A stretch of DNA of 64,000 bases from Mesorhizobium sp. L-8-3 (GTDB lineage: Bacteria > Pseudomonadota > Alphaproteobacteria > Rhizobiales > Rhizobiaceae). Both the position numbers and the translations under genes were made by a program. The stretch is from positions 124,001-188,000 of the forward strand of contig NZ_AP023262.1 of NCBI RefSeq assembly GCF_016756615.1, in the 5' to 3' direction. The notes beneath the pieces were generated by a model, which did not search any database, had not been told where the DNA came from, and saw nothing but the letters and a program-made list of their open reading frames with translations. Below, piece after piece: positions 1-64,000 of the stretch (position 1 is the stretch's first letter; every line of letters begins with the position of its first letter).

Positions 1-120
1 CCGGCCCCTCGCCGCCCGCGGTATTCCTGCCGTTCTCCTCCACCTGCATGAGGGACGGTATAGTTATGATTCATATCTATTGTCGCGCATTCTGGACCCT
101 TGCCGAACATCATCGGGAGC

Positions 121-1452
121 TCAGGGGATTAGAAACAGCGTGATGGCCGGAAAGAGCATCAGGATGACGACACGCACGATGTCGGACAACACGAAATACA
201 TCACCGCCTTGTAGGTCTCGATGATCGGCGTGGCCTTCTCCATCGTATTGATGATGAAGAGGATCATCCCGACGGGCGGCGTGATCAGCCCCACCTCCAC
301 GACGATCAGAACGAGGATGCCGAACCATATCGCGACATGTTCCGCGCTCATGCCGAAGTCGAGGCCGGATATCACCGGAAAGAAGATCGGGATGGTGAGC
401 AGGATCATCGACAGGCTGTCCATCAGGCAGCCGAACACGAGATAGAACAGCAGCACGATCGACAGCACCATCCAGGGGCTGAAGCCTTGGTCTACTACGA
501 AGGCCGAGAGCTCCTGGGGGACCTGCGTCAGCGCGAGGAAACCGTTGTAGAAGGCGGCACCGAGCACGATGAAGAAGATCATCGCCGTTGATCGGCCGGT
601 GGAAAGGAAGCTGGCGAACAGGCTGCCAAACGTCAGGCCGCCATTGAGCCAGGCAATCAGTCCGGTACCGAAGGCGCCGACTGCCGCGCCTTCCGTCGGC
701 GTGAAGACGCCAGCATAGATGCCGCCAACGACCGCGAGGAACACCAGCAAGACCGGCCAGACGTCGAGGAGTGAGCGAAACCGCTCGCCATAGGGCATGC
801 GCTCGCGCAAGCCGGCGGCTTCGGGATTCAGCCGGACATAGACCGAAATCGTGATGACGTAGCCGATTGCGGCCAGCACGCCCGGCACGAACGCGGCCAG
901 GAACAGCTTGGCGATGTTCTGCTCGGTCAGGATCGCATAGATGACCAGGACGATCGAGGGAGGGATGAGAATGCCCAGAGTGCCGCCTGCGGCAAGAGCG
1001 GCGGTCGCAAACCCTCCTTCATAGCCGTATTTGCGCAATTCGGGCAGCGCGACCCGTCCCATGGTCGCCGCGGTCGCCAACGACGACCCGCAGATGGCCC
1101 CGAAGCCGGCGCATGCACCGATAGCCGCCATCGCCACGCCCCCGCGGCGATGTCCGAGCCATGACTCGGCCGCGCGAAACAGCGCCTGGCTCATCCCGCC
1201 GAGCGTGGCGAAATATCCCATGAGCAGGAACATCGGAACGATCGACAGCGAATAGCTGGAGAAGGTCGTGAAGGTCTCCGACTTCAGTTTCGCGAGCGCG
1301 ATGGCGATGTTGCCGTTGACCAAAGCGAGTCCCGCAAAGCCGACCGCGAACATGGCCAACCCGATCGGCACCCTCAGAAATATGAGGACCAGGAGAGCGG
1401 GAAACGAAACGAAGCCGATCTCAAGATTGCTCAATGTCGTCCCCGATCGCAT
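121..1452 (-). CDS. dctM: TRAP transporter large permease (DctM-like)
   Basis: This is the large membrane subunit of a tripartite ATP-independent periplasmic transporter, which carries the Na+-coupled translocation step for an organic acid. The 443-residue length and about twelve hydrophobic segments fit the DctM family. The conserved GAICGSSLATAATMG stretch, followed by LPELRKYGY, is the usual family signature after the fourth or fifth helix. The ATG at 1452 overlaps the end of the small-permease gene by 32 bases, so the two are translationally linked; a TTG at 1434 is an alternative start. It is the last gene of dctP-dctQ-dctM. The substrate cannot be read from the sequence. Proximity to the box cluster suggests an aromatic or other carboxylate, which is inference. 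Confidence 0.93.
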   Translation of the reverse strand: MRSGTTLSNLEIGFVSFPALLVLIFLRVPIGLAMFAVGFAGLALVNGNIAIALAKLKSETFTTFSSYSLSIVPMFLLMGYFATLGGMSQALFRAAESWLGHRRGGVAMAAIGACAGFGAICGSSLATAATMGRVALPELRKYGYEGGFATAALAAGGTLGILIPPSIVLVIYAILTEQNIAKLFLAAFVPGVLAAIGYVITISVYVRLNPEAAGLRERMPYGERFRSLLDVWPVLLVFLAVVGGIYAGVFTPTEGAAVGAFGTGLIAWLNGGLTFGSLFASFLSTGRSTAMIFFIVLGAAFYNGFLALTQVPQELSAFVVDQGFSPWMVLSIVLLFYLVFGCLMDSLSMILLTIPIFFPVISGLDFGMSAEHVAIWFGILVLIVVEVGLITPPVGMILFIINTMEKATPIIETYKAVMYFVLSDIVRVVILMLFPAITLFLIP

Positions 1453-2014
1453 CGCCGATGAGCGTTTTTCCGCTGGCCAGTTCGACCACCCGAACGATGG
1501 CCATGTATATTCCGACGATCGCCGCGACCGCGGCGCCGAAGAAGCTGAGCGCGTAGGCCCACCAGATCGGAAACTGCAGCAGGAAGGTCGTCTGGCCGCT
1601 ACGCATCTTGCTTTGCATTCCCGCTTCGAGTTGGACCGCGATCACGACCAGCACGACGGCGAAAAGCATCTCGATCAGGACGCCCTGTATCTTTTGCGCC
1701 CTTTCGGAGAACCAGCTCGTGAAGATGTCGACCGAAGCATGGCCGAGAGTGATGTGGCAGTAGGGCATGAAAGCGAATATCGAGAACGCGATACCCGCTT
1801 CGACCAGTTCGAAGTCGCCCTCGATGGGTCCTATTCCGGTTGACAGCGCCCAATCCGCAAATCCCGGCATCAGTGCCTGAACGGCGGCCGCATGGAGTAC
1901 GGTATTGAGGGTACGGCCGACGACGGACAGGCACATAAGCAGAATCAGCCCGCTCAGAACCAGCCCGCCCAACGCGGCCATCAGGCGTGACAATCCGACG
2001 AAGAATCGATGCAT
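1421..2014 (-). CDS. dctQ: TRAP transporter small permease (DctQ-like)
   Basis: This is the small membrane subunit of the TRAP transporter. At 197 residues with four predicted hydrophobic segments it matches the DctQ family, which braces the large permease and contacts the binding protein. The ATG at 2014 follows a short spacer after dctP that contains a strong stem-loop. Its 3' end overlaps the dctM start. The family has no catalytic motif, so the call rests on size, hydrophobic pattern and its place between dctP and dctM. Confidence 0.88.
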   Translation of the reverse strand: MHRFFVGLSRLMAALGGLVLSGLILLMCLSVVGRTLNTVLHAAAVQALMPGFADWALSTGIGPIEGDFELVEAGIAFSIFAFMPYCHITLGHASVDIFTSWFSERAQKIQGVLIEMLFAVVLVVIAVQLEAGMQSKMRSGQTTFLLQFPIWWAYALSFFGAAVAAIVGIYMAIVRVVELASGKTLIGDAIGDDIEQS

Positions 2015-2034
2015 GGCGTCACCATTCAGTCGAA

Positions 2035-2063
2035 GGGCCGCCGCCTGGCGTATGCGGCGGCCC
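2035..2063 (-). terminator. Stem-loop between dctP and dctQ
   Basis: GGGCCGCCGC (2035-2044) is perfectly complementary to GCGGCGGCCC (2054-2063) across a nine-base loop. There is no U-run, so it is more likely an mRNA-stabilising or attenuating hairpin than a full terminator. Such a structure after a binding-protein gene would let dctP be expressed above the permeases; that role is inferred. Confidence 0.55.
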
Positions 2064-2074
2064 GAGCGAGGAGA

Positions 2075-3118
2075 CTACTTGCCGTACGCATCCATCAGCG
2101 CACGGGCATTGCCTATCAGCGCCTGACCGTCCACATTCGCCCCCTTAACGTTGGCGACCCAGCTCTCATAAATGGGCTGGACGAGGTCCTTCCACTCCTG
2201 GGTGTCGGCTTGGTGAACCGTGACGATGTTGTTTCCACGATCGACGGCGACCTGGCGGGCCGGGCCGTCGGCGTCCGCCTGTGTGCCGCCGGCAAAGATG
2301 GAGAATTCCAGACCGGAATTCTGGTCGATGACCGCCTTCAGGTCATCCGGCAGGCTGTCGTATTTCGCTTTGTTCATCGCGAGCACGAAGGTGAGCGTAT
2401 AGAGGGCCGGGCCCTCGAACTCGGTGTGGTTCGTGACCAGTTCCGGCACCTTCAGCGCGGACGTCACCTCCCAAGGAATGGTCGTGCCGTCGATCACGCC
2501 CTTCGAGAGCGCCTCCGACACCGCCGGGACCGGCATGCCGACAGGTGTCGCCCCGACAAGGTCGAGAAGCTGGTTCACCAGGCGCGAGCCGCCGCGGATC
2601 TTCATGCCCTGCAGGTCCCCGGGCTTCGTTACCGGCTTGTTGGTGTGGAACATGCCGGGACCATGGACCCAGGTCGCCAGGATCTTCAGATCGGCGAATT
2701 CCCCATCCTTCATATGCTTTTCGAACAGCTGCCAGTAGGCGCTGGAAGCGGCACGGGCGTCCGAAACGAAGAACGGCAGTTCGAAGACCTCCGTCGACGG
2801 GAAGCGGCCCGGCGTGTAACCGGGTAGCGTCCAGACGATGTCCGCGACGCCGTCGATCGCCTGATCGATGAGCTCCGGCGGCGTGCCGCCGAGCGACATC
2901 GAGGCGAAACGCTCGATCTTGATGCGGCCACCCGAGTCCTTTTCCACCTTGTCCGCCCAGACATCCAGCACCAGGCGCGGCACGTTTGACTGTGCCGGCA
3001 GGAAGTGGTGCAGCCTCAGCGTGACTTCCTGCGCGAGCGCGGCCGTTGCGCCGAGGCCTATCATTGCAGCTGCCGCGGCACCGCCTATCAGTCCCACAAT
3101 CGTTCTGCGTGTCGTCAT
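2075..3118 (-). CDS. dctP: TRAP transporter substrate-binding protein (DctP-like)
   Basis: This is the periplasmic solute-binding subunit of the TRAP transporter. The 347-residue protein has an N-terminal export signal (RRTIVGLIGG followed by a hydrophobic stretch ending ALAQ) and then the DctP fold. The segment around KIRGGSRLVNQL carries the conserved arginine that binds the substrate carboxylate in this family. It is the first gene of the dctPQM set, and its upstream region (3119-3280) is unusually AT-rich, as expected of a promoter. The ligand is unknown. The adjoining CoA-dependent aromatic genes make an organic acid likely, but the transporter could belong to a separate regulon controlled by a gene beyond the left edge. 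Confidence 0.92.
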   Translation of the reverse strand: MTTRRTIVGLIGGAAAAAMIGLGATAALAQEVTLRLHHFLPAQSNVPRLVLDVWADKVEKDSGGRIKIERFASMSLGGTPPELIDQAIDGVADIVWTLPGYTPGRFPSTEVFELPFFVSDARAASSAYWQLFEKHMKDGEFADLKILATWVHGPGMFHTNKPVTKPGDLQGMKIRGGSRLVNQLLDLVGATPVGMPVPAVSEALSKGVIDGTTIPWEVTSALKVPELVTNHTEFEGPALYTLTFVLAMNKAKYDSLPDDLKAVIDQNSGLEFSIFAGGTQADADGPARQVAVDRGNNIVTVHQADTQEWKDLVQPIYESWVANVKGANVDGQALIGNARALMDAYGK

Positions 3119-3221
3119 AGTCTCCTCCCACTCAGGACCATTTTCTGGTCAGGTCAAACGCATCATTCCCGCCCCGCCGGCGGGATCGGGTTTCCTCGTG
3201 CTCGGGCCTCCGAACCCATAT

Positions 3222-3262
3222 TAGTTATGTATGATAATTATTACTAGATATATCTTTTTATG
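3222..3262 (-). promoter_or_regulatory. AT-rich promoter/operator region upstream of dctP
   Basis: This stretch is very AT-rich in a GC-rich genome and contains an inverted repeat, TTAT-GTATG-ATAA (3225-3237). Its TAGTTATG (3222-3229) recurs at 61-68 in the gap beyond dctM, next to the palindrome TATGATTCATA (65-75). A shared regulator of the TRAP genes and a gene to the left of the window is possible. No regulator is assigned. Confidence 0.35.
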
Positions 3263-3280
3263 TTGCCCACGTCGGCATTG

Positions 3281-4723
3281 TCACAGGGCGCCCGGCGATC
3301 CAGAAAAAGGCGCAGACTGCCCTGCTGGCGCGAGGGACGGGACGGCCTCCCTCCTGCGCCATTCCGCAAACGTCACACCGCGGCCGACGCAATCCACGAT
3401 CATCCGGCTTGGTCGCCAGACGACAGGATCCTCCTTTGCAAGTTCGTGAAGCGCCGCCAGGATTTCCTCGGCTCCCAAAGTTTCCGCATAGTGCATCAGC
3501 CCGCCGCGCCAGCGCGGGAAGCCGTAACCGTGTATCGTAACGAGATCGATGTCCGACGCGGAGGCGGCGATCCCCTCGAACAGGATCTCCGCCGCCTCGT
3601 TGATCATGGCAAGGAGCAGGCGGTGGCGTATGTCGTCGGCGGTGAAGGTTCGCCGCGTCACCTTGGCAAAATACGCCTCCTCCCGCACCAGGTCCTCGAC
3701 CAGTGGATCGATCACCTTGCCGCCGCCGCCCGGATAACGATACCAGCCGACCGCCGCTTTGCGTCCGAGACGGCCCTCCGCCACCATCCTGTCGGCAATC
3801 GGGATGTAGCGGCGGTTACGGTCGCGTGTCGCGTCCTGGCGCCGGCGGTTTGCATGGGCGATGTCGAGCCCCGACAGGTCCTGAGCTTCGTAGGGGCCCA
3901 TGCGATAGCCGAAATCGACCATGGCCTCGTCGATATCCCATGGGGTCGACCCGTCCATCAGAAGCGTATCCGCCGCCTCCCTGTAGCGCGCGAGGATGCG
4001 GTTCCCGATAAATCCGTCACAGACGCCGGCCAGGACCGGGACCTTGCGCAGCCTCCCGGCCAGAGCAAAGCCGAGCGCGACCGCCGCGTCCGAACTCTTC
4101 CTGCCCTGGACGATCTCCAGCAGCTTCATGATGTGCGCTGGTGCGAAGAAATGCAGTCCCACGAGACGCGCGGGATCGTCCAGCACCTCGGCCATCGTAT
4201 CGATGTCGAGGTAGGACGTATTCGTGGCCAGCACCGCGTCGCGCGGCAGAGCGGCTTCAAGTGCAAGAAGCACCTGTCGCTTGACGTCCATGCTCTCGAA
4301 CGCGGCCTCGATCGCCAGGCCGCAGCCGGATGCCCGGGAATAGTCGGTCGTGACGGTCAACCTGCTGCGCAGCGCCTCTACCGACCCGGATGTCAGGAAC
4401 CCGCGCCCAAGCCCTACTTCCACGAGTTTTGCCAGATTGGCTTCGGCGCGTGACGCCCCCTCATCGTCCGCTTCGAGAACAGTGACCGAACAGCCCGCCG
4501 AAAGGAGCGCAAAGGCGATCCCCGCGCCCATCGTCCCGCCACCGACAACGGCGATGCCGGGAAGATCATGCGCAGCCAGGTGCCGCAGCCGGTCCGGCAT
4601 CCCGGCACCACGCTCCGCGACGAGCACGTGATGCAGGGCACGGGACTGAACGCTCGCCTCCACGAGAGCATCGTCGGACTGCGCATGTCCGGATATCCCC
4701 CCTTCAGGCAACGAAACAGTCAT
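3281..4723 (-). CDS. 3-hydroxyacyl-CoA dehydrogenase
   Basis: The protein oxidises a 3-hydroxyacyl-CoA to the 3-oxoacyl-CoA with NAD+. The Rossmann motif GGGTMG lies at residues 61-66 and the HFFAPAHIMKLLEIVQG stretch is typical of the 3HCDH N-terminal domain; two C-terminal 3HCDH helical domains follow, giving 480 residues. About 55 residues precede the Rossmann fold and resemble the linker of FadB/FadJ-type fusions, but no hydratase domain is present. The ATG at 4723 has a clear GGGAGGAG ribosome-binding site. A BoxR-like operator motif lies 37 bases upstream. After ring cleavage the box pathway gives 3,4-dehydroadipyl-CoA, which needs hydration, 3-hydroxy oxidation and thiolysis; acting on 3-hydroxyadipyl-CoA is therefore the likely role, by inference. 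Confidence 0.9.
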   Translation of the reverse strand: MTVSLPEGGISGHAQSDDALVEASVQSRALHHVLVAERGAGMPDRLRHLAAHDLPGIAVVGGGTMGAGIAFALLSAGCSVTVLEADDEGASRAEANLAKLVEVGLGRGFLTSGSVEALRSRLTVTTDYSRASGCGLAIEAAFESMDVKRQVLLALEAALPRDAVLATNTSYLDIDTMAEVLDDPARLVGLHFFAPAHIMKLLEIVQGRKSSDAAVALGFALAGRLRKVPVLAGVCDGFIGNRILARYREAADTLLMDGSTPWDIDEAMVDFGYRMGPYEAQDLSGLDIAHANRRRQDATRDRNRRYIPIADRMVAEGRLGRKAAVGWYRYPGGGGKVIDPLVEDLVREEAYFAKVTRRTFTADDIRHRLLLAMINEAAEILFEGIAASASDIDLVTIHGYGFPRWRGGLMHYAETLGAEEILAALHELAKEDPVVWRPSRMIVDCVGRGVTFAEWRRREAVPSLAPAGQSAPFSGSPGAL

Positions 4724-4759
4724 CCGCGTCTCCTCCCTTGTTTGCTATATAACGCATAT

Positions 4760-4775
4760 TGTGTAGTATAATGCA
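4760..4775 (+). promoter_or_regulatory. Candidate BoxR operator, copy 1
   Basis: TGTGTAGTATAATGCA is one of four matches to TRTGnnnTATAATGCA in the box region. It lies 37 bases upstream of the 3-hydroxyacyl-CoA dehydrogenase start. Operators of the related regulator BzdR are known to contain TGCA repeats. Assignment to BoxR is inference. Confidence 0.55.
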
Positions 4776-4909
4776 ACAACAGAATTCAGCGCCCCCCGAG
4801 AAACCCGTCCGGATCGCGAAGCTGACGGCGACGGCTCGGAATGGGGCGCAGGCTCCGGCATCGGCCGGTCTCCCGCCCGCTCGCCCGGCTGGTCGCAAAT
4901 GTGATCAAG

Positions 4910-5872
4910 TCACGCGCGGATCGCGTTCCGGCCTCCAGGGCCGATCGGCTTCAGCTCGTCGAGGAATCCTTCCTCGCGGATCAGCCGAAGGAGATCCTGA
5001 AGCGAGGTTTCCAGCGTCCTGTTGGACGTATCGAGCTTGGCGGAAGCCTTTTCGTACAAGGCTTCGCGGCTGTGGAGGATGGATTTGAGCTGCTCCATTG
5101 CCTCGGGATTGCCGGCCATCGGACGGGTGTCACCCTGGGCACGCACCCTTCCCATGTGCTCCTCCGGACTGGCCTTGATCCAGACCGTATGGAAATGCGA
5201 CAGAAGCGTCTTGTAGGTGTCAGGCTCGGCGACTATGCCGCCCGCAACCGCAAGGATCATCGTATCATGCGTGGCGATGATGCGGCTGACGGCCTGGGCC
5301 TCCAGCCTGCGATAGCCCTCCTGGCCGTAAAGAGCCATCACTTCGTTGACGGGCATGCCCGACTGTTCCTCGATATCGTGGTTGAGCTCCACGAACGGGA
5401 TGTTCAGAGCCTTGCTTGCGAGATCTCCGAGTGTGGATTTGCCGGCCCCCCTGAGACCGACGAGACAAATGCGGTGCGCCCGCAGGCTTTCGGGCGGGGC
5501 GGGATTGAGGACATCGAGCACCCGACGCCGCACGTCCGCGGGCGACGAGCGGAAGAGGTCGGCGACGCGCACGGCCTCAGACGTCCAAGGATCCTCTTCG
5601 CCCACGAGCCACTCGATCCTGTGATCGAGGGCGATTGCCACGCGCTCGAGCAGGCCGATCGAGATGTTGCCCTCGCCGGCCTCGAGTTGCGCAAGGTATC
5701 TTGGGGACACGCCCGAAATCTCGGAGACCACGCGGCGGGGAAGCCCCTTCAGTTCCCGCGCCTTGCGCACGCGCTCGCCGACCCTGGAAATCAGCCTGTC
5801 GACGGCGACTTCGAGCCCGTCATGCGGCTCGACGCGTGTCGCTTCACCCTTGAAGTTGGTGATCTCGCTCAT
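4910..5872 (-). CDS. boxR: BoxR-type regulator: HTH domain fused to shikimate-kinase-like domain
   Basis: This is a benzoyl-CoA-responsive transcriptional repressor of the BoxR/BzdR family. Residues about 28-90 form an XRE-type helix-turn-helix (SEISGVSPRYLAQLEAGEGN). From residue 135 onward the protein resembles shikimate kinase, with the P-loop GLRGAGKST at 139-147. In the family this domain senses benzoyl-CoA rather than acting as a kinase. The 320-residue length matches the family. It is transcribed with the box genes but has its own upstream TATAATGCA motif (5885-5900), consistent with autorepression. The HTH plus kinase-like fusion inside a box cluster makes the call secure; operator assignment is inference. 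Confidence 0.95.
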   Translation of the reverse strand: MSEITNFKGEATRVEPHDGLEVAVDRLISRVGERVRKARELKGLPRRVVSEISGVSPRYLAQLEAGEGNISIGLLERVAIALDHRIEWLVGEEDPWTSEAVRVADLFRSSPADVRRRVLDVLNPAPPESLRAHRICLVGLRGAGKSTLGDLASKALNIPFVELNHDIEEQSGMPVNEVMALYGQEGYRRLEAQAVSRIIATHDTMILAVAGGIVAEPDTYKTLLSHFHTVWIKASPEEHMGRVRAQGDTRPMAGNPEAMEQLKSILHSREALYEKASAKLDTSNRTLETSLQDLLRLIREEGFLDELKPIGPGGRNAIRA

Positions 5873-5884
5873 AACGGCAACACT

Positions 5885-5900
5885 TGTGAATTATAATGCA
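5885..5900 (+). promoter_or_regulatory. Candidate BoxR operator, copy 2
   Basis: TGTGAATTATAATGCA lies 12 bases upstream of the boxR ATG, in the 55-base gap after the thioesterase gene. It partly overlaps an inverted repeat, GCACAAGCG...CGTTGTGC. The position fits autoregulation of boxR. Confidence 0.55.
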
Positions 5901-5927
5901 CAAGCGTAGGAACGTTGTGCGCGGATT

Positions 5928-6386
5928 TCAATTGGTTTCCTTCAACGCGGGCAAATCCCCGGTGGTTTTCCACTCATCAGGCACGAGATGCGACGCGACC
6001 AGATCGCGGATTTGCACAGGCGGAGGGCTCTTTCGGAACGCATCGGCAATCGTGAAGACGCAGACGAACCGTCCCTCGAAACAAAGCTCGCCATTCTGAT
6101 AGCCATCTACCCGGAAGCCCACCGACGATTCGCCGAGGCGATTCGGCCAGACACGGCAGACGAGCCTGTGCCGCGGCGTCACGGGCGCGCGAAAATCCAG
6201 ACTCATATGGACGAACGGCGTTCCGACGTTGTGATCCAGTTCCATCTGGTACCAGCCCGCTCCGCCGACGTCTTCCCACCAGGCATTGATCGCATCGAGG
6301 GCAAACGACGGTATGCGCGCCGTGTACACGATCCTCGCGGGGTCGCAGTCACCCCAGGTAACACGGATCTCGTGCTCGAATGCCAT
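5928..6386 (-). CDS. 4-hydroxybenzoyl-CoA thioesterase-family protein
   Basis: This is a hotdog-fold acyl-CoA thioesterase of 152 residues. The motif WGDCDPARIVYTARI near the N-terminus carries the Asp and aromatic residues of the 4HBT active-site loop (Asp15/Asp17 are candidates). It starts three bases after the boxA stop and is the last gene of boxC-boxB-small protein-boxA-thioesterase. In box clusters such an enzyme is thought to release CoA from benzoyl-CoA or from stalled intermediates and so restore the free CoA pool. Its true substrate here is not determined by sequence. Confidence 0.85.
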   Translation of the reverse strand: MAFEHEIRVTWGDCDPARIVYTARIPSFALDAINAWWEDVGGAGWYQMELDHNVGTPFVHMSLDFRAPVTPRHRLVCRVWPNRLGESSVGFRVDGYQNGELCFEGRFVCVFTIADAFRKSPPPVQIRDLVASHLVPDEWKTTGDLPALKETN

Positions 6387-6389
6387 GAT

Positions 6390-7571
6390 CTAATATGTCT
6401 CTACGTGATATCGCCCGGCGACGCGCATGGCATCCCGCATCGTTTCCCAGTGTTCGCCAATGCCCTCGGCAATCTGGGAAAACGCGCGCTCGACCCCTTC
6501 CTCCATGCCGCGCAGGCCGCAAATGTAGATATGGGTATCGGGATCGGCAAGCAGTTCGGTGATGGCCTCCTGCTCGGCCATCATGCGGTCCTGCACGTAC
6601 TCCTTCTCGGCACCGGGAAGACGGCTGAAAACGAGGTGCTTCTTCAGCAACCGTTCCGGAACCTTGTTGAGAGGGCCGAAATAGGGAAGGCTGTCGGGGG
6701 TCCGGGCGCCGAAGAAGATCATCATGTCGCCGGACGATGCCGCCATTCGCTGGCGGCGCATCGTGAAGGCGCGAAATGGTGCCGAGCCAGTGCCGGTGCA
6801 AATCATCAGCAGCCGCGCCGAAGGATCGTCTGGCATCAGGAAGGTTGCGCCGAACGGACCCGCCACGCTCACCTCGTCGCCCTTCCGGAGATTGCACACA
6901 TAGTTCGAGCAGGTGCCGTGCTCTTCACGCTTCACGGTGAGGGCGATGTTGTTGTAGTTTGGTCGTTCGCCGTCGCGCGGGCTGGACACTGAATAGAGTC
7001 GCGGCAGATGCGGCTTGCCGTCGGCCCCGACGCCGGGCGGAATGATCCCGATCGACTGCCCTTCGAGCACCGGAAACGGCTGGGCGCCGAAATCGAGAAT
7101 GATGTGGCGGACCTCAGTGCCCGAATCCTCCGACGTCAGTCGATAGCTCCCCTGCACTTTGGCGATGGCGGGCTTGCCGATGTTGTAGAGGTTGACCGAG
7201 GGCTTCGCGGCGCTCGCCGGCGCTTTCGCCTTGCCACCTGCCCCCTTGTGCGCGTCGGCCAGCAGCGCCGCCATCACCTCGTCGAGGGCTTCAATCTGCT
7301 CGCTCTCCGATCCCACGTCCTGCTGCACGGGCAGTTCCGCCCAGGAAAACTGCTCTTCGAGGGAATACGGGACCGTAACGACGCGCCATTCGTCGATGGA
7401 ACCTGTAGGACAGACCGGAATGCAATCCATGCAGAAATTGCAGTTGGCCGCATCGACCACAACGTTGTTGTCGTCATGCGTGATCGCGCCCACCGGACAC
7501 GTCATCTCGCAGGTATAGCAGCGGATGCATATCTCGGGATCGATCAGGTGCTGCTTGAGCGGCTGGTTCAT
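6390..7571 (-). CDS. boxA: Benzoyl-CoA 2,3-epoxidase reductase subunit BoxA
   Basis: BoxA passes electrons from NADPH to the BoxB oxygenase, which forms 2,3-epoxybenzoyl-CoA. Two [4Fe-4S] ferredoxin motifs are visible: Cys15/18/21/25 and Cys44/47/50/54. After a linker comes a ferredoxin-NADP reductase part with the FAD motif RLYSVSSPRD and the NADPH motif MICTGTGSAPFRAF. The start is placed at the ATG at 7571 because it overlaps the stop of the preceding small gene as ATGA and begins MNQPLKQHL; an upstream in-frame start at 7589 is less likely. The protein is then 393 residues, about the family size. It lies next to boxB in the usual arrangement apart from the intervening small gene. Confidence 0.96.
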   Translation of the reverse strand: MNQPLKQHLIDPEICIRCYTCEMTCPVGAITHDDNNVVVDAANCNFCMDCIPVCPTGSIDEWRVVTVPYSLEEQFSWAELPVQQDVGSESEQIEALDEVMAALLADAHKGAGGKAKAPASAAKPSVNLYNIGKPAIAKVQGSYRLTSEDSGTEVRHIILDFGAQPFPVLEGQSIGIIPPGVGADGKPHLPRLYSVSSPRDGERPNYNNIALTVKREEHGTCSNYVCNLRKGDEVSVAGPFGATFLMPDDPSARLLMICTGTGSAPFRAFTMRRQRMAASSGDMMIFFGARTPDSLPYFGPLNKVPERLLKKHLVFSRLPGAEKEYVQDRMMAEQEAITELLADPDTHIYICGLRGMEEGVERAFSQIAEGIGEHWETMRDAMRVAGRYHVETY

Positions 7572-7768
7572 TGCTGAATGCCTCTGCACGGCTCCTCGCC
7601 TAGGCCCGTCGCTTCCCTGTTCAAACTCGGCGAAGGAGCGGCGAGCAATTGGAGAATCTCGCGGCAGGCTCCATTGCAGTCTGCGCAGCCAAGGCAGCTT
7701 TCGGCATCGAAACGCGGCTCACGGAACGGTTTGGCTTCACGAACAACCAGCATCGTCCTCATCCCCAT
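7568..7768 (-). CDS. Small CX2CX2CX3C protein between boxB and boxA
   Basis: No family is recognised. The 66-residue protein fills the 250-base gap between boxB and boxA, and its TGA overlaps the boxA ATG (ATGA), the usual sign of translational coupling. It has four cysteines at residues 25, 28, 31 and 35 (SCLGCADCNGACRE), which is the spacing of one [4Fe-4S] ferredoxin cluster, though the proline that normally follows the last cysteine is missing. A lone cysteine lies near the C-terminus. Codon use is GC-rich like the neighbours. The start is uncertain: ATGs at 7768, 7762 and 7753 and a TTG at 7792 are in frame. It could be an electron carrier or assembly factor for BoxAB, or a zinc-binding peptide. 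Function is unknown. Confidence 0.6.
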   Translation of the reverse strand: MGMRTMLVVREAKPFREPRFDAESCLGCADCNGACREILQLLAAPSPSLNREATGLGEEPCRGIQQ

Positions 7769-7822
7769 CTTTTGCTGGCCGACCCCGGGCAAAAAGTCCC
7801 GAGGTCGGCCAAACGAATGGCA

Positions 7823-9274
7823 TCAGGCGACGTGCAGCTTCACGTATTCGAAGTCGCCCGGCTTGTTGTCGATGCCCACCTTCGGCGGCGCGATCCACCC
7901 CGCATATTTGCCGGGCTCGTAGACCGGCTTCATCAGCGACTGGATGAAGTCGCCGTCCGCGCGGGTCGGCAGCCATTCGTCCACCTTGGCATCGTACTCC
8001 GCCTTCGAAATGGGGTTTCCTTCCGGATCGAATGTGCCCGCGGCGAAGACGCCGATCTGGCGGTGGAACGCCTCATGCGGCAGCTTCATGCGGAAATCGA
8101 TGCCGGCCTTCTCGACGATCTTGTTCCAGCGGCCTACCCCGCCTTCGGCGTCACGGGTGTAGTCGTCGCGCAGCCGCATGTTGATCGCCGTGAGGGCGGG
8201 AACGTCCTTGCGCACGACACGACCCTCCTCGAGTACGCAGACGTGGTACGTATCGCCCTTGAGCTGGTGATCATCCTCGATCCTGTGCTCCATGTAGCGA
8301 CCCTTGATGCCGGCGTTGAAGGCATTGGCCGCGTTGGTCGAGACCTCCTGGCCGAACAGGTCCAGCGATAGCGTGTAGTGCAGATTCAGCTTCTTCTGGA
8401 TGGTGGGGAGGTCGATGACCCCCAAGTCGCGGATCCGGTTGATGTCGTACGGATCGGCAATGCCGTTCTCGTTCATCGCCTGACAGGTGCGCTCGATGGT
8501 TCTTCCCACGCCGGTCTCGCCGACGAACATGTGGTGCGCCTCTTCGGTCAGCATGAAGCGGCAAGTCCGCGACAATGGATCGAAGCCCGACTGCGCCAGG
8601 GACTCCAGCTGCATCTTGCCGTCGCGGTCGGTGAAATAGGTGAACATGAAGAAGGACAGCCAGTCAGGCGTTTCTTCGTTGAAGGCGCCCAACATGCGCG
8701 GTGCCTCCTCCGAGCCGGACGAGCGGCGCAGCAAATCGTCGGCTTCCTCGCGGCCATCCGCGCCGAAATACTTGTGCAACAGATAGACCATGGCCCACAG
8801 GTGCCGCCCTTCCTCCACATTCACCTGGAAAAGATTGCGCATGTCGTAGAGCGATGGGGCCGACAGCGCGAGAAACCGCTGCTGCTCGACGGACGCCGGC
8901 TCGGTGTCGCCCTGGATCACGATCAGGCGCTTGAGCATGTTGCGGTACTCGCCCGGCACCTCCTGCCAGGCCGGTTGTCCGGCATGCTCGCCGCAGGGAA
9001 TCCGGCGGTCTTCCATCTGCGGCGCCAGAAGTACGCCCCAGCGATATTCCGGCATCTTCACATAGTCGAACTTCGCCCACCCCTTGGGATCGACCGACAC
9101 GGCCGTGCGCAGATAGACAAGCGACTGCTGGAAATTGTCGGGGATCAGGTCGTTCCACCAGTTGATGTAGCCGGGATGCCACTTCTCGAGCGCCTTGAGC
9201 ACGCGCTTGTCCGAGGACAGGCCGACATTGTTCGGAATCTGGGTGTCGTAATTGACATTGATGAGGTCGAGCAT
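7823..9274 (-). CDS. boxB: Benzoyl-CoA 2,3-epoxidase oxygenase subunit BoxB
   Basis: BoxB is the diiron oxygenase that inserts one oxygen atom from O2 into the ring of benzoyl-CoA to form the 2,3-epoxide. The protein has 483 residues, the family length. Two carboxylate/histidine motifs that can hold the diiron site are visible: EEGRH at 154-158 and EEAHH at 244-248. It starts 21 bases after the boxC stop and precedes the small four-cysteine gene and boxA. Benzoyl-CoA binding and diiron chemistry are known for the family. The orthology call rests on full-length similarity and cluster context. Confidence 0.97.
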   Translation of the reverse strand: MLDLINVNYDTQIPNNVGLSSDKRVLKALEKWHPGYINWWNDLIPDNFQQSLVYLRTAVSVDPKGWAKFDYVKMPEYRWGVLLAPQMEDRRIPCGEHAGQPAWQEVPGEYRNMLKRLIVIQGDTEPASVEQQRFLALSAPSLYDMRNLFQVNVEEGRHLWAMVYLLHKYFGADGREEADDLLRRSSGSEEAPRMLGAFNEETPDWLSFFMFTYFTDRDGKMQLESLAQSGFDPLSRTCRFMLTEEAHHMFVGETGVGRTIERTCQAMNENGIADPYDINRIRDLGVIDLPTIQKKLNLHYTLSLDLFGQEVSTNAANAFNAGIKGRYMEHRIEDDHQLKGDTYHVCVLEEGRVVRKDVPALTAINMRLRDDYTRDAEGGVGRWNKIVEKAGIDFRMKLPHEAFHRQIGVFAAGTFDPEGNPISKAEYDAKVDEWLPTRADGDFIQSLMKPVYEPGKYAGWIAPPKVGIDNKPGDFEYVKLHVA

Positions 9275-9295
9275 CGCCTTGGTCCTTCTGAGAAA

Positions 9296-10954
9296 TCACA
9301 CGCGCTGCATGTTGTAGTCGCCACGCACGCCGGTGCCGTAGCGCTGCAGGGCCCCGTCCGGGCCGGTAGCGTTTGGCCTGTTGAATATCCAGTTCTGCCA
9401 GGCTGTCAGACGGCCGAAGATCCTGGTTTCCATGGTTTCCGGCCCGGCGAAGCGAAGGTTCGCCTCCATGCCCGTCATGGCGTCCGGGCTGAAGGAAGCG
9501 CGCTCCTCCATGAAAATGCGCACCTCGTCTTCCCAGTCGATGTCGTCGAAGGCGAAGGTAACGAGGCCAAGCTTTTCCGCCTTTTCCGCATCAAGGGCTT
9601 CCCCGACATGCCCCCTGAGCGCTTCGACGGCCTCCGGGTTGCCGAGGAAGCGGGTCTGCAGTCGGGTCAGGCCGTTGCCCATCGGGTACCTGCCGAAATT
9701 GGATTCCGTCAGCGTGACGGCGGCCAGCGGACGGTTGTCGCCCTCGAACTCGCCCTGCATCATATATGAGCGGTCCACCGCCCAGATGAGCTCGGCGAGC
9801 ACGCCCGCGAAGCACGAGCCGTGCTCGACGATCGCCACGAGGCTGCGCGAGGTCATGTCGACCCGCTTGAGCACCCGTTTCCAATAGGCCAGGATTTCGT
9901 TGACCAGCCAGTCGCCACCGTTGTCCAGCAGGAGCTTTTCGTGCGCGAGCACCGCGGCCGGATCGCCCTGGCTGCGGAATACCACGAGACCGAGTTCCAT
10001 CTCGTTGAGGCGCAAATGGAGGATCGCGTCGTCAAGCTCGCGCGCCAGGCGCAGCAGATAGCTCTGGTCTCCCAGGGCATGCAGCGTCTCGACGCTCGTC
10101 GGCGCATCGCCATCCGGACCGGACAATGTGACCGTTGCCCGCCTGCCGGCACGGTCGATCGCGACCTCAACCAGCGAGTAGGTCACCGAGCCGTCGTCAC
10201 CGAAGGTGCGCGAAAGCGGTCCCAGCTTGATGCCCGTACCCGTCACCTTGCCGGATGCGGCGGCGAACTCCTTCGCCCGCTCCTTGACGATCTCGTCGAA
10301 TTTAGCGTTGGAAACCACTTCGTCCACCAGGCGCCAGTCCACGGCGCGCTTTCCCTTGACCCCCTCCTCGATCGAGCAGAAGACGTCGGCGAGGTCCCTG
10401 CGCACCTTGCGCTTGTCGGTGACGCGGGTCAGACCGCCGGTGCCCGGCAGCACCGCGAGCAGCGGCACTTCCGGCAGCGCCACCGCGGATGTGTTGTCGT
10501 CGGTCAGCATGATGTGATTGCAGGCGAGGGCCAGCTCGTAGCCGCCGCCCGCGCAGGCACCCTTGATGGCCGCGATATACTTCTGACGGGAATCGGCTTC
10601 AGCAGCCTCGTAGGTGTTGCGGGTCTCGTTGGTGAACTTGCAGAAATTCACCTTGTGCGCGTGGCTTGCCCCGCCGAGCATGCGGATGTTCGCGCCAGCG
10701 CAGAAGACCCGGTCCTTACCGGACCGTAGAACCACAACTTTGATTTCCGGATGCTCGAACCGCATCCGCTGAACGAGGTCGGCGAGTTCGATGTCGACCC
10801 CGAGATCGTAGGAATTCAGCTTGAGCTGGTACCCCTCGAACAGGCCGGCATTCTCGTCGACGTCCATATAGACGGTTGCGACATCGCCGTCATATTCGGC
10901 GCGCCAGTGACGGTATTTGGATGGATCGGTCTGAAAGTCGATGATCTTGCTCAT
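9296..10954 (-). CDS. boxC: 2,3-epoxybenzoyl-CoA dihydrolase BoxC
   Basis: BoxC hydrolytically opens the ring of 2,3-epoxybenzoyl-CoA to 3,4-dehydroadipyl-CoA semialdehyde and formate. It is a long crotonase-superfamily protein (552 residues). The first crotonase half shows VFCAGANIRML and GACAGGGYELALACN, which form the oxyanion hole and CoA pocket. The start is placed at the ATG at 10954, which begins MSKIIDF and has a GGGAG ribosome-binding site; an in-frame start at 11038 would add 28 unsupported residues and overlap the TGCA-repeat promoter. It is the first gene of the boxC-boxB-boxA unit, under a promoter region (10955-11124) with two candidate BoxR sites. Confidence 0.97.
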   Translation of the reverse strand: MSKIIDFQTDPSKYRHWRAEYDGDVATVYMDVDENAGLFEGYQLKLNSYDLGVDIELADLVQRMRFEHPEIKVVVLRSGKDRVFCAGANIRMLGGASHAHKVNFCKFTNETRNTYEAAEADSRQKYIAAIKGACAGGGYELALACNHIMLTDDNTSAVALPEVPLLAVLPGTGGLTRVTDKRKVRRDLADVFCSIEEGVKGKRAVDWRLVDEVVSNAKFDEIVKERAKEFAAASGKVTGTGIKLGPLSRTFGDDGSVTYSLVEVAIDRAGRRATVTLSGPDGDAPTSVETLHALGDQSYLLRLARELDDAILHLRLNEMELGLVVFRSQGDPAAVLAHEKLLLDNGGDWLVNEILAYWKRVLKRVDMTSRSLVAIVEHGSCFAGVLAELIWAVDRSYMMQGEFEGDNRPLAAVTLTESNFGRYPMGNGLTRLQTRFLGNPEAVEALRGHVGEALDAEKAEKLGLVTFAFDDIDWEDEVRIFMEERASFSPDAMTGMEANLRFAGPETMETRIFGRLTAWQNWIFNRPNATGPDGALQRYGTGVRGDYNMQRV

Positions 10955-11033
10955 ATGCGCTCCCTCGAACAGGCCCTCCATCTTCTGACCGATGCACGAT
11001 AGTGCCGCAGCAAGCCGAGGTAAAGCCAAATAT

Positions 11034-11050
11034 TGCAATTTTTTGCATAT
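11034..11050. promoter_or_regulatory. TGCA direct repeat in boxC promoter
   Basis: TGCAATTTTTTGCATAT has two TGCA units ten bases apart joined by a T-tract. Nearly the same 17-mer occurs at 16081-16097 upstream of the DUF4863-led box operon. TGCA direct repeats are a reported feature of BzdR operators. It lies 80 bases upstream of the boxC start. Confidence 0.5.
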
Positions 11051-11107
11051 TTTTCGCCATTTTGGCCGCCATGTGGTTTGACCCTCCAGCCAACCAATGC
11101 CGGTATA

Positions 11108-11123
11108 TGCATTATATTACATA
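11108..11123 (-). promoter_or_regulatory. Candidate BoxR operator, copy 3
   Basis: The minus strand reads TATGTAATATAATGCA, matching TRTGnnnTATAATGCA. It is the only one of the four copies in this orientation. It lies between the DUF309 stop and boxC, 154 bases upstream of boxC. Confidence 0.55.
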
Positions 11124-11124
11124 T

Positions 11125-11565
11125 TTATGAAGCAATTCGCTCACGAAGAGCCATAACGTCGTCATTCGACAAGCCCATCAGGCAGTCGGAACGATGGAGA
11201 AATGCCTCAGCCAGAGCCGAGTCGGCCAGAGCCAGGATACGCTCCGCAGCCGCCGGCCGGTCCATCGCGCGCTTCAGGCCGGCATTTGCGAGCTGGATGA
11301 TCCCACGTAACAGATGGCGTTCAGCGCTTGCCTGCGGAAGGCACATCCAGACCGCCTCCCATAGCTCATGGGCCTCCCAGTAGTAACCGGTCTCGTAAAA
11401 TTCCAAACCACCACGGAACGCGCGGCTTGCTGCGATGTCGGCGATCGAGCAGCTCTCGGAAAGCCCCTCTTTGTAGACCTCGAACGCGGTTTCGCCCGGC
11501 CGCTCGCCACGACCGGGAATGTAGGCAACTGCGGGGTAGGCATCTCCCGCGTGCGTCATCGTCAC
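11125..11565 (-). CDS. DUF309 family protein in box cluster
   Basis: The 146-residue protein carries the DUF309 signature GLEFYETGYYWEAHELWEAVW-type helix pair in its middle and is otherwise helical and soluble. No enzymatic role is established for DUF309. Its GTG start at 11565 overlaps the boxD stop as GTGA, so it is translated with boxD; the ATG at 11559 is an alternative. It is the last gene of DUF4863-ligase-hydrolase-boxD-DUF309. Genes of this family have been noted within box clusters of other proteobacteria, so it may have an accessory role in benzoyl-CoA metabolism, which is inference. Confidence 0.85.
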   Translation of the reverse strand: MTMTHAGDAYPAVAYIPGRGERPGETAFEVYKEGLSESCSIADIAASRAFRGGLEFYETGYYWEAHELWEAVWMCLPQASAERHLLRGIIQLANAGLKRAMDRPAAAERILALADSALAEAFLHRSDCLMGLSNDDVMALRERIAS

Positions 11566-13115
11566 AGAGCCTGTTCTGCCGCATGTTCAGCGATCGTCGC
11601 CAGCATCCGGGGACCGCCCTGAACGGCGCTGCGCTGCATGTGGAACCGCAATCCGCGCAGGCCGCCGAGTTCCTCGCCTCCGCCGGCGCGCCCCGGCCCA
11701 CCGTGCACGCATTGCGGCATGACGATCGCATGCCCGGTATGCGCCTTGCCGACCTCGCCGTCGACAAGCATGAGGCGCCCGTGCCAGGGACCGAGTTCGG
11801 CGACCGCCCGGGCTTGCACTCCGGCATCCTCGGAGAAGAGGCTCAGCGCCAGCGAGCCCTCCGCCTTCGTGGCCAGCACGATTGCCTCTGTGAGGTCGCG
11901 ATAGGCAAGTACCGTTGCGCAGGGGCCGAAGACTTCGAGTTCGTGCACGGCGCTGCCGGAAGCCGGCTCGGCGCAGCGAAGCAGGGTCGGCGCCACGAAA
12001 CCGGAACTCTCGGCCACGTCCGGGAGGACTGCTTGGGCGACGACCTTCGTCTCGGCGGAAAGCCGGTCGATGTTGCGCAACGCCTCCTCGCGCTGCGCAA
12101 CATTGATCAGCGGACCCACGCGCGTGCTTTCGTCCGCGGGGTCGCCGACCCTGAGTACCGAGACCATTGCCGCCAGTGCGCCGGTGAACTCCTGCTCTAT
12201 CTCCGCCGGCACGAGGATGCGGCGGATGTTGGTGCAAAGCTGGCCCGCCTTGACGGACAGCGCCTTGACCGCTTCGCGCAGCGCGAGATCGAACACCGCT
12301 TGCCCAGGCTTGACATCCGGCCCGAGGATCGTCGCATTGACACTGTCTGCCTCGACCGTCAGCCGCGGTGCGGCGGCCATGCCGGCCACCTGGATCCGCA
12401 GCACCATCGCCGTCGCGGATGAGCCGGTGAAAGCGACCGAATCCATTGGCCCGAGCGCTTCGACCAGCCCCTCTCCACTGCCGCAGACCAGCGACAAAAC
12501 CCCATCCGGCACCACGCGGGCGGCCACGACGTCGCGAACCATTGCCTCCGACAGCAGCGCCGTCGCCACCGCCGGCTTTGCCAGGCTCGGCACGCCGGCA
12601 AGGGTGGCTTGGGCGACCTTCTCCCACATGCCCCATGATGGAAAATTGAACGCATTGATCTGCACGGACACGCCGGGACGGGTCGCCCAGACGTGGCGCG
12701 CGAAGAAGACCGGATCTCGGGCAAGCTGTTCCTGACCTGGTTCGAGGATCCGGGTTGTGTCGCCGAGAAGCTGCCCCAGGCGCGCATAGGTCTTCAGCGT
12801 GAAGATGCCGCCGTCGATATCCACCGACGCATCCGCCGCGGTGTTGCCGGAATTCTCCCGTGCAATCGCCCCGTACTCATCACGTCTGGCCTGCAGCGCA
12901 TCGGCCACGGCCTTCAACAGGGCGCCGCGTTGCGCAAAGGTCATGGCACGCAGGGCCGCGCCCCCTTTTTCCCGCGCATGGTCGAGCGCCCCCCGGATAT
13001 CGAGACCCGTCGCGTCGGCGCGAGCGATCTCCACCCCGGTTGTGGCATTCACCAGCGGGCGACCAGCGCCGGTGCCCGACTGCCACCTGCCCGCAAGATA
13101 GCTTTGGAGCCTCAT
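11562..13115 (-). CDS. boxD: 3,4-dehydroadipyl-CoA semialdehyde dehydrogenase BoxD
   Basis: BoxD oxidises 3,4-dehydroadipyl-CoA semialdehyde, the BoxC product, to 3,4-dehydroadipyl-CoA with NADP+. The 517-residue aldehyde dehydrogenase has the expected active-site residues: Asn157 in QINAFNFPSW, Glu255 in LTVEADSVN and the nucleophile Cys294 in AGQLCTNIRR. Its ATG overlaps the hydrolase stop (ATGA) and its stop overlaps the DUF309 start, so the three are translationally coupled. The atypical ALDH sequence and the box context support BoxD over a generic aldehyde dehydrogenase. Confidence 0.94.
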   Translation of the reverse strand: MRLQSYLAGRWQSGTGAGRPLVNATTGVEIARADATGLDIRGALDHAREKGGAALRAMTFAQRGALLKAVADALQARRDEYGAIARENSGNTAADASVDIDGGIFTLKTYARLGQLLGDTTRILEPGQEQLARDPVFFARHVWATRPGVSVQINAFNFPSWGMWEKVAQATLAGVPSLAKPAVATALLSEAMVRDVVAARVVPDGVLSLVCGSGEGLVEALGPMDSVAFTGSSATAMVLRIQVAGMAAAPRLTVEADSVNATILGPDVKPGQAVFDLALREAVKALSVKAGQLCTNIRRILVPAEIEQEFTGALAAMVSVLRVGDPADESTRVGPLINVAQREEALRNIDRLSAETKVVAQAVLPDVAESSGFVAPTLLRCAEPASGSAVHELEVFGPCATVLAYRDLTEAIVLATKAEGSLALSLFSEDAGVQARAVAELGPWHGRLMLVDGEVGKAHTGHAIVMPQCVHGGPGRAGGGEELGGLRGLRFHMQRSAVQGGPRMLATIAEHAAEQAL

Positions 13116-13936
13116 GCGACCACTACCTCGGCGGCTTCGATCCTGACCAGCCGAGCGGCGAATTCGCGCACCGCCTCGATTGTCCGCTCAGGCTGATCGA
13201 ATTGCGGCGAATGCCGGCAGTCTTCGAGAAGGACCACGTCCACCGGAGCGTAGCTGCGGTTCTCGATCTCTTCGATCTGGGCGACGGTTCCGTACTGGTC
13301 GTGCTCGCCTTGGATCACCAGCACCGGGACGCGCAGGTAATCGATCACATCGGCGACATTCCAGGACACGAAGCCGGGATCGAGCCATGCATCGTTCCAC
13401 CCGCGGAAGGTCGCCTCGGGATCGCGGTGATGCCTGGCCATGCGCTGCCTGAGATCGGTCGTCGCGAAGGCTTCCTTGGCCTTGGCGATCTCGGCCAGCC
13501 CCATGGGTTCGGTGAAGAAATGCGGCGCCATCAGAACCGCCCCGCGTATCCTGAAATCGCCCACGCTACCTGCATGGATCGCGGCGATCGTCGCTCCGTC
13601 CGAATGCCCGAGAAGGATGTAGTTCCGGGCGCCGATCGCATCGAGGACAGCGGGAAGCACGTCGATCGCTTCCCGCGTCATATAGTCTGGCGGGCGTGGC
13701 AGCTCGGCCGGATCCGACTGGCCGTACCCGGCTCGGGAATAGGCAAACACCGGCAGACCCGTCGCGTCGGCGATCTGGCCCGGAAAGCCGCGCCACAGCG
13801 ACAGGCAGCCGAGCCCCTCATGCAGCATCACGATGACTGGCGCATCTTCCGCGGATTCGCGCCACCAGGCGGCCCATTCTAAAGATTTTCCCCCGGCGAC
13901 CAGCCGTCCCGAACTCTCCGTGCGGCTCACCGCCAT
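13112..13936 (-). CDS. Alpha/beta hydrolase of the box cluster
   Basis: This is a 274-residue alpha/beta-hydrolase. The nucleophile Ser112 lies in LLGHSDGATIAAI, the acid is probably the Asp of GEHDQYG, and the base the His of DCRHSPQF. Box clusters commonly encode such a hydrolase; it has been proposed to hydrolyse a lactone or a side product of ring opening, but the reaction is not firmly known. Its ATG overlaps the ligase stop by one base (TGATG). It is expressed with benzoate-CoA ligase and boxD. Confidence 0.85.
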   Translation of the reverse strand: MAVSRTESSGRLVAGGKSLEWAAWWRESAEDAPVIVMLHEGLGCLSLWRGFPGQIADATGLPVFAYSRAGYGQSDPAELPRPPDYMTREAIDVLPAVLDAIGARNYILLGHSDGATIAAIHAGSVGDFRIRGAVLMAPHFFTEPMGLAEIAKAKEAFATTDLRQRMARHHRDPEATFRGWNDAWLDPGFVSWNVADVIDYLRVPVLVIQGEHDQYGTVAQIEEIENRSYAPVDVVLLEDCRHSPQFDQPERTIEAVREFAARLVRIEAAEVVVA

Positions 13937-15474
13937 CAGGCCAACTCCCTTTCACGCAGCTTGAAGCGCTGGATCTTGCCGGTCGCGGTCTTGGGGAGTT
14001 GATCGACCAACTCGATCCAGCGCGGATATTTCCACTTGCCGATCTTGTCCTTGACGAACTCCTTGAGTTCGCCGACGACCGCCGGGTCGACCCCGCCCTT
14101 GAGAACAATGTAGGCGGCCGGCTTTGTCAGCCCGTCGTCGTCTTCCCTCGCCACCACCGCGGCCTCCAGCACCGCCGGGTGCTCCACAAGCGCCTGTTCG
14201 ACTTCGAAAGGCGACAGCCAGATGCCGGAAACCTTGAACATGTCGTCGGCGCGACCGCAGTAGACGTAGCGGCCGTCCACGGTCCGTTCATACTTGTCGC
14301 CGGTCCGGGTCCAGTATCCGGCAAACGTCCATCTCGATTTGTCGCGGCGGTTCCAGTAGCCGTCCGCGCTGGACGGTCCGCGCACGAGAAGCTCGCCGAC
14401 CTCGCCGTCGGCCACATCCTCATCGTGCTCATCTACGAGGCGCACCTCGTAGCCGGGAACAGGCGTGCCGGACGTTCCGTAGACGACTTCGCCGGGCCGG
14501 TTGGAGAGGAAGATGTGCAGCATCTCCGTGGAACCGACGCCGTCGATGATCTCCGCGTTCCAGATCTTCTGCCAGCGTTCGCCGATCTCGCGCGGCAGCG
14601 CCTCGCCGGCGGAGAGGCAGAGCCTCACGCAGTGATCAGGCGCCTCGGCCAGCTTCTCCTGCAGCGCGACAAGCGCGGCATAGAGGGTCGGAACGCCGCA
14701 ATAGATGGTCGGGCGCTCATGCGCCATGATGGCCAGGACAGCATCGGGCGTCGGGCGTCCACCGTAGAGCACCGTGGTCGCCCCTGCAGCCATAGGAAAG
14801 GACATCGCGTTGCCAAGCCCATAGGCGAAGAACATCTTCGCCGCGGAGAAGACCACGTCGTCCTCCCGCACCCCGAGCACCCGCGCCCCGAACGTGTCGG
14901 CGGTCGCCTTCAGGCTGGAATGGACGTGGCGCACGCCCTTCGGGGCACCGGTGGATCCGGACGAATAAAGCCAGAACGCCTGTTCGTCTCCGACCGTGTC
15001 GACCGCGTCCTCACACGAAGCGTCCCTGACGAAATCGAGATAGCTTTGCGCCCCTTCCGGGGATGCTCCGATCACCACCACCTTGCGCAGGAAACGGCTG
15101 CCTTCGATCGCGGGCCTGACCGTCTCCCACAGCGGCGCCGAGACGACCAGCACGGAGGCGCGGGAATCGCTCAATATCGACTGGTAGACCGACGCCGACA
15201 GAAGCGTATTGAGAGCAACAGGAACCACGCCGGCCTTGAGCGCGCCCCAGAAAATCACCGGGAACTCGATCTGATCCAGCACCAGCATCGCGAGGCGCTC
15301 CTCGCGTCGCACGCCGCTGCGGGAGAGCGCGCCCGCAAACCGCGATGTCTGCTCGGCCAGTTCGCCATAGGTGATCGACCGTTTCGCGCCGTCGGCTTCG
15401 CGGAAGGCGACCTTTCCGGCCCGACCCTCGGCGCCATGACGATCAACGAAGTAGATCGCCGCGTTTTCGTTCAT
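13936..15474 (-). CDS. bclA: Benzoate-CoA ligase
   Basis: The enzyme activates benzoate to benzoyl-CoA with ATP and CoA, the entry step of the box pathway. It is a 512-residue adenylate-forming enzyme with the P-loop-like SSGSTGAPKGVRH, the core motif VGSTEMLHIFLSN, the RTGDKYE hinge region and the C-terminal catalytic Lys in TATGKIQRFKLR. The start is placed at the ATG at 15474 (MNENAAIYFVD), which has GGGAGGGAAAG upstream; a longer reading frame to 15729 adds unrelated sequence overlapping DUF4863. Similarity to benzoate-CoA ligases and the box context support the substrate, though 2-aminobenzoate or a substituted benzoate cannot be excluded. Confidence 0.93.
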   Translation of the reverse strand: MNENAAIYFVDRHGAEGRAGKVAFREADGAKRSITYGELAEQTSRFAGALSRSGVRREERLAMLVLDQIEFPVIFWGALKAGVVPVALNTLLSASVYQSILSDSRASVLVVSAPLWETVRPAIEGSRFLRKVVVIGASPEGAQSYLDFVRDASCEDAVDTVGDEQAFWLYSSGSTGAPKGVRHVHSSLKATADTFGARVLGVREDDVVFSAAKMFFAYGLGNAMSFPMAAGATTVLYGGRPTPDAVLAIMAHERPTIYCGVPTLYAALVALQEKLAEAPDHCVRLCLSAGEALPREIGERWQKIWNAEIIDGVGSTEMLHIFLSNRPGEVVYGTSGTPVPGYEVRLVDEHDEDVADGEVGELLVRGPSSADGYWNRRDKSRWTFAGYWTRTGDKYERTVDGRYVYCGRADDMFKVSGIWLSPFEVEQALVEHPAVLEAAVVAREDDDGLTKPAAYIVLKGGVDPAVVGELKEFVKDKIGKWKYPRWIELVDQLPKTATGKIQRFKLRERELA

Positions 15475-15526
15475 CTTTCCCTCCCAGTATCCAGCCTGTC
15501 CGACTCTGACGGTCGATGTGGGGCTG

Positions 15527-15994
15527 TCAGTGGCCGGTGAATTCGATCGCGCCGTTCGGCAGCAGATAGAGCACATAGGCATCGCCGCCCGAGACGGTCG
15601 GATGGTGATCCGAACCCGGCCCGTAGACGTACCACCCTTCCGTGAAGGCATCGAAGGTCGGGACGCCTGATATTCCCAACACCGCGCCGATTTCGCCGTT
15701 GGGATGGATGTGATGGGGTCCCCGCACATCCTTCATGCGCACCACATCGACGCTGAAATCGCCAGCCGACTGGCCGGGCTTGACGGCCCTGCCGAACTTG
15801 ATGCCGCCGGCTTCCCGGGACATCAGCCAGCCATTCTCCTCACCCTCTTCGCAGAGTGCCCTGAGTTCCGCGAAGACCGGCGCGTCGACGGGATATGTCC
15901 GGTTGAGGAAGCCGGCCAGCGAAGCGTCGAGCGGCCTGCCGGCAATCGTGCCGGCGATTTCGCCGACCAGCTCATTGAAACGCTCTCGCGACAT
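15527..15994 (-). CDS. DUF4863 family protein (4-hydroxylaminobenzoate lyase-like)
   Basis: This 155-residue protein belongs to DUF4863, the family that includes 4-hydroxylaminobenzoate lyase (PnbB-type). A cupin-like metal-binding stretch, GPHHIHPNGEIGAV, and further conserved His/Asp residues (GSDHHPT) are visible. The start is the ATG at 15994 (MSRERFNEL) with a GGGAGGAG site; an upstream in-frame extension runs into the promoter. It is the first gene of the operon leading to benzoate-CoA ligase and boxD, with two candidate BoxR sites upstream. Lyase activity is known only for some family members; in a box cluster it may handle a substituted benzoate or have another role. Confidence 0.85.
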   Translation of the reverse strand: MSRERFNELVGEIAGTIAGRPLDASLAGFLNRTYPVDAPVFAELRALCEEGEENGWLMSREAGGIKFGRAVKPGQSAGDFSVDVVRMKDVRGPHHIHPNGEIGAVLGISGVPTFDAFTEGWYVYGPGSDHHPTVSGGDAYVLYLLPNGAIEFTGH

Positions 15995-16026
15995 GAAACT
16001 CCTCCCGGATCCATAATTCTCCCGAC

Positions 16027-16042
16027 TGTGTGTTATAATGCA
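16027..16042 (+). promoter_or_regulatory. Candidate BoxR operator, copy 4
   Basis: TGTGTGTTATAATGCA matches TRTGnnnTATAATGCA and lies 32 bases upstream of the DUF4863 ATG. On the minus strand it reads as a possible -10 box (TATAAC) for that gene, so a bound repressor would block initiation. Regulation is inferred. Confidence 0.55.
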
Positions 16043-16080
16043 TAAATCGATGACGCAAGCAACAACGATGGTATGGCAGA

Positions 16081-16097
16081 TGCATTTTTTTGCACAT
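16081..16097. promoter_or_regulatory. TGCA direct repeat in DUF4863 promoter
   Basis: TGCATTTTTTTGCACAT differs at only two positions from the 17-mer at 11034-11050 in the boxC promoter. Two TGCA units are ten bases apart, about one helical turn. It is a likely second BoxR contact site. Confidence 0.5.
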
Positions 16098-16356
16098 GCC
16101 TGCAGGGCAAGCCGCATGCGCTGCCGGAGGCCGCCATCCAGGGGAGCACCAAATTGTGTGGGGTTGCGGACCGTTTCGGCGTTCAGCGCAGAACCGACCG
16201 GAAGCACATCCTTCAAAAGTCGACGGTGACGCCGCCGATCCGCAGCAACTCGCTCCGCTCAGGCGCGCGCATGAGCGCATCGTCGAGGAAAGCGCGTCCT
16301 TGCGCGTCCAAATGGCCGCGCAAGGACGCTCCAAGGCAAGCGACCGACGCAGCGGC

Positions 16357-17604
16357 TCAGGCGGCGACCGGTCCCGGCCGCGACCGCCAGAGCAGCAGAA
16401 GGACGGCGCCGATATTGAGCAGGTTCCAGGCGATGCCGTTCAGGAAGGCGGCCGCATAGGAGCCGGTCAGGTCGTAGATCCAGCCCGACATCCAGCCGCC
16501 CAGCGCCATACCGACCACGGTCGCCATGATCACGATGCCGACGCGCCGGCCAGCCTCCGCGGCCGGCATGTATTCGCGCACGACGATGGCGTAACACGGC
16601 ACGATGCCGCCCTGCGAAAGACCAAAAAGCAAAGACACGACGTAGAGCGAGGCCAGCCCGTTGAAGGGCAAGTAGAAAAACAGCGACAGACATTGCAGAA
16701 CGGAACCGACGAGCAGCGTCTTCACGCCGCCGATGCGGTCGGCGACGAAACCGGAAGCGATGCGGCTGACGATGCCCCCCGCCAGCATGATCGCCAGCAT
16801 CTCCGAGCCGCGCGCCACGCCGAAGCCGAGGTCCATGCAATAGGCGACGATGTGCACCTGCGGCATCGACATGGCCACGCAGCAACCGAGGCCGGCGACG
16901 ACGAGCAACCATTGCAGCGCTGCCGGCGACAGCGGGATTGAGCGCTTGGGCGCCTGCCCACCGTGAACCCCTCCGTCGGCACCGATCGGCGCCGGACGCC
17001 GCAGGAGGAAGACGAGCGGGACCATGCAGACGAGGCAGACGATGCCAATCAGAGCATAGGCGAAACGCCAGCCGCCGGCCTCCATGGTGTAAGACATGGC
17101 CACCGGCCAGACGGCGCCTGCCAGATAGTTGCCGGCCGCGGCGACCGACACCGCGAGGCCGCGCCGGCGGTCGAACCAGTGCGATATGTCGGCGATCAGC
17201 GGCCCGAAGATCGCGGAAGAACCGACACCGATGAGGAGGCCCTGCGCGACCGAGAACATGAGGATCGAGTTCGCCAGCGACGCCAGCACAAAACCCGCGC
17301 CCATCGCCACCGACGCGATCAGGGCCGGGCGCCAGTAGCCCATGCGGTCGATCGCGCGGCCGATGAGCACATTACCGAGAGCGAAGCCGACCATGGTCGC
17401 CGTGTAGGGAAGCGACGCGTCGGCGCGATCGACGCCGAACTCCGCCTGCACCGCGGGCAGCACCACGACCACCGCCCACATGCCGACCCCGCCGATCGTG
17501 GCGAGCACCAGCGAGACCGCGAGCCGCGTCCAGGCATAGCGGCCGTCGATATCGGCCGCGCCGTGGCGATCCCCGATGTGCTGACTGGCGACCTTCATGT
17601 CCAT
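16357..17604 (-). CDS. MFS transporter (monocarboxylate/OFA-like)
   Basis: This is a 415-residue major facilitator protein with about twelve membrane segments. The loop after the second segment, IGRAIDRMGYWRP, is a form of MFS motif A, and the central hydrophilic loop lies near residue 210. It resembles the monocarboxylate/oxalate-formate antiporter-like group. The ATG at 17604 has a GGAAAAG site. It lies between doeB (171 bases upstream) and the box operon (362 bases downstream), all on one strand, so it could be read with the ectoine genes or by itself. It may import an aromatic or other monocarboxylate; the substrate is not known. Confidence 0.87.
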   Translation of the reverse strand: MDMKVASQHIGDRHGAADIDGRYAWTRLAVSLVLATIGGVGMWAVVVVLPAVQAEFGVDRADASLPYTATMVGFALGNVLIGRAIDRMGYWRPALIASVAMGAGFVLASLANSILMFSVAQGLLIGVGSSAIFGPLIADISHWFDRRRGLAVSVAAAGNYLAGAVWPVAMSYTMEAGGWRFAYALIGIVCLVCMVPLVFLLRRPAPIGADGGVHGGQAPKRSIPLSPAALQWLLVVAGLGCCVAMSMPQVHIVAYCMDLGFGVARGSEMLAIMLAGGIVSRIASGFVADRIGGVKTLLVGSVLQCLSLFFYLPFNGLASLYVVSLLFGLSQGGIVPCYAIVVREYMPAAEAGRRVGIVIMATVVGMALGGWMSGWIYDLTGSYAAAFLNGIAWNLLNIGAVLLLLWRSRPGPVAA

Positions 17605-17775
17605 GGCGGGCTTTTCCCTGACTGAGGCCGCGCAGTCTCCGTGGTTCGGCGTCGCCGCGGCAGCGCCACGGGCACGCTTTCATGGCGCCAAGGACAGGGC
17701 AGGCCGGAGCCAATCCGCCATCCGGCCTCGCCTCGCAAGCTCAGGGGCGAATGGGACACATTCCCTGGCGCGGCC

Positions 17776-18783
17776 TCACTCCAGCACGGCTGCAACCACG
17801 GCCGCACAGTCGCCTGCGTTCACCAGGCCCGGAAAATGCCTTGCGGCAAGCATGCCTGACATCTTCGCCCGCATTTCACAGGGCTTTGTGCCGGTACGAG
17901 CGACGCCATGGATACGGGCGATAACCTGTCCCCGCGCAACCATCTCGCCGAGGTCGGCCATCGGCTCGATCATCCCGTCGTCTTCGGCGAAGGAGAAACA
18001 ATCGCCCGACGGCATGTCGAGCCAGCGCGTCGGTCGCAGCTCCGGAGCGCCGGCGACGATGCCGGCATGGCAAAGCACATTCAGGACCCCACGCCGCGCG
18101 ATACGCACCGTTTCGGCCCGTGCGGTGCCGCCGCCGCCGAGTTCGGTCGTGACGAAGACCTTGCCCATCTCTTCGGCCGCGGTGTCGAACATGCCGACGG
18201 CATCGATCTCCAGCATCTTCATGGAGAAAGGTGCGGAGAAGGCCGTGACGGCCTCGAAGGCCCGAGCTTCCAGCGCCTTGTCGGCAAGGATGTGCGCGGC
18301 GCAAAATGGCACGAAATCGAGTGTCCTGCCGCCCGAATGGAAATCGAGCACGATGTCGGCGCGCGGCAGGAGCTCACGCTGGAAGTAGTCGGCGATCTTT
18401 TCCGTGATCGTGCCGTCTGGACGCCCCGGAAAGCAGCGGTTCATATTGCCCTTGTCGATCGGCGAGGTGCGCGTGCCCGCGCGGAAGGCAGGATAGTTCA
18501 TCGCCGGCACGATAATCACCGTGCCTGACACCTCCATTGCCTCGAGGGTGCGGGCGAGTTCGAACAGTGCCAATGGACCCTCGTATTCGTCACCATGGTT
18601 GCCGCCGGTGAGCAGGGCCGTCGGGCCGCTGCCGTTCTTCACCACGGCGATCGGGATCATGACCGAGCCCCAGGCGGACTCGTCGCGGCTATAAGGAAGG
18701 CGCAGGAAACCATGCTGCTTGCCATCGTGATCGAAGTCGACCGTCGGCACGACAGGCGAGGGTCGGAATGCGTTGGCCGACAT
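17776..18783 (-). CDS. doeB: N-alpha-acetyl-L-2,4-diaminobutyrate deacetylase DoeB
   Basis: DoeB removes acetate from N-alpha-acetyl-diaminobutyrate, the DoeA product, to give L-2,4-diaminobutyrate. The 335-residue protein belongs to the zinc-dependent succinylglutamate desuccinylase/aspartoacylase family. GGNHGDEYEG supplies the His and Glu zinc ligands and LDFHSGGR the second His. The start is the ATG at 18783 (MSANAFRP), seven bases after the doeA stop; a longer frame to 18840 runs into doeA. It ends the ectoine catabolic series on this strand. Confidence 0.95.
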   Translation of the reverse strand: MSANAFRPSPVVPTVDFDHDGKQHGFLRLPYSRDESAWGSVMIPIAVVKNGSGPTALLTGGNHGDEYEGPLALFELARTLEAMEVSGTVIIVPAMNYPAFRAGTRTSPIDKGNMNRCFPGRPDGTITEKIADYFQRELLPRADIVLDFHSGGRTLDFVPFCAAHILADKALEARAFEAVTAFSAPFSMKMLEIDAVGMFDTAAEEMGKVFVTTELGGGGTARAETVRIARRGVLNVLCHAGIVAGAPELRPTRWLDMPSGDCFSFAEDDGMIEPMADLGEMVARGQVIARIHGVARTGTKPCEMRAKMSGMLAARHFPGLVNAGDCAAVVAAVLE

Positions 18784-18790
18784 CACAACC

Positions 18791-19972
18791 TCAGTCCTTG
18801 ACGAAAAGTTTCCGCGGCACGTTCGCCAGGCATTCGACACCGGTCTCGGTGATCAGGATGCTCTCGGTGATCTCCAGCCCCATCGTCTCCAGCCATAGGC
18901 CGGTCATGAAGTGGAAGGTCATGCCGGGCTGCAGCTCGGTGCGGTCGCCGGGGCGCAGGCTCATCGTCCTTTCGCCCCAATCCGGTGGATAGGAGAGCCC
19001 GATCGGGTAGCCGGTGCGGTTGTCCTTGACGATCCCGTATTTGCGCAGGACCGCGAAGAAGGCGTTGGCGATGTCCTCGCAGGTGTTGCCGGGCTTCGCC
19101 GCCGCCAGCCCCGCTTCCATGCCTTCGAGCGTCGCCTTTTCCGCGTCGAGGAAGGCCTGGGTCGGCTTGCCGAGAAAGACGGTGCGCGACAGCGGGCAGT
19201 GATAGCGGTTGTAGCAGCCGGCGATCTCGAAAAAGGTGCCTTCGTCCGCCCGCATCGGCCTGTCGTCCCAGGTCAGATGCGGAGCGGCCGCATCGGCGCC
19301 GGATGGCAGCAGCGGCACGATCGCCGGATAGTCGCCGCCGATCCCGTCAACGCCGCGCGTGCCCGCGTCATAGATCTCGGCGACGAGGTCGCATTTGCGC
19401 ATGCCGACCTCGACCTTGTCGACGATGCGGGCATGCATGGCCTCGACGATCCGCGCAGCCTTGCGCATATAGTCGATTTCTGTCGGGCTCTTTACCGCGC
19501 GTTGCCAGTTGACGAGCGCCGTGGCGTCGCTGAAACGGGCATTCGGCAGATGTTTCGTCAGCGACGCGAAGGCGGCGGCCGAAAACCAGTAATTGTCCAT
19601 CTCCACGCCGATGGCGAGCTTGTCCCAGCCCCGGCCGGCCAGCACCTGCGAGAGGAAATCCATCGGATGGCGCTCGGTCGACTGCACATAGTGGTCGGCG
19701 TAACCGACGATGTTGTCATGGCCCAGATAGGCTGTCCGTTTCGCCCCGGCTGCGTCCTGCCCGCGCCCGAACCAGACCGGCTCGCCGATGGGCGGCACGA
19801 TGACCGCCTGATGGACGTAGAACGACCATCCGTCATAGCCGGTGAGCCAGGCCATGTTCGAGGGGTCGCTGACGACAAGGAGGTCGATGCCTCTCGCTTC
19901 CACGGCGCGCCGGGTCTTTGCGAGGCGGTCCGCATATTCTTGCCGCGAGAATTTGAGATCGGGCATGGTCAT
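18791..19972 (-). CDS. doeA: Ectoine hydrolase DoeA
   Basis: DoeA opens the ectoine ring to N-acetyl-L-2,4-diaminobutyrate. The 393-residue protein has the M24 (Xaa-Pro aminopeptidase-like) architecture: a creatinase N-terminal domain to about residue 165, then the pita-bread catalytic fold. VVSDPSNMAWLTGYDGWSF at residues 31-49 is typical of DoeA/EutD. It lies between eutC and doeB as in other ectoine clusters. The start is ATG at 19972 or, two codons later, 19966. Confidence 0.95.
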   Translation of the reverse strand: MTMPDLKFSRQEYADRLAKTRRAVEARGIDLLVVSDPSNMAWLTGYDGWSFYVHQAVIVPPIGEPVWFGRGQDAAGAKRTAYLGHDNIVGYADHYVQSTERHPMDFLSQVLAGRGWDKLAIGVEMDNYWFSAAAFASLTKHLPNARFSDATALVNWQRAVKSPTEIDYMRKAARIVEAMHARIVDKVEVGMRKCDLVAEIYDAGTRGVDGIGGDYPAIVPLLPSGADAAAPHLTWDDRPMRADEGTFFEIAGCYNRYHCPLSRTVFLGKPTQAFLDAEKATLEGMEAGLAAAKPGNTCEDIANAFFAVLRKYGIVKDNRTGYPIGLSYPPDWGERTMSLRPGDRTELQPGMTFHFMTGLWLETMGLEITESILITETGVECLANVPRKLFVKD

Positions 19973-20021
19973 CTGTCGCTGGGTCCTCGTTTCTTGGGTC
20001 GCCTCGGCCGGATGCTTGGGG

Positions 20022-21008
20022 CTAGTTGTCGAAAGCCGTGCCCGCCGCGGCAGCCCTCGCGCGATCGCGGGCGAGAATGGCGATCGCCGTGTCCTGCACG
20101 CCAGTGCCGGTCAGGTCGGCCAGCGTCACCGCATCGGCCGAAGGGCGGCCGGGACGCAGGCCCGCAATCACGTCGCCGAGTTCGGTCACGTCTTCATCGG
20201 CTGCCATCAGACCGGCCGCGATGGCATGGTGCAGTTCGCCCAGACGCCGCGTCTGCTTCGCGCTGTCGGCGACATAAGGATCGGCGCGCTTCAGGATCGG
20301 CGGAGCGATCTCGTTCTTGTGCTCCGCGTCCGAGCCCATGGCGGTTACGTGCTGCCCGGCCTCGACGCCAGTCAGCAACGGCTCGCTCGAGGGCGTCGTG
20401 GTTACAACGATGTCGGCGCCGGCGACTGTCCGTTGCGGATCACGTTCTGCGCGGACGGCAATGCCGAGCCTTTCACTGAGCTTCGCTGCCGCGACTTCAG
20501 CCTTGGCAGGATCGCGTGCCCAGATCCTGGCCTCCCGGATGGAGCGGACTAGCATCAGAGCCTCCAGTTGAAGCGTGGCTTGCAGGCCTGCGCCGAGGAT
20601 CGCGGCGACGGAGGAGTCCTCGCGCGACAGATGTTTGGCCGCCACCGCTCCTGCCGCCGCCGTGCGCACATCCGTGAGGTAGCCATTGTCGAGCAGCAGC
20701 GCCTCCACCAGACCGGTCCTGGCGGACAGGAGCATCATCATGCCGTTGCCGCTGGGCAGGCCGAGTTTCGGATTGTCGAAGAAGCCGGAGCTGACCTTAA
20801 CGGCGAGGCCGTCGAGCCCGGGTACATAAGCGGTCTTCACGTCGACTTCGCCATGATGCTCGGGGATGTCCAGCCTGAGGATCGGCGGCATGACGACCGG
20901 CAGCGTTGCCAACGCCCGGAACGCGTTCTCCACGCAGGCAACGGCGTCGAGATCGAGCCTTACGATCCTGCGCAACTCGGCTTCGGTGAGCACGGTCATC
21001 CGGTTCAT
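20022..21008 (-). CDS. eutC: Ectoine utilization protein EutC (ornithine cyclodeaminase family)
   Basis: EutC belongs to the ornithine cyclodeaminase/mu-crystallin family and, with EutA and EutB, is thought to convert hydroxyectoine to ectoine. The 328-residue protein has the NAD-binding motif ILGAGLQATLQLEA and the substrate-binding KTAYVPGLDGLAVK region. The ATG at 21008 overlaps the eutB stop (ATGA), which fixes the start; an open extension to 21251 overlaps eutB and is not used. The exact reaction of EutABC remains partly inferred in the literature. Confidence 0.93.
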   Translation of the reverse strand: MNRMTVLTEAELRRIVRLDLDAVACVENAFRALATLPVVMPPILRLDIPEHHGEVDVKTAYVPGLDGLAVKVSSGFFDNPKLGLPSGNGMMMLLSARTGLVEALLLDNGYLTDVRTAAAGAVAAKHLSREDSSVAAILGAGLQATLQLEALMLVRSIREARIWARDPAKAEVAAAKLSERLGIAVRAERDPQRTVAGADIVVTTTPSSEPLLTGVEAGQHVTAMGSDAEHKNEIAPPILKRADPYVADSAKQTRRLGELHHAIAAGLMAADEDVTELGDVIAGLRPGRPSADAVTLADLTGTGVQDTAIAILARDRARAAAAGTAFDN

Positions 21009-22003
21009 TTGGTCGTCCCTTCGACAGGCTGGGCGCAGACGATGGCCCGATGCCGCACCATGTCGATGTTGCGGCCGGACAGGAGCAGCACGGTCGGACC
21101 AACCGGCCGCACTTTCCCGGAAAGCAGGGCGCCGATGGCGACCGCGCCCGCACCCTCGACCACCTCGCGCTCCTGGCCGTAGGCATGAAGGATGCCGGCC
21201 GCGATCTCTTCCTCGGACAACAGCACCACGTCGTCGAGGAGGTCGCGGCACATCGAGAAAGTCAGGCGGTTGTCGAGGCCGATGCCTCCGCCGAGTGAAT
21301 CGGCCAGCGTAGGCACCTCCTCGACCGATACCGGCCGACCCGCATCGAGGCTCGCCTTCATGGCGGCCCCGCGTGCCATGGAGACGCCGACTACTTTGAT
21401 CTCCGGCTTCGTCGCCTTCACCGCCGCCGCAATGCCGGCCGCCAGACCGCCACCGGACAACGGCACCAGGATCGTGCCGGCATCGGGAACATCCTCCAGC
21501 ATCTCCAGCCCGAGCGTGCCCTGGCCGGCGATGACACCAGGATGATCGAAGGGCGGCACCATGGTGAGCCCTTCCTCCGCGACAAGGCGGTCGACCTCTT
21601 CCTGGGCATCGTCCTGGCTGTTTCCGACGATGAGAACCTCCGCGCCGAGCCGCCTGATTTCTTCGAGCTTGTTGGCCGGCACCAGGCGCGACATGCAGAT
21701 CACCGCGCGCAGCCCTTCGAGCTTCGCCGCATGCGCCAGCGCCCGACCGTGATTGCCGGTCGAGGCGGCAACGACGCCACGCGCCTTCTCCGCCAGCTTC
21801 AGCATTGCCACCGCATTGGAGGCGCCGCGCAGCTTGAAGCTCCCTGTCGTCTGCCGGTGTTCCAGCTTCAGGTGGACAGGCACACCCATCGCATCGGAGA
21901 GCGAGCGCGACAGGACCATCTGCGTCGGCACGATCCTGCCGACGATGCGATCACGCGCAGCATTGACATCGGGAAGGGAGACGGAGCCCACGGCGGTTCT
22001 CAC
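21005..22003 (-). CDS. eutB: Hydroxyectoine utilization dehydratase EutB
   Basis: EutB is a PLP-dependent threonine dehydratase-like enzyme (332 residues), proposed to dehydrate hydroxyectoine. The PLP lysine is Lys57 in TTGSFKLRGASNAV and the phosphate-binding glycine loop is LSGGGLAAGIA. The start is best placed at the GTG at 22003, which overlaps the eutA stop as GTGA; an in-frame start at 22084 would overlap eutA by 85 bases. Order eutA-eutB-eutC with four-base overlaps shows tight coupling. Confidence 0.94.
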   Translation of the reverse strand: MRTAVGSVSLPDVNAARDRIVGRIVPTQMVLSRSLSDAMGVPVHLKLEHRQTTGSFKLRGASNAVAMLKLAEKARGVVAASTGNHGRALAHAAKLEGLRAVICMSRLVPANKLEEIRRLGAEVLIVGNSQDDAQEEVDRLVAEEGLTMVPPFDHPGVIAGQGTLGLEMLEDVPDAGTILVPLSGGGLAAGIAAAVKATKPEIKVVGVSMARGAAMKASLDAGRPVSVEEVPTLADSLGGGIGLDNRLTFSMCRDLLDDVVLLSEEEIAAGILHAYGQEREVVEGAGAVAIGALLSGKVRPVGPTVLLLSGRNIDMVRHRAIVCAQPVEGTTK

Positions 22004-22773
22004 TCGGCTGCCAACTGCATCGTCATCAACCGGCCGAATTCCGGCCGCGGCTTCTCGTCGCCGCAAAGCCGCAGGCAGTTCCACGCGGTTGCCTGGTTGC
22101 TCGTCACGACCGGTCGGCCAATCGCCAGTTCGATCGCCGGCGCTGCAAGGGCGGCCCGCAGAGCCGTGCAGGAGATGAACAGAGCCTGGGCATCGGGTGC
22201 CGTCGCCGCCTGCGCGAGGGCGAGGAGGGACGCGGGCGGGATTCGGGCCATCTCACGGTCGTCGTCGAATCCCAGACAGGTGAAGCTCGCAATCTCGAAG
22301 CCGCGACCTGCAAAATAGTCGGCCATCGGCCGGCTGGTCTCGACCGTATAGGGCGTGAGGATGCTGATCCGCTTCGCCCCGAAAGCCTTCAGCCCTCGCA
22401 TCGCGGCCAAGGGCGGCGTCACCACGATCGAGGCAGGTTTGGCCTCCTTGACCACCGCCTCGATTTCGGCGTCGCCGATGACGACGGAAGCCGAGGTGCA
22501 GGAGTAGCAGATCGCATCCAGCGTTTCGCCCGGCAGGATGAGGCGGGCGCCTTCCGTAAGCGCCGGCTGCATCCGCCGCAGATTCTCCGGCGTCGTCGGA
22601 TTCGCGTAGAAGATGCGGGCGACATAGACGCCGATGCGCTCGCTCGCCACCATGCGGCGGAAGTCGGGTTCGGTCGTATGATCGGTGGCAAGGACGATCA
22701 GGCCCACCCTTTTCTCGAGCGGACGCGCTTCCAGCGCCGGCTTTTGGGGGCTGAGGCGAATGTCGATATCCAT
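22000..22773 (-). CDS. eutA: Ectoine utilization protein EutA (maleate isomerase/Asp-Glu racemase family)
   Basis: EutA is a 257-residue member of the maleate cis-trans isomerase/arylmalonate decarboxylase group. The two catalytic cysteines are visible in CYSCTSASVV and FISCTALRA. It is placed after ehuD and overlaps eutB by four bases. Together with EutB and EutC it is assigned to the conversion of hydroxyectoine to ectoine; its own step is not certain. The start is the ATG at 22773 (MDIDIRL), five bases after the ehuD stop. Confidence 0.93.
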   Translation of the reverse strand: MDIDIRLSPQKPALEARPLEKRVGLIVLATDHTTEPDFRRMVASERIGVYVARIFYANPTTPENLRRMQPALTEGARLILPGETLDAICYSCTSASVVIGDAEIEAVVKEAKPASIVVTPPLAAMRGLKAFGAKRISILTPYTVETSRPMADYFAGRGFEIASFTCLGFDDDREMARIPPASLLALAQAATAPDAQALFISCTALRAALAAPAIELAIGRPVVTSNQATAWNCLRLCGDEKPRPEFGRLMTMQLAAE

Positions 22774-22778
22774 GGCGC

Positions 22779-23438
22779 TCAATACTCGATCTTTCCGTAG
22801 CGCCGCTCGAGCCAGCGCAGCAGGACGACGGAAGACAGGCTGATGACGAGGAAGAAGACACCGACCAGGGTCATCGGTTCGATGTAGCGATAATAGCTGT
22901 TGGCAACGCTCTTGGCCTGGTTCATCAGTTCCAGCACGGTGATCGCCGAGAGCAGGGGAGTTTCCTTGAACATGGCGATGAAATAGTTGGCCAGCGCCGG
23001 AATCATCGGCGGGATCGCCTGCGGCAGGATGATCCTCGTCCAGGTCTGGGCAGCGCTGAGATTGCACGCCTTGGCCGCCTCCCACTGGCCGCGCGGCACA
23101 TTGTCTATCCCGGCGCGATAGACCTCGGCGACATATGTCCCATAATGCAGGCCTAGCCCTATCACCCCGGCCGCCAGGGGCGGCAGCAGGACGCCGAAAT
23201 CGGGCAGCACATAGAAGATGAAGTAGAGCTGCACGAGCAGCGGCGTGCCGCGGATGAATTCGGCGAAGAAGCCGACGCCCCGCGACACCAGCCGGTTCGG
23301 CGAGCGGCGGGCCAGAGCGATCGCCAGGCCGATGGCGGCCGCGAGCACCGCGCCGAGCAACGTCGCCAGGATGGTGATCTTCACGCCCTCGATCAGGGTC
23401 GGGAGGATCTGCCGGACGAAATCCCAGTCCCATTCCAT
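22779..23438 (-). CDS. ehuD: Ectoine/hydroxyectoine ABC transporter permease EhuD
   Basis: This is one of two membrane subunits of the Ehu polar amino acid-type ABC importer for ectoine and hydroxyectoine. At 219 residues with about five membrane segments, it has the EAA loop (EAAKACNLSAAQTWTRIILPQA) that docks the EhuA ATPase. The start ATG at 23438 (MEWDWDFV) is two bases after the ehuC stop. The gene order ehuA-ehuB-ehuC-ehuD-eutA supports the name. Confidence 0.94.
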   Translation of the reverse strand: MEWDWDFVRQILPTLIEGVKITILATLLGAVLAAAIGLAIALARRSPNRLVSRGVGFFAEFIRGTPLLVQLYFIFYVLPDFGVLLPPLAAGVIGLGLHYGTYVAEVYRAGIDNVPRGQWEAAKACNLSAAQTWTRIILPQAIPPMIPALANYFIAMFKETPLLSAITVLELMNQAKSVANSYYRYIEPMTLVGVFFLVISLSSVVLLRWLERRYGKIEY

Positions 23439-23440
23439 GG

Positions 23441-24100
23441 TCAGGCCCTCACGCCGTCGAGGCCGCGGGCCATTCGGCGCTCGAGCCACCGCATGGCCTG
23501 CGAGATGGCCAGCGACATGATGAAGTACAGCACCAGGATCGTGGCAAAGGGCACCAGCGTGTTTCCGGTCTGGGCGCGCACGATCTGCGCCTGAAAGGTC
23601 ATGTCCGCGAGCGAGATCAGCGAAACGACCGAGGTCGCCTTGAGCAGCTCGATGGCGTTGTTGCCGAAGGTCGGCAGCATGACCAGCAAGGCCTGCGGCA
23701 GGATGACGTGGCGCATCGATTGCCAGCGTCCCAGATTGAGCGCCACGCAGGCCTCATATTGTTCCTTGCCGATCGACTGGACGGCGCCGCGCACCACCTC
23801 GGCGCCATAGGCCCCGACATTCAGCCCTAGCGCCAACACGCCGGCCTGCAATGGCGTCAGGCTGAACCCGGCAAAAGGCAAGACGAAATAGGCCCAGAAC
23901 AGCTGGACGAAGATCGAAGTGCCGCGGAAGAATTCAATATAGGCGGTCGCGAGCGCCCGCACCGCGAAGAAACGCGACAGTCGTCCAAGGCCCGCAAGGA
24001 AGGCCACGACCAGGGCCAGCGCCGAGCCCATGACCGTCAGTTGGATGGTCACGAGCGCGCCGTCGACGATCAGACCGAGATAGCCGGACCATTGGGTCAT
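23441..24100 (-). CDS. ehuC: Ectoine/hydroxyectoine ABC transporter permease EhuC
   Basis: This is the other membrane subunit of the Ehu importer: 219 residues, about five hydrophobic segments, with the EAA-type loop (EACVALNLGRWQSMRHVILPQA). The ATG at 24100 (MTQWSGYLG) fits the family N-terminus; a TTG at 24187 would extend it by 29 residues without a membrane segment. The gap to ehuB is 159 bases, longer than between the other genes of the set. Confidence 0.92.
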   Translation of the reverse strand: MTQWSGYLGLIVDGALVTIQLTVMGSALALVVAFLAGLGRLSRFFAVRALATAYIEFFRGTSIFVQLFWAYFVLPFAGFSLTPLQAGVLALGLNVGAYGAEVVRGAVQSIGKEQYEACVALNLGRWQSMRHVILPQALLVMLPTFGNNAIELLKATSVVSLISLADMTFQAQIVRAQTGNTLVPFATILVLYFIMSLAISQAMRWLERRMARGLDGVRA

Positions 24101-24259
24101 GCGGTAGCCGTACTCCGTGAAGTCTATGCCGAGGAGGACCCAGCCGGGCGCCCTCCCCCGCTCGACGGAAAGTGCCGAGCGAAGCAAGACAAGGCCGGTG
24201 AGCCGTCGCCCTTCGTTTTCGCCCGGCCCCTTCTGAGGCGGGAGGACTTCGCGCTCAGC

Positions 24260-25117
24260 TCACTTCGCCGCGCAGAGCTTTTCGCGCGTGGTCGACATGG
24301 CCGCCGCCGCCGAAAAGCCGTAGGGTTCGATGATCTTGGCGAACTCGCCGGAGTCCTTCATCTTGGCAAGCTCGACGTCGTAGGCGTCACGAAGCGCTTC
24401 ATCGCCCTTTTTGAAGGCGGCTCCGTCGCAATAGACCGGCGCGCCGACGACCGGGGCAACCACTTCGAGGCCGGGGTCATTTGCCTTCTCGACGAGATCG
24501 TTGATCGAAAGCACCGGCAGCGAATAGACATCGATGCGCCCGTCCTGGACCATTTTCAGGCCGCTCTGGCCGTCAGGAACGACGATCACCCGGTCGCGCG
24601 GAACACCGGCCTCGAGGGCCAGCTTCTCTTCGGTGCCCCCGCCCGGTGCGCCGATCGTGCCGGTCGGATCCTTGGCGATGTCGGCATAGCTCTTGAACCC
24701 CTTCGGATTGCCTTTCTTCAGGAGAAAAGCCTCCGCGTCGCACAGCACCGGCTCCGAATAGGCGACGGCCGCACAGCGTTCCGGCTTCATGAAGAGCCCC
24801 GCCGTGACGACGTCATGGCGGCCGGCCTGCAGGCCCGGAATCATCGCGCCATATTCGGAGATCGAGGCCACGATCTCCGGCACGCCGAGGCGCTTGAAGA
24901 TCTCCCGCGCCACATCGGGAGCCGCGCCCGAGACCTTGCCGTCGGCGGCGACGGCGGTGAAGGGCGGCTCGTTGGCTATGGCGACACGGGCGAAACCTTG
25001 CGCCTTCAATTCTTCCAGCTTGTCGCCGTCGGCCGAGCTCGGCCCCGACGCCAGCAATATTCCGGCGACCGCCGCCGCTCCTGCCCCGCCGGCCAGAATT
25101 CCGAAAATCTTCCTCAT
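24260..25117 (-). CDS. ehuB: Ectoine/hydroxyectoine-binding protein EhuB
   Basis: EhuB is the periplasmic high-affinity binding protein for ectoine and hydroxyectoine. The 285-residue protein has a signal peptide (a basic start MRKIFG, then a hydrophobic core ending near GPSSAD) and a family 3 solute-binding fold. GAMIPGLQAGRHDVVTAGLF matches the conserved hinge segment of this family. The ATG at 25117 has a GGAG site. The reading frame is open far upstream to 25648 but that part overlaps ehuA and is not coding. Confidence 0.94.
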   Translation of the reverse strand: MRKIFGILAGGAGAAAVAGILLASGPSSADGDKLEELKAQGFARVAIANEPPFTAVAADGKVSGAAPDVAREIFKRLGVPEIVASISEYGAMIPGLQAGRHDVVTAGLFMKPERCAAVAYSEPVLCDAEAFLLKKGNPKGFKSYADIAKDPTGTIGAPGGGTEEKLALEAGVPRDRVIVVPDGQSGLKMVQDGRIDVYSLPVLSINDLVEKANDPGLEVVAPVVGAPVYCDGAAFKKGDEALRDAYDVELAKMKDSGEFAKIIEPYGFSAAAAMSTTREKLCAAK

Positions 25118-25179
25118 TGTTCCCAAACTCCTGTGGTTCTTCCGGTTATGTTGGCGGCGACACCGCCGCGGCATGGCGG

Positions 25180-25965
25180 TCAGACGCGATGTCCGGCCGC
25201 GATGATCTTTCGCAGGAAGGCCTGCGTTCGCTCCTGCGTGGGATGGCGGAATATCTCGTCGGGCTTGCCTTCCTCGACGATGCGACCGCGATCGAAGAAC
25301 AGAACCCGGTCCGCGAAATCGTGAGCGAATCCCATTTCGTGGGTGACGAGCAGCATGGTCATGTCGGTCTCGGCGGCGAGCCTGCGCATGACGGTGAGCA
25401 CTTCCTCCACGAGTTCGGGGTCGAGCGCCGAGGTCACCTCGTCGAAGAGCATGATTTCGGGCGACAAGGCGAGAGCCCGGGCGATGGCGACGCGCTGCTT
25501 CTGCCCTCCCGAAAGCTGCGCCGGCATGGCCTTGGCCTTGTCGGCCAGCCCGACCATGTCGAGAAGTTCCATTGCCCGCTTCTCGGCCGCCGGGCGCGCG
25601 ATGCCCTTGGTCAGCATCGGCGCCAGGGTGACATTGTCGAGCACGCATTTGTGGGGAAAAAGATTGAACAGCTGGAAGACCATGCCGATCTTCCGGCGCA
25701 TCCTGGTCAGATGGCGCTCGTCGGCGGGCACCAGCCGTCCCTCGCGCTCCATGTGATAGAGCTGCTCGCCCCCGATGCGGATATGGCCGCCGTCGATCCG
25801 CTCCAGCGTCATCAGAATGCGCAGGATCGTCGTCTTGCCCGAGCCCGACGGTCCGATCAGTGCCAGCTTTTCGCCCGGCATGACCTTCATCGACAGTCCG
25901 TCCAGCACCTTGAATGCGCCGAAGCTCTTGGTGATGCCGTCAATGTCGATGATGGGTGTGGACAT
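25180..25965 (-). CDS. ehuA: Ectoine/hydroxyectoine ABC transporter ATP-binding protein EhuA
   Basis: This is the ATPase of the Ehu importer (261 residues). Walker A is GPSGSGKTT, the signature is [14 protein letters not shown], Walker B is [12 protein letters not shown] and the H-loop VTHEMG. It is the first gene of the ehuABCD-eutABC-doeAB series, downstream of enuR on the same strand, with a 123-base promoter gap that carries direct repeats likely bound by EnuR. Confidence 0.95.
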
Positions 25966-26017
25966 GCCTGTCTCCGCGCTGGAGAGCCGATGCCCTTGAC
26001 GATGGGGAAGTCTTCAA

Positions 26018-26051
26018 ATCATGTCAATTGATAAAATAATATCATGACAAT
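26018..26051. promoter_or_regulatory. Candidate EnuR operator upstream of ehuA
   Basis: Direct repeats ATCATGTCAAT (26018-26028) and ATCATGACAAT (26041-26051) are 23 bases apart, with TCAATTGA overlapping the first. The 9-mer TGTCAATTG (26022-26030) recurs in reverse at 27500-27508 in the enuR/asnC intergenic region. MocR-type regulators often bind direct repeats. Assignment is inference. Confidence 0.45.
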
Positions 26052-26088
26052 AATTCCTGATCGGTGACACTTTGCGCGAATCGATCGT

Positions 26089-27474
26089 TCAGATCGCCAG
26101 CAGCAGCGGCTCCGGATCCCCTTGCAAAAGCTTGGCGACGGTGCCGAGGCCGGCCCGCAGTTCACCCTCGGTGGTCGATCCGAGCGAGATGCGCACGGCC
26201 GGCTGCCAGGGCGCGTCTGAGGTTCGGAACGACAGGCCGGGCGCGATCGCGACCCCCTGCAGCCGCGCCTGGGCGACAAAACCCTCCTCGGTGCGATCAC
26301 CGGGCAGCGGCAGCCAGACATGCAACCCGCTTCGATGCGCATTATATGTCATGCCCTGCAGCACATCGTCGGCGATGTCGTGACGGCGGGCGAGTGCTGC
26401 GCGTTGCCAGCGGACCAGTTCCATCGCGGTCCCGTCAGCCACCCAGCGCGTTGCGATCTCGGCGACCATCGGTGTCGCCATCCAGTTCGACACGAGATGG
26501 CGATTGGCGACGGCGGCCACATAGCGGTCCGGCGCGGCGAGATAGCCGATGCGCAGCCCCGGCACGGTGACCTTGGTGAAGCTCGTCACATAGAGCGTAC
26601 GTTCGGGCGCATAGGCGGCCAGCGGCGGCGCCCGGCTCTCGACCAGCGGCCCGAGCACGTCGTTTTCGATGATCGCGACGTCGTGCTTGCGCGCCACCGC
26701 GACGATCGCTTCGCGCCGCCCGGCACTCATCAGCGTCGCCGTGGGATTGATGACCGAGGGCTGGACGAAGACCGCACGGATGCCGGACCGGGCGCACGCC
26801 TCGTCGAGCGCTTCGGGAACCAGCCCGTCGCGATCGATCGGAAGTCCTTCGAGATTGAAGCCGAGATAGGTTGCGAGCGGCACCAGCGTGTGGTGCCCGA
26901 TCGCCTCGGTCGCGACCGTCGAACCCGGCGGCGCCACGCTCATCAATGCCACCGTCATGCCGGCCGTAGCGCCGTTGGTCAGGCTGACATTCTGGGGAGA
27001 CACGGTCAGGCCGCATTCCTTCAGCCATTCGACGGCCACGGCTCGATGGCGCGGGAAGACGACGTTCGGCCGGAACGACAAGGCCGAGCTCGACGGCAGT
27101 GTTTCCGACAGCCAGGCCAAGGCCTCCTTGAGGCGCTGATGATGCATCGGCTCGCAGACCGGCTTCAGGATGGACAGGTCGATCACCTCGCCCGGTCGCT
27201 CCGGCAGGTAGGGAGGTTCGGGCTCGGCGCGCCTGGCCTGGACGAAGCTGCCGCGGCCGATCTCGCCGGAAACGAGGCCGCGGCGGATCAGTTCCTCATA
27301 GGCGCGGCTCACCGTCTGGACCGACAGCGCAAGGTCCTCCGCAAGTCGCCGATGCGTCGGCAGCCTCGTGCCGTTCGGCAAGCGCCCGTCATGGATCGCG
27401 CGCGCGAACTGATCGGCGAGCGAGAGATATGCCGGGCGGCGGATCAGGGCTGGGTCGGGGCGCCACAATGTCAT
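26089..27474 (-). CDS. enuR: Ectoine utilization repressor EnuR (MocR/GntR-PLP)
   Basis: EnuR represses the ectoine uptake and breakdown genes and is relieved when a catabolite such as acetyl-diaminobutyrate or diaminobutyrate reacts with its PLP. Residues about 10-80 form a GntR winged helix (TRLPTHRRLAEDLALSVQTV). The remainder is an aminotransferase class I fold in which Lys301 (TSFTKVTVPGLRIGY) would hold PLP. The 461-residue length matches the family. It is divergent from asnC with an 86-base shared promoter and upstream of ehuA. Confidence 0.94.
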   Translation of the reverse strand: MTLWRPDPALIRRPAYLSLADQFARAIHDGRLPNGTRLPTHRRLAEDLALSVQTVSRAYEELIRRGLVSGEIGRGSFVQARRAEPEPPYLPERPGEVIDLSILKPVCEPMHHQRLKEALAWLSETLPSSSALSFRPNVVFPRHRAVAVEWLKECGLTVSPQNVSLTNGATAGMTVALMSVAPPGSTVATEAIGHHTLVPLATYLGFNLEGLPIDRDGLVPEALDEACARSGIRAVFVQPSVINPTATLMSAGRREAIVAVARKHDVAIIENDVLGPLVESRAPPLAAYAPERTLYVTSFTKVTVPGLRIGYLAAPDRYVAAVANRHLVSNWMATPMVAEIATRWVADGTAMELVRWQRAALARRHDIADDVLQGMTYNAHRSGLHVWLPLPGDRTEEGFVAQARLQGVAIAPGLSFRTSDAPWQPAVRISLGSTTEGELRAGLGTVAKLLQGDPEPLLLAI

Positions 27475-27560
27475 GATCCATATGAGATCGAAATCAGTGC
27501 AATTGACAATCGAAATCTTGCCGCGTCATGTGGATCGCACGGCAATCACGGAACGGAATC

Positions 27561-28058
27561 ATGACCGGCGTCAGGCTGGACCCGATCGACCTGAAGATCC
27601 TCGACGCGATCCAGCGCGACGGACGCATCACCAAGCTCGCTCTGGCCGAGAAGGTCGGTCTCTCGCCGACGCCCTGCTGGATGCGGCTGAGGAAACTCGA
27701 AAAGGCCGGCATCGTCGCCGGCTATCACGCCAGGATCGCAATGCGCCATGTGGCTCCGGTGACGACCGTTCTGATGGAAGTGACGCTCGGCAACCACCGC
27801 CAGGCGGATTTCGACCGCTTCGAAAAGGCCGTGCGCGACATTCCTGACATCGTCGCCTGCTGGGCGGTTGGCGGCGGCGTCGACTACATCCTCAAGGTCA
27901 TGACCCGTGACATCGACGCCTATCAGCGGCTCGTCGATCGGCTGCTTGAGCGCGAGATCGGCATCGACCGCTATTTCACCTACATCGTCACCAAGGCGGT
28001 GAAGGAGAATGTCGTGCTGCCGGTGGCGGCGCTGACTGATGCGGAGGGCTCGAAATAG
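27561..28058 (+). CDS. asnC: Lrp/AsnC-family regulator of ectoine catabolism
   Basis: This is a 165-residue Lrp/AsnC regulator, corresponding to AsnC/DoeX of ectoine clusters, where it acts with EnuR as an activator. The N-terminal HTH (LDPIDLKILDAIQRDGRITK onward) is followed by the RAM ligand-binding domain. The ATG at 27561 (MTGVRLDP) has a GGAACGG site; an in-frame ATG at 27528 adds eleven residues. It is divergent from enuR and precedes doeC, though a repeat-filled 467-base gap separates them. Confidence 0.9.
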   Translation: MTGVRLDPIDLKILDAIQRDGRITKLALAEKVGLSPTPCWMRLRKLEKAGIVAGYHARIAMRHVAPVTTVLMEVTLGNHRQADFDRFEKAVRDIPDIVACWAVGGGVDYILKVMTRDIDAYQRLVDRLLEREIGIDRYFTYIVTKAVKENVVLPVAALTDAEGSK

Positions 28059-28110
28059 GTATTGCTCCACCGAGATTGGGGCTCTTTGCGTTTTTGGGGG
28101 CCGACATTCG

Positions 28111-28331
28111 GTGCGTCCTTCGAGGCTCGCTGCGCTCGCACCTCAGGATGAGGGACGTAGTGCCGCCGTCCTCGGACTGAGGTGCGGAGTGCCAGCCTCA
28201 CCCATCCCGGGTGTTGGCGTACCAGCCTCGCTCGTGCTGGGTGGGAAGCGCCAACCTCGCTTATCCTGGGTGTGTAGCGCCAGCCTCCCTCATCCTGAGG
28301 TGCGAGCGCAGCGAGCCTCGAAGGGCGCACC
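28111..28331. repeat. 45-bp inverted repeat enclosing four degenerate 29-30 bp tandem copies
   Basis: The left arm (28111-28154) and right arm (28287-28331) are inverted copies differing at about one position; each contains CGAGGCTCGCTGCGCTCGCA, a palindrome common in Hyphomicrobiales intergenic DNA. Between them lie four degenerate units at 28182, 28211, 28241 and 28270, sharing a core like AGCGCCAGCCTC. The element occupies most of the asnC-doeC gap (28059-28525). No gene is seen there. Confidence 0.8.
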
Positions 28332-28525
28332 AAAGAAGGCCCAAGCCTACCCGTCCAGAGATACCAGGCGCGGGGCTGTCGCAGGCGGGACATCCCGGAA
28401 AGACGATCTCTCTCCTCCCCGACCCTAAATCAGCCAATCTCTCCATCGCAGCCACGCCAAACAGCCACCCTTTCCGGCCGCCGCCGCGTAGTCTCGTTCC
28501 GAAGCCGAACGGGAGGCCCCTTTCG

Positions 28526-30019
28526 ATGTCCGCGCATTTCGCCCGCATGCACCGTCATGACGCTCTCGACCGGCTGGCCGACCGCCGGCTGCTGCGCGAA
28601 CTCGCTTATGTCGACGGCCAATGGACGGCCGGCGCGGCCGGACGGGGCTTCGAGGTGCGCGATCCGGCCGGCGGCGAGTTGGTCGGCTGGGTGGCAGGAT
28701 TGGACACCGCCGAGACCGGCGCCGCGATCGATGCGGCCGCGCGCGCCTTCCCGGCCTGGCGCAGCATGGCCGCGCAGGACCGCGCGCGCATCCTGCGCGA
28801 CTGGTTCGAACTGATCATGTCCGCGCGGGACGACCTGGCTTTGTTGATGACGCTGGAGCAGGGGAAGCCGCTCAGGGAGGCGCTGGGCGAGATCGATTAC
28901 GCCGCCTCCTTCGTGGAATGGTATGCCGAGGAAGGAAAGCGGGCGAACGCCGAAGGCGTCACCAGCCATCTCGCCCATGCCGAGATGATCGTGCGCCGCG
29001 AGCCATTGGGCGTCGTCGGTCTCGTCACACCGTGGAACTTCCCTTCGGCGATGCTGACCCGCAAGGCCGCCGCCGCACTTGCCGCCGGCTGCACGGTGGT
29101 CGCGCATCCCTCGTCCGAGACGCCGCTTTCCGCCCTCGCGCTCGCCGAGCTCGGCGGACGCGCCGGCCTGCCCGCCGGTGTCTTCAACGTCGTGACCGGC
29201 GAGGCCGAGACGATCGTCGGCCGCCTGTGCGACGACGCGCGGGTGCGGGCGATGAGCTTCACCGGTTCCACCGCCATCGGCCGGCTGATCGCGGGACGAT
29301 GCGCGCCGACCATGAAACGCCTGGTCATGGAGCTCGGCGGCCATGCCCCGCTGATCGTGTTCGCCGACAGCGACCCCGCCAAGGCAATCAGCATCGCACT
29401 CGACGCGAAATTCGCGACATCAGGCCAGGATTGTCTGGCGGCCAACCGCATCTATGTCGAGCGCCCGGCCTATGAGGAATTCTGCCGGCACTTCGCCGCG
29501 GCCATAGCGGAGCTGAACACGGCGCCGGGCCTCGACGAGCGCGCTGATATCGGCCCGCTGATGCATGAGCGCGCCATTGCCAAGGTCGAGCAGCAGGTGG
29601 CCGATGCGCTGGCACGAGGCGCACGCCTGCTCGCAGGCGGCCGACGCCATGCGGCCGGGCCCCTGTTCTTCGAACCGACGCTGCTCGCCGACGTGCCCGA
29701 CGACGCGCTGATCATGCGCGAAGAGACCTTCGGGCCCGTCGCCGCAGTGGTTCCCTTCGACGACGAAGCCGAAGTGGTGGCGCGCGCCAACGACACCGAA
29801 TACGGCCTCGTGGCCTATGTCGTGACGGAGAACGGCGCCCGCCAGTTGCGCATGGGCCGCGCCCTCGACTACGGCATGGTCGCGATCAACCGGGTGAAGA
29901 TCACGGGCGCGCCGATCCCCTTCGGGGGCGTCAAGCAGTCCGGCCTCGGCCGCGAAGGGTCGCGCCATGGGCTGGAGGCCTTCACCGAGCTCAAATATCT
30001 CTGCCTCGACGCTGCTTGA
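28526..30019 (+). CDS. doeC: Aspartate-semialdehyde (succinate-semialdehyde-like) dehydrogenase DoeC
   Basis: DoeC oxidises L-aspartate 4-semialdehyde, formed by DoeD, to aspartate, the last step of ectoine breakdown. The 497-residue aldehyde dehydrogenase is of the succinate-semialdehyde type. The catalytic Asn is in VTPWNFPSAM, Glu in MELGGHAPLIV and Cys in SGQDCLAANR. The start is the ATG at 28526 (MSAHFARM) with GGGAGG ten bases upstream; an open upstream frame passes through the repeat and is not coding. The paired doeD gene lies downstream but is separated by a repeat and an IS110 element. Confidence 0.9.
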   Translation: MSAHFARMHRHDALDRLADRRLLRELAYVDGQWTAGAAGRGFEVRDPAGGELVGWVAGLDTAETGAAIDAAARAFPAWRSMAAQDRARILRDWFELIMSARDDLALLMTLEQGKPLREALGEIDYAASFVEWYAEEGKRANAEGVTSHLAHAEMIVRREPLGVVGLVTPWNFPSAMLTRKAAAALAAGCTVVAHPSSETPLSALALAELGGRAGLPAGVFNVVTGEAETIVGRLCDDARVRAMSFTGSTAIGRLIAGRCAPTMKRLVMELGGHAPLIVFADSDPAKAISIALDAKFATSGQDCLAANRIYVERPAYEEFCRHFAAAIAELNTAPGLDERADIGPLMHERAIAKVEQQVADALARGARLLAGGRRHAAGPLFFEPTLLADVPDDALIMREETFGPVAAVVPFDDEAEVVARANDTEYGLVAYVVTENGARQLRMGRALDYGMVAINRVKITGAPIPFGGVKQSGLGREGSRHGLEAFTELKYLCLDAA

Positions 30020-30051
30020 GAGCGACTCTTGCGATGCGTCTTTCCCTGGCA

Positions 30052-30227
30052 TACCCCTCATCCGACCTCGCTTCGCGAGGCCACCTTCTCCCACAAGGGG
30101 AGAAGGCTGGAGCCTGGCTTCAGCGGTTCTGCAAATCATCGACGTCGACAACTAGCGGAAGCATCGCTGCAGCCTTCCCTTCTCCCCTTGTGGGAGAAGG
30201 TGGCCTCGCGAAGCGAGGTCGGATGAG
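30052..30227. repeat. Mosaic palindromic repeat, copy 1
   Basis: Two inverted arms (30052-30105 and 30174-30227) share ACCTCGCTTCGCGAGG and CCTTCTCCCACAAGGGGAGA, around a 68-base centre. A second copy lies inverted at 52929-53381 and is similar over its centre too, so this is a dispersed element of about 180 bases, like rhizobial RIME-type repeats. The right end is cut short where the IS110 element begins. Confidence 0.8.
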
Positions 30228-30237
30228 CAACCATGAT

Positions 30238-31188
30238 TCAGGCGCTGGCATTTTGAGGGTTCCACGGCGTTCCTCTGGCGAGGACAGCGTTGGCCATGTG
30301 GACCAGCTTTCTGGCGCAAGCGACGATCGCCTGTTTGTAGGTCTTGCCCGCGTCGACCAGACGTTTCCTGAAGGCCACGAGGATCGGGTTCCAGTGGTTG
30401 GCGGCCGAGAAGGCCGCCATGTAGACGGCCTTGCGCAGCCGCCGGCGTCCACCCGCGATGCGGCGCTGTCCGGCATGGGTTCCACTGTCGTGGTCGAAGG
30501 GGGCCACGCCGACGAGCGCCGCCGCCTCGGCTCGGCTCAAGCGGCCGAGTTCGGGCATGCGCACGACGAAGACCAGGGCGGTGATCTCGCCCAGGCCGGG
30601 GATGCTCAGCAGCAGGGCGAACCGCTTGGCCAGATCGGCATGGGCCTTCACCTTTGCAATGAGCTTGGCGAGCTCCTTGGACTTGCGCTTGCTCAACCGC
30701 CGGATCTCGGCCTCGAGGTAGCGCCGATGCGCCGGATCGCTGAAGCGGTCACGCCGGGTCTCGTGCCGGGCAATGTCGTCGGTGAGGGCGTCGATCAGCG
30801 TCATGTGCTCCTGAAAGGCCGCCAGCCGCGGATCGGCCGCCGCGCCGCCGCTGCCCAGCGCCGCCGTGGCGGCGAGGATCAGATCGGCATCGATCGCATC
30901 ATTCTTGGCACGGCGACCGCGAAAGATGCGATAGCCGTGGACCTGACGCGGATCGAAGACCTTGACCGCGAAGCCCACCGCTTCGAGCGCCGCTCTGACG
31001 GCGGCTTCGTAGTTGCCGCTCGCCTCCATGCCGACCCGTTCGACCCCGGCCGCCGTCAGCCGCGCCGCCAGCCGGCGGTGGCCGGCGGCGTCGTTGGTCT
31101 CCACAAAACGCTGCCCGTCGAAAACGGCAACGTCGAGCGTGGCCTTGGAGACATCCACACCGGCGCATTTCATGCTAGTATCGTTCAT
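30238..31188 (-). CDS. IS110-family transposase (DEDD recombinase)
   Basis: The 316-residue protein has both IS110 domains. The N-terminal RuvC-like DEDD domain has Asp12 (AGVDVSK), Glu55 (VGMEASGNYE) and Asp97/100 (KNDAIDADLI). The C-terminal Transposase_20 domain has the helix-hairpin-helix LLSIPGLGEITA and the catalytic Ser235 in HDSGTHAG. All key residues are present, so the enzyme looks intact. IS110 recombinases are guided by a bridge RNA made from the element's non-coding end. The transposase is antisense to the flanking doe genes. Confidence 0.95.
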   Translation of the reverse strand: MNDTSMKCAGVDVSKATLDVAVFDGQRFVETNDAAGHRRLAARLTAAGVERVGMEASGNYEAAVRAALEAVGFAVKVFDPRQVHGYRIFRGRRAKNDAIDADLILAATAALGSGGAAADPRLAAFQEHMTLIDALTDDIARHETRRDRFSDPAHRRYLEAEIRRLSKRKSKELAKLIAKVKAHADLAKRFALLLSIPGLGEITALVFVVRMPELGRLSRAEAAALVGVAPFDHDSGTHAGQRRIAGGRRRLRKAVYMAAFSAANHWNPILVAFRKRLVDAGKTYKQAIVACARKLVHMANAVLARGTPWNPQNASA

Positions 31189-31390
31189 CTTCGTCGACCC
31201 AACCTTGCGTTAATGCGAACCAGGGTGTTCAAGCAACCATCCGGGTCCGATGAAGAAAGTCGACTGCGATCACGCTCATCCTCAGCCAGCAACGGCTCAG
31301 GGGTTTCCGATCCGACAATCGACCGGCTCTGCAGGGGTGGCCACCCCTGCAGAGCCAACTCCTCATCCATAGCAGGATTTCCTCATACAA
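31189..31390 (-). ncRNA. Candidate bridge RNA region of the IS110 element
   Basis: IS110-group elements encode a guide (bridge) RNA in the non-coding left end, upstream of the transposase. Here that region is about 200 bases and contains a perfect 32-base palindrome (31325-31356), with GGCTCTGCAGGGGTGG as its left half. It has no credible coding frame. The RNA's exact ends and its target- and donor-binding loops cannot be set by eye, so this marks a region and not a mapped transcript. Confidence 0.4.
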
Positions 31391-31438
31391 GGGGTCTTTG
31401 CGTTCCTGCCCTCATAACATCACATCGGAGTGTCTGAC

Positions 31439-32812
31439 ATGCTCGACCACTCGAACGAACTCGCCGCCTGGGACCGGGATCATTTCTTCCATCCTTCGAC
31501 CCATATGGGCATGCATGCGCGGGGCGAGACGCCGAACCGGGTGATCGCCGGTGGCGAGGGCGTCTACATCACCGACACGTCGGGGCGCACGAGCCTCGAT
31601 GCCTTTGCCGGCCTTTACTGCGTGAATGTCGGTTACGGCCGCAAGAAGATCGCCGATGCGATCGCCGAGCAGGCCGGCCGGCTCGCCTACTACCACGCCT
31701 ATGTCGGGCACGGCACGGAAGCCTCGATCCGACTTTCCAAGATGATCGTCGACCGCGCCCCCGAAACCATGAGTAGGGTCTATTTCGGCCTGTCGGGTTC
31801 GGACGCCAACGAGACCAACATCAAGCTGATCTGGTACGCCAACAATGTGCTCGGTCGCCCCAAGAAGAAGAAGCTGATCTCGCGCTGGCGCGGCTATCAT
31901 GGTTCCGGCGTGATGACGGGCTCGCTCACCGGCCTGGAGCTCTTCCACAACGCCTTCGACCTGCCGCGCGCGCCGGTGCTCCACACAGAAGCGCCGTACT
32001 ATTTCCGCCGTGCCGATCGCTCCATGAGCGAGGGGCAGTTCTCGCAGCATTGCGCCGACAAGCTGGAGGAACTGATCCTGGCCGAGGGACCGGACACGGT
32101 CGCCGCCTTCATCGGCGAGCCGGTCCTCGGCACCGGCGGCATCGTTCCGCCACCGGCCGGCTATTGGCAGAAGATCCAGGCGGTGCTCAACAAATACGAC
32201 GTCATGCTCGTCGCCGACGAGGTCGTGACCGGCTTCGGACGGCTCGGCAGCATGTTCGGATCGGACCACTACGGCATGGAGCCCGACCTCATCACCATCG
32301 CCAAGGGTCTGACCTCGGCCTATGCACCGTTGTCGGGCGTGATCGTCTCGGAGAAGCTTTGGCAGAAGCTCGTCGAGGGATCCGACCGGCTGGGTTCGTT
32401 CGGCCACGGCTGGACCTACTCGGCGCATCCGATCTGCGCGGCCGCCGGCATCGCCAATCTGGAGCTGATCGACGAACTCGACCTGGTGCGGAACGCCGGC
32501 GAGACCGGCGCCTATCTTCGTGCCGGCCTGGCTTCCGCGCTTGCCGACCACAAATATGTCGGCGACATCCGCGGCGAAGGCATGCTGGCGGCCGTCGAAT
32601 TCGTCGCCGACAAGGACGACCGCGTGTTCTTCGATGCAGCAAGGAAGGTCGGACCGCAGGTGGCGGCAGCTCTCGCCGAGCGCGGCGTTATCGGGCGTGC
32701 CATGCCGCAAGGCGACATACTCGGCTTTGCCCCGCCGCTCTGCCTGACACGCGATGAAGCCGACATCGTCGTGGCGAAGACCGTGGAGGCGGTGAAAACC
32801 GTCCTGGGGTGA
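31439..32812 (+). CDS. doeD: Diaminobutyrate aminotransferase DoeD
   Basis: DoeD is the class III aminotransferase that converts L-2,4-diaminobutyrate to aspartate semialdehyde. The protein is 457 residues from the ATG at 31439, which follows GGAG (31427-31430) at normal spacing; a GTG at 31430 overlaps that site and is less likely. The PLP lysine lies in ITIAKGLTSAYAPLSG, with the Asp of LVADEVVTGFGRLG contacting the PLP nitrogen. Its ribosome-binding site is intact, but the IS110 element sits about 50 bases upstream, so its transcription may now depend on readthrough across the element or on a new promoter. Confidence 0.9.
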   Translation: MLDHSNELAAWDRDHFFHPSTHMGMHARGETPNRVIAGGEGVYITDTSGRTSLDAFAGLYCVNVGYGRKKIADAIAEQAGRLAYYHAYVGHGTEASIRLSKMIVDRAPETMSRVYFGLSGSDANETNIKLIWYANNVLGRPKKKKLISRWRGYHGSGVMTGSLTGLELFHNAFDLPRAPVLHTEAPYYFRRADRSMSEGQFSQHCADKLEELILAEGPDTVAAFIGEPVLGTGGIVPPPAGYWQKIQAVLNKYDVMLVADEVVTGFGRLGSMFGSDHYGMEPDLITIAKGLTSAYAPLSGVIVSEKLWQKLVEGSDRLGSFGHGWTYSAHPICAAAGIANLELIDELDLVRNAGETGAYLRAGLASALADHKYVGDIRGEGMLAAVEFVADKDDRVFFDAARKVGPQVAAALAERGVIGRAMPQGDILGFAPPLCLTRDEADIVVAKTVEAVKTVLG

Positions 32813-32937
32813 GCGAGTAGCGAGTAGCGAGTAGCGAGTAGCGAGTAGCGAGTAGGCTAATCCAGCCGCCGCTGGCGGCAATCCCTCATTTCCCCTATTC
32901 GCTACTGGCTATTCGCTATTCGCTATTCGTTACTCGC
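32813..32937. repeat. 7-bp tandem array and its inverted counterpart
   Basis: Six exact GCGAGTA units (32813-32854) follow the doeD stop directly. Four inverted units of TATTCGC/TACTCGC type follow at 32910-32937. The transcript could fold into a long stem of about 28 pairs around a 55-base loop. It lies between the convergent doeD and the next gene and may serve as a bidirectional transcription end. Copy number is likely to vary between strains. Confidence 0.85.
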
Positions 32938-32953
32938 TCCCTGGCAGCAGGCC

Positions 32954-34424
32954 CTACTGAGCCTTCCCCTCGCCTGACGGCGCGTCGGGGCCCTTCAGCT
33001 GAACGTCGTTGATACTGACCGAGCCATCGGCCTTCCGGACGACCTTCCAGCGCAGGCTGCCATCGGGCTGAGGCTTGGCGAAGCCCTTGGCGATGAGAGC
33101 CATCGGAAGATATTGCGAAAGCTCCGGCGCCTGTTTGGAGGCGGCCTGGAGATTCTCGAACATCTTGTCGAAACCGGCGACGTCGACCGTCACGTCGGCA
33201 TTCGGCTCCGTCCCCACGAAGGTGACTTCGCCGGCAAGCGAGACCTGCGTATCCCGGTTCTTCATGGAACTCGGCGCGATCACCAGCTTGGGCGGCCTGG
33301 CCAGGAAATCCGCGGCGATCTCCGCGCCGACCTCGTCGGGCACCACCGCGTCCCGATTGAGGTCGAAACTATCGATCACCTTTTTTGCCATATCCTGGAA
33401 ATCGAAACCGACACCGTCGAGATTGAGGTCGACATCGGTCGGCAGCAGCGTGGCGCTCCACTCCGGCAGCGCCGGTCGGGATGGCCAGGCTGGCCAATCC
33501 GATCTTGTAGGAAACGGTCGCGTTCTGGACGACGCCATCCATGCCGAAGCCGAACGACACCGTCTTGGCGCCGAAGTTTCCGACCGGTGTCGTCACATCG
33601 AGATCGCCGAACCGGTAGGTTCCGTCGAGCCTGTTCCACATCGGCAACGCCGTCAGCAGCAGCCTCTTCAATTCCGCCTGATTGGCCTTCAGCTTGGCCT
33701 CGTCGGAATTGGCGACGCCGAAGGCGACGAGGTCGAGAAGCTGGCTTGTGCGATAGCCCTTGCCGGTGCCTTCGAGGGTAAGGCTTGCGGCCTTGAGCGT
33801 GACGGGCATCGTGGCGCCGCCGGCCTCGGCCGCAACCTGCATGTTCTGAACGAAATCGGCAACGGACTGGTTGAAGCTGATGTCGACGCCGCCGCCTTGC
33901 GCCGCGACCCCCGTGGATCGGAACGTGCCGGCGCCCGTGGTCGACTGCATGTCGCCTGCGGCATCGCGCGAGGCCACGGCCATGCCCGCATGCGAGCCCG
34001 ACGCGGTCGGGAAGGCTGCCAGCGCGGGATCGTAGACGCCCGCGAACCTCCCGTCGGAGACCGTCCACTTCATGGATTGGCGGCCGTTCGGACCTTCCGT
34101 CTCGAGCGCCCCGTCGGGTATCGTATCGCCGACCACGTCCCATTTGCCGTCGGAGAGCGGCTTCACCAGAACTGAAAAGGGAGAAATGTCGAACTTGACC
34201 TTGGCTTTCGCCGGGAGCATCGCTGCGAGAGGCTCGATATCGAAGCTCAAGCGATAGGCGCCGGCTTCCGGCGCGACCGCGAGGATCTTCCGGTCGAAGG
34301 CGTCCTTTCCGACATAACGCGAAAGACTGTCGGTGAGACGCGCCGCACCATCCGCATCGACGGTCTGGGCGAGCGCCGGCGTGGCGAGCACGAAGCAGGA
34401 AACGATCGGCAACAGGAGACGCAA
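32954..34424 (-). pseudogene. Frameshifted periplasmic protein gene (DUF2125-like, tentative)
   Basis: Two adjacent frames encode one protein. The upstream part has a signal peptide (LLLPIVSCFVLATPALAQ) and runs to about 33475, then shifts; the downstream part resumes as PEWSATLLPTDVDLNL and runs to 32954. The reading frame is restored by adding two bases to a GC dinucleotide run near 33468-33474, consistent with slippage or a sequencing error. The intact protein would have about 490 residues. It resembles alphaproteobacterial DUF2125-type secreted proteins, but I am not sure of the family. A TTG at 34424 with GGAGG upstream is the likely start. Confidence 0.7.
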
Positions 34425-34819
34425 GCAACCCTCCAAACCTTCGAGCGGGAATATAGACTAGTAGACAATTGCGGAGGTGCCGGCAAGTCGCATCTACAAC
34501 TTTTGCGTGTACAATTCACCCGAAGCTCGCGCAGACGGCTTGGCATCCCCGCCTTGCCATGTCATCTTCCACCCGGTGCCCTGGGTAGCATTTCCGGAAC
34601 GGTCCGGCGAGGAGGATGTTTTGGCGCCCTCGACCGTGGGCGGAAAGTCCCCGACCCGGGACGAAGCCTGTCCCGGGCGATGTGCGACGGCGGCGAGCGT
34701 CCTGACCGGCATCGCCTCGTGCACGGTTCAGTTCCTTACGCCAGCGTTAGCCGGCTGAATGCCGGCCGCATGAGGAGTGCATACGACCAGAGGACTGCAA
34801 TCAACGGAGGAAGCACAGC
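34425..34819. other. Divergent intergenic region, no gene seen
   Basis: These 395 bases separate the frameshifted gene from the ABC binding-protein gene. AT-rich patches near 34450-34515 could hold promoters, and GCCGGC-TGAAT-GCCGGC forms a small stem-loop near 34750. The short open frames on either strand lack ribosome-binding sites and recognisable content. Confidence 0.5.
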
Positions 34820-36142
34820 ATGAAATTCACCAGGCGTGGTGTCATTCAGACCGCAGCCGGACTGGCTGCCGGTGCCATCGGCAGCCGTTTCGGCAATCGG
34901 CCGGCTTTCGCCCAGGAGCTCAAATACGAGCCGGAAGAGGGCGCGACATTGCGCCTTCTCCGCTGGTCGCCCTTCGTCAAGGGCGACGAAGACCAGTGGC
35001 TGGCCAACACCAAGCGCTTCACCGAAGCGACCGGCGTCGAGGTCCGGGTCGACAAGGAGAGCTGGGAGGATATCCGGCCCAAGGCTGCGGTGGCGGCCAA
35101 TGTCGGCTCGGGGCCCGATCTGATGCTCGTCTGGTTCGACGACCCCCACCAATATCCTGACAAGCTGCTCGACGTGACCGAGCTCGGCGACTATCTCGGC
35201 GGCAAATTTGGCGGCTGGTACGACGGGCCCAAGGACTATGCGACGCGGGAAGGCCGCATGGTCGGCCTGCCGCTGGCGACGATCGGCAACGCCATCGTCT
35301 ATCGCGAAAGCTGGGTGAAGGAAGCAGGCTTCTCCGAGTTCCCCAAGGACACGGCCGGGTTCCTTGAGCTGTGCAAGGCGTTGCAGAAGAACGGCCATCC
35401 CGCCGGCTTCACCCATGGCCACGGCGTCGGCGACGGCAACAACTACGCCCATTGGCTGCTTTGGAGCCATGGCGGCAGGATGGTCGACGAGAGCGGCAAG
35501 GTGGTGATCAACAGCCCCGAGACGATGGCGGCCGTCAACTACGCGATGGAGCTCTACAAGACCTTCATCCCCGGAACCGAGAGCTGGCTCGACGTCAACA
35601 ACAATCGCGCCTTCCTGGCCGGCGAACTGTCCGTCATCGCCAACGGCATTTCCGCCTACTACTCGGCCAAGATGAATCCGGACAAGGATCCGAAGCTCGC
35701 CGAGATCGCCAAGGACATCCGTACCACCAACCTGCCGATCGGCCCCATCGGCAAGTCCGTCGAACTCTATCAGGTCACCACGGCGGTCATCTTCAAATAC
35801 ACGAAGTACCCGAATGCGGCGCAGGCCTATCTGCAGTTCATGTTCGAGCAGCCGCAGATGTCGGAATGGATCACATCCTCGGCCGGATATTGCTGCCAGA
35901 CGCTGAAGGGCTTCGCCGACAATCCGGTCTGGAGCGCCGATCCCAACAACGCGCCCTATGCCAAGGCATCCGAAACACTGCGGCCCAACGGCTATGCCGG
36001 ACCGCTGGGCTATGCATCGGCGGCGACCATGGCCGACTATGTCCTGGTCGACATGTTCGCCAAGGCGGTGACCGGCCAGGCTACGCCGCAGGAGGCAATC
36101 GAGGAGGCCGAGAAACGGGCCAATCGCTACTACCGGGTCTGA
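34820..36142 (+). CDS. ABC transporter substrate-binding protein, sugar type (family 1)
   Basis: This is a 440-residue extracellular solute-binding protein of the carbohydrate uptake (CUT1) type. The N-terminus FTRRGVIQTAAGLAAGA has a twin-arginine motif and a hydrophobic core ending in PAFAQ, so export by the Tat pathway is likely. The mature protein shows the family 1 pattern, with GLPLATIGNAIVYRESWVKE as the first domain crossover. Two permease genes follow. The substrate is unknown; it could be a sugar, a polyol or a glycerol-phosphate-like compound. Confidence 0.9.
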   Translation: MKFTRRGVIQTAAGLAAGAIGSRFGNRPAFAQELKYEPEEGATLRLLRWSPFVKGDEDQWLANTKRFTEATGVEVRVDKESWEDIRPKAAVAANVGSGPDLMLVWFDDPHQYPDKLLDVTELGDYLGGKFGGWYDGPKDYATREGRMVGLPLATIGNAIVYRESWVKEAGFSEFPKDTAGFLELCKALQKNGHPAGFTHGHGVGDGNNYAHWLLWSHGGRMVDESGKVVINSPETMAAVNYAMELYKTFIPGTESWLDVNNNRAFLAGELSVIANGISAYYSAKMNPDKDPKLAEIAKDIRTTNLPIGPIGKSVELYQVTTAVIFKYTKYPNAAQAYLQFMFEQPQMSEWITSSAGYCCQTLKGFADNPVWSADPNNAPYAKASETLRPNGYAGPLGYASAATMADYVLVDMFAKAVTGQATPQEAIEEAEKRANRYYRV

Positions 36143-36151
36143 CCGCATCGC

Positions 36152-36178
36152 GGGCGGCGTCCTGCTGCGGCGCCGCCC
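36152..36178 (+). terminator. Stem-loop after binding-protein gene
   Basis: GGGCGGCG (36152-36159) pairs with CGCCGCCC (36171-36178) over an eleven-base loop, nine bases after the stop. No U-run follows, so partial termination or mRNA protection is more likely than full termination. This would raise the binding protein above the permeases. Confidence 0.5.
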
Positions 36179-36284
36179 GACGCCTGCCACATCGGCCCGA
36201 GAGTCGTACCTGATTACCGGAAAGCACGATTGGCAGTTTGGGCGGAATGGGCGAGCGGCGCTCCAGGCGAAACGGGATGGTTCG

Positions 36285-37232
36285 ATGGTCTCCACCTCCT
36301 CGGAATTGAGCGAAGCCCAGCCGCGCGGTTCGGCGCTGTCGCGCATGACCAACAGCCATAACTGGCTGGGCCTCGGCTTCATGGTGCCGGCGGCCGTGCT
36401 GCTGCTCCTGTTCCTGACCTATCCGCTTGGGCTCGGCGTCTGGCTCGGCTTCACGGACGAGCGTATCGGTCGGCCCGGCATCTATGTGGGCCTGGAGAAC
36501 TACGAGCTGTTGTGGGACGACAGCGTCTTCTGGCTCTCCGTCTTCAACACGCTGCTCTACACCATCGTTGCGTCCGTCCTGAAGTTCGGACTGGGGCTCT
36601 GGCTCGCTTTGATCCTCAACCAGCGCCTGCCGTTAAAATCGTTCTTCCGCGCTGTCGTGCTGCTGCCCTGGGTGGTGCCGACGGTGCTGTCGGCCATCGC
36701 CTTCTGGTGGATCTACGACGCGCAATTCTCGATCATCTCCTGGGCGCTCCAGGAACTCGGCCTGATCGACGGCCGCATCAATTTTCTCGGCGACCCCGAA
36801 AATGCCCGTGCTTCGGTGATCGCCGCCAATGTCTGGCGCGGCATCCCCTTCGTGGCTATCACCCTGCTTGCCGGTCTGCAGACGATTTCGCCCTCTCTCT
36901 ACGAGGCAGCGACGCTGGACGGGGCGAACCGGTGGCAGCTGTTCAGGCACGTCACCCTGCCGCTGCTGACCCCCATCATCGCCATCGTCATGACATTCTC
37001 GGTGCTGTTCACCTTCACCGATTTCCAGCTGATCTATGTGCTGACGCGCGGCGGTCCGGTGAACGCGACGCATCTGATGGCAACCCTGTCCTTCCAGCGC
37101 GGCATCTCCGGCGGCCAGCTCGGCGAGGGGGCGGCGATTGCGGTGGCGATGATCCCGTTTCTGCTCGCGGCCATCCTGTTCAGCTATTTCGGGCTGCAAA
37201 GACGGCGATGGCAGCAGGGAGGGAGGGATTGA
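36285..37232 (+). CDS. ABC sugar transporter permease (MalF/UgpA type)
   Basis: This 315-residue inner-membrane permease has about six membrane segments and the EAA loop YEAATLDGANRWQLFRHVTLP, which docks an ATPase. A cytoplasmic N-terminal tail of about 28 residues precedes the first membrane segment. It pairs with the permease gene 88 bases downstream. No ATP-binding gene lies nearby, so the transporter would need a shared ATPase encoded elsewhere. Confidence 0.9.
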   Translation: MVSTSSELSEAQPRGSALSRMTNSHNWLGLGFMVPAAVLLLLFLTYPLGLGVWLGFTDERIGRPGIYVGLENYELLWDDSVFWLSVFNTLLYTIVASVLKFGLGLWLALILNQRLPLKSFFRAVVLLPWVVPTVLSAIAFWWIYDAQFSIISWALQELGLIDGRINFLGDPENARASVIAANVWRGIPFVAITLLAGLQTISPSLYEAATLDGANRWQLFRHVTLPLLTPIIAIVMTFSVLFTFTDFQLIYVLTRGGPVNATHLMATLSFQRGISGGQLGEGAAIAVAMIPFLLAAILFSYFGLQRRRWQQGGRD

Positions 37233-37320
37233 TGCAACCATCGGCATTTCTCCTTCCGTCGAAGGAGAAGTAGGCGTTTCCCGTGGCCAAAATACCCGGT
37301 CCAGCGCGCAAGGACTTCGA

Positions 37321-38205
37321 ATGACCACCTCAAGCACGACCAAAGGCGACGAAGGCGGCATGGGCTATCTGCAGAGCCTGCCGCGGCGCGTGGTGACGAT
37401 CTATGTCCCGCTCGCGGTCTTCATGTTCGTGCTGCTCTTTCCCTTCTACTGGATGACCATCACGGCGCTGAAGCCCAATGACGAGATGACCGACTACAGC
37501 AGCTACAGCCCGTTGTGGGTGGTCCGCCCGACGCTGCAGCACATACGCTACCTGCTGTTCGAGACCTCCTACCCCGGCTGGCTGATCAATACGATCATCA
37601 TATCGGTCGCCGCCACCTTCATCTCCCTGGTCGCCTCGGTGCTCGCGGCCTACGCGATCGAGCGTCTCCGCTTCACCGGGTCACGGTCGATCGGACTGGC
37701 GATCTTCCTGGCTTATCTGGTGCCGCCCTCGATCCTGTTCATCCCGCTGGCCGTGATGGTGTTCAATCTCGGACTCTACGACACGCGCTTTGCCCTGATC
37801 CTGACCTATCCGACATTCCTGATCCCCTTCTGCACCTGGCTGCTGATGGGCTATTTCCGCTCGATCCCCTTCGAGCTCGAGGAATGCGCTCTCATCGACG
37901 GCGCCACGCGCTGGCAGATCCTGACGCGGATCGTACTTCCGCTCTCCGTGCCGGGCCTGATCTCGGCCGGCATCTTCGCCTTCACGCTTTCCTGGAACGA
38001 GTTCATCTACGCGCTGACCTTCATCCAGTCCTCGGAGAACAAGACCGTTCCGGTCGGCGTGCTGACCGAACTCGTGCGTTCGGATGTCTATGAGTGGGGC
38101 GCGCTGATGGCCGGAGCCCTCATCGGATCGCTGCCGGTGGTCATCCTTTATTCCTTCTTCGTGGAGTACTACGTGTCGTCCCTGACAGGGGCCGTGAAGG
38201 AGTGA
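37321..38205 (+). CDS. ABC sugar transporter permease (MalG/UgpE type)
   Basis: This is the second permease of the same importer, 294 residues with about six membrane segments. The EAA loop is ELEECALIDGATRWQILTRI. The SWNEFIYALTF stretch near the end is typical of MalG-type subunits. It ends the three-gene transporter set; the next gene encodes a VOC-family protein 186 bases downstream. Confidence 0.9.
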   Translation: MTTSSTTKGDEGGMGYLQSLPRRVVTIYVPLAVFMFVLLFPFYWMTITALKPNDEMTDYSSYSPLWVVRPTLQHIRYLLFETSYPGWLINTIIISVAATFISLVASVLAAYAIERLRFTGSRSIGLAIFLAYLVPPSILFIPLAVMVFNLGLYDTRFALILTYPTFLIPFCTWLLMGYFRSIPFELEECALIDGATRWQILTRIVLPLSVPGLISAGIFAFTLSWNEFIYALTFIQSSENKTVPVGVLTELVRSDVYEWGALMAGALIGSLPVVILYSFFVEYYVSSLTGAVKE

Positions 38206-38391
38206 GACCGCTTCAATAGGCGCCAAATTCCGCGCACCCGCCGACCTTCTCCTGCTTGGCTCGGTCGCGTCGGAGGCTGTCCGGCGGGTGGAAAAGGCCT
38301 GTCCCGTCGAACTGTCCGTTCAGCATCGCGCACTTCTTCAGCGCGTTTCCAGGACCGATATTGACGCCAGGAAGAAATCCGGAGGAAAGCC

Positions 38392-39339
38392 ATGCAACTG
38401 ACCGGCATCCATCATCTGACGGCGATCACCGCCAATGCGCGCGAGAACCTTCGCTTCTATACCGAGGTACTCGGCCTGCGCCTGGTCAAGAAGACCGTCA
38501 ACCAGGACGACACCAGCGCCTACCACCTCTTCTACGCCGACCGCCAGGCGACGCCGGGCACCGACCTCACCTTCTTCGACTGGCCCGTGGGCCGCGAAGG
38601 ACGCGGCACCCACAGCATCGCGCGCACCGGCCTCAGGGTTGCCGGCGCCGGTACGCTCGCCTGGTGGAAAGCGCGCTTCACTGAACTGGGCGTGACTGCC
38701 GGCGACATCGCCGAGATCGACGGCCGCGCTTCGCTCGACTTCGAGGATGGCGAAGGGCAGCGTTTCCGTCTCATCGACGACGGCGGCCCCGCCCCCGCGC
38801 ATCCCTGGGAAAGGAGCCCGGTGCCGGCGCGGCACCAGATCAAGGGGCTGGGGCCGGTCGTGCTCAGCGTGCCGGATCTCACCAACACGGCCCTCATGCT
38901 CGTGCATGTGATGAACATGGCGGAACAGCGGAGCTATGTCTCTCCCGACGGCATCGGCGAGGTCCATGTCTTCTCCATGGGCCAAGGCGGTCCCGCCGCC
39001 GAACTTCATGTCGCGGTCCAGCCGGACCTGCCGGTTGCCCGGCAAGGCGCCGGAGGCGTCCATCACGTCGCCTTCCGCACACCCGACGTCGAGGCGATGC
39101 ACAAATGGACGGAACGCCTGCAGGAGTTCCGCCTTCCCTCCAGCGGCGAGGTCGAGCGCTACTATTTCCGCTCGCTCTATTTCCGCGAGCCCAACGGCAT
39201 CCTGTTCGAGATCGCGACCGACGGCCCGGGCTTCACCGCCGACGAGCCTCTGGAGACGCTCGGCGAAAGCCTTGCCTTGCCGCCCTTCCTCGAGCCGAAG
39301 CGCGCCCAGATCGAGGCCAATCTGAAGCCGTTGAAATGA
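38392..39339 (+). CDS. VOC-family ring-cleaving dioxygenase-like protein
   Basis: This is a 315-residue protein with two glyoxalase/VOC units. The first begins [20 protein letters not shown]. The second has [11 protein letters not shown] and ends [10 protein letters not shown]. Candidate metal ligands are the His of GIHH, the His of GVHH and the Glu of LFEIATDGP. It resembles MhqO/ring-cleaving dioxygenases of hydroquinone resistance. The ATG at 38392 has GGAGG upstream. Its substrate is unknown. It is read in the same direction as the sugar ABC genes but probably has its own promoter. Confidence 0.85.
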
Positions 39340-39480
39340 AGCCTCGCCTTTCTCCTCCCTTGAGGGGAATATGGCTGCAAAGCAGCCAGAGGGGGTTCGT
39401 GCGGCAGTGCTCGACCTAAGGACAGCACGCCGCACTGGGCAGGAAGGACCCACCCGATCTCGAGAGTAGGCCGCCCTCAG

Positions 39481-40425
39481 CTACCGCAGTCCGCTCATGA
39501 GCCCGTCCGTCGCGCCGCTCACGGCAGCGTGGTAGTCGGCAGCGATGCGAGCGCACAGCTCACCGACGCCAGGCACGTCGTCGATCGCCCCCACGCCCTG
39601 GCCCGCCGCCCAGATGTCCTTCCAGGCCTTGGCGTCCGTGGTGCCGAAATTGTAGCTCGACGGCGGCGTCAGGTCGTCCGGATCGCGGCCGGCGGCTTCT
39701 ATGCTCGGGCGCAGGAAATTGCCCGGCACGCCGCTGATCGCGGGCGTATAGACAATGTCGGCAGCCTTGGCGTCGACGATCATCTGTTTCTGGCGCTGCA
39801 CGGCCAGGCTCTCCCTGGTCGCCATGAAACGCGTGCCGACATAAGCGAGGTCGGCGCCCATCATCCGCGCGGCGGCGATCTGGGCGCCGGTCGACATCGC
39901 CCCACCCAGGAGCAGCGTGCCGTCGAAGATGCTCCTGATCTCGTGCAGCGCGGCGAAAGGGCTGATCATCCCGGCATGGCCGCCGGCCCCGAAACTCACC
40001 GCGATCAGGCCGTCGACGCCGGCTTCGACCGCCTTTTCCGCATGTTTCAGGTTCGTCACATCGTGGAAGACAAGCCCGCCATAGGCATGGACGTCGCGGA
40101 TCAGGTCGCGGTTGAGGCCGAGCGAGGTGACGACCAGCGGCACCTTGCGCTCGATGGTGATGGCGAGATCGGCTTCCAGGCGCGGATTGCTGCCATGCAC
40201 GACGAGGTTCACCCCATGGGGTGCCGCATCGGCGCCGAGACGCCCCGATATCTCGTCCAGCCAGTCGCCGTATCCGGCGCTCGTGCGCTGGTTGAGCGCC
40301 GGAAAGGTGCCCACGACGCCGGCCTTGCACGCTTCCACGACGAGGTCCGGCCCGGAGATAAGGAACATCGGGGCCGACACGACGGGCAGGCTGAGGCGCC
40401 CGGCCCAGGCAGCAGGCAGCGGCAT
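39481..40425 (-). CDS. Nitronate monooxygenase family FMN protein
   Basis: This is a 314-residue TIM-barrel flavoprotein of the nitronate monooxygenase (2-nitropropane dioxygenase) family. PVVSAPMFLISGPDLVVEA at the start and DGLIAVSFGAGGHAG with GGAMSTGAQIAAARMMGA form the FMN phosphate site. The start is the ATG at 40425 (MPLPAAW). It lies 132 bases downstream of livK on the same strand and may be read with the Liv-ligase set. Family members oxidise nitronates, but many close homologues have unknown substrates, and some may act on acyl-CoA-linked compounds. Confidence 0.87.
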   Translation of the reverse strand: MPLPAAWAGRLSLPVVSAPMFLISGPDLVVEACKAGVVGTFPALNQRTSAGYGDWLDEISGRLGADAAPHGVNLVVHGSNPRLEADLAITIERKVPLVVTSLGLNRDLIRDVHAYGGLVFHDVTNLKHAEKAVEAGVDGLIAVSFGAGGHAGMISPFAALHEIRSIFDGTLLLGGAMSTGAQIAAARMMGADLAYVGTRFMATRESLAVQRQKQMIVDAKAADIVYTPAISGVPGNFLRPSIEAAGRDPDDLTPPSSYNFGTTDAKAWKDIWAAGQGVGAIDDVPGVGELCARIAADYHAAVSGATDGLMSGLR

Positions 40426-40557
40426 CGCGGCAAGACTCCTTTTTTGGCTTTCGCGCCAACGGGCGCGGCGCGCGGTCGCGCGCTCCAACGGTCGGAAAGT
40501 CGACCGTTGGTTTGTGTCGAGGAAGGGTCCGCCGGCGCATTGCCGGCGGGCTGCTCG

Positions 40558-41727
40558 TCAGTACTGGGTAAAGTCCTGCAGCGTCTTGAACGTCTTGTCC
40601 TTGGCATCGAGCTGGTAGATCTTCAGCGCCGTTCCGGACAGCTGCTTCTCGTTGTCGAAGCTGATCGGCGCGCTTACGCCCTGGGTGTCGAAATCCTTGA
40701 GGCCGCGGAGCCGTTCGATCGTGCACTCGCGCGTCAGTTCCTGGCCGCAGCGCTTCATCGCCTCGGCCAGCGAATGCAGGCCGACATAGGTGACGTAGGT
40801 ATAGCGGTTGATGGCGGCGACCTCTTCGGGCGTGGCATATTTCTTGGCCTTCTCCATGAAGGCGTCGATGGCCGGGCCGTCGAGCGCGACATAATCGGCG
40901 ACCAGATAGTCGTAGCCGGCGGGTGCCGAGAGATTGACCGAGGGCGGCATGTCCTCGCTCCACACGCCGGCGACCTGGAGGTCCAGGCCGAGCTTGCGCG
41001 CTTCGCCGAGGATGTTGGCCGCGCCCGCAATGATGCCGCCATTGGCCAGCACATTGACGCCCGCCTGCTTCATCTGGGCCATCTCGGCCGCGTAGTTCGC
41101 CGTGCCCTTCTTGAAGCGGACGCGGAGCGCGTCCTTGACGCCGAATTCCTTCACCGCCCTTTCGTAGCCCTGCTCGATCGCGCCGCCGAAATCGTCGTCC
41201 TGGCGGATCAGGCCGTAGACGGGGTTCTCCACCTTCATGTTGTCGTGGATATATTTCAGTTGCCCGTAGAAGGCATCGGAATAGGACGCGCCGATGGTGA
41301 AGACCGACGGACGGACCGGTTCGTAGACCAGTTCGTTGGGCGCGGTGGTCACAACCGTCGGCAGGTTGTGCTCCTCGATCAGCGGCATCATGGCCAGCAC
41401 ATTGGCCGTGCCGGAGGTGCCATTCAGCGCGAAGATGCCGTCGACCTCGATGAGCTTGGTCAGCGCCTGGAAGGAGCGGGCCGGAACATAGCCGTCGTCC
41501 TCGGTGACGACCGTGATCTTGCGGCCGTTGACGCCGCCGTTCTCGTTGATCTCACCGGCGGCAATCTTGGAGCCGACCGAAACCGCCTTGCCGATGAAGG
41601 AGGCGGGACCGGTCATGATGTTGACGTCGCCGATCTTGATCTCGGTGTCGGTGATGCCCGGGTCGGCTGCGTAGGCGGCTGTCGACGCCAGCAGTGCGGC
41701 GGCAAATGCGATAAGTCCGTTTCTCAT
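40558..41727 (-). CDS. Branched-chain amino acid-type ABC binding protein (LivK-like)
   Basis: This is a 389-residue periplasmic binding protein with a signal peptide (LIAFAAALLASTAAYA). Its fold is the Peripla_BP_6/Leu-Ile-Val type, starting DTEIKIGDVNIMTGPASFIG. AGG-AGG upstream of the ATG at 41727 is a strong ribosome-binding site. It is the last of the Liv genes in the order livF-livG-ligase-livH-livM-livK. Relatives near acyl-CoA ligases often bind aromatic or aliphatic carboxylates instead of amino acids, so the ligand may be a carboxylate. Confidence 0.9.
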   Translation of the reverse strand: MRNGLIAFAAALLASTAAYAADPGITDTEIKIGDVNIMTGPASFIGKAVSVGSKIAAGEINENGGVNGRKITVVTEDDGYVPARSFQALTKLIEVDGIFALNGTSGTANVLAMMPLIEEHNLPTVVTTAPNELVYEPVRPSVFTIGASYSDAFYGQLKYIHDNMKVENPVYGLIRQDDDFGGAIEQGYERAVKEFGVKDALRVRFKKGTANYAAEMAQMKQAGVNVLANGGIIAGAANILGEARKLGLDLQVAGVWSEDMPPSVNLSAPAGYDYLVADYVALDGPAIDAFMEKAKKYATPEEVAAINRYTYVTYVGLHSLAEAMKRCGQELTRECTIERLRGLKDFDTQGVSAPISFDNEKQLSGTALKIYQLDAKDKTFKTLQDFTQY

Positions 41728-41770
41728 TCCGTTTCCTCCTATGATGCCCGCCTCGCCGGTCTGTTGCCGG

Positions 41771-42817
41771 CTAATAGGCGAGCGGCCAGTTGCTCCAGTA
41801 TTTGCGGATGTCGCGCCACAATCCGATCAGCCCTTCGGGCTTGAGGCGCAGGAAGGCGACGATGACGATGCCGTAGGCGATGCCGCGGATCTCGTAGACA
41901 TAGGTCGTGTAGAGGGTCGAATTCGGGTCGGCGAAGGCTTCGAAGAACAGCCGGATCGCCTCCGGCAGGAAGGACAGGAAGATCGCGCCCAGGACCGCGC
42001 CGGCGATCGACCCGAGCCCGCCCAGGATGATGATGGCGAGCGCCTCGATGGACAGGATCAGGGCGAACACGTCGATATTGACGAAGCGGATCTGCAGCGA
42101 GATCAGCGCGCCGGCAATGCCGACGATGAAGGAGCTGATCGCGAAGGCGAGCAGCTTGTAGCGGACGAGGTCGACGCCCATCACCCGCGCCGCTATGTCG
42201 TGGTCGCGGATCGCCATCCAGGCACGGCCGATGCGCGTGCGCTGTATGTTGAGCGCCGCGAGGATGACGAGCACGGTGATGCCGAGCGTCAGGAAATAGA
42301 GCGCCTTGCCGCGCTGCAGGTCGACGCCGAGGACCTTCGCGCCGGAGACGAAGACGCCGTTCGGACCGTGCGTCACGCCTTCGGCATAAAGGATGATGTG
42401 ATTGATGATGAAGGAGAAGGCGAGCGTGGTGATGGCGAGGTAGAGCCCCTTGAGCCGCAGCGACGGCACGCCGACGAAGACGCTGATCAGCGCCGCCATC
42501 AGGCCCGCTGCTGGGATCGACAGCCAGACCGGCCAGCCGTAATCCATCATCAGGATGGCGTTGGTATAGGCGCCGACGGCGAGAAAGCCGGCCTGGCCGA
42601 GCGAAATCAGCCCGGTGGTGCCGGTCAGCATGTTGAGCCCGACGGCGCCGATGATGGCGATCAGCGCCGAAACCATCAGCGTGACCTGGTAGTTGCCGAG
42701 CAGGAACGGCGCGACGATCGCGGCGGCCAGAAGCAGGCCGGTCCACGTCCAGACAGCCCTGCTGTCGCTGAGCGCGACGAGTTGACCCATCGTTTCCTTG
42801 TAGTGTCCCGTGCGCAT
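41771..42817 (-). CDS. Branched-chain-type ABC permease (LivM-like)
   Basis: This is a 348-residue permease with about ten membrane segments. The loop AWMAIRDHDIAARVMGVD is the Liv-type EAA equivalent. The ATG at 42817 (MRTGHYKET) matches the N-terminal pattern of this subgroup; a second ATG at 42790 has a good AAGGA site and is an alternative. It follows livH by two bases. With LivH it forms the channel of the importer. Confidence 0.92.
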   Translation of the reverse strand: MRTGHYKETMGQLVALSDSRAVWTWTGLLLAAAIVAPFLLGNYQVTLMVSALIAIIGAVGLNMLTGTTGLISLGQAGFLAVGAYTNAILMMDYGWPVWLSIPAAGLMAALISVFVGVPSLRLKGLYLAITTLAFSFIINHIILYAEGVTHGPNGVFVSGAKVLGVDLQRGKALYFLTLGITVLVILAALNIQRTRIGRAWMAIRDHDIAARVMGVDLVRYKLLAFAISSFIVGIAGALISLQIRFVNIDVFALILSIEALAIIILGGLGSIAGAVLGAIFLSFLPEAIRLFFEAFADPNSTLYTTYVYEIRGIAYGIVIVAFLRLKPEGLIGLWRDIRKYWSNWPLAY

Positions 42818-42819
42818 GG

Positions 42820-43692
42820 TCAGACCCGCTCGATTTCCTTGCTGCCGAACAGGCCGTAGGGACGGACCATCAGCACGATGACGATGACGATGAAGCCCGA
42901 GATCTCGCGCAGGCCCTGGCCGATATAGCCCTGGAAGAGGTTCTCGATGACGCCTATGACGAGACCCGCGGCGGCGGAGCCGATGACGGAGTCCATGCCG
43001 CCCAGGATGACCGCCGGAAAGGACTTCATGCCCTGGAACCAGAGATCCGGCGCCAGCTTGAAGTTGGCTGCGAAGAGCACGCCGGCGACCGAGGCGATCG
43101 CGGCGGAGAACATCCACGCCACGGCATGGATGCGGCTGACGCTGATGCCGACGAGCAGTGCCGCCGTCTCGTTGGCCGCCACGGCGCGCATGGCGATGCC
43201 CATGCGGCTAAAGCGCAGGAACGCCCAGCCGACCACGGTCATCACGGCGAGCGCGGCGATCAGGTAGAGCTGCGCCGGGTAGAACGGGGCGGAGCCGATA
43301 TAGACGACATCGGTCGAAATGCCGGCCGTGAAGTTGAACGGGTCGGGACCCCAGATCATGATGGTGACCCCGCGCAGGATCACCGCCAGACCGACTGTCA
43401 CCATGACGATGGCGAAGATCGGCTCGCCGAGCATGGGACGGATGAAGATGCGCTCGAGAACCAGGCCGAGCAGCATCGAAATCGGGATTGTGAGGAGCAT
43501 CAGCGGCACGAAGGAAAGGCCGAAGGTCGTCGACAGGGCATAGGCGATGTAGGCTGTCAGCATCACCAGTTCGCCCTGGGCGAAGTTGACCACGCCTGTC
43601 GACTTGTAGATCAGCGCGAAGCCCATCGCGATGAGACCGTAGGCGGCTCCGGAGACGAGGCCGGTCGAGACGAGAAGGACGAGGAAGTCCAT
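42820..43692 (-). CDS. Branched-chain-type ABC permease (LivH-like)
   Basis: This is a 290-residue permease with about eight membrane segments and the Liv-type coupling loop MGIAMRAVAANETAALLVGI. VVNFAQGELVMLTAYIAY is a hallmark near the N-terminus of LivH. Its ATG overlaps the stop of the acyl-CoA ligase gene by one base (TGATG), so ligase and permease are translationally coupled. Confidence 0.92.
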   Translation of the reverse strand: MDFLVLLVSTGLVSGAAYGLIAMGFALIYKSTGVVNFAQGELVMLTAYIAYALSTTFGLSFVPLMLLTIPISMLLGLVLERIFIRPMLGEPIFAIVMVTVGLAVILRGVTIMIWGPDPFNFTAGISTDVVYIGSAPFYPAQLYLIAALAVMTVVGWAFLRFSRMGIAMRAVAANETAALLVGISVSRIHAVAWMFSAAIASVAGVLFAANFKLAPDLWFQGMKSFPAVILGGMDSVIGSAAAGLVIGVIENLFQGYIGQGLREISGFIVIVIVLMVRPYGLFGSKEIERV

Positions 43693-45533
43693 CAGGCGGC
43701 GCTCCCGTAGATCATTGCGATCTCCTCGCGGAATTTTTCCTCGATGATCCTGCGGCGCACCTTCATGGTGGCGGTCAGCTCGCCGTCGTCATGGTCGAGT
43801 TCCTTGGCGAGGATGACGAATTTGCGGACGTTCTCGACTCGGGCGAAACGGTCGTTGACGCGCCGGACCTCGCCGCCGACCAGATCCCTGACCTTTTCGT
43901 GCTGGGCGAGCGAACGATAGGTCGTGTACTGGATGTCCTGCTGCTGCGCCCACTTGCCGGTGGTCTCGAGGTCGATCTGGATCAGGGCCGCGAGGAAGTT
44001 GCGGCCGTCGCCGAGCAGGATCGCCTCCCTGATATAGGGCGAATCCTTCAGCGCGTTTTCGATCAGCGACGGGGTGATGTTCTTGCCGCCCGAGGTGATC
44101 AGTATGTCCTTCTTGCGATCGAGCACGTGGACTTCGCCGCCGTCCTCGACCTCGACGATATCGCCCGTATGCAGCCAGCCGTCGGAGAAGGCGCGTTCGG
44201 TCGCGGGCTCGTCGAACAGATAGCCCTTGAACACGCTGCGTCCGCGCAGCATGAGTTCCCCGTCGGGCGCCAGCTTCTGCTCCATCCCGTCGATCAGGCT
44301 GCCCGAGCGGCCGAGCGTCGTGGCCCCGGGGCGCTGCGTGTGCGAGACGCCGGCGCTCTCCGTCATGCCGTAGATCTGGTAGACCGGCACCCCGAGGATC
44401 CAGAAGAACAGCAGGACTTCGGGCGACACGGTCGCGCCCCCGCAGAACCCCGCGCGCACACGGTTGATCCCCAGGAAATGCTGCAGGCTGCGGAAGCAGA
44501 CCAGCCACAGGAGCGCGAACATGAGCCGGTCGGAAAGACCCGCGAGCCGGCCGCCATTGGCAAGGCGGCGTTCGGCGACGGGACGGCCGAGGCCGACGCA
44601 CTTCTCGAACACCCATCGCTGGAAGGGCGTCGTGTCCTTGACCCGATAGAGGATGCTCTGCTGCATCTTTTCCCAGATGCGCGGGACGCCGAGGAACCCC
44701 TTGGGCGCGATCTCTCGCAGGTTGACGACGACCGTATCCACCGACTCGGCGAAGCTGACTGTGCAGCCCGTCACCAGTTGCATGACAGTGGAGAAGCTGC
44801 GCTCCGCGACATGACAGAGCGGCAGGTAGCAGAGAACGGAATAGCTGTCGCTGTCGAGGCCGTGGATCGAGACGACCTGGCCGGCGGAATGCAGCATGTT
44901 GCGATGGGTCAGCATCGCACCCTTCGGCATGCCGGTGGTCCCCGAAGTGTAGACGATGATGGCGACGTCGTCGGGTTTGCCGCCGGCGATCGCGGCGTCG
45001 ATCACCTTGCCGAATTCGGCTTCCTTCGCCTCGCCGAGTTCCATCACCCCGGCGAAGGACATCAGCCCCTCCTCCGCATAGTGGCGCATGCCCTTCATGT
45101 CGACGCAGATGATGGTCCCGAGGTCAGGCAGCCCTTCGTCGTTGCGGCGGGCGTCGAGAACCTTGTCGGTCTGTTCCTGATCGCCGCAGACGACGATCCG
45201 GGCACGCGAATGGCGCACGATATATTGCAGCTCGGGCCAGGGATTGGTCGGATAGATGCCCAGGCAGGCGCCACCGACCATCTGCGCGGCAAGATCGGCA
45301 TAGAGCCATTCCGGGCTGTCGTCGCTTGCCACCGCAAGCCGGTCGCCCGGACGGAAGCCCAGAGCATAGAGCCCGATCGCCAGACGGCGGGCCATGTCGA
45401 AATAGCCCTTCCAATCGGTGCGCAGCCACAGGCCGCGCTCCTTGACCCTCAGCGCCAGTGCGCTCCCCTGGGCTTCGGCCCGATGCCTGAGCACCTGCGG
45501 CATCGTCATCAAGGACAGGTTCTCCACCGTCAT
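43692..45533 (-). CDS. Long-chain acyl-CoA synthetase-like AMP ligase within the Liv operon
   Basis: This is a 613-residue adenylate-forming enzyme of the long-chain acyl-CoA synthetase (FadD15-like) type. The ATP motif is IVYTSGTTGMPKGAMLTHRN and the core motif YGMTESAGVSHTQRP. The C-terminal domain carries KKDILITSGGKNITPS. The gene lies between livG and livH and overlaps both, so uptake and CoA activation of the same carboxylate are linked. The acid is unknown. A second, shorter ligase lies in the divergent operon, so two activation steps or two substrates are possible. Confidence 0.92.
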   Translation of the reverse strand: MTVENLSLMTMPQVLRHRAEAQGSALALRVKERGLWLRTDWKGYFDMARRLAIGLYALGFRPGDRLAVASDDSPEWLYADLAAQMVGGACLGIYPTNPWPELQYIVRHSRARIVVCGDQEQTDKVLDARRNDEGLPDLGTIICVDMKGMRHYAEEGLMSFAGVMELGEAKEAEFGKVIDAAIAGGKPDDVAIIVYTSGTTGMPKGAMLTHRNMLHSAGQVVSIHGLDSDSYSVLCYLPLCHVAERSFSTVMQLVTGCTVSFAESVDTVVVNLREIAPKGFLGVPRIWEKMQQSILYRVKDTTPFQRWVFEKCVGLGRPVAERRLANGGRLAGLSDRLMFALLWLVCFRSLQHFLGINRVRAGFCGGATVSPEVLLFFWILGVPVYQIYGMTESAGVSHTQRPGATTLGRSGSLIDGMEQKLAPDGELMLRGRSVFKGYLFDEPATERAFSDGWLHTGDIVEVEDGGEVHVLDRKKDILITSGGKNITPSLIENALKDSPYIREAILLGDGRNFLAALIQIDLETTGKWAQQQDIQYTTYRSLAQHEKVRDLVGGEVRRVNDRFARVENVRKFVILAKELDHDDGELTATMKVRRRIIEEKFREEIAMIYGSAA

Positions 45534-46303
45534 GCCGCCCGCCTCGTTCCGAGATAGGCGTCGACGACGGCGGGGTTGGCGGCCACTTCCGCCGGCCTGC
45601 CCTCTGCGATCTTGCGGCCGTGATTGACGACGCAGACATGGTCGGAGATGTCCATGACGATGCCCATGTCGTGCTCGACCATGAACACCGTCATGCCGAG
45701 TTCCTCCTTCAGGTCGAGGATGAAGCGGGCAATGTCCTCGCGTTCCTCCTGGTTCATGCCCGACACCATCTCGTCGAGGAGCAGCAGCTTCGGCGAGACG
45801 GCCAAAGCGCGACCGAGCTCGACGCGCTTCTGCTGGCCGTAGGACAGCGTGCCGACGACATGGTCGCGGATATCCTCGATCTCGAGGAAGTCGATGATCT
45901 CTTCGACGCGCTCGCGCGCCCGGATCTCCTCGCGGCGCGCCCGCCCCCAGAAGATGGCTGCCGAGAGCGGGTCGGCCTTGAGATGGGTATGCATTCCGAC
46001 CAGCAGGTTGTTCACCACCGTCTCGTGCTTGAACACGGCGAGGTTCTGGAAGGTGCGCGCAATGCCGAGTCCCGCGAGCGCATAGGTCGGCAGCCTGGTG
46101 AGATCCTGGCCTTCGAACAGGATGCGGCCCGAGGAGGGGCGGAACACGGCGCTGATCAGGTTGAAGACCGTCGTCTTTCCCGCGCCGTTCGGCCCGATCA
46201 GGCTGTAGATCTGCCCGCGCTCAACACTGAGGCTGACCTCGTTCACGGCAGTCAGCCCGCCGAACCTTTTGCTGACGTGGTCGAGTTCGAGAAGCACGCT
46301 CAC
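45530..46303 (-). CDS. Branched-chain-type ABC ATP-binding protein (LivG-like)
   Basis: This is a 257-residue ATPase. Walker A is GPNGAGKTT, the signature is LSYGQQKRVELGRALA, and Walker B is LLLLDEMVSGMN. The typical family signature has Pro-rich variants, and the Liv-type C-terminal extension is present. The GTG at 46303 overlaps the livF stop as GTGA and has AGAGG upstream, so it is preferred over a GTG at 46312. Its stop overlaps the ligase ATG (ATGA). Confidence 0.93.
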   Translation of the reverse strand: MSVLLELDHVSKRFGGLTAVNEVSLSVERGQIYSLIGPNGAGKTTVFNLISAVFRPSSGRILFEGQDLTRLPTYALAGLGIARTFQNLAVFKHETVVNNLLVGMHTHLKADPLSAAIFWGRARREEIRARERVEEIIDFLEIEDIRDHVVGTLSYGQQKRVELGRALAVSPKLLLLDEMVSGMNQEEREDIARFILDLKEELGMTVFMVEHDMGIVMDISDHVCVVNHGRKIAEGRPAEVAANPAVVDAYLGTRRAA

Positions 46304-47088
46304 GACAGCCACCTCTTGCGACGCTTGTAGTGCTTGACGTCGCGCATGCTCTTGCGCTCGCCGCCGGAGAAGCCGAGATAGAATTCCTGGACGTCGTCAT
46401 TGGCGCGCAGCTTCTCGGCGGCCCCGTCGAGCACGATGCGGCCGTTCTCGATGATGTATCCGTAGGACACGACCTGCAGCGCGAGCTGCGCGTTCTGCTC
46501 GACCAGCAGCACGGTCAGCCCGTCGTCGCGGTTGAGCGCGATGATGGCGTCGAAGATGCCGTCCACGATCTGCGGCGCAAGGCCGAGCGACGGCTCGTCG
46601 AGCATGAGCATTCTCGGCCGCCCCATCAGCGCGCGGCCGATGGCGACCATCTGCTGCTCGCCGCCGGAGAGGTAGCCCGCGATCTGCGACCTGCGCTCCT
46701 TCACGCGCGGGAACAGCGCATAGACCCGGTCGAGCCCTTCCTGGCTTTCGGCGCGTGAACGGGTAAAGCCGCCCATCAGCAGGTTTTCTTCCACGGTGAG
46801 CGTGCCGAACAACGCCCTGCCCTCGGGGACCTGGAGCAGGCCGCGCCGCACGATGGCGCGCGGCGACTGTCCCGAGATCACGTCGCCCTCCAGATTGATG
46901 GCGCCGCTGACGATCTCGCCGTCCTCCTGGTAGAGCACGCCGGAAATGGCTTTCAGGATGGTCGATTTGCCGGCGCCGTTCGAGCCGAGCAGCGCGACCA
47001 TGGCGCCTGCTGGGACATCGAGCGATACGTCCCGCACCGCCTCGATCGCCCTGTCGTAGAGAACCTGGACGTTCTTCAGAGACAGCAC
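46300..47088 (-). CDS. Branched-chain-type ABC ATP-binding protein (LivF-like)
   Basis: This is a 262-residue ATPase with Walker A GSNGAGKST, signature YLSGGEQQMVAIGRAL and Walker B MLMLDEPSLGLAP. The GTG at 47088 (VLSLKNVQVLY) has GGAAG seven bases upstream; a TTG at 47121 would add eleven residues. It is the first gene of the Liv operon, divergent from the enoyl-CoA hydratase. A C-terminal tail rich in Lys/Arg (KHYKRRKRW) extends beyond the usual LivF end. Confidence 0.92.
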   Translation of the reverse strand: MLSLKNVQVLYDRAIEAVRDVSLDVPAGAMVALLGSNGAGKSTILKAISGVLYQEDGEIVSGAINLEGDVISGQSPRAIVRRGLLQVPEGRALFGTLTVEENLLMGGFTRSRAESQEGLDRVYALFPRVKERRSQIAGYLSGGEQQMVAIGRALMGRPRMLMLDEPSLGLAPQIVDGIFDAIIALNRDDGLTVLLVEQNAQLALQVVSYGYIIENGRIVLDGAAEKLRANDDVQEFYLGFSGGERKSMRDVKHYKRRKRWLS

Positions 47089-47306
47089 GGCGACACTTCC
47101 GACATCGATTGATGAACGCAACTTATCAACGTCATCGACGTGGGCTGCTCCGACTCATGGGCGCTCGACTTCGCGACGCAGACCGTCATCGACCCGAAGC
47201 TTCGCTTCGGCCCACAGACCGCAATTTCCAACGATTTTCCTCCCGATCGTCGCTTCGTTCTTCCCGCCCAGCCATCGCATCCAAAGAGGCTTGCGTCATG
47301 ACGGAG

Positions 47307-47326
47307 AATGATGAATTATCTTCATT
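47307..47326. promoter_or_regulatory. Imperfect palindrome in the livF/enoyl-CoA hydratase divergent promoter
   Basis: AATGATGAATTATCTTCATT is an imperfect inverted repeat (seven of ten pairs) in an AT-rich part of the 311-base gap between livF and the hydratase (47089-47399). It suits a TetR dimer site, and a TetR gene is second in the plus-strand operon. No other gene is seen in the gap. Confidence 0.4.
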
Positions 47327-47399
47327 AACAGTCACGGAAGGTTTTTTGTCAACGGGAAAAATGGCGTAGCCGGCGCTGACGCCAGTGGAGGATCGCTTC

Positions 47400-48245
47400 G
47401 TGGAAAAATCGGAATTCTCAGGCGCGCCGGTATCGCTCGACTGGCCCGCGCCTCAGGTCGCGCGGCTCACGCTCGATCGCGGAACGGAATTCAACACGTT
47501 GACCTTCGCCATGCTGCGCGGGCTCGACGAAGCGCTCGACAAGGCGCAAGCCGAAGGGGCGCGGGTCGTCATCGTGATCGGCAGCGGTAAGGCCTTCTGT
47601 TGCGGCGCCGAGGTCAGCTATTTCACCGATCCGGCATCGGGTCTCGCCGACAATCCGCTCGCCATCCGCGAGCGCTACGTCAGGCAGATCATCCGCACCT
47701 TCCGCAAGCTGCGCGACATGCCTTTCGTCACCATCGCCGCGATCAACGGCTTCGCCTTGGGCGGCGGCTGCGAGATGGCACTTTCCTGCGATTTCCGGCT
47801 GATCGCGTCCAATGCCCGCATCGGCCTTACCGAAGCGCGGCTCGGCGCCGTACCCGGGGCCGGCGGCGTACAGATGCTGTCGGCGGTGGTCGGACGGGCA
47901 AAGGCACTCGAGATCATCCTGCTCGCCGACCAATGGTCGGCCGAGGAGGCTCTTTCCGCCGGGCTTGTCCATTCCGTGCATCAGCGGGAGGCGCTCGACG
48001 ACGCCGCGCTGGCGCTGGCGCGGCGACTGCTTCTGTGCAGCCCGATCTCGATCGCCGAATCGAAGCGGGCCATCAACCGCTGCGAAACATCAAGTGCGGA
48101 CGAAGCGGACGAGATCGCGCTCGACGCCGTCGCCGCCGCGGCGAGCGGCACTGATTGGCCGGAAGGCATGCGGGCCTTCCGGGAGCGGCGGCCGCCCCGC
48201 TTCGCCGAACATGGTATCGGCCGACAGGGAAGCGGCAACAGATGA
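47400..48245 (+). CDS. Enoyl-CoA hydratase/isomerase family protein
   Basis: This is a 281-residue crotonase-fold protein. FCCGAEVSYF and NGFALGGGCEMALSCDF make the oxyanion hole, and EARLGAVPGAGG the second active-site loop; the acidic residue in the latter fits a hydratase. The GTG at 47400 follows GGAGGA (47387-47392) at normal spacing; a GTG at 47385 overlaps that site. It opens the plus-strand operon and would hydrate or isomerise an enoyl-CoA made from the ligase product. Its stop overlaps the TetR ATG. Confidence 0.9.
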   Translation: MEKSEFSGAPVSLDWPAPQVARLTLDRGTEFNTLTFAMLRGLDEALDKAQAEGARVVIVIGSGKAFCCGAEVSYFTDPASGLADNPLAIRERYVRQIIRTFRKLRDMPFVTIAAINGFALGGGCEMALSCDFRLIASNARIGLTEARLGAVPGAGGVQMLSAVVGRAKALEIILLADQWSAEEALSAGLVHSVHQREALDDAALALARRLLLCSPISIAESKRAINRCETSSADEADEIALDAVAAAASGTDWPEGMRAFRERRPPRFAEHGIGRQGSGNR

Positions 48246-49003
48246 GCCCGGCCGCCCGCCGTCCCGTCTCGCGCCTGTCGCGCGAGAGGCGTGTCGCCGA
48301 CATCATGAAGGCGGCGCGCGACGTGTTCAAGGAGAAGGGCTATGAGGAAGCCCTGATCTCGGAGATCGCAGAACGCGCCCAAGTCGTCGAAGGCAGCATC
48401 TATCGCTATTTCGAGAACAAGCGCGATCTTCTCGTGAAGGTGATCGAGGACTGGTACGAGACCATGCTCTCCGATTACGACCAGCAGCTTTCCGGCATCA
48501 GCGGCACGCGCAACCGCCTGCGTTTCATGATCTGGCGGCATCTGGCGACGGTCCATGAGGACCCCGCGCTTTGTCACCTGATGTTCCAGTACCTGCGCGT
48601 CGGCCCCGACTACAGCTCCACTGGCGTCTACGACCTCAACCGCAAATATACGCGGCGAACGCTCGATATCGTGCGCGAGGGCATCGCTTCGGGCGAATTC
48701 CGTCCGGACATACCGCTGCGCCTGGTGCGCGACATGATCTATGGCTGCGTCGAGCACCGCACCTGGGCCTATCTTCGCGGCGAAGGGGATTTCGACATGA
48801 ACCGCACCGCCGACGCCATCGTCGACCTTGTGCTTGCGGGGCTGCAAAAGACGGCCGGCCCGGCTATCGTCGCGCCCGAGCTGGCCGACCGGCTGGAACG
48901 CGTCGCCGAACGGCTCGAAGGGTTCGAAGCTCTCCAACCGCCGCGGGCATCGCCTCGCGGCGCCCGCAGCGCCAAGCCGGCACGACGGGGAGGAACCGCC
49001 TGA
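48242..49003 (+). CDS. TetR-family regulator of the acyl-CoA operon
   Basis: This is a 253-residue TetR regulator. The N-terminal HTH is IMKAARDVFKEKGYEEALIS to YRYFENKRDLL. The C-terminal domain is longer than average and resembles FadR/PaaR-like regulators that bind acyl-CoA, though the ligand is not shown. The tail is rich in Arg, Ala and Pro. The ATG at 48242 overlaps the hydratase stop (ATGA); its stop overlaps the next ATG by one base. It may repress both divergent operons through the palindrome at 47307-47326. Confidence 0.9.
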   Translation: MSPAARRPVSRLSRERRVADIMKAARDVFKEKGYEEALISEIAERAQVVEGSIYRYFENKRDLLVKVIEDWYETMLSDYDQQLSGISGTRNRLRFMIWRHLATVHEDPALCHLMFQYLRVGPDYSSTGVYDLNRKYTRRTLDIVREGIASGEFRPDIPLRLVRDMIYGCVEHRTWAYLRGEGDFDMNRTADAIVDLVLAGLQKTAGPAIVAPELADRLERVAERLEGFEALQPPRASPRGARSAKPARRGGTA

Positions 49004-50565
49004 TGACATCGTCGGGTCCAGGAACAGACACAACGCGGGCGGGACAACTGACCGTCTACGGCCTCTTTGCCGCTCAGGCTCGCCGCGATCCGGAAGCGAT
49101 AGCCATAGAACACGGAGTACTCAAGCGTAGCTATGGCGAGCTCGAACAGCGCGTGCTGAGGCTCTCCGCGGCATTGCGCACACGGGGCGTCTCCCATGGC
49201 GACCGCATCGCGCTGCTGTCCGAGAACCGGCACGAATATGTCGAGATCGAACTCGCCGCGGCCTGCCTCGGCGCGATCGTCGCCTGCCAGAATTGGCGCC
49301 TCGCGCCGGCCGAGATCCAGCATTGCATCGATCTGGTGTCGCCTGTCATCGTCATCGTGTCGGAGCGCCACCAGGCACTTTCTGACAAGCTCGACGTGCG
49401 CGGCCGGCCGACCTTGCTCATCGAGCGCGACCATGAGGCGCTGATCGCCGGGACGGCACCCCTGCCGACCCTGCCGCAGGTCGATCCCGAGGACGGGCTG
49501 GTCATCCTCTACACCAGCGGTACGACGGGCCTGCCCAAAGGCGCGCTGATCAGCCACCGGGCCGAGATCGCGCGCATGACGGTGCTGCGCATGGACATGC
49601 GGGCGACCGAAGAGGACGGCTTCGTCGCCTGGGCGCCGATGTTCCACATGGGTTCGACCGACCAGGTGCTCGGAGCGCTGATGTCGGGCGCCACCGTCTT
49701 CGTGGTCGACGGCTTCGACGCCGAGGCGATCGTTTCGATCATGGAACGCAGCCTGCTCGGCTGGATGTTGTTGATGCCGGGATCGATCGAGCCTGTGGTC
49801 GAGCTGATGAAATCGTCCGGGCGCAAGGCAAGGGGCATACGCGCCATCGGCGCCATGGCGGATCTGGTACCCAAGAAACTCATCGCCGAGCTCTCGGGCC
49901 TCACGAATGCGCCCTATCTCAACAGTTTCGGATCCACCGAAACCGGCCTGCCGCCGGCATCCTCCGTCCTGATTCCTCCCGGCACCCTTCCCGCCAGCCT
50001 GTCCAAGCGCAAGAGCTCGCTGTGCGACCTCAGGCTGGTCGACCCTGACGGCGACGACGTCGCCGACGGCGAACCCGGAGAGGCGGCGGTGCGCGGGCCG
50101 ACCGTGTTCAGCGGCTACTGGAATGCCGAGGAGACCAATGCTCGCGACTTCCGCGACGGCTGGTTCCGCATGGGCGACCTCTTCCGGCGCAACCCGGACG
50201 GCAGCTACGATTTCGTCGACCGTGCGAAGTACATGATCAAATCCGGCGGCGAGAACATCTATCCGGCCGAGATCGAAAGGGTGCTGCTCGCCGATCCCAG
50301 GGTCAGCGACGCCATCGTGGTGCGCAAGCACGACGACAGATGGGGCGAAGTTCCCGTCGCCTTCGTCGCACGCAAGGACGAAACGCTCTCGACTGCGGAG
50401 ATCGAGACGCTCTGCCGCTCCTCGCTCGCCGGCTACAAGCGTCCGAAGGAGGTGCATTTCATCGGCTTCGACGATTTTCCGCGCAGCACGACCGGCAAGA
50501 TCCTGCGCCATGAGATGGAGCAACGCCTCAAGGCCGAGCAGCCAGCCGGATCAAAGGCGCGATGA
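49003..50565 (+). CDS. Acyl-CoA synthetase (AMP-forming), medium-chain/aromatic type
   Basis: This is a 520-residue adenylate-forming ligase. The ATP motif is ILYTSGTTGLPKGALISHR, the core motif FGSTETGLPPASS, and the C-terminal domain has KYMIKSGGENIYPAEIE and the catalytic Lys in STTGKILRHE. It differs from the longer ligase in the Liv operon. The start at 49003 overlaps the TetR stop as TGATG. It would activate a carboxylate formed in the pathway or the imported acid. The substrate is unknown. Confidence 0.9.
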   Translation: MTSSGPGTDTTRAGQLTVYGLFAAQARRDPEAIAIEHGVLKRSYGELEQRVLRLSAALRTRGVSHGDRIALLSENRHEYVEIELAAACLGAIVACQNWRLAPAEIQHCIDLVSPVIVIVSERHQALSDKLDVRGRPTLLIERDHEALIAGTAPLPTLPQVDPEDGLVILYTSGTTGLPKGALISHRAEIARMTVLRMDMRATEEDGFVAWAPMFHMGSTDQVLGALMSGATVFVVDGFDAEAIVSIMERSLLGWMLLMPGSIEPVVELMKSSGRKARGIRAIGAMADLVPKKLIAELSGLTNAPYLNSFGSTETGLPPASSVLIPPGTLPASLSKRKSSLCDLRLVDPDGDDVADGEPGEAAVRGPTVFSGYWNAEETNARDFRDGWFRMGDLFRRNPDGSYDFVDRAKYMIKSGGENIYPAEIERVLLADPRVSDAIVVRKHDDRWGEVPVAFVARKDETLSTAEIETLCRSSLAGYKRPKEVHFIGFDDFPRSTTGKILRHEMEQRLKAEQPAGSKAR

Positions 50566-51032
50566 TGGATCAGCCGGTAGCACATGACGACGCCCGGCTC
50601 GTCGGCCAGGGCTGGTCGCGCATCCGCCCGAGCCGTTTCACGACTTTGATCGGCCCGATCTGGACGATCACGGTCAATGGACGCCAGCGATACGCCTTCA
50701 TCGTCGAGGACAAGCACGACAACACCACCGATCGGGCCCATGGCGGCATGATCATGGCCTTCTGCGACGAGGCCCTTGGCCTCCATGCGCATGGCTTGAA
50801 GCCCGCTGACAGGTTGTTCACCGTCGGCTTCGAATGCCAGTTCGTGAACGGCGCCAAGATGGGCGACCTGGTCGAGATCGAGCCCGAGATCGTGAATGGC
50901 GGCCGGTCGCTGGTTTTCATGCGTGGAACCTGCAAGGCGGGTGAACGCGTGATTGCCACATGTTCCGGCATATGGAAAAGAGCGGGTGCCGCCCGAGGGG
51001 AACGAACCGCGCAGGATGGGAATGGAGGATGA
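50562..51032 (+). CDS. PaaI-like hotdog-fold thioesterase
   Basis: This is a 156-residue thioesterase of the PaaI/YiiD-like hotdog family. The HGGMIMAFCDEALG helix is the typical active-site element, with Asp/Glu there as candidate catalytic residues. The ATG overlaps the ligase stop (ATGA) and its own stop overlaps the next gene's start. It probably recycles CoA from dead-end thioesters. Confidence 0.87.
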   Translation: MMDQPVAHDDARLVGQGWSRIRPSRFTTLIGPIWTITVNGRQRYAFIVEDKHDNTTDRAHGGMIMAFCDEALGLHAHGLKPADRLFTVGFECQFVNGAKMGDLVEIEPEIVNGGRSLVFMRGTCKAGERVIATCSGIWKRAGAARGERTAQDGNGG

Positions 51033-51697
51033 TGGACAAGCAGGACGCAACACTCGCGCCGACCAGGTTCATCGATTCGGGCTCTCCCGATGTCATCGCT
51101 TTCGCGCGTGAGCACGCTGGCGGAGGTTCCGGCCGGGACCGCGCGATCCGGCTTTATTATGCGGTCCGCGACGGCGTCCGTTACGACATGACGACCTTCG
51201 GGCTCGATCCGGCACAGTTCGTGGCGTCGAACTGCCTGAAGGCGCCGTCGGCCTTCTGCGTGCCGAAGGCGATCGCGCTGGCCGCCGTGGCGCGCGCCGC
51301 GGGCATCCCGGCCCGGATCGGTTTCGCCAATGTCCGCAACCATCTGACCTCGCCGCGCATCAGCGCCATGATGGATACGGACCTGTTCCTCTGGCACGCC
51401 TACACGTCGCTTCTCATCGACGGCAAATGGGTCAAGGCGACGCCGGCCTTCGACATCGCGCTCTGCACCCGCCACAAGGTCAAGCCGCTCGACTTCGACG
51501 GCAGCGAGGATTCCATCCTCCACCCTTTCGACGAGGCCGGCCGCAAGCATATGGAATATGTCGATTTTCTCGGCGACTATGACGACCTGCCGTTGGAGGC
51601 CTTCGCCGCCGAGATGCGCGCGCATTACCCGGTCATGCTTGAGACGCTGGAGCGCGAAAGGGCGGCGCGGCAACAGGACAACCAGCAAAGCGCCTGA
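51029..51697 (+). CDS. Transglutaminase-like cysteine protein in acyl-CoA operon
   Basis: This is a 222-residue protein with a transglutaminase-like (papain-fold) core. The triad is Cys77 (SAFCVPKAIALAAVARAAG), His123 (FLWHAYTSLLI) and Asp142 (ATPAFDIAL). No signal peptide or membrane segment is seen, so it is likely cytoplasmic. The ATG at 51029 overlaps the thioesterase stop (ATGA). The triad is complete, so activity is expected. Its reaction is unknown: it could hydrolyse an amide or transfer an acyl group within this CoA-dependent pathway. The thiolase gene follows after 36 bases. Confidence 0.82.
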   Translation: MMDKQDATLAPTRFIDSGSPDVIAFAREHAGGGSGRDRAIRLYYAVRDGVRYDMTTFGLDPAQFVASNCLKAPSAFCVPKAIALAAVARAAGIPARIGFANVRNHLTSPRISAMMDTDLFLWHAYTSLLIDGKWVKATPAFDIALCTRHKVKPLDFDGSEDSILHPFDEAGRKHMEYVDFLGDYDDLPLEAFAAEMRAHYPVMLETLERERAARQQDNQQSA

Positions 51698-51733
51698 GAG
51701 GGCGCGGACATCCAACGGATCCAAGGAGACGAC

Positions 51734-52915
<1,182 letters not shown>

Positions 52916-52928
52916 GGATAGCTGGAGC

Positions 52929-53381
52929 TACCCCTCATCCGACCTCGCCCTCTCGGGCAGGCCACCTTCTCCCACAAGGGGCTAGCGTGGGCACACAAGT
53001 GGTTTGGTTGGCCTGTCGAGAGGGGGGCGCGACGCGGACGCCCCCCTCTCCCCGTTCTTCACGGGGAGAGGGTAAGGGTGAGGGGCTCTTTTTTGCGACG
53101 TCTGCGCCGCCCCTCATCTGCCTGCCCGTCCTCCGCAGCAGCTGCGGAGGGTGGCATCTTCTCCCCGTGAAGGACGGGGAGAAGACGGACGGCCGCGACC
53201 ACTCAGCCAACCTTCAAAGATGTGTGCCCACGCTAGCCCACAAGAGGGGAAGGGAACGGCTTGCAGCAGCGTCTCGGCCAATCGCAGACGTTGAAGATTT
53301 GCAGAGCCGGCCTGGCCAGGCTCCCGCCTTCTCCCCTTGTGGGAGAAGGTGGCCTCGCGAAGCGAGGTCGGATGAGGGGTA
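52929..53381. repeat. Mosaic palindromic repeat, copy 2, interrupted by a MITE-like element
   Basis: The outer arms match copy 1 (30052-30227) in inverted orientation: GGTCGGATGAGGGGTA at the right end and ACCCCTCATCCGACC at the left. The centre (53245-53330) is similar to copy 1's. A 257-base element (52981-53237) splits the left arm. The region between thiolase and the RND remnant (52916-53423) holds no gene. Confidence 0.78.
52981..53237. mobile_element. MITE-like element with 17-bp perfect terminal inverted repeats
   Basis: GCTAGCGTGGGCACACA (52981-52997) is repeated exactly inverted at 53221-53237, and GGTTGGC matches further in at equal spacing, so the repeats extend to about 32 bases. 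Flanking sequences CCACAAGGG (before) and CCACAAGAG (after) look like a nine-base target duplication with one mismatch. The inside has three strong stem-loops: 53046-53070 (10 pairs), 53131-53149 and 53157-53185 (12 pairs). No gene is present, so it would need a transposase in trans. Confidence 0.65.
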
Positions 53382-53423
53382 GCCTCGCTCGACCCCGCGC
53401 GGCTGAAATCAGTCCGCCGCCCC

Positions 53424-53844
53424 CTACTCCGCCGGCGCAGGCACTGCCTCGTCCTTCAGCTTCTCGCCCTTCCTTCGCCGACCCAGCGGATCCATCACGA
53501 AGACGTAGAACACCGGCACGAAGAACACCGCCAGCACCGTCGCCGAGATCATGCCGCCCGGCACGCCGGTGCCGATGGCATTCTGGCTGGCGGCACTGGC
53601 ACCTCGATTCGAAATAGATGAGGCCAGGCGCGCCGTTCAGTTCGTCCTCGATCGGCCGCGTCACGCTCTGATAGATCTCTTCGGGCGACGCACCGGTGTC
53701 GTTGGTGCCGATCGACACCTGCGGCGGCGCGACATTGGGATATTGCGCGACCGGCAGCAGGGGCAGCGCAATCACCCCCGCAAGCACGATGAAGATCGCC
53801 ACGACCCAGGCGAAGACGGGCCGGTCAATGAAGAAATGCGGCAT
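53424..53844 (-). pseudogene. Remnant of an AcrB/MexB-type RND efflux pump gene
   Basis: The first 80 or so residues are the N-terminus of an RND pump (MPHFFIDRPVFAWVVAIFI, then [16 protein letters not shown]). At about 53608 the frame changes and the extreme C-terminus of an RND pump follows ([19 protein letters not shown] to PAPAE, stop at 53424). An intact pump has about 1,040 residues, so roughly 900 central codons are lost. The 5' part reads on through another frame and is not functional. No RND adaptor gene is nearby. Confidence 0.85.
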
Positions 53845-54059
53845 GAAAGACGTCCTTGTTCAGTCCGGCGCGCCGCCGAAGCCCGTCATGTTCCGCGCGG
53901 CCCATCCGGGGCCGCTCGGCTTTCGGCCAGGAAAGCCAACCTTGCGCCGCGGGGCTCCGTCGCTGTCTCAACGGTGTCCGACACGACCCCGCGCAAAAAG
54001 GCGCTGCTGATCCATTGCTATTTTTGTGGTGCTCGGGCGTCGGCGCCGCGGTCGCGGGC

Positions 54060-55286
54060 TCAGCGCCACAGCCACGCGTCGATCCCGCGGGCGGCGGCTC
54101 TCCCCGTTGCGAGGCAGGCGGTGAGCAGATAGCCGCCCGTCGGCGCTTCCCAGTCGAGCATCTCGCCGGCGACAAAAATGCCGGGCAGCGCCTTCAGCAT
54201 ATAGGCGTCGTCGACGCCCTCCCAGCCGACGCCGCCGGCCGAGGAGATGACCTCGGCAATGGGACGCGGGGCGACCAGCGGGAGGGCGAGCGTCTTGATG
54301 CGGCGGGCCAGGCGCGCGGCGTCCTTGCGGTCATCCTCGGGAACGAGTTGCCTGAGCAGCGCCGCCTTGACGCCGCCGATGCCCGCACCCTTGCGCAGGC
54401 GGGTGGAGAAGCTCGCCTTGATGTCCTGCCGGCCGAGGTCACGGGCCAGCCGCTCCGAAGTCCTGCCCGGAGCAAGGTCGAGGGTGAGTACCGCGGTTCC
54501 TTCGCGCTCGAGCCGATCGCGCAGGGCCGCGGCATGCGCATAGACCAGGCTGCCCTCTATACCCGCGCCGGTCACGACGAATTCGCCCGGAACGCTGCCG
54601 GCATCTGACGAGGCGACGACCGACTTTATCGGGCTTCCCGCGAAGCGCTCCACGAATGCCGGGCTCCAGGCGACGTCGAAGCCGCAATTGGCCGGCCGGA
54701 AATCGCGGACTGTCACGCCCTTGTCGCGCAGCCAGCCCGTCCAGGCCGCGTCCGAGCCGAGGCGCGGCCAACTCGCGCCGCCGAGCGCCAGCAGGGCGGC
54801 ATCGCAATCCACGACCGTCTCTCCTTCCGGCGTCCGGAAGACCAGCCCATCCCCGGCGAAGCCGATCCAGCGGTGCCGCGTCAGGATCGAGACGCCTTGG
54901 TCTTCGAGCCGGCCGCGCCAGGCGCGCAGGAGGGGTGACGCCTTCATCACGGTCGGGAAGACGCGGCCCGAAGAGCCGACGAAAGTGTCGATGCCGAGAC
55001 CTTCGGCCCAGGCCCTCACGTCTTCGGGCGTGAAGGCGTCGAGCGCCGGGCGGAGCCGGCCGGCGGCATCGCCGAAGCGCGAGACGAAGGAAGGATAGTC
55101 CTCGGAATGGGTGATGTTGAGGCCCGACTTGCCGGCGAGCAGGAACTTCCGCCCGAGCGTCGGCATGGCCTCGTAGACCGTCACGCCATGTCCTGCGGCC
55201 GACAGCGTTTCGGCCGCCGCCAGACCGGCAGGCCCGCCCCCGATGATCGCGATCCGGTCTTTGTTCAACGTTTCGACACCTGGCAC
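54060..55286 (-). CDS. NAD(P)/FAD-dependent oxidoreductase (BaiN/HI0933-like, TIGR03862 type)
   Basis: This is a 408-residue flavoprotein. IAIIGGGPAGLAAAETL near the N-terminus binds the FAD ADP part; the LGRKFLLAGKSGLNITHSED segment is the hallmark of the HI0933/BaiN family. GIFVAGEMLDWEAPTGGYLL near the C-terminus is the second FAD motif. The physiological substrate is unknown; a GTG at 55286 is used, and a TTG at 55268 is an alternative. The gene stands alone between the RND remnant and the polar amino acid transporter. Confidence 0.88.
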   Translation of the reverse strand: MPGVETLNKDRIAIIGGGPAGLAAAETLSAAGHGVTVYEAMPTLGRKFLLAGKSGLNITHSEDYPSFVSRFGDAAGRLRPALDAFTPEDVRAWAEGLGIDTFVGSSGRVFPTVMKASPLLRAWRGRLEDQGVSILTRHRWIGFAGDGLVFRTPEGETVVDCDAALLALGGASWPRLGSDAAWTGWLRDKGVTVRDFRPANCGFDVAWSPAFVERFAGSPIKSVVASSDAGSVPGEFVVTGAGIEGSLVYAHAAALRDRLEREGTAVLTLDLAPGRTSERLARDLGRQDIKASFSTRLRKGAGIGGVKAALLRQLVPEDDRKDAARLARRIKTLALPLVAPRPIAEVISSAGGVGWEGVDDAYMLKALPGIFVAGEMLDWEAPTGGYLLTACLATGRAAARGIDAWLWR

Positions 55287-55475
55287 CAGTGATTCAACCC
55301 CTCTGATAGCAAGGCATGGTCAGCCGGAGAACGGCCATGGTCGTCCCGGATGCCTTTCGCAAGGGCAACCTTTCTGGTGCGCCGGCAATTCGAGGCCCGA
55401 GGGCCCGGCCCGCCGATTCGCGGCGCTCGTCATTGTTTTAGAAAGTGTTAATATTCATCAGCGCTAAATTGTCCC

Positions 55476-55604
55476 ATGCGCTATGTCATCGCGATCGTCG
55501 GGCTGACAGTTTTCGGGCTTTGGGACTTCGGAAAGAACGGCGGGAACACCACCGCGTCAATTGTCGCCGAAGTCTTTCGCGTCGGGAGAGCCCTGGGGCT
55601 CTGA
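55476..55604 (+). CDS. Possible 42-residue membrane microprotein
   Basis: An ATG at 55476 opens a 42-residue frame starting MRYVIAIVGLTVFGLWDFG, a single hydrophobic segment followed by a polar tail. It resembles small unannotated rhizobial membrane peptides, but I do not recognise a family. No strong ribosome-binding site is seen. An AT-rich stretch just upstream (55435-55470) could be a promoter. The rest of the 55287-55732 gap shows nothing else. Confidence 0.35.
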   Translation: MRYVIAIVGLTVFGLWDFGKNGGNTTASIVAEVFRVGRALGL

Positions 55605-55732
55605 GGATCACGCCCCCCTGCCCTCTGTCCACTTCCCCTGGGCGGCATCCTTTTCCTATTACATCGCATCCCAGCGGACATTTCTGAACGATGCAGCCTC
55701 AACCTTGCCGGGCCGCCGCCGATCGGCAGACG

Positions 55733-56506
55733 TCAGAAGCTGTTCCGCTCGCGATAGGTGCGCAGGAACGACCGGATACGTGCGTCCTGAGGATGGTGCA
55801 GGATGCGGCTCGGGCTGTCGACCCCTACCACCTCTCCCTCTTCCATGAAGACGACCTGGTCGGCCACATGGGCGGCGAAGCCCATCTCATGGGTCACCAC
55901 CGCCATGGTCATCCCTTCGCCTGCGAGCGCCTTCATCACGTTGAGCACCTCACCCACCAGTTCAGGGTCGAGCGCCGAGGTCGGTTCGTCGAACAGCATC
56001 AGCTTCGGCTCCATGGCGACCGCGCGAGCGATCGCCACGCGCTGCTGCTGGCCTCCCGAAAGGCGGGAAGGGTGATTGGCCATCTTGTCGGCCAGCCCTA
56101 CCTTGGCAAGCGCCTCGGCGGCGCGTCGACCGGCCTCGGATTTCGACATGCCCCGCACGCGGATCAGGCCCTCGGCCACGTTTTCCATGGCGCTCATATG
56201 GGGCCAGAGGTTGAACTGCTGGAACACCATGCCGATGGAACGGCGCATCTCGCGCAACTTGCGCCCCGACATCTTCCTGCCCGGAGCCTCATAGCCGATC
56301 AGCTGGCCGTCGATGCGGACTTCACCGGAATCGTATTCCTCGAGGAAGTTGATGCAGCGCAGAAGCGTGGACTTGCCGGACCCCGAAGGTCCGATCAGGC
56401 ACGTGACCTTGCCGGGCGGGATCGTCAGGTCGATGTTCTTCAACGCATGAAAGGGCCCGAAGTATTTGTTGACCTTGCGGATCTCGACGGATGACGCAGC
56501 CGGCAT
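55733..56506 (-). CDS. Polar amino acid ABC transporter ATP-binding protein
   Basis: This is a 257-residue ATPase of the polar amino acid (GlnQ/HisP) type. Walker A is GPSGSGKST, signature [15 protein letters not shown], Walker B LMLFDEPTSALD and H-loop VTHEMGF. The ATG at 56506 has AAAGGA upstream, which lies inside the end of the permease gene; a TTG at 56521 is less likely. It is the last gene of the four-gene set. Confidence 0.93.
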   Translation of the reverse strand: MPAASSVEIRKVNKYFGPFHALKNIDLTIPPGKVTCLIGPSGSGKSTLLRCINFLEEYDSGEVRIDGQLIGYEAPGRKMSGRKLREMRRSIGMVFQQFNLWPHMSAMENVAEGLIRVRGMSKSEAGRRAAEALAKVGLADKMANHPSRLSGGQQQRVAIARAVAMEPKLMLFDEPTSALDPELVGEVLNVMKALAGEGMTMAVVTHEMGFAAHVADQVVFMEEGEVVGVDSPSRILHHPQDARIRSFLRTYRERNSF

Positions 56507-56507
56507 C

Positions 56508-57170
56508 TCAGGTCCTTTCAACCAGGTGACTGGTGATGCGCGCTTCGAGCCGGCGGCCGATGCGCGATATGAATTCGACCAGGCCCCAGAAGAACAGCGC
56601 CAGAACCAGGTTGGCCTCGACGTAGCGAAACGTCTCGGTGGACATGCGCTGCACCTGATAGAGCAGCTCCGGAACGGTAATGATCGACAGGATCACGGTT
56701 TCCTTCGTGAGGATGATGGAGAAGTTCACCAGCGCCGGCAGGGCGGACACCAGGCCGAGAGGCAGGATGATGCGGCGCACGATATCGATCTCGGTCATGC
56801 CGATGGCGCGCGCGGCCTCGATCTGCCCTGTCGGAACGGCGCGGAAGCCGGAGCGGAAGATCTCTGCGAAATAGGGGCTGCCATAGACGGTCAATCCCAG
56901 CAGGCCCGCCGGCAGCGCGTCGAGGCGCAGGCCTATGAGCGGCCCGCCATAATAGAGCACGAAAAGCTGGACGAGGAACGGCGTGCCGCGGATCACCTCG
57001 ATATAGACCTGAATCGCCCACCCCGCCCAGCGGGGCGCATAGCGCTGGGCGAGCGCGATGAGCAAACCGAGCGCCATGCCGAAGACGGTGCCGAGCGCCC
57101 AGCACAGGATGGTGAAGGCGAAGCCTCGCAGGAGCGATGGGCCGTAATGCTGCAGGATGCTCCAATCCAT
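56508..57170 (-). CDS. Polar amino acid ABC transporter permease
   Basis: This is a 220-residue permease with about five membrane segments. The family's EAA loop is IEAARAIGMTEIDIVRRIILPLG. The ATG at 57170 overlaps the stop of the other permease by one base. The reading frame is open upstream to 57923, but that part overlaps the neighbouring permease in another frame and is not coding. Confidence 0.92.
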   Translation of the reverse strand: MDWSILQHYGPSLLRGFAFTILCWALGTVFGMALGLLIALAQRYAPRWAGWAIQVYIEVIRGTPFLVQLFVLYYGGPLIGLRLDALPAGLLGLTVYGSPYFAEIFRSGFRAVPTGQIEAARAIGMTEIDIVRRIILPLGLVSALPALVNFSIILTKETVILSIITVPELLYQVQRMSTETFRYVEANLVLALFFWGLVEFISRIGRRLEARITSHLVERT

Positions 57171-57817
57171 CACACGGCCGTCCTGTGCTCGAGATACCGA
57201 CCGAGCGCGGCCAGGCACAGATTGATGAGAAGATAGATACAGGCGGCGGCGATATAGACTTCGAGCGGACGGAACGTGGTCGCCGCCTGTGCCTGGCTGG
57301 CGCGGGTGATTTCCAGGATGCCGACGACCGAAACCAGCGACGAGGCCTTTACGAGCAGGATCAATTCGTTGATCAGGGCGGGCAGTGACAGCGCGACGGC
57401 TTGCGGAAGGATCACCCTGGTCCAGACGTCGAAGGGGCTCATGCCGATGGCCGCGGCGGCCTCGGCCTGTCCTTTCGGCAGTGCCGTGATCGCACCGCGC
57501 CAGATCTCCGAAATATAGGCGCTGGCGCAGACCCCCACGGTCACCACGGCCGCGAACATCGGCGGCACGTCCAGACCGACCACCGGCAAGGTGTAGTAGA
57601 AGACCAGCAGTTGCACCAGAAGCGGCACGCCGCGCAGGAAGCTGACCCATAGCGCGGCAAAGCGGCGAAGCGCGGGATAGGGCGACAGCCGCGCGGCGCA
57701 GATCAGCGTGCCGATCACCAGACCCAGCCCGATCCCCAGCACGGAGATCAGCAAGGTAAAGCGCGCCGCCCACAAAAGCGGCACGAAGCTCTCGAGGAAA
57801 ACCGGGATGGAGAACAT
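57170..57817 (-). CDS. Polar amino acid ABC transporter permease
   Basis: This 215-residue permease has about five membrane segments and the EAA loop AEAAAAIGMSPFDVWTRVILPQ. It partners the next permease. The preceding gene encodes the binding protein (57-base gap). The transported compound is probably a polar amino acid, but the pair cannot be assigned a specific one. Confidence 0.92.
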   Translation of the reverse strand: MFSIPVFLESFVPLLWAARFTLLISVLGIGLGLVIGTLICAARLSPYPALRRFAALWVSFLRGVPLLVQLLVFYYTLPVVGLDVPPMFAAVVTVGVCASAYISEIWRGAITALPKGQAEAAAAIGMSPFDVWTRVILPQAVALSLPALINELILLVKASSLVSVVGILEITRASQAQAATTFRPLEVYIAAACIYLLINLCLAALGRYLEHRTAV

Positions 57818-57874
57818 ACGCGCCTCGCCTTGCCGGAAGGGGCGCGGGCGGACAGGACCCCGCCCGCAATCCGC

Positions 57875-58693
57875 TTATTTCATCGGCACTTCGCGCGGCA
57901 ATTCGGTGTATCTGCCCAGCCACTTCTCCTGGATGGCCTGGATGCGCCCGTCGTCGGTCATCTTCAGCATTGCGTCGTTGATGGCCTTGGCGAAGCTCTC
58001 GCTGTCGGCCTCCTTGCGCAGCACCCAGGCGAAATATTTCTGTTCGCCGAACTGTGCCGGCGTGAAGAGGGCAAACGTCTCCGGGCGGTTCTTGACGAGA
58101 TAGGTCAAGTTGGGCAGCGAACCGGCAACCGCGTCGAGGCGACCCGCGGCCAGATCGGCATAGGCTTCATCCGTGGTGCCGTATTCCTTGACGGTGACGC
58201 CGCCGAGCTTCTCGCCATAGGCTTCGAGCTGCTTGAACTGGGCAGTGCCCTGCTGCACGCCCACGGTCTTGCCCTTGATGTCCTCGGGCTTGGTCAGGTC
58301 GTTGTTGGAGGCGGCCTTCACGAGCGAGACGGTCGCGTCGGCGATCGGCAGGGTAAAGGTATACCGTTCGAGCCGCTCGGGCGTTATCGTCACCGGCGCA
58401 ATCACGATGTCGAACTTCTTGACCTCGAGGCCCGGCAGTTCGGCTGTCCAGGGAATGTCCTGATAGACCGGCTCGGCGCCGATTTCCTTGGCGACCTGAT
58501 CGAACAGATCCTTGGTCATGCCCTCATAGACGCCGTCCTTGAGCATATCGAAGGGCGCGTAATGCATATCGGTCGCCGTAACGATCTTGCCGGCGGCCTT
58601 GACGTCCGCGAGTTGGTCGGCCTGCGCCGTGCCGGCGAGGCCGAGCGCGGCCAGGCCGAGCAGAGCGGCTTTGATGGTCTTGTGTGCTGTCAT
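57875..58693 (-). CDS. Polar amino acid ABC transporter substrate-binding protein
   Basis: This is a 272-residue family 3 solute-binding protein. It has a signal peptide (KAALLGLAALGLAGTAQA) and the fold's ATDMHYAPFDMLKDGVYEG start. FDIVIAPVTITPERLERYTF matches the conserved hinge and Arg ligand region that binds the amino acid carboxylate. It is the first gene of the set binding protein-permease-permease-ATPase. Confidence 0.92.
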   Translation of the reverse strand: MTAHKTIKAALLGLAALGLAGTAQADQLADVKAAGKIVTATDMHYAPFDMLKDGVYEGMTKDLFDQVAKEIGAEPVYQDIPWTAELPGLEVKKFDIVIAPVTITPERLERYTFTLPIADATVSLVKAASNNDLTKPEDIKGKTVGVQQGTAQFKQLEAYGEKLGGVTVKEYGTTDEAYADLAAGRLDAVAGSLPNLTYLVKNRPETFALFTPAQFGEQKYFAWVLRKEADSESFAKAINDAMLKMTDDGRIQAIQEKWLGRYTELPREVPMK

Positions 58694-59137
58694 GTCATTG
58701 CTCCCTGTGGACTATCCGGTGACGCCGGTGTCGCGGCCCTGTTCGTGGGTACCGCCTAGAAGGCATGCGCAAGGCCGCTTTCGTCAACCGGATTGTGATG
58801 TCGATCGAAGCGCGGCTGCTGGAAATGGTCGCTGGTGGGGGTCCTCTGTTCCGGTTGTTGCTCTCCAGGCATCGGACGGCGTTCGCCGGGTTGAACGTGC
58901 CGCGTGTGCGGGCGCTGTGGCAGAGCTTGGAAATGGTCGGTGTCCCGACTGGTCAGGCGCTGATCGATGCGTTCAGGCCGAATGAGCGGCGGGCGCGCCG
59001 CCAGGCGGCACGCTGCGTTCATCGACCGCCGGTGGGCACCCGCTTTGTCACGAGTTGCTGGACAAGAAGCACAAGCCAACGGAATTTGCCTGCGGCAACC
59101 GGCGAATCGACACCTGCTTTCCGGGCACGGCAACGTC
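58694..59137. other. Intergenic region with no recognised gene
   Basis: These 444 bases lie between the amino acid binding-protein gene and the TetR gene. An open frame at 58765-59214 on the plus strand begins MRKAAFVNRIVMSIEARLLE and looks more protein-like for about 75 residues, then becomes Arg-rich and overlaps TetR. It could be the eroded start of a lost gene. No family is recognised. Confidence 0.35.
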
Positions 59138-59755
59138 TCACCCGCGTGCCGGACTTGTCAGATACGCCAGGATCAGCCTGCGGCATTGGCCGGCCATGTC
59201 TCCGGCGATGCTGACGGGATGTCCTTCGACAGCGCGGTGAGCGACCGTTTCGAGAACGGTTTCGACGAGCGCCGCCGCATCCGCGAGGTCGAGATCCGGC
59301 GCTATCTCCTCACGATGCCCCGCCAGTATCTTCTCGATCGTCCTGGCGATCCTGCTGCTGATCTCAGCGTTCTTTTCGTCGCGCGCCACTCGCCTGGCAA
59401 CCTCGATCAGCGTTCTGTGGAGTTCGGGCCCGTGCGGATGCGAGACAAGCGCCGCATGGATCATCGCGCCCACGCTTTCCCTCAGCGTCCCGCGTGAACC
59501 CTCCTCGATCGCCCGGACAAAGGTCGTGGCGAATTTCTCGCCGTAATGATCGACAACCGCGGCCGCAAGCGCCTGCTTGTTGGGAAAGTACTGGTAGAGT
59601 GAACCGACGCTCACCCCTGCGCGCTCGGCCGCTCGTGCGGTGGTGAGGGTTTCGAATCCCTGCTCCGTCAAAAGCTGAGCGGTTGCGACGATGATCGCCT
59701 CGACGGTGGCGCATGCGCGCGCCTGCCGGGGAATTTTGCGTGGATTTACATCCAT
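59138..59755 (-). CDS. TetR-family regulator, probable repressor of the MFS gene
   Basis: This is a 205-residue TetR regulator. The HTH runs through IIVATAQLLTEQGFETLTTA and AGVSVGSLYQYFPNKQALA. It is divergent from an MFS efflux-type transporter gene with a 90-base gap carrying a perfect inverted repeat, the usual layout of a drug-responsive repressor and its target. The ligand is unknown. Confidence 0.9.
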   Translation of the reverse strand: MDVNPRKIPRQARACATVEAIIVATAQLLTEQGFETLTTARAAERAGVSVGSLYQYFPNKQALAAAVVDHYGEKFATTFVRAIEEGSRGTLRESVGAMIHAALVSHPHGPELHRTLIEVARRVARDEKNAEISSRIARTIEKILAGHREEIAPDLDLADAAALVETVLETVAHRAVEGHPVSIAGDMAGQCRRLILAYLTSPARG

Positions 59756-59796
59756 TTGGAGGACTCGCCGGGCTGCAGTTCGAATGCGAACCCAAA

Positions 59797-59816
59797 ATGT
59801 GAAAAATTCGTCACAT
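59797..59816. promoter_or_regulatory. Candidate TetR operator
   Basis: ATGTGA (59797-59802) and TCACAT (59811-59816) form a perfect inverted repeat with an eight-base spacer. It lies 41 bases upstream of the TetR ATG and 29 bases upstream of the MFS ATG, where a dimer could block both promoters. Confidence 0.55.
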
Positions 59817-59845
59817 ATTCAAGCCTCGCGACAAGAGAGGCCTCC

Positions 59846-61039
59846 ATGAACCGCACAAAGCTCATTATCGCGGTCAGCATTGCGCTGTCCGTCCTGGCAA
59901 CAACGCTGATGCTGCCCATTCTCGCGCCGCTGATCCGCGAGTTGAATCTTTCCGTCAGCCAAGGCGGTCTGATGCTGTCGATCGGTTCGCTGGCCATGGT
60001 GATCACAGCACCTTTGTGGGGTACCGTCAGCGATCGCTACGGGCGCAAAGCAGCCATCGTTTCCGGCTTTGCGGGCATTTTCGTCGGCTTCGCGCTTTTC
60101 ACCGTTGCGGTGCAGACCGGCTTGAGCGGAAGCCTGACGGTGACCGCCCTTTTCATCGCCCTGACTGCCTCCCGCGCCTTTGTCGGCGCTTTCCTATCCG
60201 CCATTCCGGCGGGCGCGCAGGCGTTGATGGCCGACATCACGACCGCCCGGGAACGTTCGAGCGGCATGGCGATCATCGGCGCGGCAACCGGCCTGGGGCT
60301 TATCGTCGGCCCGGCCGTCAGTGGCCTTCTGGTGACCCGCGGCATCATCTTGCCACTGTTTGCCGCGGCTGCGCTTTGCGTCCTCGGTGCCATCGTCGCC
60401 GCCTTCCTCCTGAAGACGGAACCGGCAAAACCGCAGGCCCCGGCGCATAATGTCAGCCTGTTTTCCGCCGCGCTGCAGCCCTGGCTTTTCGCCGGCATTC
60501 TGCTCTGGGTTGCTGTTGCAACGACCCAGATCAGTGCCGGCTTCTATTTTCAGGACAGGCTCGGCCTGGATACCGGCGCCGCCGCCAGGATGCTTTCCCT
60601 GGCGCTGACCCTTGTCGGCGCGGCGATGTTTGTCGTGCAATTGCTGCAGGTCGGATTTCAGCGATTCTCGCCGCGCATTCTCGTCCTTGCCGGGGCGGGT
60701 TTCTGGATCGCCGGATTGCTTCTCCTGCTGTCGATGGCCGACGCCCTGTCCTACTGTCTCGCCTATACGCTTCTTGGTCTTGGCGCCGGTTTTCTCCTGC
60801 CCGGCGTCATGGCAGGAGCGTCGCTGGCCGCCGGCCACGATAGCCAAGGCGTGGCAGCGGGGCTGGTCTCGGCCTCCCAGGGCATCGGCTTCATCATCGG
60901 GCCGGCCGCCAGCACGGCCCTCTACGAATGGGACAAGGCGTTGCCGTTCTGGATCCTCGCAGGCCTGATGCTGCTTCTCCTCCTCAAATTCGCGATCATT
61001 CCGCTCCGTTTTCCGCGGCTTGGCGACGCCGAGAGCTAG
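59846..61039 (+). CDS. MFS transporter (drug/efflux DHA1-like)
   Basis: This is a 397-residue major facilitator protein with about twelve membrane segments. Motif A is PLWGTVSDRYGRKAAI. The loop ILAPLIRELNLSVSQGGL precedes it. The ATG at 59846 has GAGAGG upstream; the reading frame is open to 59756 but that adds no membrane segment. The divergent TetR gene suggests inducible efflux of a toxic compound. Confidence 0.9.
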   Translation: MNRTKLIIAVSIALSVLATTLMLPILAPLIRELNLSVSQGGLMLSIGSLAMVITAPLWGTVSDRYGRKAAIVSGFAGIFVGFALFTVAVQTGLSGSLTVTALFIALTASRAFVGAFLSAIPAGAQALMADITTARERSSGMAIIGAATGLGLIVGPAVSGLLVTRGIILPLFAAAALCVLGAIVAAFLLKTEPAKPQAPAHNVSLFSAALQPWLFAGILLWVAVATTQISAGFYFQDRLGLDTGAAARMLSLALTLVGAAMFVVQLLQVGFQRFSPRILVLAGAGFWIAGLLLLLSMADALSYCLAYTLLGLGAGFLLPGVMAGASLAAGHDSQGVAAGLVSASQGIGFIIGPAASTALYEWDKALPFWILAGLMLLLLLKFAIIPLRFPRLGDAES

Positions 61040-61190
61040 CCGAGGAGCGAGACGGAGTCGACTCAGGTCGGCGAGATCGCGATGGCGCCCAGGATGGAGA
61101 ACAGCCGTGAACACGGCGGTTCGCTTTCGGTGGCCATGCCCTTCAGGGTCGCGGCCACCGGTTGGACGAGACTGCGTAGGCGAGGCTCGA

Positions 61191-61793
61191 TCAGCCGAAC
61201 TTCACGAGGTTGAGCGCCGGGAGCGGTCCGCCGGGGAACTGGACGAGGCGCCCACCGACCGAGATCGACCCGAGGTCGATGCCGAAGAAGCCGAGCCTGT
61301 CGATCAGCGCGCCGACTTCCGCCTTCGCTCCGGCTTCGTCGCCGGAATAGAACAGGACACGCCTGCCGCCTTCGGCGCGGGGATCGCCCGAAAGCAAATG
61401 CGGTTGCAGGTGGTTGAAGGCTTTCACCACCCGCGCACCCGGGACGAGGCTGGCGAAGACCTCGCTGGAAAGCCGGCCGTTCAGTTCGGCGGGCTTGAAC
61501 AGCGGGGCTTCGACGGGATTGTTGGCGTCGATGACGACGCGGCCCTCGAAGTCCGGCAGGCCGGCGAGCGCGGCCGGCAGTTTCGACCAGTTCACGGCGA
61601 CGAGGACGATGTCCTTCGAGGCCGCATCCTCGCGGGTGCCGGCTTCGATGGTCGGGCCGATGGCCGCGACGACATCCTTCAGGCTTTCCGGGCCACGGCT
61701 GTTGGCAAGCGTGGCCCGGATGTTGTTGTTGGCGAGAGCCGTTGCGAAGGCGCGACCGATATTGCCCGCGCCGATGATCCCGATACTGTTCAT
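61191..61793 (-). CDS. NAD(P)-binding reductase (NADPH:F420-reductase-like)
   Basis: This is a 200-residue protein with a Rossmann motif, SIGIIGAGNIGRAFATAL. DIVLVAVNWSKLPAAL and RVVKAFNHLQPHLLSGDPR are typical of the NADP oxidoreductase/F420 group. The ATG at 61793 (MNSIGII) is used; 61844 adds seventeen residues. It follows the SDR gene on the same strand, so the two may be one unit controlled by the divergent LysR gene. Its substrate is unknown. Confidence 0.85.
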   Translation of the reverse strand: MNSIGIIGAGNIGRAFATALANNNIRATLANSRGPESLKDVVAAIGPTIEAGTREDAASKDIVLVAVNWSKLPAALAGLPDFEGRVVIDANNPVEAPLFKPAELNGRLSSEVFASLVPGARVVKAFNHLQPHLLSGDPRAEGGRRVLFYSGDEAGAKAEVGALIDRLGFFGIDLGSISVGGRLVQFPGGPLPALNLVKFG

Positions 61794-61827
61794 GGGGTTC
61801 GTCCTTTTCGTGTTCGGGTTCGGGTGA

Positions 61828-62580
61828 TCAGGCGGTGAGGCCACCGTCGGCGACGATGTCCGCGCCGGTGACGAAGGCCGCGTCAGGACTTGCCAGGAAG
61901 GCGACGACGCTGGCTATCTCGGCGGGCTGGCCGTAGCGGCCGATCGCCATGCCCGGGCCGACCATCTTGGCGACCGGACCGTCCGCCGGGTTCATGTCGG
62001 TATCGGTCGGGCCGGGATGAACCGTGTTGACGGTGATGCCCTTCGGGCCAAGATCGCGCACGAGGCTGCGGTTGAAGCCGGTGATCGCCCCCTTGGTCAA
62101 GGTGTAGAGGGAGGCGGTCGGAAAGGCGGCATAGCGCGTCATCGACGAGCCGATCTGAATGATGCGCCCTCCCGGCTTCATATGGCGAACCGCTTCCTGG
62201 GTCGCAACGAACACGCCCGTGACATTGACGGCTATCATCCGCTCATAGGCCTCGAAGGTGACATCCTCGATCGAGCCGCCGAGTCCGAGGCCGGCATTGT
62301 TGACGAGAATGTCGAGGCCGCCGAACGCCGAGACAGTCTTCGCCACAGAGGCCCGGACCACATCGGGATTGCCGGCATCGGCCTCGATGGCGAAGGCCTT
62401 GCCGCCCGCCGCCTCGATGTCGGCGACGACCTGGCGAGCCTTGTCGGGCGACGCGCTGTAGGTGATGGCGACCGCCGCGCCATCCGCAGCAAGTTTTTTT
62501 GCTATGGCCGCGCCGATCGAGCGCGAACCACCGGTGACGAGGGCGGCCTTGCCGGCCAGGGGACGGGCATGCTGGGTCAT
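61828..62580 (-). CDS. SDR-family oxidoreductase
   Basis: This is a 250-residue short-chain dehydrogenase. TGGSRSIGAAIAK binds NAD(P), NNAG is present, and the catalytic Ser-Tyr-Lys is in GSSMTRYAAFPTASLYTLTK. It resembles 3-oxoacyl-ACP reductase-like or glucose dehydrogenase-like SDRs. The ATG at 62580 (MTQHARPL) is used over 62634. It is divergent from a LysR gene that probably regulates it. Confidence 0.9.
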   Translation of the reverse strand: MTQHARPLAGKAALVTGGSRSIGAAIAKKLAADGAAVAITYSASPDKARQVVADIEAAGGKAFAIEADAGNPDVVRASVAKTVSAFGGLDILVNNAGLGLGGSIEDVTFEAYERMIAVNVTGVFVATQEAVRHMKPGGRIIQIGSSMTRYAAFPTASLYTLTKGAITGFNRSLVRDLGPKGITVNTVHPGPTDTDMNPADGPVAKMVGPGMAIGRYGQPAEIASVVAFLASPDAAFVTGADIVADGGLTA

Positions 62581-62637
62581 GGACTTCACTCCGTTCGGGT
62601 TTCGACGGAGAGAAGATGGCCTGTTTATTTCCATGCG

Positions 62638-62663
62638 ATTAGCGGGTAATGGCTTGAGCTAAT
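62638..62663. promoter_or_regulatory. Candidate LysR binding site
   Basis: ATTAGC (62638-62643) and GCTAAT (62658-62663) form a perfect inverted repeat with fourteen bases between, in the 106-base gap between SDR and LysR. LysR regulators typically bind such sites next to divergent targets. It lies 23 bases upstream of the LysR ATG. Confidence 0.45.
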
Positions 62664-62686
62664 TTCAAGTGATCATTGAAGGTAAC

Positions 62687-63616
62687 ATGGAGACGCTTGC
62701 CAATCTCGAAAGTTTCGTCAGAAGCGCCGAGGCCTCCAGCTTCTCGGGCGCCGCTCGGCGCATGTCGCTGACGCCAGCCGCAGTCAGCCGGAACGTGGCC
62801 ATGCTGGAGCGGAATCTGGGGGTGCGGCTGTTCCAGCGCTCCACCCGCAAGCTCGTCCTGACCGAAGCGGGCGAACGGTTCCTCCAGTCGATCGGCGACA
62901 GCCTCGAAGCCTTGCAGGAGGCGATCGCCGACGCCTCGTCCGGAGCCTCGGAGCCGATGGGCGTACTGAAGGTCAGCCTCAGTCCCACCTTCGGCGTCAC
63001 CCATATCCTGCCTCTGTTGCCGGAACTGCTCAGCAGATACCCGCTCATCCGGCCGGAATGGCATTTCGAGAACCGGCCGGTCGATCTCGTCGCCGAGGGT
63101 TATGACGCGGCGATCGGCGGAGGCTTCGATCTGGCGCCAGGCATTGTGGCCCGCACTCTGGCGCCAGCGCATATCATCGCCGTCGCTTCACCGGCCTATA
63201 TGGCGGAATGCACACCGCCGACGGATCCGGCAGGGCTCTCGCAGTTCGACGGCATCGTCATGCGGTCCCTCAGAACCGGCCGGATCCGTCATTGGTCCAT
63301 GCGTGACGCGGCGGGAACGCAGATGATGGCGATGCTGCCCGAAACCGTCGTCGTCAACGACCCGGCCGCGATGCGTGAGGCCGCAAGGCTCGGTCTCGGC
63401 GTGACGATGCTCGCGGTGCCCGATGTCCTTCAGGAGTTAGAGAACGGCAGCCTCATCCGCCTTCTCCCGCAGTGGTATGCCGATGCGGGCGCAATTTCCC
63501 TCTACTACGCCTCACGCACCCTGCTGCCGGCCAAGACGAGGGCGTTCGTCGATCTCGTGGCGGAGGTGTTCAAACGAGACCGGCTGGCCGAGCGGTTCGC
63601 CGGCAGCCTCGGATGA
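62687..63616 (+). CDS. LysR-family transcriptional regulator
   Basis: This is a 309-residue LysR regulator. The HTH is [20 protein letters not shown], with the recognition helix following ([19 protein letters not shown]). The effector-binding domain is full length. The ATG at 62687 (METLANLES) follows GAAGG; a GTG at 62669 is an alternative. It is divergent from the SDR and NADP-reductase genes and probably controls them. The inducer is unknown. Confidence 0.92.
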
Positions 63617-63706
63617 CAGACGCCAGGCCACTGATCGGGGGCAAACGGCGGCGTCTTGCCTGGCCATCTTGCGGGACATTGCGCCATGGGACGCTATCGG
63701 CGGGGC

Positions 63707-63796
63707 TGGCGGAGAGAAAGGGATTCGAACCCTTGATACGGTTTCCCGTATACACGCGTTCCAGGCGTGCGCCTTCAACCACTCGGCCACCTCTCC
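63707..63796 (-). tRNA. tRNA-Ser (anticodon GGA)
   Basis: The minus strand folds as a class II tRNA. The acceptor stem GGAGAGG pairs with TCTCTCC, the anticodon loop is CTGGAAC with anticodon GGA at 63760-63762, a long variable arm (TACGG/CCGTA) follows, and the T-loop is TTCGAAT. The discriminator G and CCA (63707-63710) are encoded in the DNA. Body without CCA is 63710-63796. tRNA-Ser genes can be integration sites, but no integrase lies in the window. Confidence 0.95.
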
Positions 63797-64000
63797 GCAT
63801 GCGCCGCCGGCTGACAAGCGAAGCGGCGCGGGGCTGATCTAGTCGATAGTTGGCGAATTGCCAAGCCATCCCGTGCATCTTTTGGCAAAGCCGCCGCAGA
63901 ACCATTCCCGGTACCGTGGGGACACGGCGGCACCGGCCCATCGCTCGGTCGGAACCGATGGCGCGGGATACCGGACGCGCCCCGCCCGACGCGCTCCCAC

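What the first reader, a model, noticed from the sequence alone, without database searches (positions are those of the whole stretch)
30228..31390. IS110 element inserted at the end of a palindromic repeat, splitting doeC from doeD
The repeat's right arm matches its second copy up to about 30227 and stops ten bases from the transposase stop. GGGGT, the expected continuation, appears at 31391 beyond the element. IS110 recombinases use a bridge RNA that base-pairs with target DNA, so this element may be guided to this repeat family. The insertion lies antisense between two genes of one ectoine pathway and could impair doeD expression.
Basis: partly seen in the sequence, partly recalled or inferred. 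Interest (0 to 1): 0.6.

Follow-up and report, generated by a model that had tools for sequence, protein, structure and literature searches.

The report
RNA-guided jumping gene targeting repeats
A small mobile DNA element of the IS110 family sits at the edge of a palindromic repeat because its built-in guide RNA appears to spell out that edge; this is a known kind of RNA-guided jumping gene, here with guide, target and six of six insertions in the host genome documented.

Summary
A 1,164-bp IS110 element (window 30226-31389, or equally 30228-31391; a CT/AG core dinucleotide lies at both ends) is inserted at the outer end of a ~180-bp palindromic repeat, antisense between doeC and doeD. In 17 of 19 relatives with both genes nearby they lie 9-84 bp apart; here 1,410 bp.

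The genome holds three copies, a right-end relic, and a palindromic relic best read as two insertions. All six lie at the same repeat end (ACCC|CT|CATCCG), of which the genome has about 200.

The 5' untranslated region encodes a bridge-RNA-like transcript whose loop carries both halves of this target (AAACCCCT and GGATGAG) in IS621 order. Across eight related elements guides change together with targets (2 of 40,320 permutations do as well), and the fold is supported by covariation.

REP-targeting IS110 elements are already known (IS621, ISPpu9/10, ISPa11 and, in rhizobia, ISRm19, very probably a 46% identical relative). This is a new member of a known kind. The effect on doeD is untested.

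The parts
30226..31389 (-). IS110 element, 1,164 bp (equivalently 30228-31391; the 2-bp core AG/CT is present at both ends)
   Evidence: Boundaries from three copies with different outer flanks; the C1:4021158 copy is identical over 1,166 bases including both cores
30238..31188 (-). Transposase/recombinase CDS, 316 aa; candidate DEDD residues D12, E55, D97, D100 and serine S235 at the expected motifs
   Evidence: NF033542 'IS110 family RNA-guided transposase' 182.8 bits over cut-off 140; PF01548 and PF02371 over cut-off; motif positions; matches ISCro4 and IS621 chains in PDB
31189..31389 (-). Left end encoding the predicted bridge RNA (5' UTR of the transposase gene)
   Evidence: RNA fold z-score -4.05; consensus structure with 23 of 30 pairs showing changes on both sides, 0 of 500 shuffles as high
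31325..31356 (-). Perfect 32-nt palindrome, the 5' stem-loop of the predicted bridge RNA
   Evidence: helix 1 covaries in relatives
31299..31307 (-). Left target guide, GAAACCCCT (same sense as the target's left half ACCC plus core CT)
31275..31281 (-). Right target guide, GGATGAG (reverse complement of core CT plus CATCC)
31232..31240 (-). Predicted left donor guide ATGGTTGCT, identical to the element's right end plus core
   Evidence: Sequence; conserved in most relatives
31204..31209 (-). Tentative right donor guide region (CGCAAG; pairs CTTG at the left end)
   Evidence: Sequence only; inferred from the IS621 layout
30228..30237 (-). Short right end, ATCATGGTTG, between the stop codon and the core at 30226-30227
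30053..30227 (.). Palindromic repeat, interrupted at its right outer end; its left outer end (ACCCCTCATCCG from 30053, + strand) is an unoccupied second target
   Evidence: 89 matches in the genome, both strands counted; consensus of ends
31390..31395 (.). AGGGGT, the last six bases of the interrupted repeat, displaced by the element
28505..30019 (+). doeC (ssd)-like aldehyde dehydrogenase (start approximate)
   Evidence: adjacent to doeD in relatives
31430..32812 (+). doeD (atf)-like class III aminotransferase (ATG at 31439 also possible)

Best explanation
This is an IS110-group insertion sequence that moves by bridge-RNA-guided recombination. Its left end is transcribed into an RNA with a 5' hairpin, a target-binding loop and a donor-binding loop. 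The target-binding loop pairs with both strands of ACCC-CT-CATCC, the outer end of an abundant palindromic repeat of this host; the donor-binding loop pairs with the joined element ends. The recombinase exchanges strands at the CT core, so the element always lands at the repeat's outer edge with its transposase pointing into the repeat. The repeat supplies about 200 landing sites. One such repeat lay between doeC and doeD and was hit. Shown: boundaries, target uniformity, guide-target match and covariation, conserved RNA fold. Inferred: expression of the RNA, circular intermediate, chemistry, any effect on doeD.
For: Six of six insertions or relics at the same repeat end; 203 target sites versus 2 in the reversed control. 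Guide halves AAACCCCT and GGATGAG, starts 25 nt apart, 14 of 15 positions including core. With guides read at fixed alignment columns in eight elements, only 2 of 40,320 assignments of targets to RNAs reach the observed sum; in the six with distinct targets own pairs average 9.5 of 12 non-core positions versus 4.1 for swapped pairs. Covarying RNA structure. Order of guides as in IS621 (left guide 5', right guide 3'; PMC11208160). Recombinase in the IS110 family with DEDD and serine motifs.
Against: No transcript or transposition assay. The window's own guide-target match, taken alone with free position, is reached by 1 of 300 shuffled RNAs, so the strength comes from the comparative test. Relatives E (first copy) and F match only weakly when the guides are sought freely. 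Group C misaligned in the guide region and was left out of the permutation test. The last base of the left guide does not match core T in B, C and E.
Confidence: 0.93

Rival explanations
1. The recombinase (or a host REP-binding factor) recognises the palindrome or its cruciform rather than a sequence spelled by the guide.
For: Targets of W, A, D, H and most E copies lie in palindromic repeats.
Against: The insertion is at the asymmetric outer edge, not the axis. Some relatives' copies lie in flanks that do not look like a palindromic repeat yet resemble the guide (Sinorhizobium L100/L105 GTCGGCAC|CT|TCTCC; Defluviicoccus L101). Guides covary with targets.
Confidence: 0.04
2. The three copies spread by duplication of one IS-bearing repeat rather than by separate insertions.
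For: Copies share the junction with the repeat.
Against: Left flanks are unrelated beyond ACCCCT, and the repeats next to the window copy and the C1:4021158 copy are only about 85% alike while the two elements are identical.
Confidence: 0.02
3. The site matters functionally: the insertion was kept because it lowers doeD expression or alters ectoine use.
For: It separates two genes that are 9-84 bp apart in 17 relatives, is antisense, and adds strong hairpins.
Against: Target choice is fully explained by the repeat; no promoter- or terminator-like site found; no expression data.
Confidence: 0.1

Closest known systems
IS621 (IS110 family, E. coli) and its bridge RNA
   Same: DEDD/serine recombinase, bridge RNA in the left end, left guide then right guide around a short hairpin, CT core, REP target (PMC11208160, PMC11208158)
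   Different: Different guides and target; the target is the outer edge of a longer (~180 bp) palindromic repeat; recombinases only distantly related (E 1.9e-25)
ISRm19 (IS110 family, Sinorhizobium meliloti)
   Same: REP-targeting IS110 element in rhizobia, 4 of 4 copies in REP, two on pSymB (PMC1525189); the S. meliloti 1021 pSymB element found here is 46% identical to the window's and also has two places there
   Different: It cuts inside the repeat at GGCAC|CT|TCTCC, not at the outer end; its guides match that site. That it is ISRm19 is inferred; the record carries no annotation there
ISPpu9, ISPpu10, ISPa11 (Pseudomonas, listed as IS110 family)
   Same: All copies in REP sequences at one position (PMC1525189)
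   Different: Other repeat families; not compared by sequence here
seekRNA of ISEc21 (IS110 group)
   Same: Guide RNA upstream of tnp with bottom-strand match before top-strand match (PMC11187229)
   Different: Different target; not compared by sequence here

Membership tests
IS110 family (IS110 group) | Recombinase with RuvC-like DEDD domain (PF01548) and C-terminal Tnp domain with conserved serine (PF02371) | tested here: met
   Both over curated cut-off; NF033542 over cut-off; motifs located
IS110 family (IS110 group) | Insertion at a short core without longer target duplication; no shared inverted ends | tested here: met
   Junctions of three copies share only CT
IS110 family (IS110 group) | Long non-coding region upstream of the transposase (IS1111 group has it downstream) | tested here: met
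   201 nt upstream, 10 nt downstream
Bridge-RNA-guided element | Structured RNA with 5' hairpin and two internal loops | tested here: met
   the donor-loop stem has only three supported pairs
Bridge-RNA-guided element | Target loop complementary to both strands of the target and covarying with it | tested here: met
Bridge-RNA-guided element | Donor loop complementary to both sides of the joined ends | tested here: inconclusive
   Left donor guide ATGGTTGCT is clear; right donor guide matches only CTTG
Bridge-RNA-guided element | RNA is expressed, binds the recombinase and is required for recombination | not testable with these tools
   Needs experiment
REP-targeting IS | All copies at one position of a repetitive palindrome | tested here: met
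   Three copies and three relic insertions, six of six

The most novel reading that the evidence does not exclude
The clade to which this element belongs repeatedly rewrites its guides to fit whichever palindromic repeat is abundant in its current host, even cutting different points of one RIME-like repeat type, so that guide evolution tracks host repeats; insertion at both ends of one repeat followed by collapse leaves new perfect palindromes.
Probability: 0.35. Interest if true: 0.5.

Novelty: new member of a known kind. Interest (0 to 1): 0.38.

Why it matters
It turns a guess from raw sequence into a documented natural guide-target pair for an RNA-guided recombinase, with a clade of relatives whose guides differ. 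Such natural retargeting series help to learn the pairing rules of bridge RNAs, and they show how non-coding repeats act as landing sites for mobile DNA in these bacteria. The principle itself is already established.

Tried and rejected
A first reading of GTCGGAT upstream of ACCCCT as the right guide was dropped: it lies in a conserved stem and the order would be wrong, while GGATGAG downstream fits the IS621 layout. A free-position search for guides is weak for single elements, so fixed alignment columns were used. Rfam gave only sub-threshold microRNA-like matches to the palindrome, which are artefacts of its hairpin. The genome-contig scan found only one relative and the class-wide search none beyond the host. 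The exact target of group B is not an abundant repeat in its genome. No sigma-70-type promoter or terminator-like site was found between doeC and doeD.

Full report
Observation. The window holds an IS110-family transposase gene at 30238-31188 (-). To its left a palindromic repeat starts with ACCCCTCATCCGACC at 30053 and ends CGGATGAG at 30227; the expected last bases AGGGGT appear at 31390-31395. The genome (one contig of 8,445,954 bases) has this element at three places: the window, C1:4021158-4022328 (identical over 1,166 bases) and C1:8046783-8047736 plus 8045633-8045855 (split by another insertion). In transposase orientation all read ACCC-CT-[TGTATGAGG...ATCATGGTTG]-CT-CATCCGACC, with unrelated sequence further left. 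The CT is present on both sides, so the element is 1,164 bp and its exact end is ambiguous by two bases.

Relics. At C1:1042891 only the right end remains, 27 contiguous bases up to the core, again followed by CATCCGACC. At C1:240829-240938 a perfect 110-bp palindrome consists of ACCCCT, the first 65 bases of the element and their mirror image, ending AGGGGT. Beyond ACCCCT the two flanks are unrelated (3 of 20 bases alike), so simple fold-back copying of one flank does not explain it. The simplest account, which is inference, is that two copies sat at the two ends of one repeat, left ends outward, and that recombination between their identical 32-bp palindromes removed everything between. Counting it as two insertions gives six of six at the same site.

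Target supply. CCCCTCATCCG occurs 203 times in the genome against 2 for the reversed pattern; the ends of the repeat copies mostly read ACCCCTCATCCGACC. Each intact palindrome offers two targets, one at each outer end in opposite orientations.

Bridge RNA. The 201 nt upstream of the transposase fold well (z = -4.05) into a 14-bp 5' hairpin, a second stem with an internal loop around a small hairpin, and a third stem. Over nine elements the consensus structure has 23 of 30 pairs with changes on both sides, 83.6% of cells paired, and a covariation score above all 500 shuffles and far above slid controls. In the second loop stand GAAACCCCT and, further 3', GGATGAG: the left half plus core in the sense of the target, and the reverse complement of core plus right half. 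This is the order described for IS621 (PMC11208160) and for the IS110-type seekRNA (PMC11187229). The third loop carries ATGGTTGCT, which equals the element's own right end plus core.

Covariation of guide and target. Relatives were collected from 100 close genomes, 397 of the order, 385 of the class, one named-genome scan and plasmids. Boundaries come from multiple copies (groups B, C, D, E) or from the conserved donor ends (A, F, G, H). With guides read at the window element's alignment columns in eight elements, the sum of own-pair matches (76 of 96 non-core positions) is reached by only 2 of 40,320 assignments; over six distinct targets by 1 of 720 (the true one), mean 9.5 versus 4.1 of 12. 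W, A and H share the target CCCCT|CATCCG although A is 67% and H about 41-43% identical, and their host genomes hold 203, 38 and 65 exact sites with 2, 0 and 0 in controls. Group D's target CCATCCTTCGAGA occurs 75 times in its host and never in the window's genome. Group B's exact target is found once in its host, so repeat targeting is common but not universal in the clade. Group C, excluded because it misaligned, carries GACGCCCC and ATCAGAG beside the target GACGCCC|CT|CTGA.

Gene context. In 17 of 19 relatives in which both genes were seen, doeC and doeD lie 9-84 bp apart; here 1,410 bp, of which 1,164 are the element. The repeat must have come first and the element second (inference from target specificity). 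Effects on expression are untested.

Place among known systems. The PDB relatives by sequence are ISCro4 and IS621 recombinases. REP targeting by IS110 elements has been known since IS621 and was catalogued in 2006 for ISPpu9, ISPpu10, ISPa11 and ISRm19 (PMC1525189); bridge RNA guidance explains it (PMC11208160). The Sinorhizobium relative found here is very probably ISRm19 (two places on pSymB of strain 1021, as in the 2006 table), though the record carries no annotation there. This element is therefore a new member of a known kind, well documented.

Noticed in passing
L020 1501-1610 (G000:C1:240829-240938): Perfect 110-bp palindrome made of the element's first 65 bases and their mirror image between ACCCCT and AGGGGT; best read as the collapse of two copies at both ends of one repeat.
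   Followed up: yes
L025 1501-1530 (G000:C1:1042891-1042920): Right-end-only relic of the element, still attached to the repeat.
   Followed up: yes
L008/L081 (G000:C1:8045633-8047736): Third copy is split near the transposase start by another insertion of about 0.9 kb, and its adjacent repeat is cut by yet another element.
   Followed up: partly
L100, L105: Sinorhizobium relatives inserted at a guide-matching site whose flanks do not look like the usual palindromic repeat, apparently coding DNA.
   Followed up: partly
G000:C1:7000000-7280000: Many other IS110-family transposases, several in near-identical copies, concentrated in one stretch of the chromosome.
   Followed up: no
G000:C1:7180368-7181714: A second doeD-like aminotransferase, 59% identical, in the same genome.
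   Followed up: no
window 30060-30223: The palindromic repeat draws sub-threshold Rfam microRNA matches, an artefact of its long hairpin.
   Followed up: yes
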